Positions 1 to 39,851 of a stretch of 39,851 nucleotides of DNA are shown in pieces. Within the stretch, counting starts at the first letter, position 1. The number at the start of each line of letters is the position of its first letter. The stretch covers positions 65,778 through 105,628 of the forward strand of contig CAJXNO010000006.1 of the NCBI GenBank assembly GCA_913057205.1, in the 5' to 3' direction. Made by a program: the position numbers and the translations under genes. The notes under the pieces are model-generated. The model saw only the letters and a program-made list of their open reading frames with translations, was not told the DNA's origin and did no database searches. This DNA comes from an uncultured Flavobacteriales bacterium (GTDB lineage Bacteria > Bacteroidota > Bacteroidia > Flavobacteriales_G > Salibacteraceae).

Positions 1-638
1 CGATGCCATTGATGTTTGATGTCGAAAACGAGAAACCGGGCTTAGAAGGCGAAGGAGAAAACAACAAGATGACCCCCGTTGAGAATTACGGAGTGAAGAT
101 GCTTTCCATCGGTTTCTTCGCAGAAGCAAATCAGGCCATCGTGTGGCGCGGACCGATGGCAAGCAAGGCGCTCAAGCAAATGTTCAGCGATGTACATTGG
201 GGTGACTTGGATTTTATGTTGATCGACCTACCACCGGGAACTGGCGATGTGCACCTTTCATTGGTTCAAGATATTCCACTCGACGGGGTGGTGATTGTAA
301 GTACACCCCAAAACATTGCCTTGGCGGATGCCCGAAAAGGAGTGGGTATGTTCAAGCTGCCGGAGATCAACGTGCCGGTCTATGGTATCGTTGAGAATAT
401 GAGTTGGTTTACCCCGGCTGAGCTTCCAGAAAACAAGTACTACATCTTCGGAGAGGGCGGTGCTCGCCGCCTTGCAGAGGAGCTAGGCGTGAACTTACTC
501 GGTGAGATCCCACTGGTTCAGAGCATTCGCGAAGCTGGAGATGTTGGACGTCCGGCCATATTGCAGGAGTACACCCCGCAAGCAAAAGCGCTGAACGACA
601 TGGTTAACAAGCTGTTACAAACCATGAAGATTAGCTAA
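1..638 (+). CDS. mrp: Mrp/ApbC-type P-loop ATPase, C-terminal part (5' end outside window)
   Basis: Iron-sulfur cluster carrier ATPase of the Mrp/ApbC/NBP35 family, which binds and transfers Fe-S clusters in the cytoplasm. The frame is open to the left edge, so about 211 C-terminal residues of a protein usually near 370 are seen; the Walker A loop lies outside. The visible signature is the switch/Walker B stretch LIDLPPGTGD, followed by the family-typical IVENMSWF and GEIPLVQSIREAGD blocks. The CxxC pair that many ApbC proteins carry after the NMS(W) block is absent; the segment reads WFTPAELPENKYYIFG. The neighbour 23 bases downstream is a NifU-C protein, so the pair is probably one Fe-S biogenesis operon. 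Family call is firm. Confidence 0.93.
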   Translation, partial: MPLMFDVENEKPGLEGEGENNKMTPVENYGVKMLSIGFFAEANQAIVWRGPMASKALKQMFSDVHWGDLDFMLIDLPPGTGDVHLSLVQDIPLDGVVIVSTPQNIALADARKGVGMFKLPEINVPVYGIVENMSWFTPAELPENKYYIFGEGGARRLAEELGVNLLGEIPLVQSIREAGDVGRPAILQEYTPQAKALNDMVNKLLQTMKIS

Positions 639-661
639 CAGTTTATACATTTGATGTACTT

Positions 662-922
662 ATGAGTGATACGCCCCATCCCCTTTTGATTAAGGTTACA
701 GCTGCGCTAGATGAGATCCGTCCGTTTTTAAATGAAGATGGTGGAGACCTCAATATCGTAGAAATCACCGAAGATCACGTACTTCTTATCGAATTCACAG
801 GTGCATGTAGTTCTTGCTCGATGAACAACATGACCTTTAAGAACGGTGTTGAGGATGCCATTAAGCGACTTGTCCCTGAAATTCAGCGTGTTGAGCCGGT
901 CAATTTCACCCTCACGCATTAA
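662..922 (+). CDS. NifU C-terminal domain (Nfu-type) Fe-S scaffold protein
   Basis: Small cytoplasmic protein (86 aa) made only of the NifU C-terminal domain, which binds a [4Fe-4S] cluster between two subunits and hands it to apoproteins. The N-terminal part has the typical LDEIRPFLNEDGGD block (residues 16-29), and the cluster motif GACSSC places the two cysteines at 49 and 52, followed by the family's NGVEDAIKRLVPEI helix. Length fits stand-alone Nfu domains. It starts 23 bases after the Mrp/ApbC gene with no promoter visible between them, which supports co-transcription and a shared role in cluster delivery. Confidence 0.95.
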   Translation: MSDTPHPLLIKVTAALDEIRPFLNEDGGDLNIVEITEDHVLLIEFTGACSSCSMNNMTFKNGVEDAIKRLVPEIQRVEPVNFTLTH

Positions 923-938
923 TTTCTCCTTCCCTACC

Positions 939-1006
939 CAACCCCTCGAAGCATTCTTGCGTGCTATCCTCTGAATGGAGTTTCTCTCGATGAAAAAGAG
1001 GGGTTG
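939..1006. repeat. Inverted repeat with 9-bp perfect arms
   Basis: CAACCCCTC at 939-947 pairs exactly with GAGGGGTTG at 998-1006, with 50 bases between the arms. It lies in the gap between the nfu-type gene and the ECF sigma gene. There is no T-run after either arm, so it is not a classic intrinsic terminator. It could form a long-loop stem in a transcript or be chance. Confidence 0.4.
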
Positions 1007-1078
1007 AATGAATCTTAAATTGACCATTGTCGCAAACCAAAAAGCAACGGATAGCCTTAAAGTTGCGTACTTAGTGTT

Positions 1079-1645
1079 ATGCAACCGAGTCCTGAACTTC
1101 TGCAGCGGTGCTGTACCGACGACAGGAAGGCACACAATGAGCTGTATCATATGTGCTTCGGTTATCTCCTTGCCATTTGTTTGCGCTATTGCAACAACAG
1201 GGATGATGCACATGCCCTTTTGAACAATGGTTTTCTAAAGATCATCACCAACCTTGACAAGTATCGCGAGGAAGTTCCTTTCACCTCCTGGGTTTCCAGG
1301 GTCATGGTGAATTCGATCATTGACGAGTTTAGGCGCGATAAGAAGCGAAGGGAACATCGTTCTGACCAAGAGCTGGAGGATGTTCAAGGAATGGATCACG
1401 TAGCGTACAACGAAGGGGATCAACAATTGAATGCAGAAACCCTCGAAGCCCTGATTCAAACCTTACCCGACATGAGCCGAACGGTGTTCAACTTGTACGC
1501 CATTGAAGGCTACTCGCATAAGGAGATCGCCCAGAAGCTTGAGATCAGTGATGGCACCAGTAAGTGGCATGTTTCATTTGCGCGCAAGACCCTGCAAGAA
1601 AAGTTGAAAGGCCTCAGGAAGAAAATGATGAGTGTGAGCTTATAG
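1079..1645 (+). CDS. ECF-type RNA polymerase sigma factor
   Basis: Alternative sigma factor (188 aa) that directs RNA polymerase to a small set of promoters, usually under control of a membrane anti-sigma partner. Sigma region 2 covers about residues 15-90 (WVSRVMVNSIIDEFRRDKKR at its end is the region 2.3/2.4 signature). Region 4 covers about 125-175, with LPDMSRTVFNLYAIEGYSH and the helix-turn-helix KEIAQKLEISDGTSKWHV. The next gene starts four bases after the stop and has an N-terminal cytoplasmic tail plus one membrane helix, as expected of a regulator of this factor. I see no good TAnnTTTG element upstream, so it may be read from its own ECF-type promoter. Confidence 0.93.
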   Translation: MQPSPELLQRCCTDDRKAHNELYHMCFGYLLAICLRYCNNRDDAHALLNNGFLKIITNLDKYREEVPFTSWVSRVMVNSIIDEFRRDKKRREHRSDQELEDVQGMDHVAYNEGDQQLNAETLEALIQTLPDMSRTVFNLYAIEGYSHKEIAQKLEISDGTSKWHVSFARKTLQEKLKGLRKKMMSVSL

Positions 1646-1648
1646 AGC

Positions 1649-3013
1649 ATGCAAGACGAACAGAACATAGACCAACTCTTCAGAGATGCGCTGAAAGGCC
1701 GTTCAGCCCAAGGCGCGCCTGAATCCGCATGGGATGGCGCCAGTGCCATGCTCGACCAACACTTTGCGAAGGGTGCAGGGTGGTCCGGTTGGTTCATCGC
1801 GGCCGGTGTTAGCTTGCTTCTAGGCGCAGCTGCCGTTGCATGGTGGTACGATCAAGCTGATGCAAGCCTCCCTTCTTCAACGTCTACATCAGCGAATGAA
1901 AACCGTCAACTTGAAGAAGCACGTGACCTTGTCAAGCACTCCTCTGTAAACGAAGTGAACGCTTCAGCTCCAAACGAAGGTGCCTCCCCTACGACCGAAG
2001 CACGGACTCAAGCGGATGCGTCCACTACAGCGCATAAAGAAATGGGTGCTGCAACCTCAACCCAGGGTTCAGCTATGAACAACGCTACTCCGGGTGAACG
2101 TTACAGCGGTCCCACAAGTTTTGCAAAGGCAACGACGGATCAACCTACAAACGCTTCATCTGATGCGTACACTTCTTCCTCTCCAAGGGATGCCCTAGAA
2201 AGCGACCGGCCAGATGATACCCCTGGAATGACTTCAAAACCATCTTCCTATCAAGAAAAAACCACGACCCGTGAGCGTACAGCACTTGTGGGAACAAAGA
2301 AGCAAGACATGCTGCACATGCCACCGTTTGAGGTTGGACAAATTCGCGTGAACGCTGGAGGAATCTCGAATCGGGGTCCGCTGAAAAACGAAGCCTTGCT
2401 GGCTGAGCTTAGAAAGGTTGAAGTGCTCTTAGAAGGAGGCGTGCTTGCCGCCAGCGGATTCGAAAACAACGGTCCGAATTCGGTTCAGTTAGGAATCGGT
2501 TGGATGGGAGGAATGGCCATTCAATATCATTTCCACCAAAAACTCTTCGCCCGCAGTGGTGCGTTGCTTCACACGCGCGATGCGCTCAATAGCAGCACCC
2601 TCGAAGCCCAGCGCTTTGACGGCAACCTCGAGGCCGTTCCGGTGCGACTGAGTTATATCGACATCCCCTTGGAAGTAGGGTATCGAAGCCATCGACACAG
2701 CATTCACTTTGGATTGATGTTCAGTCCGCTCGTATCCGCACGTACAGCGCTTGAGTTCACCTCTAACAACGCTGACGCAGATGCTGCCCCCGTAACGGAA
2801 GGCTACGAAGCACGAAGAGATGGCTTCGCGGGTTTTGATGTAGCTGGAAGCGCAGGTTATCGTTTCCAGTTAAGTGAGCGATTGAATGCCTTTGCCAACA
2901 TCCGGTTCGGATTGTTTGATGTGACAGACAATGCCTATTTCGGTACGGCATTGGTAGACGATCGCAACCACCAATTACGTCTCGGTTTGAGCTACCGTAT
3001 CCTGCACCGTTGA
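1649..3013 (+). CDS. Putative trans-envelope partner of the ECF sigma factor: inner-membrane helix, Ser/Thr-rich linker, outer-membrane beta-barrel
   Basis: Protein of 454 aa. Residues 1-45 are hydrophilic and probably cytoplasmic. Residues 48-66 form one hydrophobic helix (WFIAAGVSLLLGAAAVAWW). Residues 67 to about 235 are a low-complexity Ser/Thr/Ala linker without predicted structure. Residues about 255-454 have the alternating pattern and length of the Bacteroidota outer-membrane barrel family (OMP_b-brl type). There is no cleavable signal peptide. Four bases after the sigma gene, it most likely sequesters or tunes that factor; this is inferred from position and layout, as the N-terminus is not a recognisable zinc anti-sigma domain. 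The 3' end overlaps the end of recJ on the other strand by 39 bases. Confidence 0.75.
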   Translation: MQDEQNIDQLFRDALKGRSAQGAPESAWDGASAMLDQHFAKGAGWSGWFIAAGVSLLLGAAAVAWWYDQADASLPSSTSTSANENRQLEEARDLVKHSSVNEVNASAPNEGASPTTEARTQADASTTAHKEMGAATSTQGSAMNNATPGERYSGPTSFAKATTDQPTNASSDAYTSSSPRDALESDRPDDTPGMTSKPSSYQEKTTTRERTALVGTKKQDMLHMPPFEVGQIRVNAGGISNRGPLKNEALLAELRKVEVLLEGGVLAASGFENNGPNSVQLGIGWMGGMAIQYHFHQKLFARSGALLHTRDALNSSTLEAQRFDGNLEAVPVRLSYIDIPLEVGYRSHRHSIHFGLMFSPLVSARTALEFTSNNADADAAPVTEGYEARRDGFAGFDVAGSAGYRFQLSERLNAFANIRFGLFDVTDNAYFGTALVDDRNHQLRLGLSYRILHR

Positions 3014-4762
3014 TCCTTCTTTCATTGCTTCGTAATGGATATCGCGTACCATCAATTGGATGCGCTTTGTTCCCCTGAATTCGTTCCATTCCAGCGTGTA
3101 GGCAAGATCGATGACCTGCGCAGGTGACCATTCGTCTAAGCATGTTCCTTTGCTAAATGCAATTCCATCAAACAAAAGCTCCGGATGGCCCTCTGGGTGT
3201 ACCTCAATCTTCAAGTGGGATCGATCCTCACCAACACGACGGCATTTCTCGGTTGGCACGAGTCCGCGCGTCACAAAAACCGGCTTTGGATTGCCCGGAC
3301 CAAAAGGAGCCAAGCGGTTGAGTTGCTCCACCAACTTCGGTTGAATCGTGGATAGGTCGATCTCTAAATCGTACTCCAAAACTGGAACGGCTTGTTCTGC
3401 CGTAAGCCTTGATCGCACCTCCTCTTCAAAGCGCTCAATAAACAGGTCCAGGTTATCCGGTTCCATGGTCAGTCCTGCAGCAGCTGGGTGACCACCAAAG
3501 TTGACCAACAGATCAGCACATGCCTCGATGGCTGCGTGAACATCAAAACCCTTGACTGAGCGAGCAGAGCCGGTGATCTTTCCGTTGGATGAGGTCAAGA
3601 CAATGGTTGGACGATAGTATTCATCTTGCAAGCGCGACGCAGCGATACCCACAACACCTTTATGCCAATGGGCTGCATAGACCACGGTTGACTTGGAGGC
3701 CTTCAAGAATGCGCTCGCCTCGATCATCTCCAAAGCCTCTAGTTTCACGCGTTCGTCTTCTTCCCTACGCTCGGCGTTGTGCTGGTCTAGGAGCTCGGCA
3801 AAGCGTTTCGCTTGCAAGCTTGTGGATGCATTGAGTAATTCAACAGCAATGCTGCCGTGCTCCATCCTGCCAGCGGCATTGATCCGTGGTCCGATCTTGA
3901 AGACCAGATCACTGACGGTCATCTCTGACTTACTGAACTTGCCGTACTCCGCCAATCCTTGTCGCTCTAGCAACTCCGCTAAGCCCGGCCGAAGCTGTCT
4001 TTCCATAGACCGCAAACCAAGGTGCGCCAGTGTTCGGTTCTCTCCAACCATCGGAACGATGTCGGCTCCCGTAGCGATGGCAACAAGGTCAACATAGCGA
4101 AAGGGTGATGAACGTTCAAGGTCCCATGCCTCTGTAAGCGCTTGGATCAATTTGAAACCAATGGCACAACCGCACAGGTGTTTGAAGGGATAGTCACAGC
4201 CATCCTGCAACGGATTCAAAATAGCGATGGCGTCAGGAAGTGTTTTCCCAGGTAAGTGGTGATCGCAAATGATGAAGTCGATGCCGCGCTGTTTTGCGTC
4301 TGCCACTTGTTCAATGGCCTTCACCCCGCAATCAAGAGCGATGATCAAAGTGACATCATTATCAGCGGCGAATGCGATGCCTTCGTTACTCACGCCGTAG
4401 CCTTCCTTGTAGCGATCAGGAATGTAGTAGCTCACTTGATCGTAGTGCTCGGTAAGGAAACCGTAGAGCAACGCGACCGCAGAGGTGCCGTCCACGTCAT
4501 AATCACCATAAACCAAGATGTTCTCCTGCCGGTTGATGGCGGTTGTAATGCGGTCAACCGCACGGTCCATGTCCTTCATCAGAAAGGCCGCGTGCAGCTG
4601 ACGTACTGAAGGCTGAAAGAAATCCTTAACCTCATTGAAAGTGCGCAAGCCGCGCTGGGCCAGTATGGTAGCCAAGGTTGTACTCGCATTGATGGCTGTG
4701 CGAAGTTGATTTACTTCGTCAGCGGAAGGGGTGCGTTTTGGGATCCAGCGTAAGCTTTGCAT
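2975..4762 (-). CDS. recJ: Single-stranded-DNA-specific exonuclease RecJ
   Basis: 5'-3' exonuclease on single-stranded DNA, used in recombinational repair and mismatch/base-excision repair. Length (595 aa) is slightly above the usual 565-580. DHH phosphoesterase motifs are complete: DYDVDG at 87-92, DCG at 144-146, DHH at 167-169. The DHHA1 motif GGHPAAAG lies at 423-430, and a C-terminal OB-like domain follows (LNRLAPFGPGNPKPVF block). It lies 26 bases downstream of the LysM gene, so it is probably the last gene of that transcript. Its final codons overlap the convergent barrel gene. Confidence 0.97.
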   Translation of the reverse strand: MQSLRWIPKRTPSADEVNQLRTAINASTTLATILAQRGLRTFNEVKDFFQPSVRQLHAAFLMKDMDRAVDRITTAINRQENILVYGDYDVDGTSAVALLYGFLTEHYDQVSYYIPDRYKEGYGVSNEGIAFAADNDVTLIIALDCGVKAIEQVADAKQRGIDFIICDHHLPGKTLPDAIAILNPLQDGCDYPFKHLCGCAIGFKLIQALTEAWDLERSSPFRYVDLVAIATGADIVPMVGENRTLAHLGLRSMERQLRPGLAELLERQGLAEYGKFSKSEMTVSDLVFKIGPRINAAGRMEHGSIAVELLNASTSLQAKRFAELLDQHNAERREEDERVKLEALEMIEASAFLKASKSTVVYAAHWHKGVVGIAASRLQDEYYRPTIVLTSSNGKITGSARSVKGFDVHAAIEACADLLVNFGGHPAAAGLTMEPDNLDLFIERFEEEVRSRLTAEQAVPVLEYDLEIDLSTIQPKLVEQLNRLAPFGPGNPKPVFVTRGLVPTEKCRRVGEDRSHLKIEVHPEGHPELLFDGIAFSKGTCLDEWSPAQVIDLAYTLEWNEFRGTKRIQLMVRDIHYEAMKEGSTVQDTVAQTET

Positions 4763-4788
4763 GATGGGTCTAAAGTACTACACCCACA

Positions 4789-5913
4789 TCATTTCAAGGT
4801 GACTTTGACGACGCGCTTTTCGCTGTTGAAATAGATCTTGTTGCGGATTTCACCAAATGGATTGAACTCCACTTGCTCATAGGTAGCGAGGTAGTATTTC
4901 GCTTCTGCGATGACCACATCGTACTTGCCCCAGAGTTGCTTCTCTTGTTGATAGGCAGCGATGAGCTTACCGTCGTCTTCTGAAACACCATCCAACATGA
5001 ACTTGGTTCGGTTGTTCTTGAACTTCACAGGGATCGTATCGCGCCAGACCTCTGCTACCAAACCAATGGATTGAAACTGATTGTCTAGCTCTGCTGGATC
5101 GTCAATCAGCTGGAAGCCTTTCAGAGAATCCGGCTTTAAGACGAAGGTGTTACCGTTCATTTCTGTACGCTCATCCCGCACGTTGGTGATGACGCCATCT
5201 GTATTGATCCGCACCAAGAAGTACTCCTTCAATAAAAAGTCAGCACCCCCCGGGTGACGCCCATCGATCATCGGTTGAACTTGAGCCTCCAAATACTCCG
5301 CCAACATCATCCCCTTCGGTTCAATGCTTGTATTGTCAGGAAGGTCCTTTGAACGCTCTCGCTTGGGCAGGCCGTCCTTATCCATCACCGGCTTGGCTTT
5401 CACCTTTTCTCCTGCGCTCTTCAGGCTGCTGAGGCTTGACCTTAATTCTGTAGACAGCGCATTGAGGTTGGCCAAGGCCTCCTGCTCTTCTTCATCCAGC
5501 GGCTCTTCCTCCTGCACCTCGATCAGTGCCGCTGCTTCTTCCATGGGCTGTACGGCTTGTTTTTCCGGCTCGGGCAGCGTGGGTTCTTCAGCATACACTT
5601 CTTGGCTCAAGGCATCATCCAGTTTTAAGTCGTACTTCGACATCACGGCAGCTGAGGCGTCGGTGTAGGGTACACGTAACTTCATGCCCGATGTAATTTC
5701 TGCCACACCCGGGTTATTTCTCAAAATGGCCTTCGGTGTACTTACGTAAGCGTCAGCAATGGCTTCCAAGGTTTGGCCTTCAAGGACGTTATGAATGTAA
5801 AAGACTTCCCCGCCGAGTATGCGCACCTTGGGATTCAGGTTACTAATTCCCTGTGCAAGGCTCAAATGGTAGGCGGCAATAAGTAAGCAACAAAGGAGCA
5901 ACTGACGTATCAC
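4789..5913 (-). CDS. Exported LysM-domain protein
   Basis: Protein of 374 aa with an N-terminal signal peptide (hydrophobic to about residue 20, cleavage near SLAQG). One LysM peptidoglycan-binding domain covers about 34-81 (HNVLEGQTLEAIADAYVS, then NPGVAEITSGMKLRVPY). An acidic, Glu-rich stretch covers about 105-145, and an uncharacterised C-terminal domain with alternating strands follows. It probably acts in the periplasm on or near the cell wall; no catalytic motif is visible. Its ATG overlaps the stop of the upstream DAHP synthase gene (ATGA, 5910-5913), so translation is likely coupled, although no functional link to aromatic synthesis is apparent. Confidence 0.8.
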   Translation of the reverse strand: MIRQLLLCCLLIAAYHLSLAQGISNLNPKVRILGGEVFYIHNVLEGQTLEAIADAYVSTPKAILRNNPGVAEITSGMKLRVPYTDASAAVMSKYDLKLDDALSQEVYAEEPTLPEPEKQAVQPMEEAAALIEVQEEEPLDEEEQEALANLNALSTELRSSLSSLKSAGEKVKAKPVMDKDGLPKRERSKDLPDNTSIEPKGMMLAEYLEAQVQPMIDGRHPGGADFLLKEYFLVRINTDGVITNVRDERTEMNGNTFVLKPDSLKGFQLIDDPAELDNQFQSIGLVAEVWRDTIPVKFKNNRTKFMLDGVSEDDGKLIAAYQQEKQLWGKYDVVIAEAKYYLATYEQVEFNPFGEIRNKIYFNSEKRVVKVTLK

Positions 5914-7016
5914 GCGTCCAACTTATGCTTTTGTACGATTTCAGTTTGAAGGCGAATACTTGCATTGTGGATGGCCTTCCAAATATCACGGATCAGCTGC
6001 TCGTCTAGTCCACCTGTTTCACCATACTGCTGACGGTCTTTGAGTATCTCGATCCAACGTTCGAGCTGAAAGATTGCCACGCCTGAATCTGCTTTGTACT
6101 CACCGATCTCCTTGACGATCTGGTTACGCTTTGCGAGTTGCTCCAGCAGGATGTAGTCCACTTCATCGATCAGGTCTCTCAAGCGCTGAAGCTTATTAAT
6201 GCTCACAGCATCTTCAAACCCTTCCCTCCTTGTTTGCAATTGCGAAATAAACGCATCGAAGCCGTGCAGGGACACTTGCTGTTTTGGGTCGCTTAAGGCT
6301 TTATCTGGATTCGGATGTGTTTCCACCATCAAACCATCAAAACCCAGGTCAAACGCCTTTTGGGCCACTCCTGCCAGAAGGGAACGCTTTCCTCCAATGT
6401 GGCTCGGGTCAACGATGATCTCCAGGTCGGGAAGCTTGGTCTTCAACTCAATGGGAATCTCCCAATTGGGGGAATTCCTGAAAACATGGTCTTGGTAGGT
6501 ATTGAATCCACGATGGATCGCCACTAACTTATCGATGCCCGTCTTGTTCAATCGTTCGAACGCGCCGATCCAGAGTTGCAGGTCAGGGTTCAACGGGTTC
6601 TTGACAAACACCGGAATATCAACCCCACGCAAAGCGTCTGCGATCTCTTGCACAGAGAATGGGTTAACCGTGGTTCTTGCTCCGATCCACAGGTGTTTGA
6701 TGCCCGCCTTCAGTGCCTGTTCAACGTGCTCAGCTTTTGCCACCTCAACGGTGAATGGGATGCCATACTCAGATTGGATGCGTGTGATCCATGGCAAGGC
6801 CTTTGCTCCAAGTCCTTCAAAGGAATTGGGACGTGTCCTTGGTTTCCAAACCCCTGCTCGAATAAGGTGCACCTTGCCGTTGGCCGATAGCACTTTGGCT
6901 ACTTCTTCGAGCTGTTCCTCGCTTTCGGCACTGCAGGGACCTGCGATCAGAAGAGGTTCGTCACCCCTTGACAACCAGTTTCTGCTGGGTTCACTATGTA
7001 CGTCAGCTACACTCAC
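5910..7016 (-). CDS. Bifunctional 3-deoxy-7-phosphoheptulonate synthase / chorismate mutase
   Basis: Fusion enzyme (368 aa) with two shikimate-pathway activities: condensation of phosphoenolpyruvate with erythrose 4-phosphate to DAHP, and chorismate to prephenate. The DAHP synthase domain is the short type I-beta form: LIAGPCSAES at 23-32, KPRTRPNSFEGLG at 58-70, DPSHIGGKR at 203-211. The chorismate mutase domain (AroQ helical type) covers about 273-360, with LRDLIDEVDYILLEQLAKR. The fusion lets aromatic intermediates feed back on flux. The gap to the receptor gene upstream is only 40 bases, with a TACATTCG element (7/8 to TAnnTTTG) that may give a separate promoter. Confidence 0.96.
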   Translation of the reverse strand: MSVADVHSEPSRNWLSRGDEPLLIAGPCSAESEEQLEEVAKVLSANGKVHLIRAGVWKPRTRPNSFEGLGAKALPWITRIQSEYGIPFTVEVAKAEHVEQALKAGIKHLWIGARTTVNPFSVQEIADALRGVDIPVFVKNPLNPDLQLWIGAFERLNKTGIDKLVAIHRGFNTYQDHVFRNSPNWEIPIELKTKLPDLEIIVDPSHIGGKRSLLAGVAQKAFDLGFDGLMVETHPNPDKALSDPKQQVSLHGFDAFISQLQTRREGFEDAVSINKLQRLRDLIDEVDYILLEQLAKRNQIVKEIGEYKADSGVAIFQLERWIEILKDRQQYGETGGLDEQLIRDIWKAIHNASIRLQTEIVQKHKLDA

Positions 7017-7056
7017 ACTAAGAAAAACGAATGTAAGAATCGAATGTTCTCAACCG

Positions 7057-9486
7057 TCACAGGCGTAGCTGTAGGGTCATGAAAAACATGCGGCGTTCAC
7101 CTGGGATGATGCCCGGCCCGGGATAGCCTGTTGCCCGACGGGTAAAGTAGACCTCATCGGTGAGGTTGTTCACACTGCCCTCTAAACGGATCCGCTGCCA
7201 CTCATACGCCATGCTCAGGTCGAGTACCGTGTAGGCAGGAATAACTCCAACGGTTGCGTCTGGGAAGAAGGTGGCGTTGGTGGCATCGGTGAATTGCTCG
7301 CTGATATAATTGAACTGCACACCCCCTGAAAAGCCTTCATGCTGGTAGCACAGGCCGGTTCGGTAGTTGATGCTGGGTACATTCTCTACTTTGTTGCCAT
7401 CGAATGCGCTCACCTCCGTACCGATGTACTCTCCGCGCACCAAGGCAATGTTGTTGTACCATGATAAACGCGCATTCGCTTCCGGATCAAAAAGGCGGAG
7501 CAGGTTCAACTCTTCAAATACTTCTACACCGATGAACCTGGCATCTGCAATGTTATCGCGGTAGTTCACGACCCTGCGTACGCCTTGTTCATTGGTTACA
7601 GACGTAAGTCGCTCCCCGATCCGGTTGCTGTAGTGCATCATGAATACCCCAGCATCAAAATTCAAGGCTCCTTTCCACTGGCTCCCCTTTATACCAAGAT
7701 CTAGGGTATAGCCTGATTCATCCCTCAAATTCGGGTCGATCACCAAGTTTGGGTTGCTGACGTAGAGGTCTGAAAAGTTCATTGCTCGGTAATTCTGCGA
7801 AGCGTTGGCATAGACCTCCATGCCCGGAATGCATCGCCAAACCACACCGATACCACCCAAGGCGATGTTTCGTGCGCTTTCTTGACTTGCTGTAACCCGT
7901 TCACGGAACAGCAACTCATTGGTCAGCGGATGCCTCGCCATCTCGGTGTAGTAGCCATCCGTTGCCGTTTGAATGTATTCCAGCCGCACCCCCGGTGTCA
8001 CATACCAACAGGCCGAGATCGGAATGAGGAGCTCCGCAAAGAACGCAGCGTTCTGCGATGGGAAACGGAAGTCAGAACCCTCTAGGTCATTCGGGTCGTT
8101 GAAGCGGTAATCCGCATCGATTCCTGCCGAAGCCTTACCCTGACGGTTGCGGGTATCCCCTCGGTACAAGCGCGTACCCACTAAGAGCGCTCCAGGATTA
8201 TTGGCAATGTTGAAGCGCTGGATCAGTCTTGTTTCATTGCCGACGTTGTTGAACTCCCCGAGGATCAGGTCGCGGAAACCACCGGTATCCACTCTGCTGA
8301 TCGATCCGAGAAAGCCCAATGCTGCTCGGCTGCTATGAAGGGCAAAGGTCTTGCTGTTGATGGTAAGGGTTGGGGTGATCTGTCCGTTGATGGTAACGTT
8401 GAAAACGTTCCAATTCACCCGAAACCAGTTCCGGTCTCGAAAGCTCTCAGATGGATCTAGTTCAAACTGTCGATCGGTGAGTCCGCCGGGTTGTTTTGCA
8501 TTGTAGTGGCTGTGGGTGTTGGCTAAGGATACAGACCAGTGCTCTGAAAGCTGTCGTTCTAGAAAGGCATATCCGCTGTTGGAAACAAAATGTGAATTGG
8601 GTCGCCAGCCATCGCCGCTTCGGTGGCGATAGAAGGTATAGTAATTCCACCCACCTTTCTGTCCGCCAACACTCGTATACGACCCTACGTTGTTGTAACT
8701 GCCGACGGTGTTTCTTGTGATCAATTCGAACGGACGATCCTCATTTCCACGCTTCATTCTAAAGTTGAGTAACCCCCCGAACTGCGTTCCGTACTGCAAG
8801 GAAGCTGCGCCACGTACAAGCTCTAAGCGTTCTACCGCTTCAATCGGTGGCGTGTAGTAGCTTTCCGGATATCCGAGTGCATCTGCGGCGATGTCATATC
8901 CGTCTTGTCGGGTATTGAAGTTGGTGGTACGTTTCGGGTCCAAACCTCGGGCACCCACGCCCAATTGCAATCCTCCCGCATCGGTTTCTTGAATGTTGAT
9001 GCCCGGCACCTTGGTAAAAAGCTGACGACTCGTGTTGTTAGACCGGTTCATCGGCATTTCGTCCGGCAATACGATCTCGTTCTTCTTCGCTGCATAGAGG
9101 CCGTCCACCTCGATGTACTTCAACTTGGCCATGCCGATCGCGTCGCGGTCTTCTTCTACCACATCTACAGCGCGCAGCTCTTCCCCGAAAGCTTGCAGGT
9201 ACACCTTACGGCGAACAGGTTCCGATGCCACGTTCACCTCGATCGTCTGTGCGCGATAACCTTCAGCGAATAAGGTCACGAAGTGCTGTCCTTGACCGAG
9301 TTGTTCAAACAGCACCACGCCCTTCTGGTCTGCGGAAGCCGAAACCTCCGAGTGATCCAAAAACGCCTCTACTTCGGTAGCCTCGGCTCCCTTAGGAAAG
9401 CGAACATCGATCCGAAGGTCTGCCTGCGCGATCGCACCAATGGTCAGGGTGCAAAAGGAGATCACTATGGTCAGGATACGGCTCAT
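7057..9486 (-). CDS. TonB-dependent outer-membrane receptor, FecA-like
   Basis: Outer-membrane active transporter (809 aa) for a large scarce ligand, energised by TonB. The start at 9486 is chosen over 9519 because it begins the signal peptide (MSRILTIVISFC, cleavage near IGAIAQ) and overlaps the upstream stop as ATGA. A carboxypeptidase-regulatory-like domain covers about 25-95. The plug follows, with VPGINIQETDAGGLQLGVGA and the ERLELVRGAASLQYG block, then a 22-strand-type barrel ending in a terminal aromatic/Leu strand (RRMFFMTLQLRL). The GARGLDPKRTTNF segment resembles ferric-dicitrate-type receptors. It is the last gene of the DUF4856-imelysin-HTTM-receptor set, which points to iron or a metal chelate; substrate not proven. 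Confidence 0.92.
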   Translation of the reverse strand: MSRILTIVISFCTLTIGAIAQADLRIDVRFPKGAEATEVEAFLDHSEVSASADQKGVVLFEQLGQGQHFVTLFAEGYRAQTIEVNVASEPVRRKVYLQAFGEELRAVDVVEEDRDAIGMAKLKYIEVDGLYAAKKNEIVLPDEMPMNRSNNTSRQLFTKVPGINIQETDAGGLQLGVGARGLDPKRTTNFNTRQDGYDIAADALGYPESYYTPPIEAVERLELVRGAASLQYGTQFGGLLNFRMKRGNEDRPFELITRNTVGSYNNVGSYTSVGGQKGGWNYYTFYRHRSGDGWRPNSHFVSNSGYAFLERQLSEHWSVSLANTHSHYNAKQPGGLTDRQFELDPSESFRDRNWFRVNWNVFNVTINGQITPTLTINSKTFALHSSRAALGFLGSISRVDTGGFRDLILGEFNNVGNETRLIQRFNIANNPGALLVGTRLYRGDTRNRQGKASAGIDADYRFNDPNDLEGSDFRFPSQNAAFFAELLIPISACWYVTPGVRLEYIQTATDGYYTEMARHPLTNELLFRERVTASQESARNIALGGIGVVWRCIPGMEVYANASQNYRAMNFSDLYVSNPNLVIDPNLRDESGYTLDLGIKGSQWKGALNFDAGVFMMHYSNRIGERLTSVTNEQGVRRVVNYRDNIADARFIGVEVFEELNLLRLFDPEANARLSWYNNIALVRGEYIGTEVSAFDGNKVENVPSINYRTGLCYQHEGFSGGVQFNYISEQFTDATNATFFPDATVGVIPAYTVLDLSMAYEWQRIRLEGSVNNLTDEVYFTRRATGYPGPGIIPGERRMFFMTLQLRL

Positions 9487-10817
9487 TGCAATGGCTTGAT
9501 CCAGGGTTTGTTTGTCCAAGAGTCGCTGAGGGATGCGAGGTTTACTTCCGCGTCAATATAGGGCTGACTGCTTCTGCCATTATGGCTTACGCGAACGTCT
9601 GCGGACACGCGTTCAACGCTGATTCCCTCCGCTTCAAAGTGCTCCTTCAAATGCGCCGCATACTGCAAGATGAAATCGCTTTGTGTGGCCATCATTTTCT
9701 CCTGCACGGGCGTGAGAAATTCGCTGTTGTCTACCCAAAGCTCACCTCCAGTAGCATCTACCACTTTGAACTGGGCGTAGCCTGCTTTCTCCACCAGCAT
9801 CACCCTCCAGCCGAAGCGATAGCCTTGTTCATGCCACAATGGGTCGCCCGGGTAGAGCAGGTTTCTGAAGGGAAACAGGGTTTGTACAAGCACATACAAG
9901 GCGAGAACGGTCGTTAAGACCGGTTGCAAGCGCTTCGAACTCTCTTGCACAACATTCTCTCCCCAAACTGGAAGGCGAAGTTGACGTTGCCACCTTTCAT
10001 GCGTACTAGCAGGAAAGAAGATCAAGGTTGCACCGATCATGATGAAGGGAAACATCCCGATCTGAAACAACCACCAAGTCATCACGTGGAAAGCGATCAC
10101 CGCTAGGTAGGCAAAGGGTCTGGTTGGACGCCACAGCAGCAGGAAAGGAATACTCAGGTCATACAATGCTCCGAACCAACTGAACAAATGGGGCGCTGCC
10201 CACCACTCCATGAGGTAGCCCAACACCGGCAAGTGTGCCTGCGTAGGCAACCAGATCGCCAAGGGCATTGCGTGGATCAACCAGTCTTCGTTAAGCTTCG
10301 CAACGCCGGCGAGAAAGTAGACCACTCCGAGTTGAAACATCACCAACCAAATGCTCCAGGCAGACACCTTTTTCAAAGGTTTCACCCAGCCAAGAGCAAC
10401 GTCGAGTGACGACTGCCGACCAGCAGGCAAGAAGATGAGCAGCAGGGAAACCAGGCTCACGAAATAGTAATGGTTCAAGTAGTAGGTAGCATCGATCAGC
10501 TCCACGTAGGTAAAGAGTAAAAAGAAGGCCGCGGCCGCATAGCGGTAGAACAAACCGAGCGCGATCATGCTGGCGGCAACGGCCATCATCAGGAAGCACG
10601 CATAGATCACGGCGCTGGTAGGGTCCGGGATCCAGTAGAAGCCGAAGTACTTGAAATGAAAGCTCGGCGTAATGAATTGATCTTCGATCCAACCATTTGC
10701 CCAAAAACGAAAAATGCTCGCTACCATGAGCGAGCCAAAAACGATACGGAAGGTCACCAGCGGCGCGATCGATATCGGTTCAAAAAGCTTTCTATGCAAC
10801 CAGGAGCTAGTCACCAT
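9483..10817 (-). CDS. HTTM-domain membrane protein, vitamin K-dependent gamma-carboxylase-like
   Basis: Integral membrane protein of 444 aa. Several transmembrane helices fill about 15-270 (for example 70-92, 95-130, 155-172, 235-268), another lies near 297-315, and a soluble C-terminal domain follows. Motifs shared with HTTM/VKGC proteins are YYLNHYYFVSL (112-122), GVAKLNEDWL (171-180), AFHVMTWWLFQIGMFPF (242-258) and YPGDPLWHEQGYRFGWRVML (322-341). Characterised relatives carboxylate glutamates using a reduced quinone, O2 and CO2; whether this one is active is unknown. Reading frames overlap the imelysin gene (11 bases) and the receptor gene (4 bases), so all three are made together. It may modify a partner lipoprotein or the receptor; that is inference. 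Confidence 0.85.
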   Translation of the reverse strand: MVTSSWLHRKLFEPISIAPLVTFRIVFGSLMVASIFRFWANGWIEDQFITPSFHFKYFGFYWIPDPTSAVIYACFLMMAVAASMIALGLFYRYAAAAFFLLFTYVELIDATYYLNHYYFVSLVSLLLIFLPAGRQSSLDVALGWVKPLKKVSAWSIWLVMFQLGVVYFLAGVAKLNEDWLIHAMPLAIWLPTQAHLPVLGYLMEWWAAPHLFSWFGALYDLSIPFLLLWRPTRPFAYLAVIAFHVMTWWLFQIGMFPFIMIGATLIFFPASTHERWQRQLRLPVWGENVVQESSKRLQPVLTTVLALYVLVQTLFPFRNLLYPGDPLWHEQGYRFGWRVMLVEKAGYAQFKVVDATGGELWVDNSEFLTPVQEKMMATQSDFILQYAAHLKEHFEAEGISVERVSADVRVSHNGRSSQPYIDAEVNLASLSDSWTNKPWIKPLQ

Positions 10818-11883
10818 CGTTGTCTTGGTAGGTGATCTGTACTCCCAGCTGAGAAGGCATATCTGTTTTGAGTAACACCACTAAGTTTTGCAGGGAGGTG
10901 TGCAGTTCTTCAACTTGACCCGAACTGTTCAAGATGGCATCGGGCAGCGTTGATGCGATCGCGTTGGTGTTGCTCAAGCATTCATCGAACTGCTCAACGA
11001 TGGCCGCACTCAACATGCCTTCACCGTATCGCGCATCGAGGTGGTCAAGGTAGTCGTCAAGACCAAGTCCTTCTCCTCCCTTAAAAGTGTTTTGCTGTGC
11101 CGTCAATGCTGCATTGATGCAATCCAAAGAACGCTCGGCGTAGTATGCCTCCACTTTCTCCTCTTGGGGCACACCAAGCGACTTCTTACCCAATGGAATG
11201 CCGACGCGTGCATTCTTCACGAGTTCAAACTCATAGTTCAATTCGTTCACCAACTGACCGAGTGCGCTTCCTACATCGTTACCAAGGTTCTTTACAAACT
11301 CGTCGCGGTAGCTGTTTTGCCAAGCATCGTTCACGGTGGTGAACTCCTCAACCAGCAGGTCAATGTTCACGGATAGCTGTTCTAAGCGGTCAGCCGACCA
11401 ATCGCCTTCCTGAGAGCGAGGGCCGAACAACAAATAGTCGAGTGCTGGTAGACCTTTTGCATCGGTATTGCTTGCTGTACTCAGGTCGGCGTTACCCTCA
11501 CGTATATTACGCTCGATCTGCGCGGTATCTGTTGGAAAGGTATTGGCCGTCCTGCGCAGGTTCTCATCGGCTGCCGGACCGAACTCGAACGGGGCACAGC
11601 GTTGCCATTGGAGTTGCAGCGTTACAAAGGCCTCTCGGGCAACATCGCGTTGTGTATTCGATGGGTCAGCTTGCAATGCATCAATGGCACTTTTCAGCGT
11701 GTTCGCATCGTCTGCAAGCTGCGTGTATGCTGGCATGATGACGTTATCCGCCAAGTTGGTCAGCATCGCCTCTTTATCGAAGGTATCCGCTGGCTCGTTG
11801 TCTTCTGGGTCTTTACATCCAGAGAGCTGAATAAGCGCAACCGCCAATGCAGCGGCAATTATTGGAGTGAATCGGTGAAACAT
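10807..11883 (-). CDS. Imelysin-like lipoprotein
   Basis: Protein of 358 aa of the imelysin/insulin-cleaving (peptidase M75, IrpA-like) family, all-helical proteins tied to iron uptake. Signal peptide with lipobox LSGC (Cys23), followed by acidic KDPED, which suits surface display. The conserved block reads GLPALDYLLFGP (144-155), where typical imelysins have GxHxxE; histidine and glutamate are replaced by Pro/Ala and Asp context, so a metal site or peptidase activity should not be assumed. The C-terminus ends in the family-typical ITYQDNDGD. It follows the DUF4856 gene by three bases and overlaps the HTTM gene. Confidence 0.9.
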   Translation of the reverse strand: MFHRFTPIIAAALAVALIQLSGCKDPEDNEPADTFDKEAMLTNLADNVIMPAYTQLADDANTLKSAIDALQADPSNTQRDVAREAFVTLQLQWQRCAPFEFGPAADENLRRTANTFPTDTAQIERNIREGNADLSTASNTDAKGLPALDYLLFGPRSQEGDWSADRLEQLSVNIDLLVEEFTTVNDAWQNSYRDEFVKNLGNDVGSALGQLVNELNYEFELVKNARVGIPLGKKSLGVPQEEKVEAYYAERSLDCINAALTAQQNTFKGGEGLGLDDYLDHLDARYGEGMLSAAIVEQFDECLSNTNAIASTLPDAILNSSGQVEELHTSLQNLVVLLKTDMPSQLGVQITYQDNDGD

Positions 11884-11886
11884 GGA

Positions 11887-12981
11887 TCAGAGTTGAGATT
11901 TGACATCCTCCATTTCGTAGATCTCGGCTAGGAGGTCACGCGCTTGTTGGAGATTGTCTGAAGAAACTTCGTAGAAATTCTCACCTAGCAAGTCGATGAC
12001 CTGATCGATCTGTGCTTGCTCGATGCGCTTTTCTGGGTTGAAGGCCAAGTTTGTAGTGAAGGCCTTTGCCTCAGAGAGCACGTGATTTCGAATGAGGTCA
12101 TCCCCGAGGTTATTCAGTGCATCGTTGAGGTAGTGGATGGCCGTAGCCGCACATACATCCTCCCACGCGGTGCGGGCTTCAGCAATGGCTTCATCCCGCA
12201 TATCATACTCCTTCACGGTGATGCCGGTTCGTCCTTTGCGGAGGGCATAGCTCAAGGTTTCATTGGTTCCGAGCAAAGCGTCTCGACCTACGCAGTATTT
12301 ACCCCAGAAGCGAACATCCTCTGTATTGGTCGGGACGTCGTTGCTTACACCCAGGTACCCGTAGGCCTCATCCCAATGGTGCTCCATTTCGGTTCCTTCA
12401 CCTGGCTCGACTGTCTCATTATCGACGTCCATCTTTTCATCTCCCATGTAAACTGTAACTGCTTGGTAGTAGAACACCGCACCCATCAGTTCCTTCTCGA
12501 TGTATTGGATGTGCTCCACGCCGTTCTCGTCGAAGAGGTAAGCCTTTATTCCATCTTCTGATGTCATCACACCCGCCTGACCATTTGCCGCAGGCTGGGT
12601 ACTCTCACTGGCCTTCACCAACTCGCTGATGTATGCCTCAATGTTCGAAACATGCGGTCCAAAACACTTATCCTTGAGTTGCTTAGAGCTCTCGAAAGAG
12701 AAGTTTCCATTTGCGTTGCCATTGGCATTTTCGAACATGTCTAACAAGACCTGCTTATCTAACCGAACACCAGCCGTGTTGGCCGTCTTCATGTAGGCAG
12801 TCATTTCTTCCAACTGATCAAGACGTTCTGTTTGCCCGCTGTAGCTTACGTTCTCGAATGCGTAGGTAGCTGGTACTGGATACTCAGGGGTTACTTGAAC
12901 GGGGTCATTGTCTGAACAAGACTGCATTCCGATGGCGATTAGAACAGCGAGAAAGGAATGGGCAAGGAGAGAAAATCGCAT
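11887..12981 (-). CDS. DUF4856-like lipoprotein
   Basis: Protein of 364 aa, lipidated at Cys22 (GMQSC), followed by SDND, a surface-export-like acidic signal. The N-terminal block YAFENVSYSGQTERLDQLEEM (split around residues 40-60) is the hallmark I associate with DUF4856. The rest is mostly helical. A conspicuous HHWDEAYGY motif (201-209) contains an HxxE that could bind a metal, and FWGKYC (225-230) follows. Function is unknown. It is the first gene of the imelysin/HTTM/receptor operon, with its own promoter and a candidate operator. Ligand capture at the cell surface for the receptor is a reasonable guess, not shown. Confidence 0.83.
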   Translation of the reverse strand: MRFSLLAHSFLAVLIAIGMQSCSDNDPVQVTPEYPVPATYAFENVSYSGQTERLDQLEEMTAYMKTANTAGVRLDKQVLLDMFENANGNANGNFSFESSKQLKDKCFGPHVSNIEAYISELVKASESTQPAANGQAGVMTSEDGIKAYLFDENGVEHIQYIEKELMGAVFYYQAVTVYMGDEKMDVDNETVEPGEGTEMEHHWDEAYGYLGVSNDVPTNTEDVRFWGKYCVGRDALLGTNETLSYALRKGRTGITVKEYDMRDEAIAEARTAWEDVCAATAIHYLNDALNNLGDDLIRNHVLSEAKAFTTNLAFNPEKRIEQAQIDQVIDLLGENFYEVSSDNLQQARDLLAEIYEMEDVKSQL

Positions 12982-12989
12982 GGTTGTGT

Positions 12990-13012
12990 TTATTTAGACC
13001 GACTTTAAATAA
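12990..13012. promoter_or_regulatory. Inverted repeat, candidate operator of the DUF4856-imelysin-HTTM-receptor operon
   Basis: TTATTTA at 12990-12996 and TAAATAA at 13006-13012 are perfect reverse complements separated by nine bases. The repeat ends five bases short of the TATGTTTG element, so it would cover the predicted transcript start and the 5' leader. This is where a repressor would block transcription. The AT-rich 23-bp shape is in the size range of Fur/DtxR-type iron operators, but the regulator is not in the window. Confidence 0.5.
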
Positions 13013-13017
13013 GGCTG

Positions 13018-13048
13018 CAAACATAGCCGCAGGTCTAAGGGGGGGCAA
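13018..13048 (-). promoter_or_regulatory. Bacteroidota-type promoter for the DUF4856 operon
   Basis: Read on the minus strand: TTG (13046-13048), a 20-base spacer, then TATGTTTG (13018-13025), a perfect match to TAnnTTTG. The start codon of the DUF4856-like gene is about 30 bases past the predicted transcript start. The spacer begins with seven consecutive C (G7 at 13039-13045 on the plus strand). Confidence 0.65.
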
Positions 13049-13070
13049 TACCTGTTTTAGGGTATATTCC

Positions 13071-13105
13071 AAAAAAAAGCCTGGACCAATTTGGCCAAGG
13101 CTTTT
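13071..13105 (-). terminator. Intrinsic terminator of the PKD lipoprotein gene
   Basis: On the minus strand, AAAAGCCT..GGCC pairs with GGTCC..AGGCTTTT around a short AATT loop, followed by eight T (A-run at 13071-13078 on the plus strand). It begins 23 bases past the PKD gene stop and insulates the iron-type operon downstream of it. Confidence 0.8.
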
Positions 13106-13128
13106 CATAAATGTTTTGAACGCTTCGC

Positions 13129-14121
13129 TTAGTTGATGTTCACGTTCTTGTTGGCAACAGATTCGTTGATCATGTAGTACTTCTTGCCTCCAAGTGTTTG
13201 GTTTTGGATGCTGAAAGATGCGATCTGAAGGATGCCAGGTCCGCTACCAACGCTTCCCATCTCAGATGCGGTGAAGGTCACAGAAGTAACCAATCCTTCT
13301 ACGGTTTTCATAACGGAACCATCAGGTCCGTGCACCGCAAAGATGCTGGAGTCGGCGTTGTTGATCGCTCCATTGTGCTCCAAGGTATAAGAGGTGGCTC
13401 CAGAAATGTCTGTTGCTGACTCATCTACTTCCTTCGTGCTAGGGAAAGGCAACAAGTTAGCGAGGCCGTTGATAGGCGAGTGACCGTTTCCTCCAGCGAT
13501 CGACCAGGTTACTCCCTGGTTCGAGAAGCCCTGTGAAGGAACAGCTGTCTCTACGAAGATGTAAGTATTGTCTGTCTGAGGATCGAGCATGGTTGCGATG
13601 TTGGAGTTGTCTACCTCTACATCACCAACACTCACAAAGGTGGTGCCTTCATCCACAAACCAAGCTACGGCAGAGCCAAGCTTGATGGTGGTTTCGAAGC
13701 CTGCATCGGTTTGTACGCTGTTTGTATTGATCGCATAGAATGCCCCGTCTGCATCGCCCAAACTAAGTTCAGGAGCTTCAGCAGTGGCCTCTTCTTCAAT
13801 CACCACGTCTTGGGTGGCTTCATCCGAGCCTGCGCTGTTTTCAACGGTTAGGGTAACGCTGTACGTTCCGCCAGCAGCGTAGGTGTGGCTTGGACTCATA
13901 TCCATGCTAGTTTCGCCGTCGCCGAAGTCCCATGCATAAGATGTTGCTTCACTTCCCGTAAAGGTGAAGCTGGCCTTTTGTCCTTCTACCGTGTAGGTGA
14001 ATGCCGCAGTTGGACCGTCTTCGTCGTCATCATCATCACGGTTACAGTTGGTTAAGGTGATCATGCCCATCAATGCGATTAATGCTAGGAGCATGGGTTG
14101 GATCGTTCTAAAGATTTTCAT
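13129..14121 (-). CDS. PKD-domain lipoprotein
   Basis: Protein of 330 aa. The start at 14121 is chosen because it opens a signal peptide (MKIFRTIQPMLLALIAL) ending in lipobox LTNC (Cys26); the frame continues upstream without a plausible signal. The lipid Cys is followed by NRDDDDDEDG, a strongly acidic stretch of the kind that sends Bacteroidota lipoproteins to the cell surface. One PKD domain covers about 37-110, with SYAWDFGDG and the YxVTLTVxNxxG strand. The C-terminal ~210 residues are unassigned, with repeated strand-like segments. PKD folds usually mediate binding to sugars or proteins; ligand unknown. Confidence 0.82.
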   Translation of the reverse strand: MKIFRTIQPMLLALIALMGMITLTNCNRDDDDDEDGPTAAFTYTVEGQKASFTFTGSEATSYAWDFGDGETSMDMSPSHTYAAGGTYSVTLTVENSAGSDEATQDVVIEEEATAEAPELSLGDADGAFYAINTNSVQTDAGFETTIKLGSAVAWFVDEGTTFVSVGDVEVDNSNIATMLDPQTDNTYIFVETAVPSQGFSNQGVTWSIAGGNGHSPINGLANLLPFPSTKEVDESATDISGATSYTLEHNGAINNADSSIFAVHGPDGSVMKTVEGLVTSVTFTASEMGSVGSGPGILQIASFSIQNQTLGGKKYYMINESVANKNVNIN

Positions 14122-14200
14122 ACGGTTTGATTTTGAGAGTTTTACGAAAGTGCAGAATTTTTCGTCTGTGCGGCAATAAGGTAAACGTCGTAATCGCCGC

Positions 14201-14542
14201 TTATCCGTTGTTCTTTTTGATGATGCCCATCTTCTCGCCCATCTCCAAGGCAAACTGCTTCATGTCTGCGGCTACTTGCTCATCGCCGGTGGCTCTTTTA
14301 TAGGTATCGCTCATGCTCAGCATCATCTGATGGAAGAAGATCTGCATATCATCTACCATCATATCCTTGGTCCACAGGTCGATGCGGAAGGTGTTTTTCT
14401 CATTTCTGTCCCAAATGGTGAGGAAGGCAGCGTCGCATTTGCCCGCACCATCTTCTCCTGGAACGGCCCACTCGATCGCTTCCGGAATCTGGTTCTCATC
14501 CATCGCGATCCTGAATTTTATCTCTGAAATGTTCTGACTCAT
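14201..14542 (-). CDS. gldC: Gliding motility protein GldC
   Basis: Small soluble protein (113 aa) of the GldC family, needed for efficient gliding in Flavobacterium; its biochemical role is not settled. The sequence follows the family closely: EIKFRIAMDENQIPEAIEWA at the start, then FRIDLWTKDMMVDDMQIFFHQMMLSMSDTYKRAT in the middle (about residues 52-85). It has no signal peptide. It starts 27 bases after gldB, the same order as in F. johnsoniae. Confidence 0.95.
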   Translation of the reverse strand: MSQNISEIKFRIAMDENQIPEAIEWAVPGEDGAGKCDAAFLTIWDRNEKNTFRIDLWTKDMMVDDMQIFFHQMMLSMSDTYKRATGDEQVAADMKQFALEMGEKMGIIKKNNG

Positions 14543-14569
14543 CCTGTCTAGATTTGAAGCGTTACCGCT

Positions 14570-15598
14570 TTATGGTTTGTATTTGCTTGTATTCAATATG
14601 CTTTCCGCATCGGTGGCCATGAGCGCTACCAGATCCACCTGATCTTGCTGGGCCATGTAGGAGCGCACGATCTGCCACCCGATGAAATGTCCCATCCGTG
14701 GGGGAGACTCTTTTACCAGATCAACGGTAAAAGGACCGTCATTGGTGAACTTCGCGATCTCCGTGGCATTGGTACTAAAAAGGAGCTCCTTGTCCACAAA
14801 ATGCGCCCAAACATAAGCCTGATGTTCCTTTGCCCATTGCAATTGTTCCGCCGAATAATTCACCAAAACATGCTTCGGTGTATGGGGCAATACCGCTTCC
14901 ATCGCATACAAGACTTTTCCCTCTTGAACAATGGCTTCAAGCAGGGTTGGGTCTGTCTCGTCCAACGGAAACTCCGACCCGATCCAGCCGTGCATGATGG
15001 TAGGCACGATGTGGTCTGATGTCATCCGTTGGCGCAAATAAACCGGCAGTTGCAAGTAATCGTAGAAGGCGCACTTCTCACCGAGGAACATCTCTAAACC
15101 GATGCCCACCCCATCTTCTGTGAGTGCCGCAGGGGTGTTAAAGCCCCCAATGAAACTAGCATGCGCGGGCACCTCTCGTTGTGGGAAATAATGCAAGTAG
15201 TAGCTCCAAGCGTTTTCCAAGGAATGCTCCAGGTCACTTAGATCAGGATAAGCCTTTTGAACAGAATCCTGAACTTCAGCGATGGCCTGATCGGTGGTGA
15301 ACCTTCGGATCTCTGCAAACAAGTTGCTATCGTTAGCGGATCCCAAGTTCAAGACATCCTCGATGTAGCGAACGTAGAGTTCACCCAGTTCTGCGGTCCA
15401 TTGCGGGTGCTGCTGCCTGAAGCCCACTGCGCTCATTTCAAACCAGGCTTGATCAAGACGAGTGATCTCAATGTCCACGCCCTTATCCGGTACCGGTATA
15501 TCCAAAAGGTCCTTCTCCTCGCATCCAACCAAGAGTGCCAGCAACGTGAATAAACACAAGGCTGTTTGCAGAGTACGGGTATGAAAGTTTTGGAGCAT
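14570..15598 (-). CDS. gldB: Gliding motility lipoprotein GldB
   Basis: Lipoprotein of 342 aa required for gliding in Flavobacterium. The frame is open for 65 codons further, but the start at 15598 gives a clean signal peptide with lipobox LVGC (Cys26) and sits just downstream of a perfect -7 element, so the longer start is rejected. The mature part begins DIPVPDKGVDIEITRLDQAWFEM, the usual GldB opening, and carries YLHYFPQREVPAHASFIGGF and the C-terminal PPRMGHFIGWQIVRSY block. With gldC it forms a two-gene operon divergent from the barrel gene and nadE. Confidence 0.93.
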   Translation of the reverse strand: MLQNFHTRTLQTALCLFTLLALLVGCEEKDLLDIPVPDKGVDIEITRLDQAWFEMSAVGFRQQHPQWTAELGELYVRYIEDVLNLGSANDSNLFAEIRRFTTDQAIAEVQDSVQKAYPDLSDLEHSLENAWSYYLHYFPQREVPAHASFIGGFNTPAALTEDGVGIGLEMFLGEKCAFYDYLQLPVYLRQRMTSDHIVPTIMHGWIGSEFPLDETDPTLLEAIVQEGKVLYAMEAVLPHTPKHVLVNYSAEQLQWAKEHQAYVWAHFVDKELLFSTNATEIAKFTNDGPFTVDLVKESPPRMGHFIGWQIVRSYMAQQDQVDLVALMATDAESILNTSKYKP

Positions 15599-15617
15599 GT
15601 ATGGCAACGTAATTTTG
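15590..15617 (+). promoter_or_regulatory. Promoter for the barrel gene and nadE
   Basis: TTG at 15590-15592, a 17-base spacer and TAATTTTG at 15610-15617 match both elements of the Bacteroidota housekeeping promoter. The -33 element lies inside the first codons of gldB on the other strand. The start codon at 15636 leaves a leader of roughly 10-15 bases. Confidence 0.75.
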
Positions 15618-15620
15618 CAA

Positions 15621-15628
15621 CAAATGTA
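15621..15628 (-). promoter_or_regulatory. -7 element for gldB-gldC
   Basis: TACATTTG on the minus strand is a perfect TAnnTTTG match, 23 bases before the gldB start. It is only three bases from the -7 element facing the other way, so the two promoters must compete. No clear TTG is seen at the expected distance upstream. Confidence 0.6.
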
Positions 15629-15635
15629 GGGGCTA

Positions 15636-16430
15636 ATGAAGACGTTTAGGGTTTTCCTGTTGGTATGTATCATGTTTAGCACGCTTTCTGTTTCCGCACA
15701 GGAAAGCGACATGGATGATCGAAGGTTTCGCTTTGGGTTGATGGCTGCTCCTAACCTCGGGTGGATCAGTCCAACCATCCAAGAATTCAACAAAGACGGA
15801 CTTCAAGGTAAGTTGGGATTCAGCTACGGCTTGATGGCCGATTACAAATTCAGTAACAGTTCAAACTACCTCTTCAGCACGGGCATCAACTTCATGTCGG
15901 TTGGTGGTGGCTTGCGCGAGCCGTTCGATACGCTCGACATCAACACCAGCAACGACACCAATTATTATTACGGTCAAGTGGATCGTAGCTATCGCATGAA
16001 CTATGTGAACATTCCGCTCCTATTGAAGATGCGCACGAATGAGATCGGCTACATGAGCTACTTCGGCGCCATCGGTCTCGATGTGGGCATCCGCACCCGT
16101 GCATTCGTGAACGACGGCTACACGTGGAAGTCGAACAACTTCATCAGTAAGCAAAGCGACATCAGTTTTCAGCAAAACATCAGCTTGTTTCGATTGGCCG
16201 TGAACCTCAGTGTTGGCGGAGAATTCAACATCAGCGGAAACACCAACGCGTATTTGGCGTTGAGTTACCATAATGGATTCACCAATCTATTCAGCAACGA
16301 CCCAACGAACAGGATCTTGGAACCTGATTCGGATGGCTCGCCAGCGCTGAACAATGGTTTTGCTATCCTCGGAAAGCAACGTCGTGCTGTATTGGATTGC
16401 GTTTCCTTGAACTTTGGAATATTCTTCTAG
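15636..16430 (+). CDS. PorT-family outer-membrane beta-barrel protein
   Basis: Exported protein of 264 aa with a signal peptide (residues 1-22, cleavage after SVSAQ) and an eight-strand-type barrel of the OMP_b-brl/PorT superfamily. Strand-like repeats include FGLMAAPNLGWI, YLFSTGINFMSVGGGL, YVNIPLLLKMRT and YFGAIGLDVGIR. It shares a fold class with the type IX secretion protein PorT, but genes next to gldBC and nadE need not be the true PorT, so no symbol is given. nadE starts one base after its stop. The position opposite gldBC suggests a link with gliding or envelope assembly. Confidence 0.82.
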   Translation: MKTFRVFLLVCIMFSTLSVSAQESDMDDRRFRFGLMAAPNLGWISPTIQEFNKDGLQGKLGFSYGLMADYKFSNSSNYLFSTGINFMSVGGGLREPFDTLDINTSNDTNYYYGQVDRSYRMNYVNIPLLLKMRTNEIGYMSYFGAIGLDVGIRTRAFVNDGYTWKSNNFISKQSDISFQQNISLFRLAVNLSVGGEFNISGNTNAYLALSYHNGFTNLFSNDPTNRILEPDSDGSPALNNGFAILGKQRRAVLDCVSLNFGIFF

Positions 16431-16431
16431 C

Positions 16432-17208
16432 ATGAACACGGCATCTGTTGCAAAGCATATCACGGATTGGCTTTTTGACTATAACCAAGAAGCGGGCACC
16501 AAAGGGTTTGTTGTAGGCGTCTCTGGCGGAATCGACTCCGCGGTGACCTCCACCCTAGCAGCACGTACCGGACTACCCGTACTTTGTTTGGAGATGCCCA
16601 TTCATCAGTCAAAAGATCAGGTGAACCGGGCAATGGAACACATCGAGTGGTTGAAGTATAATTTCAGTAATGTTGAGATGGAAACGGTTGAGCTCACCTC
16701 CATCTTTGATCAGTTCATTACTGCTGTGCCTGAAACCAATGTAGACACCATGGAGATGGCCTTGGTCAACACCCGAGCTCGTTTACGCATGACCGCACTG
16801 TATTACTTCGCTGGATTGAAGGGTATGCTTGTGGCCGGCACAGGAAACAAGGTTGAAGATTTTGGCATTGGCTTCTTCACGAAGTACGGCGATGGCGGGG
16901 TGGACTTGAGTCCGATCGCCGACCTCAACAAAACCGAGGTCTATGCGCTTGCGAAATACCTCAACATCATTCCTTCCATTCAAGCTGCTCCACCTACTGA
17001 CGGGCTGTGGGGCGATGACCGAACAGATGAAGATCAGATCGGCGCGAGCTATCCAGAACTGGAGTGGGCTATGGCGTTTGACGGTGACGAAGCGTCTCTT
17101 TCACCCAGAAAACAAGAGGTGCTGAAGATCTACCGTCGCCTCAACAAGATGAATCGACACAAAATGGAACCTATTCCGGTGTGTACGATCCCAGACGCAC
17201 TGCGCTGA
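16432..17208 (+). CDS. nadE: NAD+ synthetase (ammonia-dependent)
   Basis: Last step of NAD synthesis: amidation of nicotinate adenine dinucleotide with ATP. It is the short ammonia-using form (258 aa), without a glutaminase domain. The P-loop SGGIDSA is at 31-37, and GTGNKVEDFGIGFFTKYGDGG and the DLNKTEVYALAKYL helix are diagnostic. The ATG at 16432 is preferred over 16414, which would overlap the barrel gene. It probably shares the barrel gene's transcript. Its stop abuts the korB stop with no terminator between. Confidence 0.96.
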   Translation: MNTASVAKHITDWLFDYNQEAGTKGFVVGVSGGIDSAVTSTLAARTGLPVLCLEMPIHQSKDQVNRAMEHIEWLKYNFSNVEMETVELTSIFDQFITAVPETNVDTMEMALVNTRARLRMTALYYFAGLKGMLVAGTGNKVEDFGIGFFTKYGDGGVDLSPIADLNKTEVYALAKYLNIIPSIQAAPPTDGLWGDDRTDEDQIGASYPELEWAMAFDGDEASLSPRKQEVLKIYRRLNKMNRHKMEPIPVCTIPDALR

Positions 17209-18240
17209 TTACGAAACCGTCCAAGTGTGAGCTCCTCGGATGAGCGCATCCAGATCACCTTCACCCTTTACTGATACGGCCTTATCTATCTGCTCTTGCA
17301 TCGCTGATTCGTAGCAGAAACGCTCCTCTTCGTAGATCACACCGAACGGACGTGGCAGTGCGCCATCCTGTACCGGATCATCGAAGAAACGGGTCAATAA
17401 ACTCGCCTTGCCCATATCCTTGGCATCGTGGATCCATAAGTCTTCAGGACTGTAGTCATTCAACGAAACGATCTCCGGCGTAAGTCCATTCAGTCGAATC
17501 CCTTTGTCGTTTTCCTCGCCAAAGATCAGTGGTTGATCCTGCTCCAACATGATGGTGCTGTTCGCCTTGGTAGCCTTGTCTGTGAACACGCCAAAAGCGC
17601 CGTCATTGAAGACATTACAGTTTTGATAGATCTCGATCAACGAGGTGCCGCGATGGTCATCTGCCTTTTTCAGGATCTCCCGCATATGCTTGGGGTCTCG
17701 GTCCATGGAACGTGCGATGAACGTGGCATTTGCTCCCAGAGCAAGGGCTCCTGGGTTGAACGGCTGCTCCAAGGACCCCATCGGAGTAGACTTGGTCACT
17801 TGTCCTTTCGGCGAGGTCGGCGAGTATTGCCCCTTCGTGAGTCCGTAGATCTCGTTGTTGAAGAGCAGCACATTAAGATCGAAATTTCTTCGCAGGAGGT
17901 GAATCAGGTGGTTACCTCCTATCGAGAGCGAGTCGCCATCGCCAGTGATCACCCAAACGCTGAGGTCTGGACGCACTGCTTTTAACCCGCTCGCAACCGC
18001 CGTTGCACGTCCGTGGATGGAGTGCATGCCATAGGTATCCATGTAGTATGGAAAGCGCGAAGAGCAGCCGATGCCACTCACAAAGACCGTGTCTTCCTTC
18101 GAGATTCCTGCTTCAGCTAGGGTTGATTGCAATTGCTTCAGGATGGAGTAATCTCCGCATCCCGGACACCACCTCACATCTTGATCCGTGGCAAGGTCCT
18201 TTGCTGTCAGCTTTACGTTGTTTTGTGGATTGGTTGTCAT
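17209..18240 (-). CDS. korB: 2-oxoacid:ferredoxin oxidoreductase, beta subunit (KorB-like)
   Basis: Thiamine-diphosphate-binding catalytic subunit (343 aa) of an oxidoreductase that converts 2-oxoglutarate (most likely) plus CoA to the acyl-CoA, reducing ferredoxin. The N-terminal RWCPGCGDYSILKQLQ carries the cluster cysteine motif, and the TPP site is GDGDSLSIGGNHLIHLLRRN followed by NNEIYGLTKGQYSPTS. Length and motifs fit the oxygen-tolerant two-subunit KorAB type rather than four-subunit pyruvate enzymes. The start overlaps the korA stop as ATGA (18237-18240). Confidence 0.93.
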   Translation of the reverse strand: MTTNPQNNVKLTAKDLATDQDVRWCPGCGDYSILKQLQSTLAEAGISKEDTVFVSGIGCSSRFPYYMDTYGMHSIHGRATAVASGLKAVRPDLSVWVITGDGDSLSIGGNHLIHLLRRNFDLNVLLFNNEIYGLTKGQYSPTSPKGQVTKSTPMGSLEQPFNPGALALGANATFIARSMDRDPKHMREILKKADDHRGTSLIEIYQNCNVFNDGAFGVFTDKATKANSTIMLEQDQPLIFGEENDKGIRLNGLTPEIVSLNDYSPEDLWIHDAKDMGKASLLTRFFDDPVQDGALPRPFGVIYEEERFCYESAMQEQIDKAVSVKGEGDLDALIRGAHTWTVS

Positions 18241-20102
18241 GATAAGCTCTTTTCAGTGATGAGGCCTGCCAAGTACTCTCTGATCTCTCGAGATGTGAAT
18301 GGCATGCCTTTTACTTTATTCAAGGGTAGGGCACCGATGTTGAATTTCGCATTGATGATATGCACCAGCTGACCGTTATTGATCTCTGGAATTACCACCT
18401 TATCAAATCGTCGCAAGACCTCTTCCATATTCGATGGGAAGGGATTCAAGTAGCGAAGATGCGCTTGACTCACCGATAAACCTTCGGCGTTCATTTCCCT
18501 CACCGCTGTGCGGATAGCCCCGTAGGTTGAGCCCCAGCCCAAAACAAGGATATCTCCTTCTTCTTGGCCTTGCTCGATCTTAAGTGGAGGTAGTCGATCT
18601 GCCACCCGATCTACTTTCGCTTGGCGCACCTGTACCATCCGTTCGTGGTTGTCTGGATCGTAGCTTACGTTCCCTGACTCAAAGTCTTTTTCAAGTCCGC
18701 CCAAGCGATGTTGCAAGGACTTCATACCAGGCGTTGCCCAAGTGCGCACCAAATGGTCGTTTCTTCTGTACGGAAGATAGCCCTTCTCCTCATCGAGATC
18801 AGCTGTACTTGCGTAGTTCGGCTTGATCGCTTCGATCTCTGATGCGGATGGGAATTGCCACGGCTCTGAACCGTTGGCGATGAAGCCATCGCTCAAGAAC
18901 ATCACCGGGGTCATGTGCTCAATGGTCAGACGTGCTGCTTCAATGATGGTATCAAAGCAATCCGACGGTGAATGGGGTGCCAATACGATGGTCGGCGCCT
19001 CTCCGTTTCGGCCATACATCGCTTGGTTGAGGTCAGATTGCTCGGTCTTGGTTGGAAGCCCGGTACTCGGTCCGCCGCGTTGCACGTTGATGATCAACAA
19101 CGGAAGCTCCAGCATCACTGCCAAACCGATGGCTTCTCCTTTCAATGCGATACCTGGTCCGCTGGAAGCCGTAACGCCCAGTGCGCCACCGTAGCTCGCA
19201 CCGATTGCCGCACAGATGGCCGCGATCTCATCTTCGGCTTGGAAGGTGCGCACCCCGTAGTTCTTGTTCCGTGCCAATTCATGCAAGATGTCAGAAGCAG
19301 GCGTGATGGGATAGCTGCCATAAAAGAGCTCCAATCCGGCCTTCTTAGCCGCGATGATCGCGCCGATGGCCGCGGCTTGATTTCCCATTATGCTTCGGTA
19401 CTCCCCTGCAGGTAGGTTGGCAGACTCCACTTCAAAACGCGTCGTGAAGGTCTCGTTGGTGTCTCCAAAATAGTAACCCGCCTTGAGCACCTTCAGGTTA
19501 GCATCTCGGATCTCCAGCTTCTTGGAGAACTTCTCCTTGATAAAGGTTTCAGTGCTCTCCAAACTGCGGTTGTACATCCAATAGAGAAAGCCCAACACGT
19601 ACATGTTCTTGCATCGATCCACCTCTTTGGTGCCCAGACCGCTATCTACAAGGGCCTCGCGGGTCATCTTTGTGATGTCCATCTCGATCACCCGATATTG
19701 GTCCAAGGATTTGTCGAGCAAGGGGTTCTGTTCATCCTCGTACTTCGCCAAGCGAAGGTTCTTTTTATCAAACCCGGCGGTATTGGCAATGATGGTTCCA
19801 CCTTTCTTCAATTGATCGATGTTGGCCTTGAGCGCTGCGGCATTCATCGCTACCAGCACCTCTACTTCATCACCAGGGGTAAAGATGTCTACGCTGGCAA
19901 AGTGAAGTTTGAACCCACTCACGCCGGCCACCGTACCTTGTGGTGCGCGGATCTCAGCGGGGAAGTTTGGAAACGTACTGATGTCGTTTCCGTAAAGTGC
20001 GGTGGTATTGGTGAAAAGGCTTCCCGTTAACTGCATCCCATCGCCAGAATCTCCGGCGAACAAGATGATAACGTCTTTCTTCTTTTCGGTCTGTTTCGTC
20101 AT
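18237..20102 (-). CDS. korA: 2-oxoacid:ferredoxin oxidoreductase, fused gamma-alpha subunit (KorA-like)
   Basis: Fused subunit (621 aa): residues about 10-195 are the gamma domain (IILFAGDSGDGMQLTGSLF at the start), and about 225-621 the alpha domain that binds the pyrimidine part of TPP (GNQAAAIGAIIAAKKAGLELF, YPITPASDILHELA, FQAEDEIAAICAAIGASYGG). ATG 20102 is chosen over 20147 because it begins the conserved domain and lies 75 bases after a good promoter. With korB it forms the complete enzyme, which can replace 2-oxoglutarate dehydrogenase or run reductively. 2-Oxoglutarate is inferred from subfamily resemblance. Confidence 0.92.
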   Translation of the reverse strand: MTKQTEKKKDVIILFAGDSGDGMQLTGSLFTNTTALYGNDISTFPNFPAEIRAPQGTVAGVSGFKLHFASVDIFTPGDEVEVLVAMNAAALKANIDQLKKGGTIIANTAGFDKKNLRLAKYEDEQNPLLDKSLDQYRVIEMDITKMTREALVDSGLGTKEVDRCKNMYVLGFLYWMYNRSLESTETFIKEKFSKKLEIRDANLKVLKAGYYFGDTNETFTTRFEVESANLPAGEYRSIMGNQAAAIGAIIAAKKAGLELFYGSYPITPASDILHELARNKNYGVRTFQAEDEIAAICAAIGASYGGALGVTASSGPGIALKGEAIGLAVMLELPLLIINVQRGGPSTGLPTKTEQSDLNQAMYGRNGEAPTIVLAPHSPSDCFDTIIEAARLTIEHMTPVMFLSDGFIANGSEPWQFPSASEIEAIKPNYASTADLDEEKGYLPYRRNDHLVRTWATPGMKSLQHRLGGLEKDFESGNVSYDPDNHERMVQVRQAKVDRVADRLPPLKIEQGQEEGDILVLGWGSTYGAIRTAVREMNAEGLSVSQAHLRYLNPFPSNMEEVLRRFDKVVIPEINNGQLVHIINAKFNIGALPLNKVKGMPFTSREIREYLAGLITEKSLS

Positions 20103-20176
20103 GTCGTCAAAATATCTCCGTTGCCTGATTGAACAACGGTAGCACATGTTTCATCGTCGTATTTACAACATCACGG

Positions 20177-20184
20177 CAAAAGTA
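20177..20184 (-). promoter_or_regulatory. -7 element of the korA-korB promoter
   Basis: TACTTTTG on the minus strand matches TAnnTTTG perfectly, 75 bases before the korA start. The nearest TTG upstream is 25 bases away, a longer spacer than usual, so the -33 element is uncertain. Confidence 0.6.
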
Positions 20185-20246
20185 GCCCTTAAAAACGGCA
20201 TCTTCGTGACAATAGGCACTTCTTACGAACAAGCTGTGTGAAGTTT

Positions 20247-22292
20247 ATGATTCGATTTAAACACTTGATTTTCTTTTTGATAGGCGCTTCCTTGCTGCTT
20301 TCCTGCCGACGCGAATTTCGTCGACCAGAATTGCAGAACGAAATACTCGCTCCGATCTTGACAACAGAACTATCAATCAACGAAATTGTTCCGGACAGCC
20401 TGCGAGAAACAAGCAACGATGGGCAGGTCAACTTGGTATACCGAAACCCGCTTTATGTTGCGCAGCTTTCCTCCTTTCAAGAATTGGAAACCCGCGAATT
20501 TGAGCAAACCGCAAAGCTGCAATCCTTGGTGCTCTCTTCGCGGTCTGTAGAGCGCACGGTTTCCCTAGGACAAGTGGTTGATGGAGCGGGTCTTGGCGCT
20601 TTCATTCAGCACGGATCCATGCAAGCTATTCCTCCGTTGAACGGGTTGAATTATGGTCCGCTGGCGGTAGACGGCACTGACTTTTTTGAGACGGTGACCT
20701 TGGACTCTGGCTTCATGGATGTGAGCATTGAGAACCAGTTCCCTACCGGATTGGAGCAGATCGAATTTGAGATCCGAAATGAGTCTGACAACAGCCTGAT
20801 CGGAACCGAGACCATCAACAATGTGCCTCCTGGTGAAACAAGAACGCGCACCATCGATCTCGCGGGTAAGACCGTAGAGGGGAACCTGCTGGGAAATATC
20901 ACCAACTTCAATGTAACCGGCACGGGAGGGAACCAAGTTTTGATCGATACCAATGACCTGCTTATCATTACGATCACCGTGCGCGATATGAAGGTGAACG
21001 CGGCCACCGCTATTTTTCCTGCACAGGAAGTGATCGAGTTGAAGGACACTACGGCAATGGAAAATGTGCAAGACCTCCGCATCACCAAGGCAACGGCCAA
21101 AACAGGATATGTAGACCTACGGGTGATCAGCACCTTGGATGACACCATTTACTTCAACTACTTCATTCCAGAGGGCCGAAAGGATGGCATCCCCTTGGAG
21201 CGCGAGATCAAGATTGCACCAAGTCCGAATGGTCAGGTAAGCGAAGACACCTTCAATCTGCGGGTTGATGGTTATACCTTCGATCTTACCGGTGCACCGA
21301 TCATCAATCATTACAACGCCTTCTATAGCGAGCTCACCGGGCGTATCGATTCTACAGGAGAGGTGGTCAGCTTGAGCCTTGATGACAGCATCCGTGTTTT
21401 TGTAAAACTCCGGAATTTCATTCCAGTATACGTGGAGGGCTACTTGGGCAACAACGAAGCAAATGTGGGACCTACAACTGTGCCTCTTGAGCTTTTCAGG
21501 AGCTTCTATGGCGGAACCTTGGATCTTGAAGAAGTGGGCATAGACATCACGGTGGAAAACGGCAACGGTGTGCCCTTTGATGTCTCACTGACAACCTTGA
21601 ACGCCATCAACACCCGTACCCAGCGCAGTACACAGATCAACCTGAACAGCTTGCCTGACCCGCTGATCATTGGAGCGGCTTCTGACTTGAGCACCCCCAG
21701 CATTTCCCGTTGGCAACTCGACGCATCCAGCAGCAACATCAAAGAGGCACTTAACACCTTCCCGAATCGAATGGAGGTGGGGTTGACCGTTGAGAGTAAT
21801 CCTAGACAGAATGAGAGCAACTTAGCTCAGTTTGCGGTAGACACCAATGCCATTGCCGCGTATGCGGACATCAATATTCCATTATCCTTGATCGCGAAGG
21901 ACCTTCGGATCGCTGATACCATTGGTTTTGATGCAGGCAACATCCAACAACCGGAACAAATCGAGTCTGGCATCTTTTACATCATCTCAGAGAACTCCTT
22001 CCCGTTCGCCGGAGAGATCCGGATCGCCTTTCTCGATGGTTCGGATGAGGTGGTCGCTTCGATAGAGCCATCGGAAGAGCTCCTTGCTGGCGGACGAAAC
22101 AATGCCGTACGAAGCGTATTGGAGTGGCCTTTCACCCGCAATCAATTGTATGATGTGCTCAGTGCAGAACGCGCGGTTTTGAGCATCACCATGAATACAA
22201 CAACTGGAGCTGGCTATCAAAGCATCTATTCCGACCAACAGATCAAAACAACCTTGTCGGCCCGGTTTAACTACTTACACAGCAACCCATGA
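20247..22292 (+). CDS. Large uncharacterised lipoprotein
   Basis: Protein of 681 aa from the ATG at 20247; a GTG at 20238 would add three residues. The signal peptide ends in LLLSC (Cys20), followed by basic RREFRRPE, so unlike several lipoproteins here it lacks an acidic surface-export signal and probably faces the periplasm. The rest is rich in short beta-strand segments with Asp/Asn turns, including two similar stretches ending in SxDDSIRVF- and DTNDLLIITITV-like patterns, suggesting stacked beta-sandwich domains. I do not recognise a family. It overlaps the next gene as ATGA, so the two are translated together. Confidence 0.8.
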   Translation: MIRFKHLIFFLIGASLLLSCRREFRRPELQNEILAPILTTELSINEIVPDSLRETSNDGQVNLVYRNPLYVAQLSSFQELETREFEQTAKLQSLVLSSRSVERTVSLGQVVDGAGLGAFIQHGSMQAIPPLNGLNYGPLAVDGTDFFETVTLDSGFMDVSIENQFPTGLEQIEFEIRNESDNSLIGTETINNVPPGETRTRTIDLAGKTVEGNLLGNITNFNVTGTGGNQVLIDTNDLLIITITVRDMKVNAATAIFPAQEVIELKDTTAMENVQDLRITKATAKTGYVDLRVISTLDDTIYFNYFIPEGRKDGIPLEREIKIAPSPNGQVSEDTFNLRVDGYTFDLTGAPIINHYNAFYSELTGRIDSTGEVVSLSLDDSIRVFVKLRNFIPVYVEGYLGNNEANVGPTTVPLELFRSFYGGTLDLEEVGIDITVENGNGVPFDVSLTTLNAINTRTQRSTQINLNSLPDPLIIGAASDLSTPSISRWQLDASSSNIKEALNTFPNRMEVGLTVESNPRQNESNLAQFAVDTNAIAAYADINIPLSLIAKDLRIADTIGFDAGNIQQPEQIESGIFYIISENSFPFAGEIRIAFLDGSDEVVASIEPSEELLAGGRNNAVRSVLEWPFTRNQLYDVLSAERAVLSITMNTTTGAGYQSIYSDQQIKTTLSARFNYLHSNP

Positions 22293-23554
22293 TCCAAACC
22301 AAGCACCTACTTCGCAGTATTGCCGGTCTTGTTTTGCTGATGACCACCGCTGAAGCATTCGCCCAACCTGATCGGCTCTGGCAAGAAAAGCATTATGCGA
22401 TCGCAGATCCCTCTTACAAGCACTCGCTTTGGGGCGGGATGGGATTCACCTTGCAGTCGAATACCATCAGCAATGCCCTTTTCAACGAAGCGATCTTCAC
22501 AGGTGTGATCGATCCTGCGACCTCTGCCGAACTTCGATCCATCGCCACCGATAGCAGAATCCTATTGAATGCAGGGTTTTCGGGTGAGCTTTGGTACAAG
22601 CATGAAACGGAAAAGGGCTTCTCTTGGCTTCTGGGGATCTCAGCAGATGAACGTGCTTTGGGTAACATTCCGTCTGGACTAGCACAGCTGTACTTTGAAG
22701 GGAACGCTCCTTTTGCGGGTGAGAACGTTCCATTAGGTCCGGGGAGACTCGACTATTGGAGCTATCAGGGGTTAGGATTTGGGATGGAGTGGAAACGCGG
22801 TGGTTGGCAGTCTGGTATATTGCTTAATCTATTGAAAGTAGGACGCTATCAATCGATCCGAATGGGTGAAGATTCCTATCTCTTCACGGAGGAGTTCGGT
22901 CAATACATCGAGGCCTCCGTTGACGTAGATTGGCGAACCACTTCTACAGCACAAAATAAACTGGCGGCATGGTATGGAACGGGATTTCAAACCGATCTTT
23001 ACTTGAACTATGCCCCTGAAGACGCGGCTTCGAGCCTAAGTCTGCAAGTAATAGATCTTGGCATTATGCACTTTGGTGGGCTTCAGCGGAACACCGTGAA
23101 CTACGATACCCTATATGAAGGCATTACCGTGAATGACGTGCTGAACGCACAAGCGGAACTCGGACAAGAAGAAGATTTAGATAGCCTCGAGGCATTGATC
23201 GGGCTGGTCAGAAGCAACGAAGGTGGGGCGCGTTTCCTCCCGGGAAGGATCCAAGTTGACTATACCCATGATTTCTCATCAGCGCTTTCGATTGCCTTTC
23301 AATTGCAGCAGTTCTTTATGAGTTCACCCCCGCAATTCCGTGCTGGATTGGCATGGCGCCCAAGTCCTGCGTTCGCGCTAGAGCCATATTTAAGGGTAGG
23401 AGGTTTCAGTCGATTCGATTACGGCCTAACTGGGGTATTGAACCTGAAGCAGCGCTTTCAGTGCATCATTCAATACGGGATGATCGAACGACAGCTTGCC
23501 CCAACGGCTACTACGGGTCAGGGATTATCAGCACGTGCAGTGCTTCACTTCTGA
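22289..23554 (+). CDS. Outer-membrane protein, DUF5723-like
   Basis: Exported protein of 421 aa with a signal peptide (cleavage near AEAFAQP). Amphipathic strands run throughout (GFSGELWYKHETEKGFSWLLG, ALSIAFQLQQFFMSSP), ending in LSARAVLHF, a proper C-terminal strand with terminal Phe for barrel insertion. It resembles the large DUF5723 (PorV/FadL-like shape) proteins of Bacteroidota; the assignment is by look and feel. Coupling with the preceding lipoprotein suggests a barrel plus lipoprotein pair acting in one envelope complex. The 3' end converges on the usp pair. Confidence 0.75.
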   Translation: MIQTKHLLRSIAGLVLLMTTAEAFAQPDRLWQEKHYAIADPSYKHSLWGGMGFTLQSNTISNALFNEAIFTGVIDPATSAELRSIATDSRILLNAGFSGELWYKHETEKGFSWLLGISADERALGNIPSGLAQLYFEGNAPFAGENVPLGPGRLDYWSYQGLGFGMEWKRGGWQSGILLNLLKVGRYQSIRMGEDSYLFTEEFGQYIEASVDVDWRTTSTAQNKLAAWYGTGFQTDLYLNYAPEDAASSLSLQVIDLGIMHFGGLQRNTVNYDTLYEGITVNDVLNAQAELGQEEDLDSLEALIGLVRSNEGGARFLPGRIQVDYTHDFSSALSIAFQLQQFFMSSPPQFRAGLAWRPSPAFALEPYLRVGGFSRFDYGLTGVLNLKQRFQCIIQYGMIERQLAPTATTGQGLSARAVLHF

Positions 23555-23579
23555 AAATAAATAGCACTTATACCAGCGA

Positions 23580-24383
23580 TCAGTGCATCGCCATCATGGG
23601 CACGGTGAGGTGCTCGGCCAAATGTTGCGACACACTTGGATGGAGGATTCGGTTAAACCAACTGCTCTTCCGTGGCGTGGTTACCAGCATCTGAAACTTG
23701 TTCTCGTTCATGTACTGTAGAATGGCCTTACCAGCATCTTTTGATTCAATGACATCGAAGTTGTGATCATAACCGTTCATGGACACGTGGAGCTTAAATC
23801 CTTTCTCTGCCTTTTCTTGATCGATCTCTTGGCCAGGTTCTGTAACCGTAAGGATGGTAATGCTACTGCTGTTCTGCTCGATGACCGATTTGAAGACGTC
23901 TTTGAATTCAATGGATTCATCGCGAAGGTCTGCCGTGTAGAGCACCTTTCCTGGCTTCGAGTAGGTATAGTTCTTAGGAACTACAATCACCGGTACGGTT
24001 GACTTCTTCAATACCTCACCAGCTACCGAACCCAGCATGATTTTTTTAAGTCCTGCGTGTCCGTCTGTACCCATCACGATCACATCGATGTTATGTGAAC
24101 GCACGTAGTGCAACACGCCTTCAGCAGGATCACTGTACTCTGAAACGAGCTTCATATCGAGTTCAGGGTATTCCTTCAAGAACGCTTCACGTTCTTCGCT
24201 GAGGGAATCCAATGAAGACTCAAAAAGGATGTCTCGTAAAGAAACCATAGAAGAGACATTAGAGCTCGGCTCTTCGTAGGCGTTGAACAAGAAATAGCGA
24301 TGCTTCAGGCCATAGAGTTCCACTCCATAGCGAAATGCGTTGCGCGCACTCTCTGAAAAATCGGTTGGAATGAGAATGTTCAT
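23580..24383 (-). CDS. Universal stress protein, tandem UspA domains
   Basis: Cytoplasmic protein of 267 aa with two UspA folds. The first opens MNILIPTDFSESARNAFRYG and has the ATP-binding motif GTDG followed after nine residues by GS (about 105-119), so it probably binds ATP. The second half lacks this motif (TTPRKSSWFNRILHPS) and is degenerate. Such proteins help survival during starvation and low oxygen. It follows the other usp gene by three bases, in one transcript. Confidence 0.92.
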   Translation of the reverse strand: MNILIPTDFSESARNAFRYGVELYGLKHRYFLFNAYEEPSSNVSSMVSLRDILFESSLDSLSEEREAFLKEYPELDMKLVSEYSDPAEGVLHYVRSHNIDVIVMGTDGHAGLKKIMLGSVAGEVLKKSTVPVIVVPKNYTYSKPGKVLYTADLRDESIEFKDVFKSVIEQNSSSITILTVTEPGQEIDQEKAEKGFKLHVSMNGYDHNFDVIESKDAGKAILQYMNENKFQMLVTTPRKSSWFNRILHPSVSQHLAEHLTVPMMAMH

Positions 24384-24386
24384 TGA

Positions 24387-25259
24387 TTAATCGTGTAAAT
24401 CAGAAAAAGGAGCGAAATCCTTCTTCAATTCTTGAATGCGAACAGATAACACGGGAATGTCAGCGTGGTTCACGACACTCTCGGTGTGGCTGCCATAAAC
24501 AAACCTTGAGAACCCTGTTCTACCGTGGGTTTCCATGGCGATCATATCAGCGTTCAAGCGATCAGCCACAGCATGAATACCGGCATGGATCGTCCGCTCG
24601 TTGTAAATGTGAGTGGTATAATTCGTCAACTTCCACTCATCGATGAACTCTTGCATCAAGTCTTCCGTGTAAGCTGTGCTCTCGAAGTGGTCTGGTGTGA
24701 TCACCTTGAGCAGGTGAATGTTTGCATCAAAAAGTTTGATGAAACTGAACAAGCGTTCAAAGTTTTCCTTGGCTTCTCCCAAGAAGTTCGAAGCAAAAAC
24801 AACATTCTTAATGTCGAACTCCTCATGGCGATGCTTGACGGTCAAGACCGGACAGTCTGCCAATCGAACCACCTTCTCTGTATTGGAGCCGATGAAAACC
24901 TCGTGTGCACCTGAGTCGCCATGCGAGCCCATCACGATCAGGTCGATGCCGTGTTCATTGGCTTGTTGTGCAATGGTGTCGTAGACTCCATCGAACTGTA
25001 AAACCTCAATGGCGTTAACGTTCTTCATGAATGGCTTGCTGAATAGCTCCTTGAAGCGCTTCTTGACGAGCTTCATCCAAAAGATACCTTCGGCGGCATC
25101 GGAGTACGATTGAAAACTGTCGTTACGGTCGTAAACAGGAATGTTCATCACATGAAGGATGTATAGCCTAGCATCGGTCTTCCTTGCAATGGATGCAGCA
25201 ACTTCAACTGCATGCTCTGCACATTCACTGAAATCAGTTGGAACGAGTATCTTCTTCAT
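24387..25259 (-). CDS. Universal stress protein, tandem UspA domains
   Basis: Protein of 290 aa from ATG 25259 (MKKILVPTDFSECAEHA); the frame extends 22 codons upstream without homology, into the promoter region. Domain 1 has an intact G-x2-G-x9-GS motif (GSHGDSGAHEVFIGS, near residues 130-144). Domain 2 keeps only THG-x9-GS near the end (THGRTGFSRFVYGS). First gene of the usp pair. It is preceded by an FNR-box-like site with matching -7 element, so oxygen- or redox-linked expression is likely. Confidence 0.92.
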   Translation of the reverse strand: MKKILVPTDFSECAEHAVEVAASIARKTDARLYILHVMNIPVYDRNDSFQSYSDAAEGIFWMKLVKKRFKELFSKPFMKNVNAIEVLQFDGVYDTIAQQANEHGIDLIVMGSHGDSGAHEVFIGSNTEKVVRLADCPVLTVKHRHEEFDIKNVVFASNFLGEAKENFERLFSFIKLFDANIHLLKVITPDHFESTAYTEDLMQEFIDEWKLTNYTTHIYNERTIHAGIHAVADRLNADMIAMETHGRTGFSRFVYGSHTESVVNHADIPVLSVRIQELKKDFAPFSDLHD

Positions 25260-25322
25260 CGGTATATACGCTTTATGTTTGGCTTTGTGTATGACAGCAC
25301 TCATGCCATCAATCGCAATGTC

Positions 25323-25366
25323 CAAAGGTGCCGGAAAAAGGAATAGCTCGTCTTGATTGCACTCAA
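25323..25366 (-). promoter_or_regulatory. FNR-box-like site plus -7 element upstream of the usp pair
   Basis: On the minus strand, TTGAGTGCAATCAA (25353-25366) matches the FNR box TTGAT-N4-ATCAA at 9 of 10 arm positions. After exactly 22 bases comes CACCTTTG (25323-25330), 7/8 to TAnnTTTG. The predicted transcript start would put the box near -41, the class II activator position. Confidence 0.65.
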
Positions 25367-25393
25367 GTTAAAACCTGAGTTTGGTCAGGAATA

Positions 25394-26464
25394 TCAAATA
25401 CCTCCTGCACTGATGCGCTTCAGCCGCTCCAAGTCTTCTACAATCATGGTCTTTCCTTCGTTGGAAATGATGCTTTCAGATTTGAAGTCGGAAAGGGTAC
25501 GGATCAACGACTCGGTGGCGATGCCCGCAAAGCCAGCAAGCTCTTCTCGGGAAATGGAGAGCTCAATGCGACCGGAGTCTACGTCCCCATATTTATCATA
25601 AAGGGTCTTTACCACAGTAGCAACCCGCTCACGTACATTACCATACGCCAATTTGAGCAGCCGTTCTTCTTGCTCCAACACGTTTCGGCTGAGGATCTTG
25701 ATGAAATTGTTGGTCACCTCCCGGTTCGAGTGGATCAACTTTCTGAACTCTTCAATTGGAACCATCACCACTTCAGAATCTTCCATTGCGGTAGCCTCTT
25801 CGGTAAAAGCGGTGTTCTCAAGCAAAGCCAAGTAGCCCAAGAATTCACCCGGACCGGCAAGGTGGGTGATGAATTCCTTTCCATAGTCGCTGCTCTTTGC
25901 CAACTTCACTTTTCCACTCTTCAAGTAGTGCAAGGCATGCGGATACTCTCCTTCGCGGTAAACGGTGTCTTTCTTTTTGAAAACCTTGGTATTTCGTTCA
26001 TTGATCAGGTCCTCAATAGAGAGCTCCTTCTCCACCTCTGAAATAAAGCGCCGCACCTCTGACTCTTCTTCGATGTTCTTTGGTGCACGCATCGTCTCCG
26101 ACTTCTTGAGTCGGAGTTCAATGGCATCGAGCAGGTCGGTTTCTTCAAACGGCTTGGTGAGGTAGTCATCTGCCCCCATGTTCATCCCTTTTCGGAAGTC
26201 TGACTTCTCCGCTTTTGCGGTCAAGAAGATGAACGGAATGGCCGATGTCTTTGGGTTTTTATTGAGGATGTGTAGCACGCCGTAACCATCCAACTCCGGC
26301 ATCATGATGTCACATATGATCAGGTCGAACTCAGCTTCTGAAGCCTTGGCGACACCCACTTTTCCTTCTTCTGCGGTAGCCACGTCATAGCCCGCAAGTT
26401 CTAGGATCTCCGCCGTATTTTCACGAACGTCGTTATTGTCTTCTATCAATAATATTCTTTTCAT
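25394..26464 (-). CDS. Response regulator with CRP/FNR-type output (REC, cyclic-nucleotide-like domain, HTH)
   Basis: DNA-binding response regulator of 356 aa. The receiver domain (1-120) has acidic pocket Glu8/Asp9, phosphoacceptor Asp52 (CDIMMPELDG) and Lys104 (TKPFE). A cNMP-binding-like barrel spans about 155-250 (GEYPHALHYLKSGKVKLAK, GPGEFLGYLALLENTAF). A CRP-type winged helix ends the protein, with ISREELAGFAGIATESLIRTL at about 304-324. The recognition helix keeps E318 and R322, the E-x3-R pair that contacts TGA half-sites in CRP/FNR proteins. Its start overlaps the kinase stop (ATGA), so they are a cognate pair. Fusion of REC to a CRP output is uncommon outside Bacteroidota. Confidence 0.94.
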   Translation of the reverse strand: MKRILLIEDNNDVRENTAEILELAGYDVATAEEGKVGVAKASEAEFDLIICDIMMPELDGYGVLHILNKNPKTSAIPFIFLTAKAEKSDFRKGMNMGADDYLTKPFEETDLLDAIELRLKKSETMRAPKNIEEESEVRRFISEVEKELSIEDLINERNTKVFKKKDTVYREGEYPHALHYLKSGKVKLAKSSDYGKEFITHLAGPGEFLGYLALLENTAFTEEATAMEDSEVVMVPIEEFRKLIHSNREVTNNFIKILSRNVLEQEERLLKLAYGNVRERVATVVKTLYDKYGDVDSGRIELSISREELAGFAGIATESLIRTLSDFKSESIISNEGKTMIVEDLERLKRISAGGI

Positions 26465-27987
26465 GATGGTTTATGGTTTGGTAGGGTTACGATAAAAGTA
26501 GTGCCTTTCTCAGGAGCACTTTCAAAGGTGATCTTACCATGCAAGATCTGTATGTAGCGGTTTACGATATTCAATCCTAGTCCTGTTCCTTCCAAATTCA
26601 CTGCGTTCTTGGCACGGAAGAAACGAGAGAACATATTGCCTTGCTCTTCAAGCGGAATACCAATGCCTTCATCGCTCACCTCGATCTGCAGTTGGTCTTC
26701 ATCACACGCTGCCTTCAATTCAATCTTTTTGCCCTCACCAGAGTATTTGATCGCATTGCTCAGCAGGTTCGAACAAATGATCTGCAGCATGTTCTGATCT
26801 GTGTGGATCTGCTCCTGACCTTTAAACTGGTAGCGAATGCTCTGGCCGCTCTTCGTAATCTGTGCATGCTGGTCAACGATGTCTGCCAAGGCCTCTTTCA
26901 CATTGATCTCCTCAGAACTCATGTAGACCTTTCCTGTTTCCACTTTCTCTAAAGACAGGAAGTCGTTCAAGATATTGGTGAGATGACGCACCGAACTGCG
27001 GATCCTCTTGTAGTGCTTCGCTTTCTTATCCGTAGCCCCAGTTTCATCATACTTCTCAATCAATGAGAGGGAACTTAACACTGTACTAAGTGGAGTACGA
27101 AACTCATGCGAGGCCATACTAACAAAGCGCGACTTCAACTCATTGAGTTGCTTTTCCTTCTCCAACGCATCTTCCGTTGCTTCTTCTGCCTTCTTGCGTT
27201 CTGTAATGTTCTGTTCCACCAGCAAAATACGATCGATATCGCCCTGTTGATTGGCGAGCCCTGTGGTATTGATCAGGTAGTATTGGTTTTTGAACTTAAG
27301 CTCAAACTTCAGGCTCTCCCCACTCCAAACACGCTCGAGCTTTTCACGCATCATTGCTTGCAATTCCTCTGGGAGGCGCTCGATATAGTTCTTACCCATC
27401 AGCTTTTCGCTGGTGATGCCATAGCGGTACATCTCGCCGCCTTCAGCGAACACATAATTCAAGTCCCGATCAAAAACATTGATCGTACCATTTGGAAAGT
27501 TCCGCGCAATCAGGCGGTAAAGCTTTTGCGACTCAATCAATTCCTTCGTGCGCTCTGCTACCCTTTTCTCCAAGTGTTTGTTAAGCAGCATGATCTCTGC
27601 TTCCTGTTCCTTTCTCCGGGTAACGTCCATGATCAAGGCCATGACCTTGGTTTCTTCGTCGTCTTTGAAGTGGTTAAGGCTGATCTCCAAAGGAAAGGAT
27701 GAACCGTCTTTTCGTACGCCAATCAAGTCGTAACCTAATCCCATCGGTCGCTGATGCGGGGCGTCTAAGTATTTCTCTCGATGATCTTTGTGTCGTGCCT
27801 TGAGGTGCTTCGGAAGCAACGCATCTACGTTACGTCCAACCAAGCCCTCTTGTTCGTAACCAAACAGCACATTGGCACGCGGATTGGCCATTTCAATGCT
27901 TCCTTCTTCGTTGGCGATGATGAGACCCTCACTTGCTCGCAAAAACAGCAGCTCATACAGGTCTTCCTTCTTAGACTTCAGCGCCAT
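26461..27987 (-). CDS. Soluble PAS-domain sensor histidine kinase
   Basis: Hybrid-free kinase of 508 aa with no membrane segment, so it senses a cytoplasmic signal. PAS 1 covers about 8-125 (GLIIANEEGSIEMANPRA, ending DVTRRKEQEAE). A coiled coil covers about 126-152, and PAS 2 about 155-265 (FPNGTINVFDRDLNYVF). The HisKA domain has phosphorylated His294 (SMASHEFRTPLSTVLSSL). HATPase_c carries the N-box NLLSNAIKYS (407-416), DEGIGIP (439-445) and GTGLGL (467-472). PAS 1 with its HxDHR-like LKARHKDHREKYL resembles FixL-type PAS segments, where haem binding senses oxygen; this is a lead, not proof. It lies between low-oxygen genes and its overlapping response regulator. Confidence 0.94.
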   Translation of the reverse strand: MALKSKKEDLYELLFLRASEGLIIANEEGSIEMANPRANVLFGYEQEGLVGRNVDALLPKHLKARHKDHREKYLDAPHQRPMGLGYDLIGVRKDGSSFPLEISLNHFKDDEETKVMALIMDVTRRKEQEAEIMLLNKHLEKRVAERTKELIESQKLYRLIARNFPNGTINVFDRDLNYVFAEGGEMYRYGITSEKLMGKNYIERLPEELQAMMREKLERVWSGESLKFELKFKNQYYLINTTGLANQQGDIDRILLVEQNITERKKAEEATEDALEKEKQLNELKSRFVSMASHEFRTPLSTVLSSLSLIEKYDETGATDKKAKHYKRIRSSVRHLTNILNDFLSLEKVETGKVYMSSEEINVKEALADIVDQHAQITKSGQSIRYQFKGQEQIHTDQNMLQIICSNLLSNAIKYSGEGKKIELKAACDEDQLQIEVSDEGIGIPLEEQGNMFSRFFRAKNAVNLEGTGLGLNIVNRYIQILHGKITFESAPEKGTTFIVTLPNHKPS

Positions 27988-27988
27988 G

Positions 27989-28348
27989 TCACAAGTGTTT
28001 GAAACGCTCTACAATGGCGCGTTCATCATCCGTAACCGACGGAAATGAATGCGCAACGTCATTGACCAAAAAGACGAACTTCTCCTTCAATTGGGGCGTT
28101 AGGTACTCCTTGCCTTTCCGGATGTAATCCATGCCTTTCTCATAGGTCAAGACATCGTACTTATGGGTCTTGGTGAGCAGTGCGAAGATGACCTCTGCAC
28201 CCTTGAATCCAACGTCAACTCGCTCCGACCAATCTTCAATCAGGTGCATCAATTCGCGTCGCTCGCGCTGCTGAATGTCGCCGTCCGATAAAGCAATGCT
28301 AAAGGCTACAATGCCCAAACCGTAAAAAGGATATTCGTTTAGGGTCAT
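27989..28348 (-). CDS. Small TerB-like helical protein
   Basis: Protein of 119 aa from ATG 28348; the upstream in-frame start at 28384 is less likely because conserved-looking sequence begins at MTLNEYPFYGLGI. All-helical, with ALSDGDIQQRERRELMHLIEDW (split around residues 17-38), the Asp-Gly-x-Ile-x-x-x-E pattern of TerB/DjlA-type domains that bind divalent metal. Function unknown. It is one base from the kinase gene and 50 bases after hemN, so it probably belongs to the kinase transcript and may be an accessory of that system. Confidence 0.75.
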   Translation of the reverse strand: MTLNEYPFYGLGIVAFSIALSDGDIQQRERRELMHLIEDWSERVDVGFKGAEVIFALLTKTHKYDVLTYEKGMDYIRKGKEYLTPQLKEKFVFLVNDVAHSFPSVTDDERAIVERFKHL

Positions 28349-28398
28349 AACGAAATTTGTTCGAAAATAAGGCATATCGCCCAAGTAGAAGCGATGTT

Positions 28399-29748
28399 CT
28401 AAACCGTCATGCTGAATATCTGCGTATCGGGCTTATTCCTCAACAGATGGAGGTCAAATGCCATGCAAATATTCCGAACGTAAGGCCTTCCTTTCGAGGT
28501 CACTTCCAGTTCATCGCCATGGATCCTGATCAGGCGATCTTGCTCCATCTCTTCCAATGAACGCTCACTCCACTCGGAAGCGGCCGGTGTGCTCCGGTCT
28601 AGCTGCGTTCTGAAGTGACACATGATGTCTAAGATCAACGCCCGCATTCGCATATCCTCTTGTGTGAGCACATGTCCCCTGAAGATTGGAAACTTGCCCG
28701 CTTGCACCGCCTCCATGTACGCTTCAACCACCTTCAGGTTTTGACCAAAAGCGGTCCAAGTATCTCCAATCGACGACACCCCGAGACCTATCATCAACTT
28801 GCTTGGCTGGGTCGTATAGCCCATAAAGTTCCGGTGGAGTTTTCGCGACCGAAATGCCTTTGCAAGGGCCTCCTCTGGTAGCGCAAAATGATCCATGCCG
28901 ATCTCCGTATAACCCGCTTGAAGCAACATGCGTTTTCCCTCAGCGTACATCTGGTGCTTGAGTTCTCCATCAGGTAGATCCTTCTCGGTGAATGAGCGCT
29001 GACCAGGTTTCACCCATGGAACGTGGGCATAGCTGTAGAAGGCAATGCGATCTGGGCGGAGCAAATTCACGAGGTCAACGGTCTGTTCAATGCTGGCCAC
29101 TGTTTGAAAGGGGAGGCCATACACCAAGTCATAGTTCACCGAAGTAAAGCCGACCTCCCTTGCCCAATCCGTAACCGCCTTTACCTGTCCGAAGGTTTGA
29201 ATCCGGTTGATGGTCTTCTGCACCACCGGGTCGAAATCTTGAATGCCTAAACTCAACCGCCTGAATCCTAGCTCATGAAGCGTGTGTAGGTGCTGCAAGG
29301 TGGTGCTCCTCGGACTCGCTTCCAAGCTCAGGTCTGCATCTGCTGCGATGATGCCTCGCTCAGCGATACCGTTGATCAGTTTCTTCAGGTTCTCCGGGCT
29401 AAAAAAGGTGGGCGTACCTCCACCGAGGTGGATCTCCTTGATGATGGGCTTTTCCTCAAAAAGATCGGTGTAGAGTTTCCACTCCTTCAACAAGGTCTCG
29501 ATGTAAGGCTTTTCTACGCCATGGTTCACCGTAATGCGGGTGTTGCAGCCGCAAAACGTACAGAGGCTCTCACAATAGGGCAAGTGAATGTAAATGCTGA
29601 TGCCATCCTTCTCGTTGTAGGCATCAAAGGAAGCTTTCACGTGCTGCCTCCATTGTTCTTCACTGGGAGGGTCAGACCAAAAAGGAACGGTTGGGTAACT
29701 GGTGTACCGTGGTCCTGGGACGTTGTATTTGCTCAGTAGGTCTCCCAT
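28399..29748 (-). CDS. hemN: Oxygen-independent coproporphyrinogen III oxidase
   Basis: Radical-SAM enzyme (449 aa) that decarboxylates coproporphyrinogen III to protoporphyrinogen IX without oxygen, the haem route used under low oxygen. The cluster motif YCESLCTFCGC has cysteines at 59, 63 and 66, plus Cys68, typical of true HemN. GGGTPTFF and the C-terminal HemN block (FGQNLKVVEAYMEAVQAGKFP, RGHVLTQEDMRMR) are present and length is standard. Its ATG shares one base with the stop of the SafE-like gene (TGATG). The position downstream of the cbb3 genes links haem supply to oxidase assembly. Confidence 0.97.
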   Translation of the reverse strand: MGDLLSKYNVPGPRYTSYPTVPFWSDPPSEEQWRQHVKASFDAYNEKDGISIYIHLPYCESLCTFCGCNTRITVNHGVEKPYIETLLKEWKLYTDLFEEKPIIKEIHLGGGTPTFFSPENLKKLINGIAERGIIAADADLSLEASPRSTTLQHLHTLHELGFRRLSLGIQDFDPVVQKTINRIQTFGQVKAVTDWAREVGFTSVNYDLVYGLPFQTVASIEQTVDLVNLLRPDRIAFYSYAHVPWVKPGQRSFTEKDLPDGELKHQMYAEGKRMLLQAGYTEIGMDHFALPEEALAKAFRSRKLHRNFMGYTTQPSKLMIGLGVSSIGDTWTAFGQNLKVVEAYMEAVQAGKFPIFRGHVLTQEDMRMRALILDIMCHFRTQLDRSTPAASEWSERSLEEMEQDRLIRIHGDELEVTSKGRPYVRNICMAFDLHLLRNKPDTQIFSMTV

Positions 29749-30434
29749 CAGTTACACGCGGCTATTTCTGTAGTGTTGTCTGCTTGTTGCGGCGATAGGT
29801 AAGGAATACCTAGGTTCATCCCGCGTACCATCAAAAGCAATCCGATCACCAATACGGAGATCGGGATCAATCGCTTCATCCGATTTCTGAGTTGAAGGGG
29901 CAAAAGGGCACCGGCATAGCGTACCACCAAGAGCATCGGCAAAGTACCTGCGCCAAAGAGGAGCATGAACAAAGCCCCATCCCACGGGGTAAAGGTGTTG
30001 GCCGCTCCTGCTACGGCAAGGTAGACCAAGCCACAGGGAAGGATGCCATTGGCCAGGCCTAAACCATACGATCTGGCATGACCTTTAGATCCAGACTGAT
30101 GTACCCAAGATGACAAGCGCAGGCTGTATTTACTCAAGCTTCCTTCCCAATTCTTCATGAAGCGGGAGAAAGGCAATAGTAGTACGGATAATACCAAGAT
30201 GCCCCCGATGATCAATGAAAAGGCTTGTTGAACACCCATCATGCTGAAGGTGCTCCCAATGGCGCCAGCAGCTGCTCCAAAGAGCATGTAGACCGATAGC
30301 CGTCCGAGGTGATGCATGGCATGGGATGACCGCCAGCCCTTCTCTGGCTGCAATGCAAACAAGAGTGGACCGCACATCCCTGCGCAGTGCAAGCTTCCTA
30401 GAAAGCCGATCGATATGGCTGCCCAGAGGTACAT
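29748..30434 (-). CDS. SafE/TauE-like membrane transporter linked to cbb3 oxidase
   Basis: Polytopic inner-membrane protein (228 aa, about six helices) of the sulfite exporter TauE/SafE superfamily, in the cytochrome-biogenesis-like subgroup. The N-terminal GFLGSLHCAGMCGPLLFAL has a CxxxC motif inside the first helix (Cys16, Cys20), and GLGLANGILPCGLVYLAVAGA begins the second repeat, also with a cysteine. Such cysteines in a cco operon suggest copper handling or thiol transfer for oxidase assembly rather than sulfite export. The start at 30434 overlaps the ccoH stop (TGATG), excluding the longer frame. Confidence 0.87.
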   Translation of the reverse strand: MYLWAAISIGFLGSLHCAGMCGPLLFALQPEKGWRSSHAMHHLGRLSVYMLFGAAAGAIGSTFSMMGVQQAFSLIIGGILVLSVLLLPFSRFMKNWEGSLSKYSLRLSSWVHQSGSKGHARSYGLGLANGILPCGLVYLAVAGAANTFTPWDGALFMLLFGAGTLPMLLVVRYAGALLPLQLRNRMKRLIPISVLVIGLLLMVRGMNLGIPYLSPQQADNTTEIAACN

Positions 30435-30871
30435 CAGAGAACCACTTCCTTTGTGATGTATCGGCCTTCGCCATTGCTCTTCCAAGCAATGTTTACTTTA
30501 TATCGGCCTTTGTGAAAAAGCTGAAGCGGTAACTGCTGCCGTGCTTCGTACAGTTGAAGCGGCACTTGGATGTCGAGCTCTTCGTCAGATGGACGAAAGA
30601 ACTGAATCGTTCCGCTGCCTGCATCGATCAACTCCTCTTCCGGAAAAGCAATCTCTACGCCTTCAGAGGTTTGCCTCACGTGGATGTCATCCTCTAAATG
30701 CTTGGCATTCGCAATGTCATCGATGCGATCCTGATAAGCGATTTCTTGTGCATAGTAATCCTCTGCCACAAGGTCTACTTCATTCACAAATGAGCGATAG
30801 ACAAATGAAAGGATGTACACCATGAAGAGTACAAATGCGATCGTTACACCATGTCCCCAAGTAAATTTCAT
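30434..30871 (-). CDS. ccoH: FixH/CcoH-like cbb3 oxidase assembly protein
   Basis: Membrane-anchored protein (145 aa) of the FixH family: one N-terminal helix (VTIAFVLFMVYILSFVYRSF, about 9-28), the DLVAEDYYAQEIAYQDRIDDI segment typical of the family, and a periplasmic beta-domain (QFFRPSDEELDIQVPLQ). It works in assembly and stabilisation of the cbb3 oxidase, as CcoH does with CcoN and CcoP. It starts 10 bases after ccoG and is coupled to the SafE-like gene. Confidence 0.92.
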   Translation of the reverse strand: MKFTWGHGVTIAFVLFMVYILSFVYRSFVNEVDLVAEDYYAQEIAYQDRIDDIANAKHLEDDIHVRQTSEGVEIAFPEEELIDAGSGTIQFFRPSDEELDIQVPLQLYEARQQLPLQLFHKGRYKVNIAWKSNGEGRYITKEVVL

Positions 30872-30881
30872 ATCGTTTCGT

Positions 30882-32294
30882 TTAGTTTGCCGGACCCATG
30901 AAGTTGGTCTTCGCGGTCTCCAGCAATTCGTCTCCTTTATAGATTCCTACTTTGATCGGCGTTTTCACCCCGTCTAATTGTTCCTTCTCTAAGATCACAA
31001 ACATGGCTCCTTCGAGTACCTCTTGTTTGTTCACCATGTTCAGGTCGCCCACCTTACGAATCTCTCCGGCCGGCTCGATCATCTCAAAACGTACCGGGAA
31101 GTCGTAGTTGGTCTTGTTGATGACCTTGTAGTTGTAGAGGTTGCTCAATCTGCCATCTTCCTGCTTCTGGTACATCACACCCGGCACCCTCAAGATGGTT
31201 GTCTCAACATCCGTTCTACTCAAAAGCAGAGTGGTGATTACACCAAGTAAGATGGTCAACACCACGACGTAGCCGATCACGCGCGTCGTGATCTTGAATG
31301 GGGTACGCTCTACAATGCTCTCTTCCGATTTATAGCCGATGAGTCCGGTTTTCAGGTTGACCGATTCCATCATGTGGTCGCAAGCATCCATACAAGCGGT
31401 GCAGTTCACACACTCCAACTGTGTTCCGTTTCGGATGTCGATCCCGGTCGGACATACATAAACGCATTGTCCACAGTCGATGCAATCACCTTTGCCGAGC
31501 TCCTCCCGGTTTTCACCTTTTCTGAATTTTGATCGACCTTCTTCGCGCTCACCGCGCTTATAGTCATAGGCCACCACCAAAGAGTTGCGATCGAGGAGTA
31601 CACCTTGCAAGCGTCCATAAGGACAAATGGTGGTACACACCTGCTCACGCAGTTTGGCAAACACACCGTAGAAGGCGCCGCTAAAGAGCACCATGGCGGT
31701 AAAGCCACCTACGTGGTCAGAAAGCGGTTCGGTGATGATCTTGAACAGTTCTTCGCTGCCGATGATGTAGGCCAAGAAGGTGTTTCCGATCAAGAAGCTG
31801 ATGACAATGAAGATGACGTGCTTCAAGGTTTTCCGCCACACTTTGTTGAAGTCCCAAGGTGCTTTATCGAGCTTGATCTGCTGCTTATAGTCCCCTTCGA
31901 TCCAGTACTCGATCTTACGGAATACCATCTCCATGAAGATGGTTTGCGGACAAACCCATCCACAGAAAAGTCGGCCAAACACCACCGTGAAGAGGATCAC
32001 AAACACAATGGCCGTGATCATGGCAAAGACAAACAGGTGGAAATCCTGCGGCCAGAAAATGTTTCCGAAGATGATGAACTTCCGCTCGAGGATGTTGAGC
32101 ATCAAGATCGGCTCACCATCGATGCGAATGAAAGGTCCAGAGAACAAGATAGCCAGCAAAAGAATGCTGACTATCCTGCGGTAATTCGTGAACTTTCCGG
32201 AAGGCTTTTTAGGATATACCCATACCCGCTTTCCTTTCTCATCTACGGTCGATATCGCATCGCGAAACGACTCTTTATATCCTTCTGAGGCCAT
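30882..32294 (-). CDS. ccoG: Cytochrome c oxidase accessory protein CcoG (RdxA/FixG family)
   Basis: Polytopic membrane ferredoxin (470 aa), implicated in copper delivery to cbb3 oxidase by reducing Cu(II). Membrane segments lie near 41-58, 86-107, 158-178 and 338-358. FeS motifs are CIDCGQCVYVCP (271-282) and CVNCTACMDACD (295-306), giving two [4Fe-4S] clusters. Further conserved cysteines occur in GWVCPQTIFMEMVFRKIEYW (112-131) and CTTICPYGRLQG (220-231). The C-terminal soluble domain has the FixG fold. It lies six bases after ccoP and fits the family length. Confidence 0.96.
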   Translation of the reverse strand: MASEGYKESFRDAISTVDEKGKRVWVYPKKPSGKFTNYRRIVSILLLAILFSGPFIRIDGEPILMLNILERKFIIFGNIFWPQDFHLFVFAMITAIVFVILFTVVFGRLFCGWVCPQTIFMEMVFRKIEYWIEGDYKQQIKLDKAPWDFNKVWRKTLKHVIFIVISFLIGNTFLAYIIGSEELFKIITEPLSDHVGGFTAMVLFSGAFYGVFAKLREQVCTTICPYGRLQGVLLDRNSLVVAYDYKRGEREEGRSKFRKGENREELGKGDCIDCGQCVYVCPTGIDIRNGTQLECVNCTACMDACDHMMESVNLKTGLIGYKSEESIVERTPFKITTRVIGYVVVLTILLGVITTLLLSRTDVETTILRVPGVMYQKQEDGRLSNLYNYKVINKTNYDFPVRFEMIEPAGEIRKVGDLNMVNKQEVLEGAMFVILEKEQLDGVKTPIKVGIYKGDELLETAKTNFMGPAN

Positions 32295-32300
32295 GCTTAC

Positions 32301-33500
32301 TTATTCAACCATTGTTACTTCTTCCTGCTGCTCGGCATCGTTGGCTTCTTCGGCAGGCGTTTCTTCGTCAGTGGTTGGTTCAGTAGCTTCTTCGGTTGGT
32401 TCTGCTGTTGCTGTTTCTTCCAAGAGCTCGCCTTGTGGTTCTTTCGCGTTCTCAGGATTGGTTCCCTTCAAGGACTTGATGTAGCTGGATACTTGTTGGA
32501 TCTGGGTTGGATTCAACTGGGCTTGCCAGCTCACCATACCTTTCTCAGGCACACCATACTTGATGGTTTTGAAAATGTCGGTCACACTTCCTCCGTGGAT
32601 CCAGTAATCGTCGGTCAGGTTCGGACCAACTCCACCAGGCATACTACCTCCGCTCTCGCCGTGGCAAGGAGCGCAGTAAAGCTTGAAGGTCTTACCCCCT
32701 GCAGCCAGATCGGATGCGTCGGTCAACAGCTCCACGTTGCTTTCATCAACGGTATTCTTTTGGGTAGCAACAAATGCTGCTTTCGCTGCTTCTGCCGCCT
32801 CCATTTCGACCACGTACTCTTCGATCTGCAGCTTACCGTTATCGGTGAAGTGATAGTTGATCACATAGACCACTCCAAAAACAATGGAGAAATAGAACCC
32901 ATAAAGCCACCAAGGTGGAAGGTTGTTATCCAGTTCATGGATTCCATCGTACTCGTGATCCATGAGCACATCGTCTTCTTTCTCCACTGGTACGGCATCG
33001 GTGAGCATTGCATTCACCTTATCCATGAAGGTTGCAGGTACCTTGCCTTCTTCATCCTGCATCAACATTTTGAACAGTCCGTTCAGCTTTGATGCAAGGT
33101 AAAGGAAGGCCAAGAACAAAAAGAGGTTCAAGGTCACCAACGCGATGAATCCCGTATCTCCCATGTTCACTAAGGCATCAAAATCAGCATCCTCCGCTGC
33201 GTGCGCAGAACTGGCCGTGAACAGCAGAAAGAGGGTAGCCACACCAGCGGCTCCTTTTCCCCAGCGCATTTGCCATACTTCCTTGTTCTGAACGATCGAC
33301 TTGATCACCCCAGCGATGACCAAAATGGCCACGAGTTGGAAGATTGCGATCACAGCCAAGATCAAGAAGAGGGTCTCGTCTGACACGCCGGTGCCATTTA
33401 CGAGTGCATTGCCGGCCATCGCCGACTTTGGCAGTAGAGCTATAAGCGCACCAACAAGGGTGGCGCCAATTGCCTTGCGTATGTTGTTAAAGCTTTTCAT
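32301..33500 (-). CDS. ccoP: cbb3-type cytochrome c oxidase subunit CcoP (monohaem)
   Basis: Subunit III (399 aa) that feeds electrons to the oxidase. N-terminal hydrophobic segments lie at about 10-29, 44-66, 87-101 and 117-137. The CcoP membrane-helix block PPWWLYGFYFSIVFGVVYVI is at about 195-214. One cytochrome c domain has CAPCH at 276-280 and a likely axial Met322 (KGMVSW). Proteobacterial CcoP has two haems; the single haem and the extended membrane N-terminus are usual in Bacteroidota. The tail after about 348 is a Glu/Thr/Ala-rich low-complexity extension of some 50 residues with no obvious role. Confidence 0.95.
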   Translation of the reverse strand: MKSFNNIRKAIGATLVGALIALLPKSAMAGNALVNGTGVSDETLFLILAVIAIFQLVAILVIAGVIKSIVQNKEVWQMRWGKGAAGVATLFLLFTASSAHAAEDADFDALVNMGDTGFIALVTLNLFLFLAFLYLASKLNGLFKMLMQDEEGKVPATFMDKVNAMLTDAVPVEKEDDVLMDHEYDGIHELDNNLPPWWLYGFYFSIVFGVVYVINYHFTDNGKLQIEEYVVEMEAAEAAKAAFVATQKNTVDESNVELLTDASDLAAGGKTFKLYCAPCHGESGGSMPGGVGPNLTDDYWIHGGSVTDIFKTIKYGVPEKGMVSWQAQLNPTQIQQVSSYIKSLKGTNPENAKEPQGELLEETATAEPTEEATEPTTDEETPAEEANDAEQQEEVTMVE

Positions 33501-33506
33501 AATCGG

Positions 33507-33680
33507 TTAGTCGTTTTCGGTTAGTGGTAGGCTTTCGACCTCCTTGATGTAGCCTTTCTTCATCATGATCACATAGGCGATCAACCCAACGAAGAAGGTG
33601 AAGAAGATCAAGAAGGAAACCATGGGGTAGAGCTCTACCCCCACGATGGTTTCCATATGCTGTTTTACGAATCTTAGCAT
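33507..33680 (-). CDS. ccoQ: CcoQ-like small subunit of cbb3 oxidase
   Basis: Short protein of 57 aa, read directly from the minus strand between ccoNO and ccoP. It has one transmembrane helix (PMVSFLIFFTFFVGLIAYVI, about 19-38) followed by a basic-then-acidic tail (MMKKGYIKEVESLPLTEND), the usual look of CcoQ/FixQ, which stabilises the oxidase complex. Gaps are 17 bases from the ccoNO stop and six bases to the ccoP start. Support is position, size and topology, since sequence conservation in this family is weak. Confidence 0.88.
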   Translation of the reverse strand: MLRFVKQHMETIVGVELYPMVSFLIFFTFFVGLIAYVIMMKKGYIKEVESLPLTEND

Positions 33681-33697
33681 CTTTTCAGTTTTTCAGA

Positions 33698-35845
33698 TTA
33701 CGGATTAGAAACAACCTCTTCGGTTCCTTCATTTTCAATGTCTGTTCCCAATCGTTGCAGGTAAGCGATGATGGCAATCACCTCTCGGTTTGCAGCCACT
33801 TCAATGCCCCCTTGTGCAAGGTCAGCAGCAATCTCTTCTGCTTGTGCGTTCAGGTCTGCCACCGCTTGGTCTTCATATCCTTCTGGATAAGGAACCCCAA
33901 GCGTACGCATCGCATTGATCTTGGCAGCCGTGTTGGAAACATCCAAATCCTGCTCAATGAACCAAGGATACGGAGGCATGATCGAGCCTGGCGACATGGT
34001 TCGTGGGTCCATGAAGTGGTTGTAGTGCCAGCTGTTCGGCTTGCGCAGCTTAGAACCCCCTTCACGTGCCAAGTCTGGACCGGTTCGCTTAGAACCCCAC
34101 AAGAAGGGGTGATCGTATACAAACTCGCCCGCCTTGGAGTACTCACCATAACGTTCGGTTTCGCTTCGGAACGGACGGATCATCTGCGAGTGGCAGTTGT
34201 TACACCCTTCACGGATGTAGAGGTCACGTCCTTCCAATTCAAGCGGGGTATACGGCTTCACGCTGCTGATGGTAGGGATGTTGGATTTCACCAACGCCGT
34301 TGGAACAATCTCCACCAATCCACCGATCGATACAGCAACCACCGCCAAGATGGTCAACACCATTGGCTTACGCTCCAAGGCACGGTGCCAGTACTCGCCA
34401 GCATGTGGCTTGTATTTTGGAGCCAACGCAGGAGCTTCGGCTTCTTCGTTCTTCATGAAGCTTCCGCTCTTCGCAGTAGCCATCAGGTTGTATACCATCA
34501 CAAATACACCGATCAGGTAAAGGGTACCACCCAGGGCACGCATCGCATACATCGGGATGATCTGCGTTACGGTCTCCAAGAAGTTAGGGTAAGCCAAGAA
34601 ACCATCAGCGGTAAACTCTTTCCACATCAAGCTTTGGGTAAAGCCGGCCCAGTACAATGGGATCGCATAGAATACAATTCCAAGCGTACCGATCCAGAAG
34701 TGGAAGTTGGCCAAGCGCTGAGAGTGCAGCTTGGTACCCCACATCTTAGGGATCAAGAAGTATAACATACCGAAGGTCAAGAAGCCGTTCCAGCCCAAAC
34801 CGCCGATGTGCACGTGTGCGATGGTCCAGTCGGTAAAGTGACTGATCGCGTTCAAATTCTTCAATGAGAGCATAGGTCCTTCGAAGGTTGACATACCATA
34901 ACAGGTAATGGCCACTACCATGAACTTCAATACGGCACTATCACGCACCTTATCCCAAGCACCACGCAAGGTCAAAAGTCCGTTCAGCATACCACCCCAT
35001 GACGGTGCGATCAGCATGATGGAGAACACCGTACCGAGTGATTGTGCCCAATCTGGAAGAGAGGTATACAACAAGTGGTGTGGACCAGCCCAGATGTAGA
35101 TGAAGATCAACGCCCAGAAGTGAACGATCGATAGGCGGTAGGAATATACCGGACGATTCGCCGCTTTGGGTACGAAATAGTACATCAACCCGAGGTAAGG
35201 TGTGGTCAAGAAGAAGGCCACCGCGTTGTGGCCATACCACCACTGCACCAAGGCGTCTTGTACCCCTGCATACCAGCTGTAGCTCTTCAACATAGTAACA
35301 GGAAGTTCAAATGAGTTGAAGATGTGCAAGATGGCAACCGTAACGAAGGTGGCGATGTAGAACCAGATCGCCACGTAGATGTGACGCTCTCGACGCTTGA
35401 TGATGGTCATCAACATATTTAAACCAAAAACAACCCAGATCAACGCAATCGCGATGTCAATAGGCCATTCCAATTCTGCGTATTCCTTACTTGTCGTGAT
35501 CCCCAACGGAAGGGTAATCGCTGCTGAAAGAATGATCAGCTGCCAACCCCAAAAGTTGATGTTCGATAGTAGATCGCTCCACATACGCGTCTTCAAGAGG
35601 CGCTGCATGGAGTAATATACCCCAGCGAAAATGCCGTTACCGACAAAAGCAAAGATCACTGCATTGGTGTGCAATGGTCGAATACGACCAAAAGTGATCC
35701 ACTGGAGGCCTGCATTCAATTCTGGAATCACCAGCTGCAATGCAGCCGTCAATCCGACCAGCATACCAACGATACCGAATACAACGGTCGCAATGATGAA
35801 CTTGCGAACGATCTCGTTGTCATAGTTAAACTTTTCCATTTCCAT
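33698..35845 (-). CDS. ccoN: Fused cbb3-type cytochrome c oxidase subunits CcoN-CcoO
   Basis: High-affinity terminal oxidase core (715 aa) reducing oxygen at low concentration. CcoN part, about 1-460: twelve or so membrane helices, haem ligand His59 (RIRPLHTNA), Cu-B ligands His206 (WWYGHNAVAFF) and His256/His257 (GPHHLLY), haem ligands His344/His346 (IAHVHIGG). CcoO part, about 485-715: one membrane helix (MVLTILAVVAVSIGGLVEIV) and a c-type haem site CNNCH at 548-552, with GSIMPPYPW supplying the Met ligand. The N-O fusion is typical of Bacteroidota. It is the second gene of the operon. Confidence 0.98.
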   Translation of the reverse strand: MEMEKFNYDNEIVRKFIIATVVFGIVGMLVGLTAALQLVIPELNAGLQWITFGRIRPLHTNAVIFAFVGNGIFAGVYYSMQRLLKTRMWSDLLSNINFWGWQLIILSAAITLPLGITTSKEYAELEWPIDIAIALIWVVFGLNMLMTIIKRRERHIYVAIWFYIATFVTVAILHIFNSFELPVTMLKSYSWYAGVQDALVQWWYGHNAVAFFLTTPYLGLMYYFVPKAANRPVYSYRLSIVHFWALIFIYIWAGPHHLLYTSLPDWAQSLGTVFSIMLIAPSWGGMLNGLLTLRGAWDKVRDSAVLKFMVVAITCYGMSTFEGPMLSLKNLNAISHFTDWTIAHVHIGGLGWNGFLTFGMLYFLIPKMWGTKLHSQRLANFHFWIGTLGIVFYAIPLYWAGFTQSLMWKEFTADGFLAYPNFLETVTQIIPMYAMRALGGTLYLIGVFVMVYNLMATAKSGSFMKNEEAEAPALAPKYKPHAGEYWHRALERKPMVLTILAVVAVSIGGLVEIVPTALVKSNIPTISSVKPYTPLELEGRDLYIREGCNNCHSQMIRPFRSETERYGEYSKAGEFVYDHPFLWGSKRTGPDLAREGGSKLRKPNSWHYNHFMDPRTMSPGSIMPPYPWFIEQDLDVSNTAAKINAMRTLGVPYPEGYEDQAVADLNAQAEEIAADLAQGGIEVAANREVIAIIAYLQRLGTDIENEGTEEVVSNP

Positions 35846-35848
35846 AGG

Positions 35849-36010
35849 TTACACGTTTTGCTTGTTAGGTTTTGTGTCGTCAAATAACATTCTGACGGAT
35901 GGCGAGTAATCGTCATCGTACTGGTTACTTCGAATGGCCCAGATGAACGCAGCAAGGAAGCCCAAAGCGATGAGCAGACTCACTACGATATGGATGATCA
36001 TTACACTCAT
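35849..36010 (-). CDS. ccoS: CcoS-like cbb3 oxidase assembly protein
   Basis: Protein of 53 aa, read directly from the minus strand. One membrane helix (IIHIVVSLLIALGFLAAFIW, about 5-24) is followed by AIRSNQYDDDYSPSVRMLFDD, where the helix plus SxQYDDxxxPxxRML(F)D pattern is diagnostic for CcoS. It is needed for cofactor insertion into the cbb3 oxidase. It is the first gene of the cco operon, with its stop three bases before the ccoNO start. The copper ATPase gene ccoI, which usually precedes ccoS, is not here; a Crp/Fnr gene diverges instead. Confidence 0.93.
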   Translation of the reverse strand: MSVMIIHIVVSLLIALGFLAAFIWAIRSNQYDDDYSPSVRMLFDDTKPNKQNV

Positions 36011-36033
36011 TTGAATAAAAGATTAGTGAGGAA

Positions 36034-36041
36034 CAAATGTC
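36034..36041 (-). promoter_or_regulatory. Candidate -7 element of the cco operon
   Basis: GACATTTG on the minus strand matches TAnnTTTG at 7 of 8 positions, 23 bases before the ccoS start. The FNR-like palindrome at 36087-36098 lies 45 bases further upstream, which would centre it roughly -60 from the transcript start, a class I-like position. Confidence 0.45.
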
Positions 36042-36086
36042 TCGCTCGCACAAAGGGCATTTCATGACCGCTATTTGTAGATAACA

Positions 36087-36098
36087 TGATACATATCA
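36087..36098. promoter_or_regulatory. FNR-core palindrome between ccoS and the Crp/Fnr gene
   Basis: TGAT-ACAT-ATCA has the core and spacing of an FNR box (TTGAT-N4-ATCAA) but lacks the outer T and A. It lies in the divergent region, 77 bases before ccoS and 87 bases before the regulator gene, so one bound dimer could serve both. Confidence 0.55.
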
Positions 36099-36185
36099 GT
36101 CGCTGTTGTGCAGGACGTATGGGGAAAAGCGTCAAACCTGCTGCATTCATGGCATTGGGCTAGTTTAGCTCCCCTAAGCCAAGCC

Positions 36186-36716
36186 ATGGAACCCTTATTC
36201 GAGCAGATCTTACAATATCCGCTGCTTCAACCGAAAAGCCTTGAATTGGAGCGGGGCGACTTCCTCATCCATGCCGGCGACCGGGTAGATGCCTACTATA
36301 TTGTTCAATCGGGCTTGTTGCACGCCTTCTATGTTTCAGAACATGATGAACACACCATTCGCTTCGGATACGAGGGCTCGATCATCACCAGTATCCCGGC
36401 CTTTTACGACGGCAGCGAAAGCGAGCTTTACTTGCAAGCCTTAAGAAAATCAACGGTATATGTGATCCAACGCCAAGCCCTCCTAACAGCCATGGACCAG
36501 GATCCGGAGCTCCACCGTTGGTATATCGCCTCGCTAGAAGGCTTGGCCAAACAGCAAATGGAGCGAGAGTTGGACCTGCTTACCTCTTCACCGTCTGAAC
36601 GCTTGCAGCGGGTGCTGGAGCTAAGCCCGCTACTGTTTCAGCAGGCTCCGTTGAAGTACATCGCCTCCTACCTGCGGATGACACCAGAAACACTCAGCCG
36701 AATCATGCGAAAGTGA
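36186..36716 (+). CDS. Crp/Fnr-family transcription regulator without cysteines
   Basis: Regulator of 176 aa from ATG 36186; a GTG at 36108 would add 26 residues reaching almost to the palindrome and is rejected. Cyclic-nucleotide-type barrel covers about 10-110 (LERGDFLIHAGDRVDAYYIVQSGLL), followed by the dimer helix and a short HTH (LKYIASYLRMTPETLSRIMRK). The recognition helix reads ETLSR, the same E-x2-SR as E. coli FNR (ETISR), so it should bind FNR-like boxes. The protein has no cysteine, so it cannot hold an FNR-type [4Fe-4S] cluster and must sense something else or be controlled by amount. Divergent from ccoS; it probably controls the cco genes and its neighbours. Confidence 0.92.
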   Translation: MEPLFEQILQYPLLQPKSLELERGDFLIHAGDRVDAYYIVQSGLLHAFYVSEHDEHTIRFGYEGSIITSIPAFYDGSESELYLQALRKSTVYVIQRQALLTAMDQDPELHRWYIASLEGLAKQQMERELDLLTSSPSERLQRVLELSPLLFQQAPLKYIASYLRMTPETLSRIMRK

Positions 36717-36720
36717 AATC

Positions 36721-36764
36721 TTGATTTCAATCAAGTCCGGCGGAAAACCAGCGCCCAACCTTTG
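36721..36764 (+). promoter_or_regulatory. Perfect FNR box plus -7 element upstream of the DinB-like gene
   Basis: TTGATTTCAATCAA (36721-36734) fits TTGAT-N4-ATCAA exactly, flanked by C and G that extend the arms to six bases. After 22 bases comes AACCTTTG (36757-36764), 7/8 to TAnnTTTG. The box begins four bases after the regulator's stop, and the layout repeats that of the usp promoter. Confidence 0.75.
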
Positions 36765-36796
36765 CCGGAAACACCGATGAAATAACACAGAACGCA

Positions 36797-37333
36797 TTGA
36801 TCTCAAACCTGCAAGAACGTACCAGCGACTTCATCGCGACAGCTGAATCCTATCGTGCACTGGGTCAAGAGACCCTGAATGCCCGTCCGCACCCAGAAGC
36901 CTGGAGTATACTGGAATGCCAGGAGCACCTCAACCGCTACGGAGACTTCTACTTGCCTGAATTGGAAGAGAAGCTCCTTCGCGCCAAGCAGCGGTGCAAA
37001 GACCTGCCCTTCAAGAGCGGTTGGTTTGGTGAGAAAACCGTGCAAGACATGTTGCCGAAAGATGACCAGGTGCGAAAGATGAAGACCTTTTCCTCCAAGG
37101 ACCCTGGAGGCAGTGCCTTGTCCTTGACCACGATCGATCACTTTATCAAACAACAAAAGCAAATGCTGCACCTCCTGGAAAAGGCGAAGGGGGTTGACCT
37201 ACGCAGCGTGAACACGCGCATCACCTTGCCCGTGATCCAGTTCAAACTCGGCACCACCTTCCGATTTGTCATCTACCACAATGAGCGCCACATGTGGCAA
37301 GCAAACAAAACCCTAGCAACGGTCAATGCGTAG
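36797..37333 (+). CDS. DinB-like four-helix protein
   Basis: Soluble protein of 178 aa of the DinB/YfiT superfamily, which includes metal-dependent thiol transferases. AWSILECQEHLNRYGDFYLPEL (split near residues 34-55) shows the first metal-ligand histidine region, and FVIYHNERHMWQANK at the C-terminal side supplies the other histidines (HxxxH-like). The only usable in-frame start is TTG at 36797; a nearby ATG at 36777 is in another frame and stops after two codons. The gene sits directly downstream of a perfect FNR box, which suggests low-oxygen induction. Substrate unknown. Confidence 0.85.
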   Translation: MISNLQERTSDFIATAESYRALGQETLNARPHPEAWSILECQEHLNRYGDFYLPELEEKLLRAKQRCKDLPFKSGWFGEKTVQDMLPKDDQVRKMKTFSSKDPGGSALSLTTIDHFIKQQKQMLHLLEKAKGVDLRSVNTRITLPVIQFKLGTTFRFVIYHNERHMWQANKTLATVNA

Positions 37334-37340
37334 TGATGGT

Positions 37341-37348
37341 TACATTTG
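37341..37348 (+). promoter_or_regulatory. -7 element for the secreted MORN/TPR-like gene
   Basis: TACATTTG matches TAnnTTTG perfectly, 22 bases before the ATG at 37371. No TTG stands at the usual distance upstream. Confidence 0.55.
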
Positions 37349-37370
37349 ACGTGTAACTAAAACCATTACC

Positions 37371-38879
37371 ATGAAGCGATCTCTTATTGGTGCGCTCGCC
37401 TTCGGGTTGAGCATGCTTCTTCAAGCAACTTTTGCTCAAGGAACCTTGACCTATGAAGGCCCCTACCTTCAAGGGGAGGCCACCTATCAATACACCGAAG
37501 ACGCCAAACAGCAACGGGTGTTCAACGGTCCCTTCGCATACACTGAAGTGCGTAATATGCCTCAACGCGGTGGAGAACAAGAGATCTTGGCGACGGGAAA
37601 CTACAAGAACGATAAGAAGCACCTGGCCTGGGCAGTTACGGTAAAGTCGACCAGCAAAGACAGTGGGTTGACCGAAACCATCATTGGCAATTATGCAGAG
37701 GGTGAAAAGTCAGGATTGTGGACCCACCGCATCCGCCGGAACAGCGACGATAGCGAGATGCGCTATGGGCAAGCGTCTTTCATCAAGAACCATTTCCGCG
37801 GACCGTTCAAGATGAATTATGAGAACGAGAGCGGCGTACCTTATATCGGTATGGAAGTGACCGGAAAATTCAACGAGGCCGGACTGATTGACGGTGCGTG
37901 GAAGTTGCGTTACGCAGACCAAGATAGCGTGGTATTTGAAGATGAGCTGCGGTTCAAGAACGGCGTTCTTGCTTACCGATCGCTGAAGAATGTAAACTCC
38001 GGTGAGGTGTTGGAAAGCTATGACGATGAATCCCGCGTGAACGCCTTCTTCAATGGCATGGATCGCGTAGACTCTTTTGCGGTGGTAGATGACCAGAAGC
38101 TCGGCTTGCGTAAGAAGAAGTTTGAACATGACATCATCGTTCCGATCATCGATGCGTGGACTGACATGGGCAAACTGGACCTCGGACTGAACTACAACGC
38201 GACCGTTCCGATGATGATCATTCGTCAAGGTGAGTTGAACGCACATGACCGCTTGATGATTGCTGCAGAGTTGATCGATTGGGCGGAAACGCCGAAAGGA
38301 AAAGCAGAGATCGAAGCGGCCAAGGAGCTCCAGAAGGCGTATGATCAAAAGATCAACGTAGCTGATCTGCAGTTCAATCAAAGCAATTACCGCCAGGCGA
38401 TTCCGCTGTATGAGGCTGCACTGAAGATCAAGAAGGACGAAGCATATCCAAAGCAACAGATCGCCATCGCGCAGGAGGAGATCCGCAAAGAAGAGGAGAA
38501 GATGCGCCTGATCACCGTGGTGAGCGGACGACGTACCCTATGGAAGGGCAACGACAAGATGCTGACCGCTGAGGGCTACTATGGCGATAAGGACAAGCTT
38601 TACGAGGCCGCGATCATTGCGCTCGACTACCAGAAGAAGAAGCTGAACAAGAACTACGGGGAGTTGCTGGCCTACATCGATCGGAAGGCTTATGACAACA
38701 TCACGCTTTCCGCCTTGGAAACCCTGCAAGGAGCCTTAGATGACCTGATCGCCTTTCAAGACCAGCTGAAGGCCTTGAGCAAGCAAGGCGACAAGGACGA
38801 CAACATCAAGGAGATGGAGAAGGAGCTCAAGAAAATGGAGGATCCGAATGCCATCATCAATCGCATCAAGCAGGGGTAA
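37371..38879 (+). CDS. Secreted MORN/TPR-like protein of unknown function
   Basis: Protein of 502 aa with a signal peptide (cleavage near ATFAQG, residue 22). Residues about 25-230 contain repeated strand-turn units of the kind seen in MORN/YwqK-like proteins (YEGPYLQGEATYQY, GNYAEGEKSGLWTHRI, VTGKFNEAGLIDGAWKLRY). Residues about 345-390 form one TPR-like helical pair (LQFNQSNYRQAIPLYEAALKI). The C-terminal third is a charged helical or coiled-coil region. No enzyme motif is visible. It probably acts in the periplasm or is surface-attached; a role as an envelope scaffold is only a guess. It appears to have its own promoter. Confidence 0.75.
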   Translation: MKRSLIGALAFGLSMLLQATFAQGTLTYEGPYLQGEATYQYTEDAKQQRVFNGPFAYTEVRNMPQRGGEQEILATGNYKNDKKHLAWAVTVKSTSKDSGLTETIIGNYAEGEKSGLWTHRIRRNSDDSEMRYGQASFIKNHFRGPFKMNYENESGVPYIGMEVTGKFNEAGLIDGAWKLRYADQDSVVFEDELRFKNGVLAYRSLKNVNSGEVLESYDDESRVNAFFNGMDRVDSFAVVDDQKLGLRKKKFEHDIIVPIIDAWTDMGKLDLGLNYNATVPMMIIRQGELNAHDRLMIAAELIDWAETPKGKAEIEAAKELQKAYDQKINVADLQFNQSNYRQAIPLYEAALKIKKDEAYPKQQIAIAQEEIRKEEEKMRLITVVSGRRTLWKGNDKMLTAEGYYGDKDKLYEAAIIALDYQKKKLNKNYGELLAYIDRKAYDNITLSALETLQGALDDLIAFQDQLKALSKQGDKDDNIKEMEKELKKMEDPNAIINRIKQG

Positions 38880-38908
38880 CCTAACGGTGCTGCCGTTGAC
38901 ATCCTGTT

Positions 38909-38943
38909 AAAAAAAGGAGCGGGCGGACCACTGGTCCGCCCGC
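38909..38943 (-). terminator. Strong intrinsic terminator of the M56/TonB gene
   Basis: GCGGGCGGACCA (38919-38930) and TGGTCCGCCCGC (38932-38943) are perfect 12-bp arms around one base; on the minus strand the stem is followed by TCC and seven T (A-run 38909-38915). It ends transcription of the minus-strand gene and has no T-run on the plus strand, though the stem may also slow plus-strand transcripts. Confidence 0.85.
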
Positions 38944-38968
38944 ATGCGTTCTGCCTAACTGAACGGTT

Positions 38969-39851
38969 TTATTGTAAGCTGTACTGCACCGGCAGCACCA
39001 TCTTTACTTTCACAGGGATTTCATCTTTTCTTCCTGCTTCCCACTTTGGCATGTTTCGGATGATTGCTATGGCAGGCTCGGAAAGGCGCGCATCGTCAAA
39101 ATTGTCGACGTCTCCTCCTTCCCCGGCTGAGGTAACATCTACCCGAACGGCTTCATAATCACTGTGCGTGCCGTCTTCATTCACCGTAAACTGAATGAAA
39201 ACACGACCTTCAACTCCCTCGGCCTTGAGATCCTCAGGGTAATAAAAGTTTTCTTGAAAATAGGCGACAAGCTCTTCATTGCCACCCGGAAAGGACGGCA
39301 TGAGATCCAGCTCGTCTTGTGGTCCGTAGACCTTCTCTTCTGGTTTTGGCTTGATGACGTCTTCTACCGCCGTTTTCTGAGCGCTCTCTGCAACGCCTGG
39401 TTCATTCGTACATGCCGTGATCCAAACGGATGCGGCGATGGCCGGTAGGATGAGGGCATACCATACCCCCGAACGCTTGCCGGACTTGCTTTTGTTCATT
39501 TTCATAATACGTTGTTTTATCAATGGTTGATTAAAGAATGTGTTCGTCAATGGAAAGAGCTTGGTCTCAAAGGCTTGGTTAAGCAAGCTGTGTTGGTAAT
39601 AGCTGCCGTATATATGATGAACCTCCTCATCTGCGATGAACTCGTGGTTGAGTTGCACCTCTTTGGCGGCCCAATGCACGAAGGGATTGAACCAACAGAA
39701 GACCCGGGCCAAGGCAAAGAGCAAGACATCTACAGAATGCCATTGTCTGCGGTGCACTTCTTCGTGCTCTAAGATCATCTTGCGCATCGATGGATCGATG
39801 GCTGAGCCAATCTGAATGCTGTTGAAGAAAGAGAAGGCGTGGCTTCCCTCA
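38969..39851 (-). CDS. M56 (BlaR1-type) peptidase fused to a TonB C-terminal domain (5' end outside window)
   Basis: The frame stays open to the right edge, adding about 21 residues (ending HAFSFFNSIQIGSAIDPS) before the first Met at 39787, so this is the C-terminal part of a longer protein. The metallopeptidase motif HEEVH, followed by RRQWHSVD, is intact, and NHEFIADEEV gives the downstream Glu. A membrane helix follows (VWYALILPAIAASVWITA). The C-terminal ~90 residues form a TonB-like domain (EGVEGRVFIQFTVNEDG, ending KVKMVLPVQYSLQ). Such fusions are common in Bacteroidota, usually beside a BlaI-type repressor gene, here outside the window. Likely role: membrane sensor-protease. Confidence 0.9.
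   Translation of the reverse strand, partial: EGSHAFSFFNSIQIGSAIDPSMRKMILEHEEVHRRQWHSVDVLLFALARVFCWFNPFVHWAAKEVQLNHEFIADEEVHHIYGSYYQHSLLNQAFETKLFPLTNTFFNQPLIKQRIMKMNKSKSGKRSGVWYALILPAIAASVWITACTNEPGVAESAQKTAVEDVIKPKPEEKVYGPQDELDLMPSFPGGNEELVAYFQENFYYPEDLKAEGVEGRVFIQFTVNEDGTHSDYEAVRVDVTSAGEGGDVDNFDDARLSEPAIAIIRNMPKWEAGRKDEIPVKVKMVLPVQYSLQ

Follow-up and report, generated by a model that had tools for sequence, protein, structure and literature searches.

A Fur-box operon conserved across Bacteroidota joins a FecA-like receptor and two lipoproteins to a homologue of the vitamin K carboxylase

The window, a stretch of 39,851 nucleotides from an uncultured Flavobacteriales bacterium, holds four genes on the minus strand in the order DUF4856 lipoprotein, imelysin-like lipoprotein, vitamin K gamma-carboxylase (VKGC) homologue and FecA-like TonB-dependent receptor (Table 1). 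The ORF coordinates agree with the spacing given in the original prediction: three bases separate the DUF4856 and imelysin genes, and the imelysin/VKGC and VKGC/receptor pairs overlap by 11 and 4 bases, respectively. The receptor ORF begins with the ATG at 9486; the start at 9519 in the ORF list is merely the first in-frame TTG. A terminator-like hairpin stands between the operon and the PKD gene upstream, and a gene for a fused DAHP synthase-chorismate mutase (5910-7016, minus strand) begins about 40 bases past the receptor stop.

Table 1. Positions of the operon genes and flanking signals in the window.
Feature	Positions	Strand	Details
DUF4856 lipoprotein	11887..12981	-	First gene, 364 aa; PF16148, E 3.5e-37
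Imelysin-like (M75) lipoprotein	10807..11883	-	Second gene, 358 aa; PF09375, E 3.2e-41
VKGC homologue	9483..10817	-	Third gene, 444 aa; PF05090, E 2e-73, and PF22777, E 4.2e-47
FecA-like TonB-dependent receptor	7057..9486	-	Last gene, 809 aa; PF00593, PF07715
Fur-type box ATTTAAAGTCGGTCTAAAT	12992..13010	-	10 bases upstream of the DUF4856 ATG
Terminator-like hairpin and T-run	13071..13102	-	Downstream of the PKD gene; direct sequence reading

We examined 296 genomes of the phylum, taking about 15 kb around each match, together with loci from named genomes. DUF4856 was found in 50 of the 296 genomes, and 46 of these 50 have a VKGC gene on the same strand no more than 4 kb away. One order, DUF4856, imelysin, VKGC and receptor, is kept throughout the matched loci. 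More sensitive profiles recover the complete set of four in this order at 55/61 sampled operon-type loci and at 70/80 loci of named genomes, which include Flavobacteriales, Saprospiraceae, Cytophagales, Chitinophagales, Fodinibius, Rhodothermaceae and Thermochlorobacteriaceae. Counted by hand, the operon genomes span 16 sampled families of the phylum and comprise many aerobic relatives of the source bacterium. Because the identical gene order recurs across the phylum, a chance arrangement is excluded, and the possibility raised with the original prediction, that the neighbourhood is confined to close relatives, falls away.

The genes also co-occur: the operon-type receptor and the operon-type imelysin are each present in 61 of the 62 genomes with an operon VKGC, as against 1 and 0, respectively, of the 234 genomes without one (Fisher p <1e-60, a value that ignores shared ancestry). 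The operon VKGCs form a single clade (support 100/99), within which falls a solitary copy, locus L107 of genome G108. This genome keeps VKGC with the receptor and DUF4856 both absent, and the placement of its enzyme suggests that the operon was lost later. Genome G109 keeps the receptor and DUF4856, at different places in the genome, with VKGC absent, and we counted both genomes against the mechanism favoured below. G108, which holds an operon-clade VKGC by itself, would also fit an enzyme that targets proteins encoded elsewhere, the operon just coupling its expression to iron; however, imelysin and receptor accompany this VKGC almost without exception, which favours a local partner, and we regard a distant target as improbable. 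The sole partner of VKGC is the receptor at L178 and L179, DUF4856 at L185 and imelysin at L186; these exceptions do not favour any one partner. At L142 (7225-11101) a DUF4856 gene adjoins a TonB receptor gene with no VKGC, imelysin or Fur box; DUF4856 may pair with receptors by itself. The evidence supports treating the four genes as one ancient unit headed by an iron box.

The box itself is a palindrome, ATTTAGAnnnnnTCTAAAT, which is found upstream of DUF4856 with at least 12 of its 14 positions matched at 51/58 loci, where shuffled sequences would lead one to expect 0.4; it is absent at all four DUF4856 loci that have no VKGC. The copy in the window, ATTTAAAGTCGGTCTAAAT, fits 13 of the 14 consensus positions; the source genome, which encodes Fur, has just one other site that matches the pattern perfectly. 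This second perfect site (L160:3606-3624) is 31 bases upstream of a SUF operon for Fe-S assembly, in which an IscA/SufA-like gene is followed by sufB and a sufC-like gene. Weaker sites precede an HmuY-like gene, a multihaem cytochrome, a ferredoxin and feoB. Promoter boxes here and at the other loci fit membership of the Fur regulon, and ATTTAAAGTCGGTCTAAAT matches the published Fur box of Riemerella, ATTTAGAATTATTCTAAAT (PMC5609570). Riemerella anatipestifer carries the same four gene types as RAYM_09779-09794, and expression of all four climbs 2.1-3.1-fold when iron is low and 1.4-1.9-fold when fur is mutated (PMC5609570); the hypothetical protein RAYM_09794 we infer to be DUF4856 from its position in the gene set. 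The iron response anticipated in the original prediction is supported by the Fur box, by the iron-regulon box shared within the source genome and by the Riemerella RNA-seq. By analogy with Riemerella, to which the expression data belong, the operon here would be Fur-repressed.

PMC5609570 lists these genes in a table and proposes no function for them; among the searchable papers, no other mentions imelysin together with gamma-carboxylase. The same searchable papers yielded nothing on DUF4856, nothing on any two of DUF4856, imelysin and HTTM, and no proposed function for an operon-type system.

The receptor was predicted to be FecA-like, and the best PDB match of its profile is indeed E. coli FecA (1pnz, E 1.9e-37, profile 141-804), the next-best solved receptor reaching E 2.6e-15. 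Similar to the Fe(III)-dicitrate receptor FecA, it has a plug and barrel over its whole length; unlike FecA, it is accompanied by two lipoproteins and a VKGC. Three of the nearest homologues without VKGC adjoin genes that look like feoB, as judged by the protein start. It is conceivable that the operon imports a cargo other than iron, such as another metal, haem or a vitamin, given that Fur-type boxes may govern other metals and that the ligands of imelysins are unsettled (PMC3143127). The Fur and iron response in Riemerella, the FecA similarity and a box that recurs at Fe-S, FeoB and HmuY-like genes argue against such a cargo, which we consider very unlikely, and we hold with high confidence that the operon serves iron uptake.

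FecA imports a carboxylate chelate, which would fit a reading in which the substrate of VKGC is an iron chelator, either a small molecule or a secreted peptide, that the receptor then retrieves. VKGC and receptor do remain together without the lipoproteins at L178 and L179. However, the operon has no gene for chelator synthesis or for a small peptide, and the gaps between its genes are too small for one; a modified chelator seems quite unlikely.

The lipobox Cys is conserved in each of the two lipoproteins (C22 and C23), in line with the original prediction. At least two acidic residues directly follow the lipid Cys in 92/123 DUF4856 and 57/135 imelysin copies, compared with 15% and 10% in the controls. 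This acidic stretch resembles the flavobacterial signal for lipoprotein surface export, and both proteins are probably surface-exposed. The acidic character given to them in the original prediction comes at least in part from a short segment rich in Asp just behind the lipid Cys, which looks like such an export signal.

The AlphaFold model of DUF4856 is mostly helical (pLDDT 93.8). Among PDB folds it had no standout match (the best Foldseek E was 0.4, and the best VIA Z, 8.7, covered 93 helical residues), which does not establish a new fold, and its kinship with imelysin is borderline by hhalign (probability 89, 136 columns). Its conserved residues are E156, D204, H300 and E304. Of the 129 operon copies, 126-128 retain E156, H300 and E304, which are degenerate in three of the four DUF4856 copies without VKGC, the exception being that of G109. 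This pattern of conservation marks a functional site and is not evidence of modification.

The imelysin profile matches the PDB imelysins 3n8u, 3pf0 and 4ecg. In the protein encoded here, GLPALD replaces the GxHxxE motif and there is a C-terminal DGD. The GxHxxE His is lost in 134/135 VKGC-linked imelysins, so their site must work differently; all nine nearest imelysins without VKGC keep it. A variant without this His is already known in IPPA (PMC3143127). The imelysin iron operons of Leptospira (LruB) and Pseudomonas (ICMP) likewise combine imelysin lipoproteins with a nearby TonB receptor, and that of Leptospira responds to iron (PMC13066512). Those operons carry a di-haem oxidoreductase, whereas the four-gene operon has none, adds DUF4856 and VKGC, and has an imelysin that has lost the GxHxxE His. 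One cluster (L182:2177-9812) contains two imelysins, a di-haem oxidoreductase, a VKGC and a FecA-like receptor, a hybrid that possibly links LruB-type operons to the VKGC operon. At L280, L282 and L283, imelysin pairs (GxHxxE and GxPxxE) flank a gene of 471-473 aa, probably a di-haem oxidoreductase.

The third gene encodes both an HTTM domain and a VKGC lumenal domain, each far above cut-off, and is thus a full bacterial VKGC core and not a bare HTTM protein. The original prediction called it an HTTM protein; the carboxylase-like character it gave the protein stands, but the lumenal domain (PF22777) went unmentioned. Human GGCX, the vitamin K carboxylase that acts in blood clotting, was matched by phmmer (E ~1e-27, about 27% identity). 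The predicted model (pLDDT 89.5) superimposes on human GGCX (9wfc) with a VIA Z of 31.4 and an rmsd of 3.0 over 432/444 residues, covering human 42-506. The active site of GGCX comprises K218 as the base, H160 and N159 at the Glu side chain, with W223, G259, F286, F294 and F299 at the quinone pocket (PMC12589487). Equivalents of all these residues are invariant in 60/60 operon copies, those of K218, H160 and N159 being K174, H116 and N115 in the enzyme encoded here, and the Y395 equivalent is Tyr or Phe in every operon copy. The operon enzyme therefore shares with GGCX the HTTM and first lumenal domains, the fold, K218, N159/H160 and the quinone pocket of F286/F294/F299/W223.

It differs from GGCX in that the equivalents of K217, N158, M401 and R436 are changed (K217A, N158L, M401V), the C99-C450 pair is absent and Y425 is not conserved. 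In the alignment and the model, human residues after 506, which include the second propeptide lobe and the Arch, have no counterpart, and the propeptide clamp, a two-lobe exosite that characterises the animal enzyme but not the Pfam family, is largely missing from the operon VKGC. With the catalytic residues kept and half of the clamp lost, the chemistry appears intact and substrate recognition different. The source genome encodes MenD, and VKOR, which would recycle the epoxide, was not found in it, a further difference from the human system. The men route is not a requirement because MenD is missing in some genomes with an operon VKGC. A link to O2 through cytochrome oxidase was uninformative, since COX1 occurs in all operon-VKGC genomes yet also in 283/296 overall.

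A second class of VKGC occurs in Flavobacteriaceae-type genomes (mid-locus in L097, L102, L105, L112, L113, L117, L118, L129, L130 and L131), directly after a gene of about 310 aa and often adjacent to ribF. Pfam identifies this neighbour as ribF (FAD synthetase/riboflavin kinase) in L097, and the protein start does so in L131; a seryl-tRNA synthetase follows in L097. The second class keeps K218/H160/N159 in a gene context unrelated to iron.

We know of no proven substrate for any bacterial VKGC. A Gla-domain-like Glu cluster was sought in DUF4856, imelysin and the receptor; none was clearly above shuffles in any of the three candidates. Nor does any invariant Glu in the operon proteins clearly depend on the presence of VKGC. 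Invariant Glu residues of the receptor are mostly common to homologues without VKGC; E590, which stood out against the nearest homologues, is Glu in 7/9 more distant receptors and was discarded as VKGC-specific. The missing Gla-like cluster, the receptor Glu shared with VKGC-less homologues, and the absence of half of the clamp and of VKOR were all counted against carboxylation, as were the changes at K217, N158, M401 and R436 and the altered activity reported for the Leptospira homologue.

These gaps can be read in another way: within an iron-uptake operon, VKGC might oxidise menaquinol by epoxidation and carboxylate no protein, its base and O2 chemistry serving another step such as chelate treatment or a redox role. 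A substrate-recognition lobe is absent, the Glu-pocket backbone residues N158 and R436 are changed, no Gla-like cluster is seen and the source genome has no VKOR; the Leptospira homologue, which reportedly has altered activity unsuited to protein carboxylation, would be a precedent. However, the two residues that grip the Glu side chain in GGCX, N159 and H160, never vary among the operon copies, the Y395 position always has Tyr or Phe, and epoxidation by itself is in our judgement unlikely, though to be taken seriously.

Since the catalytic and Glu-binding residues of GGCX are kept, Glu carboxylation with menaquinol is chemically plausible, though unproven. We tentatively favour, as the best single mechanism, a VKGC that carboxylates Glu on a protein of the operon, as the original prediction had proposed for a lipoprotein; that the enzyme does so is quite possible, and the same guarded judgement applies to iron uptake and Glu carboxylation taken as one statement. 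When iron is scarce, the receptor and both lipoproteins would assemble at the outer membrane into a complex for the capture and import of a ferric chelate. The inner-membrane VKGC would spend menaquinol, O2 and CO2 on proteins crossing the periplasm and gamma-carboxylate one or a few Glu on one operon protein, yielding gamma-carboxyglutamate (Gla), which could then aid iron binding or assembly of the complex. E156 or E304 of DUF4856 and E220 or E245 of the imelysin would be the leading candidate sites. The fuller version, in which an operon for iron starvation converts Glu of the receptor or of a lipoprotein so that Gla helps capture iron, is somewhat less likely.

We conclude that the operon is very probably an ancient Fur-controlled iron-uptake unit with a vitamin K-type carboxylase as a fixed part, present in about one-fifth of the sampled genomes of the phylum. 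For a bacterial homologue of the vitamin K carboxylase, the operon supplies a physiological setting, iron starvation, and a short list of three likely substrates (receptor, imelysin and DUF4856), which makes the role of such homologues directly testable. The finding suggests that bacteria may modify proteins chemically to capture iron. If this is true, bacteria would make gamma-carboxyglutamate, much of the phylum would have a Gla-based uptake system, and enzymes related to the carboxylase of blood clotting would gain a bacterial setting.
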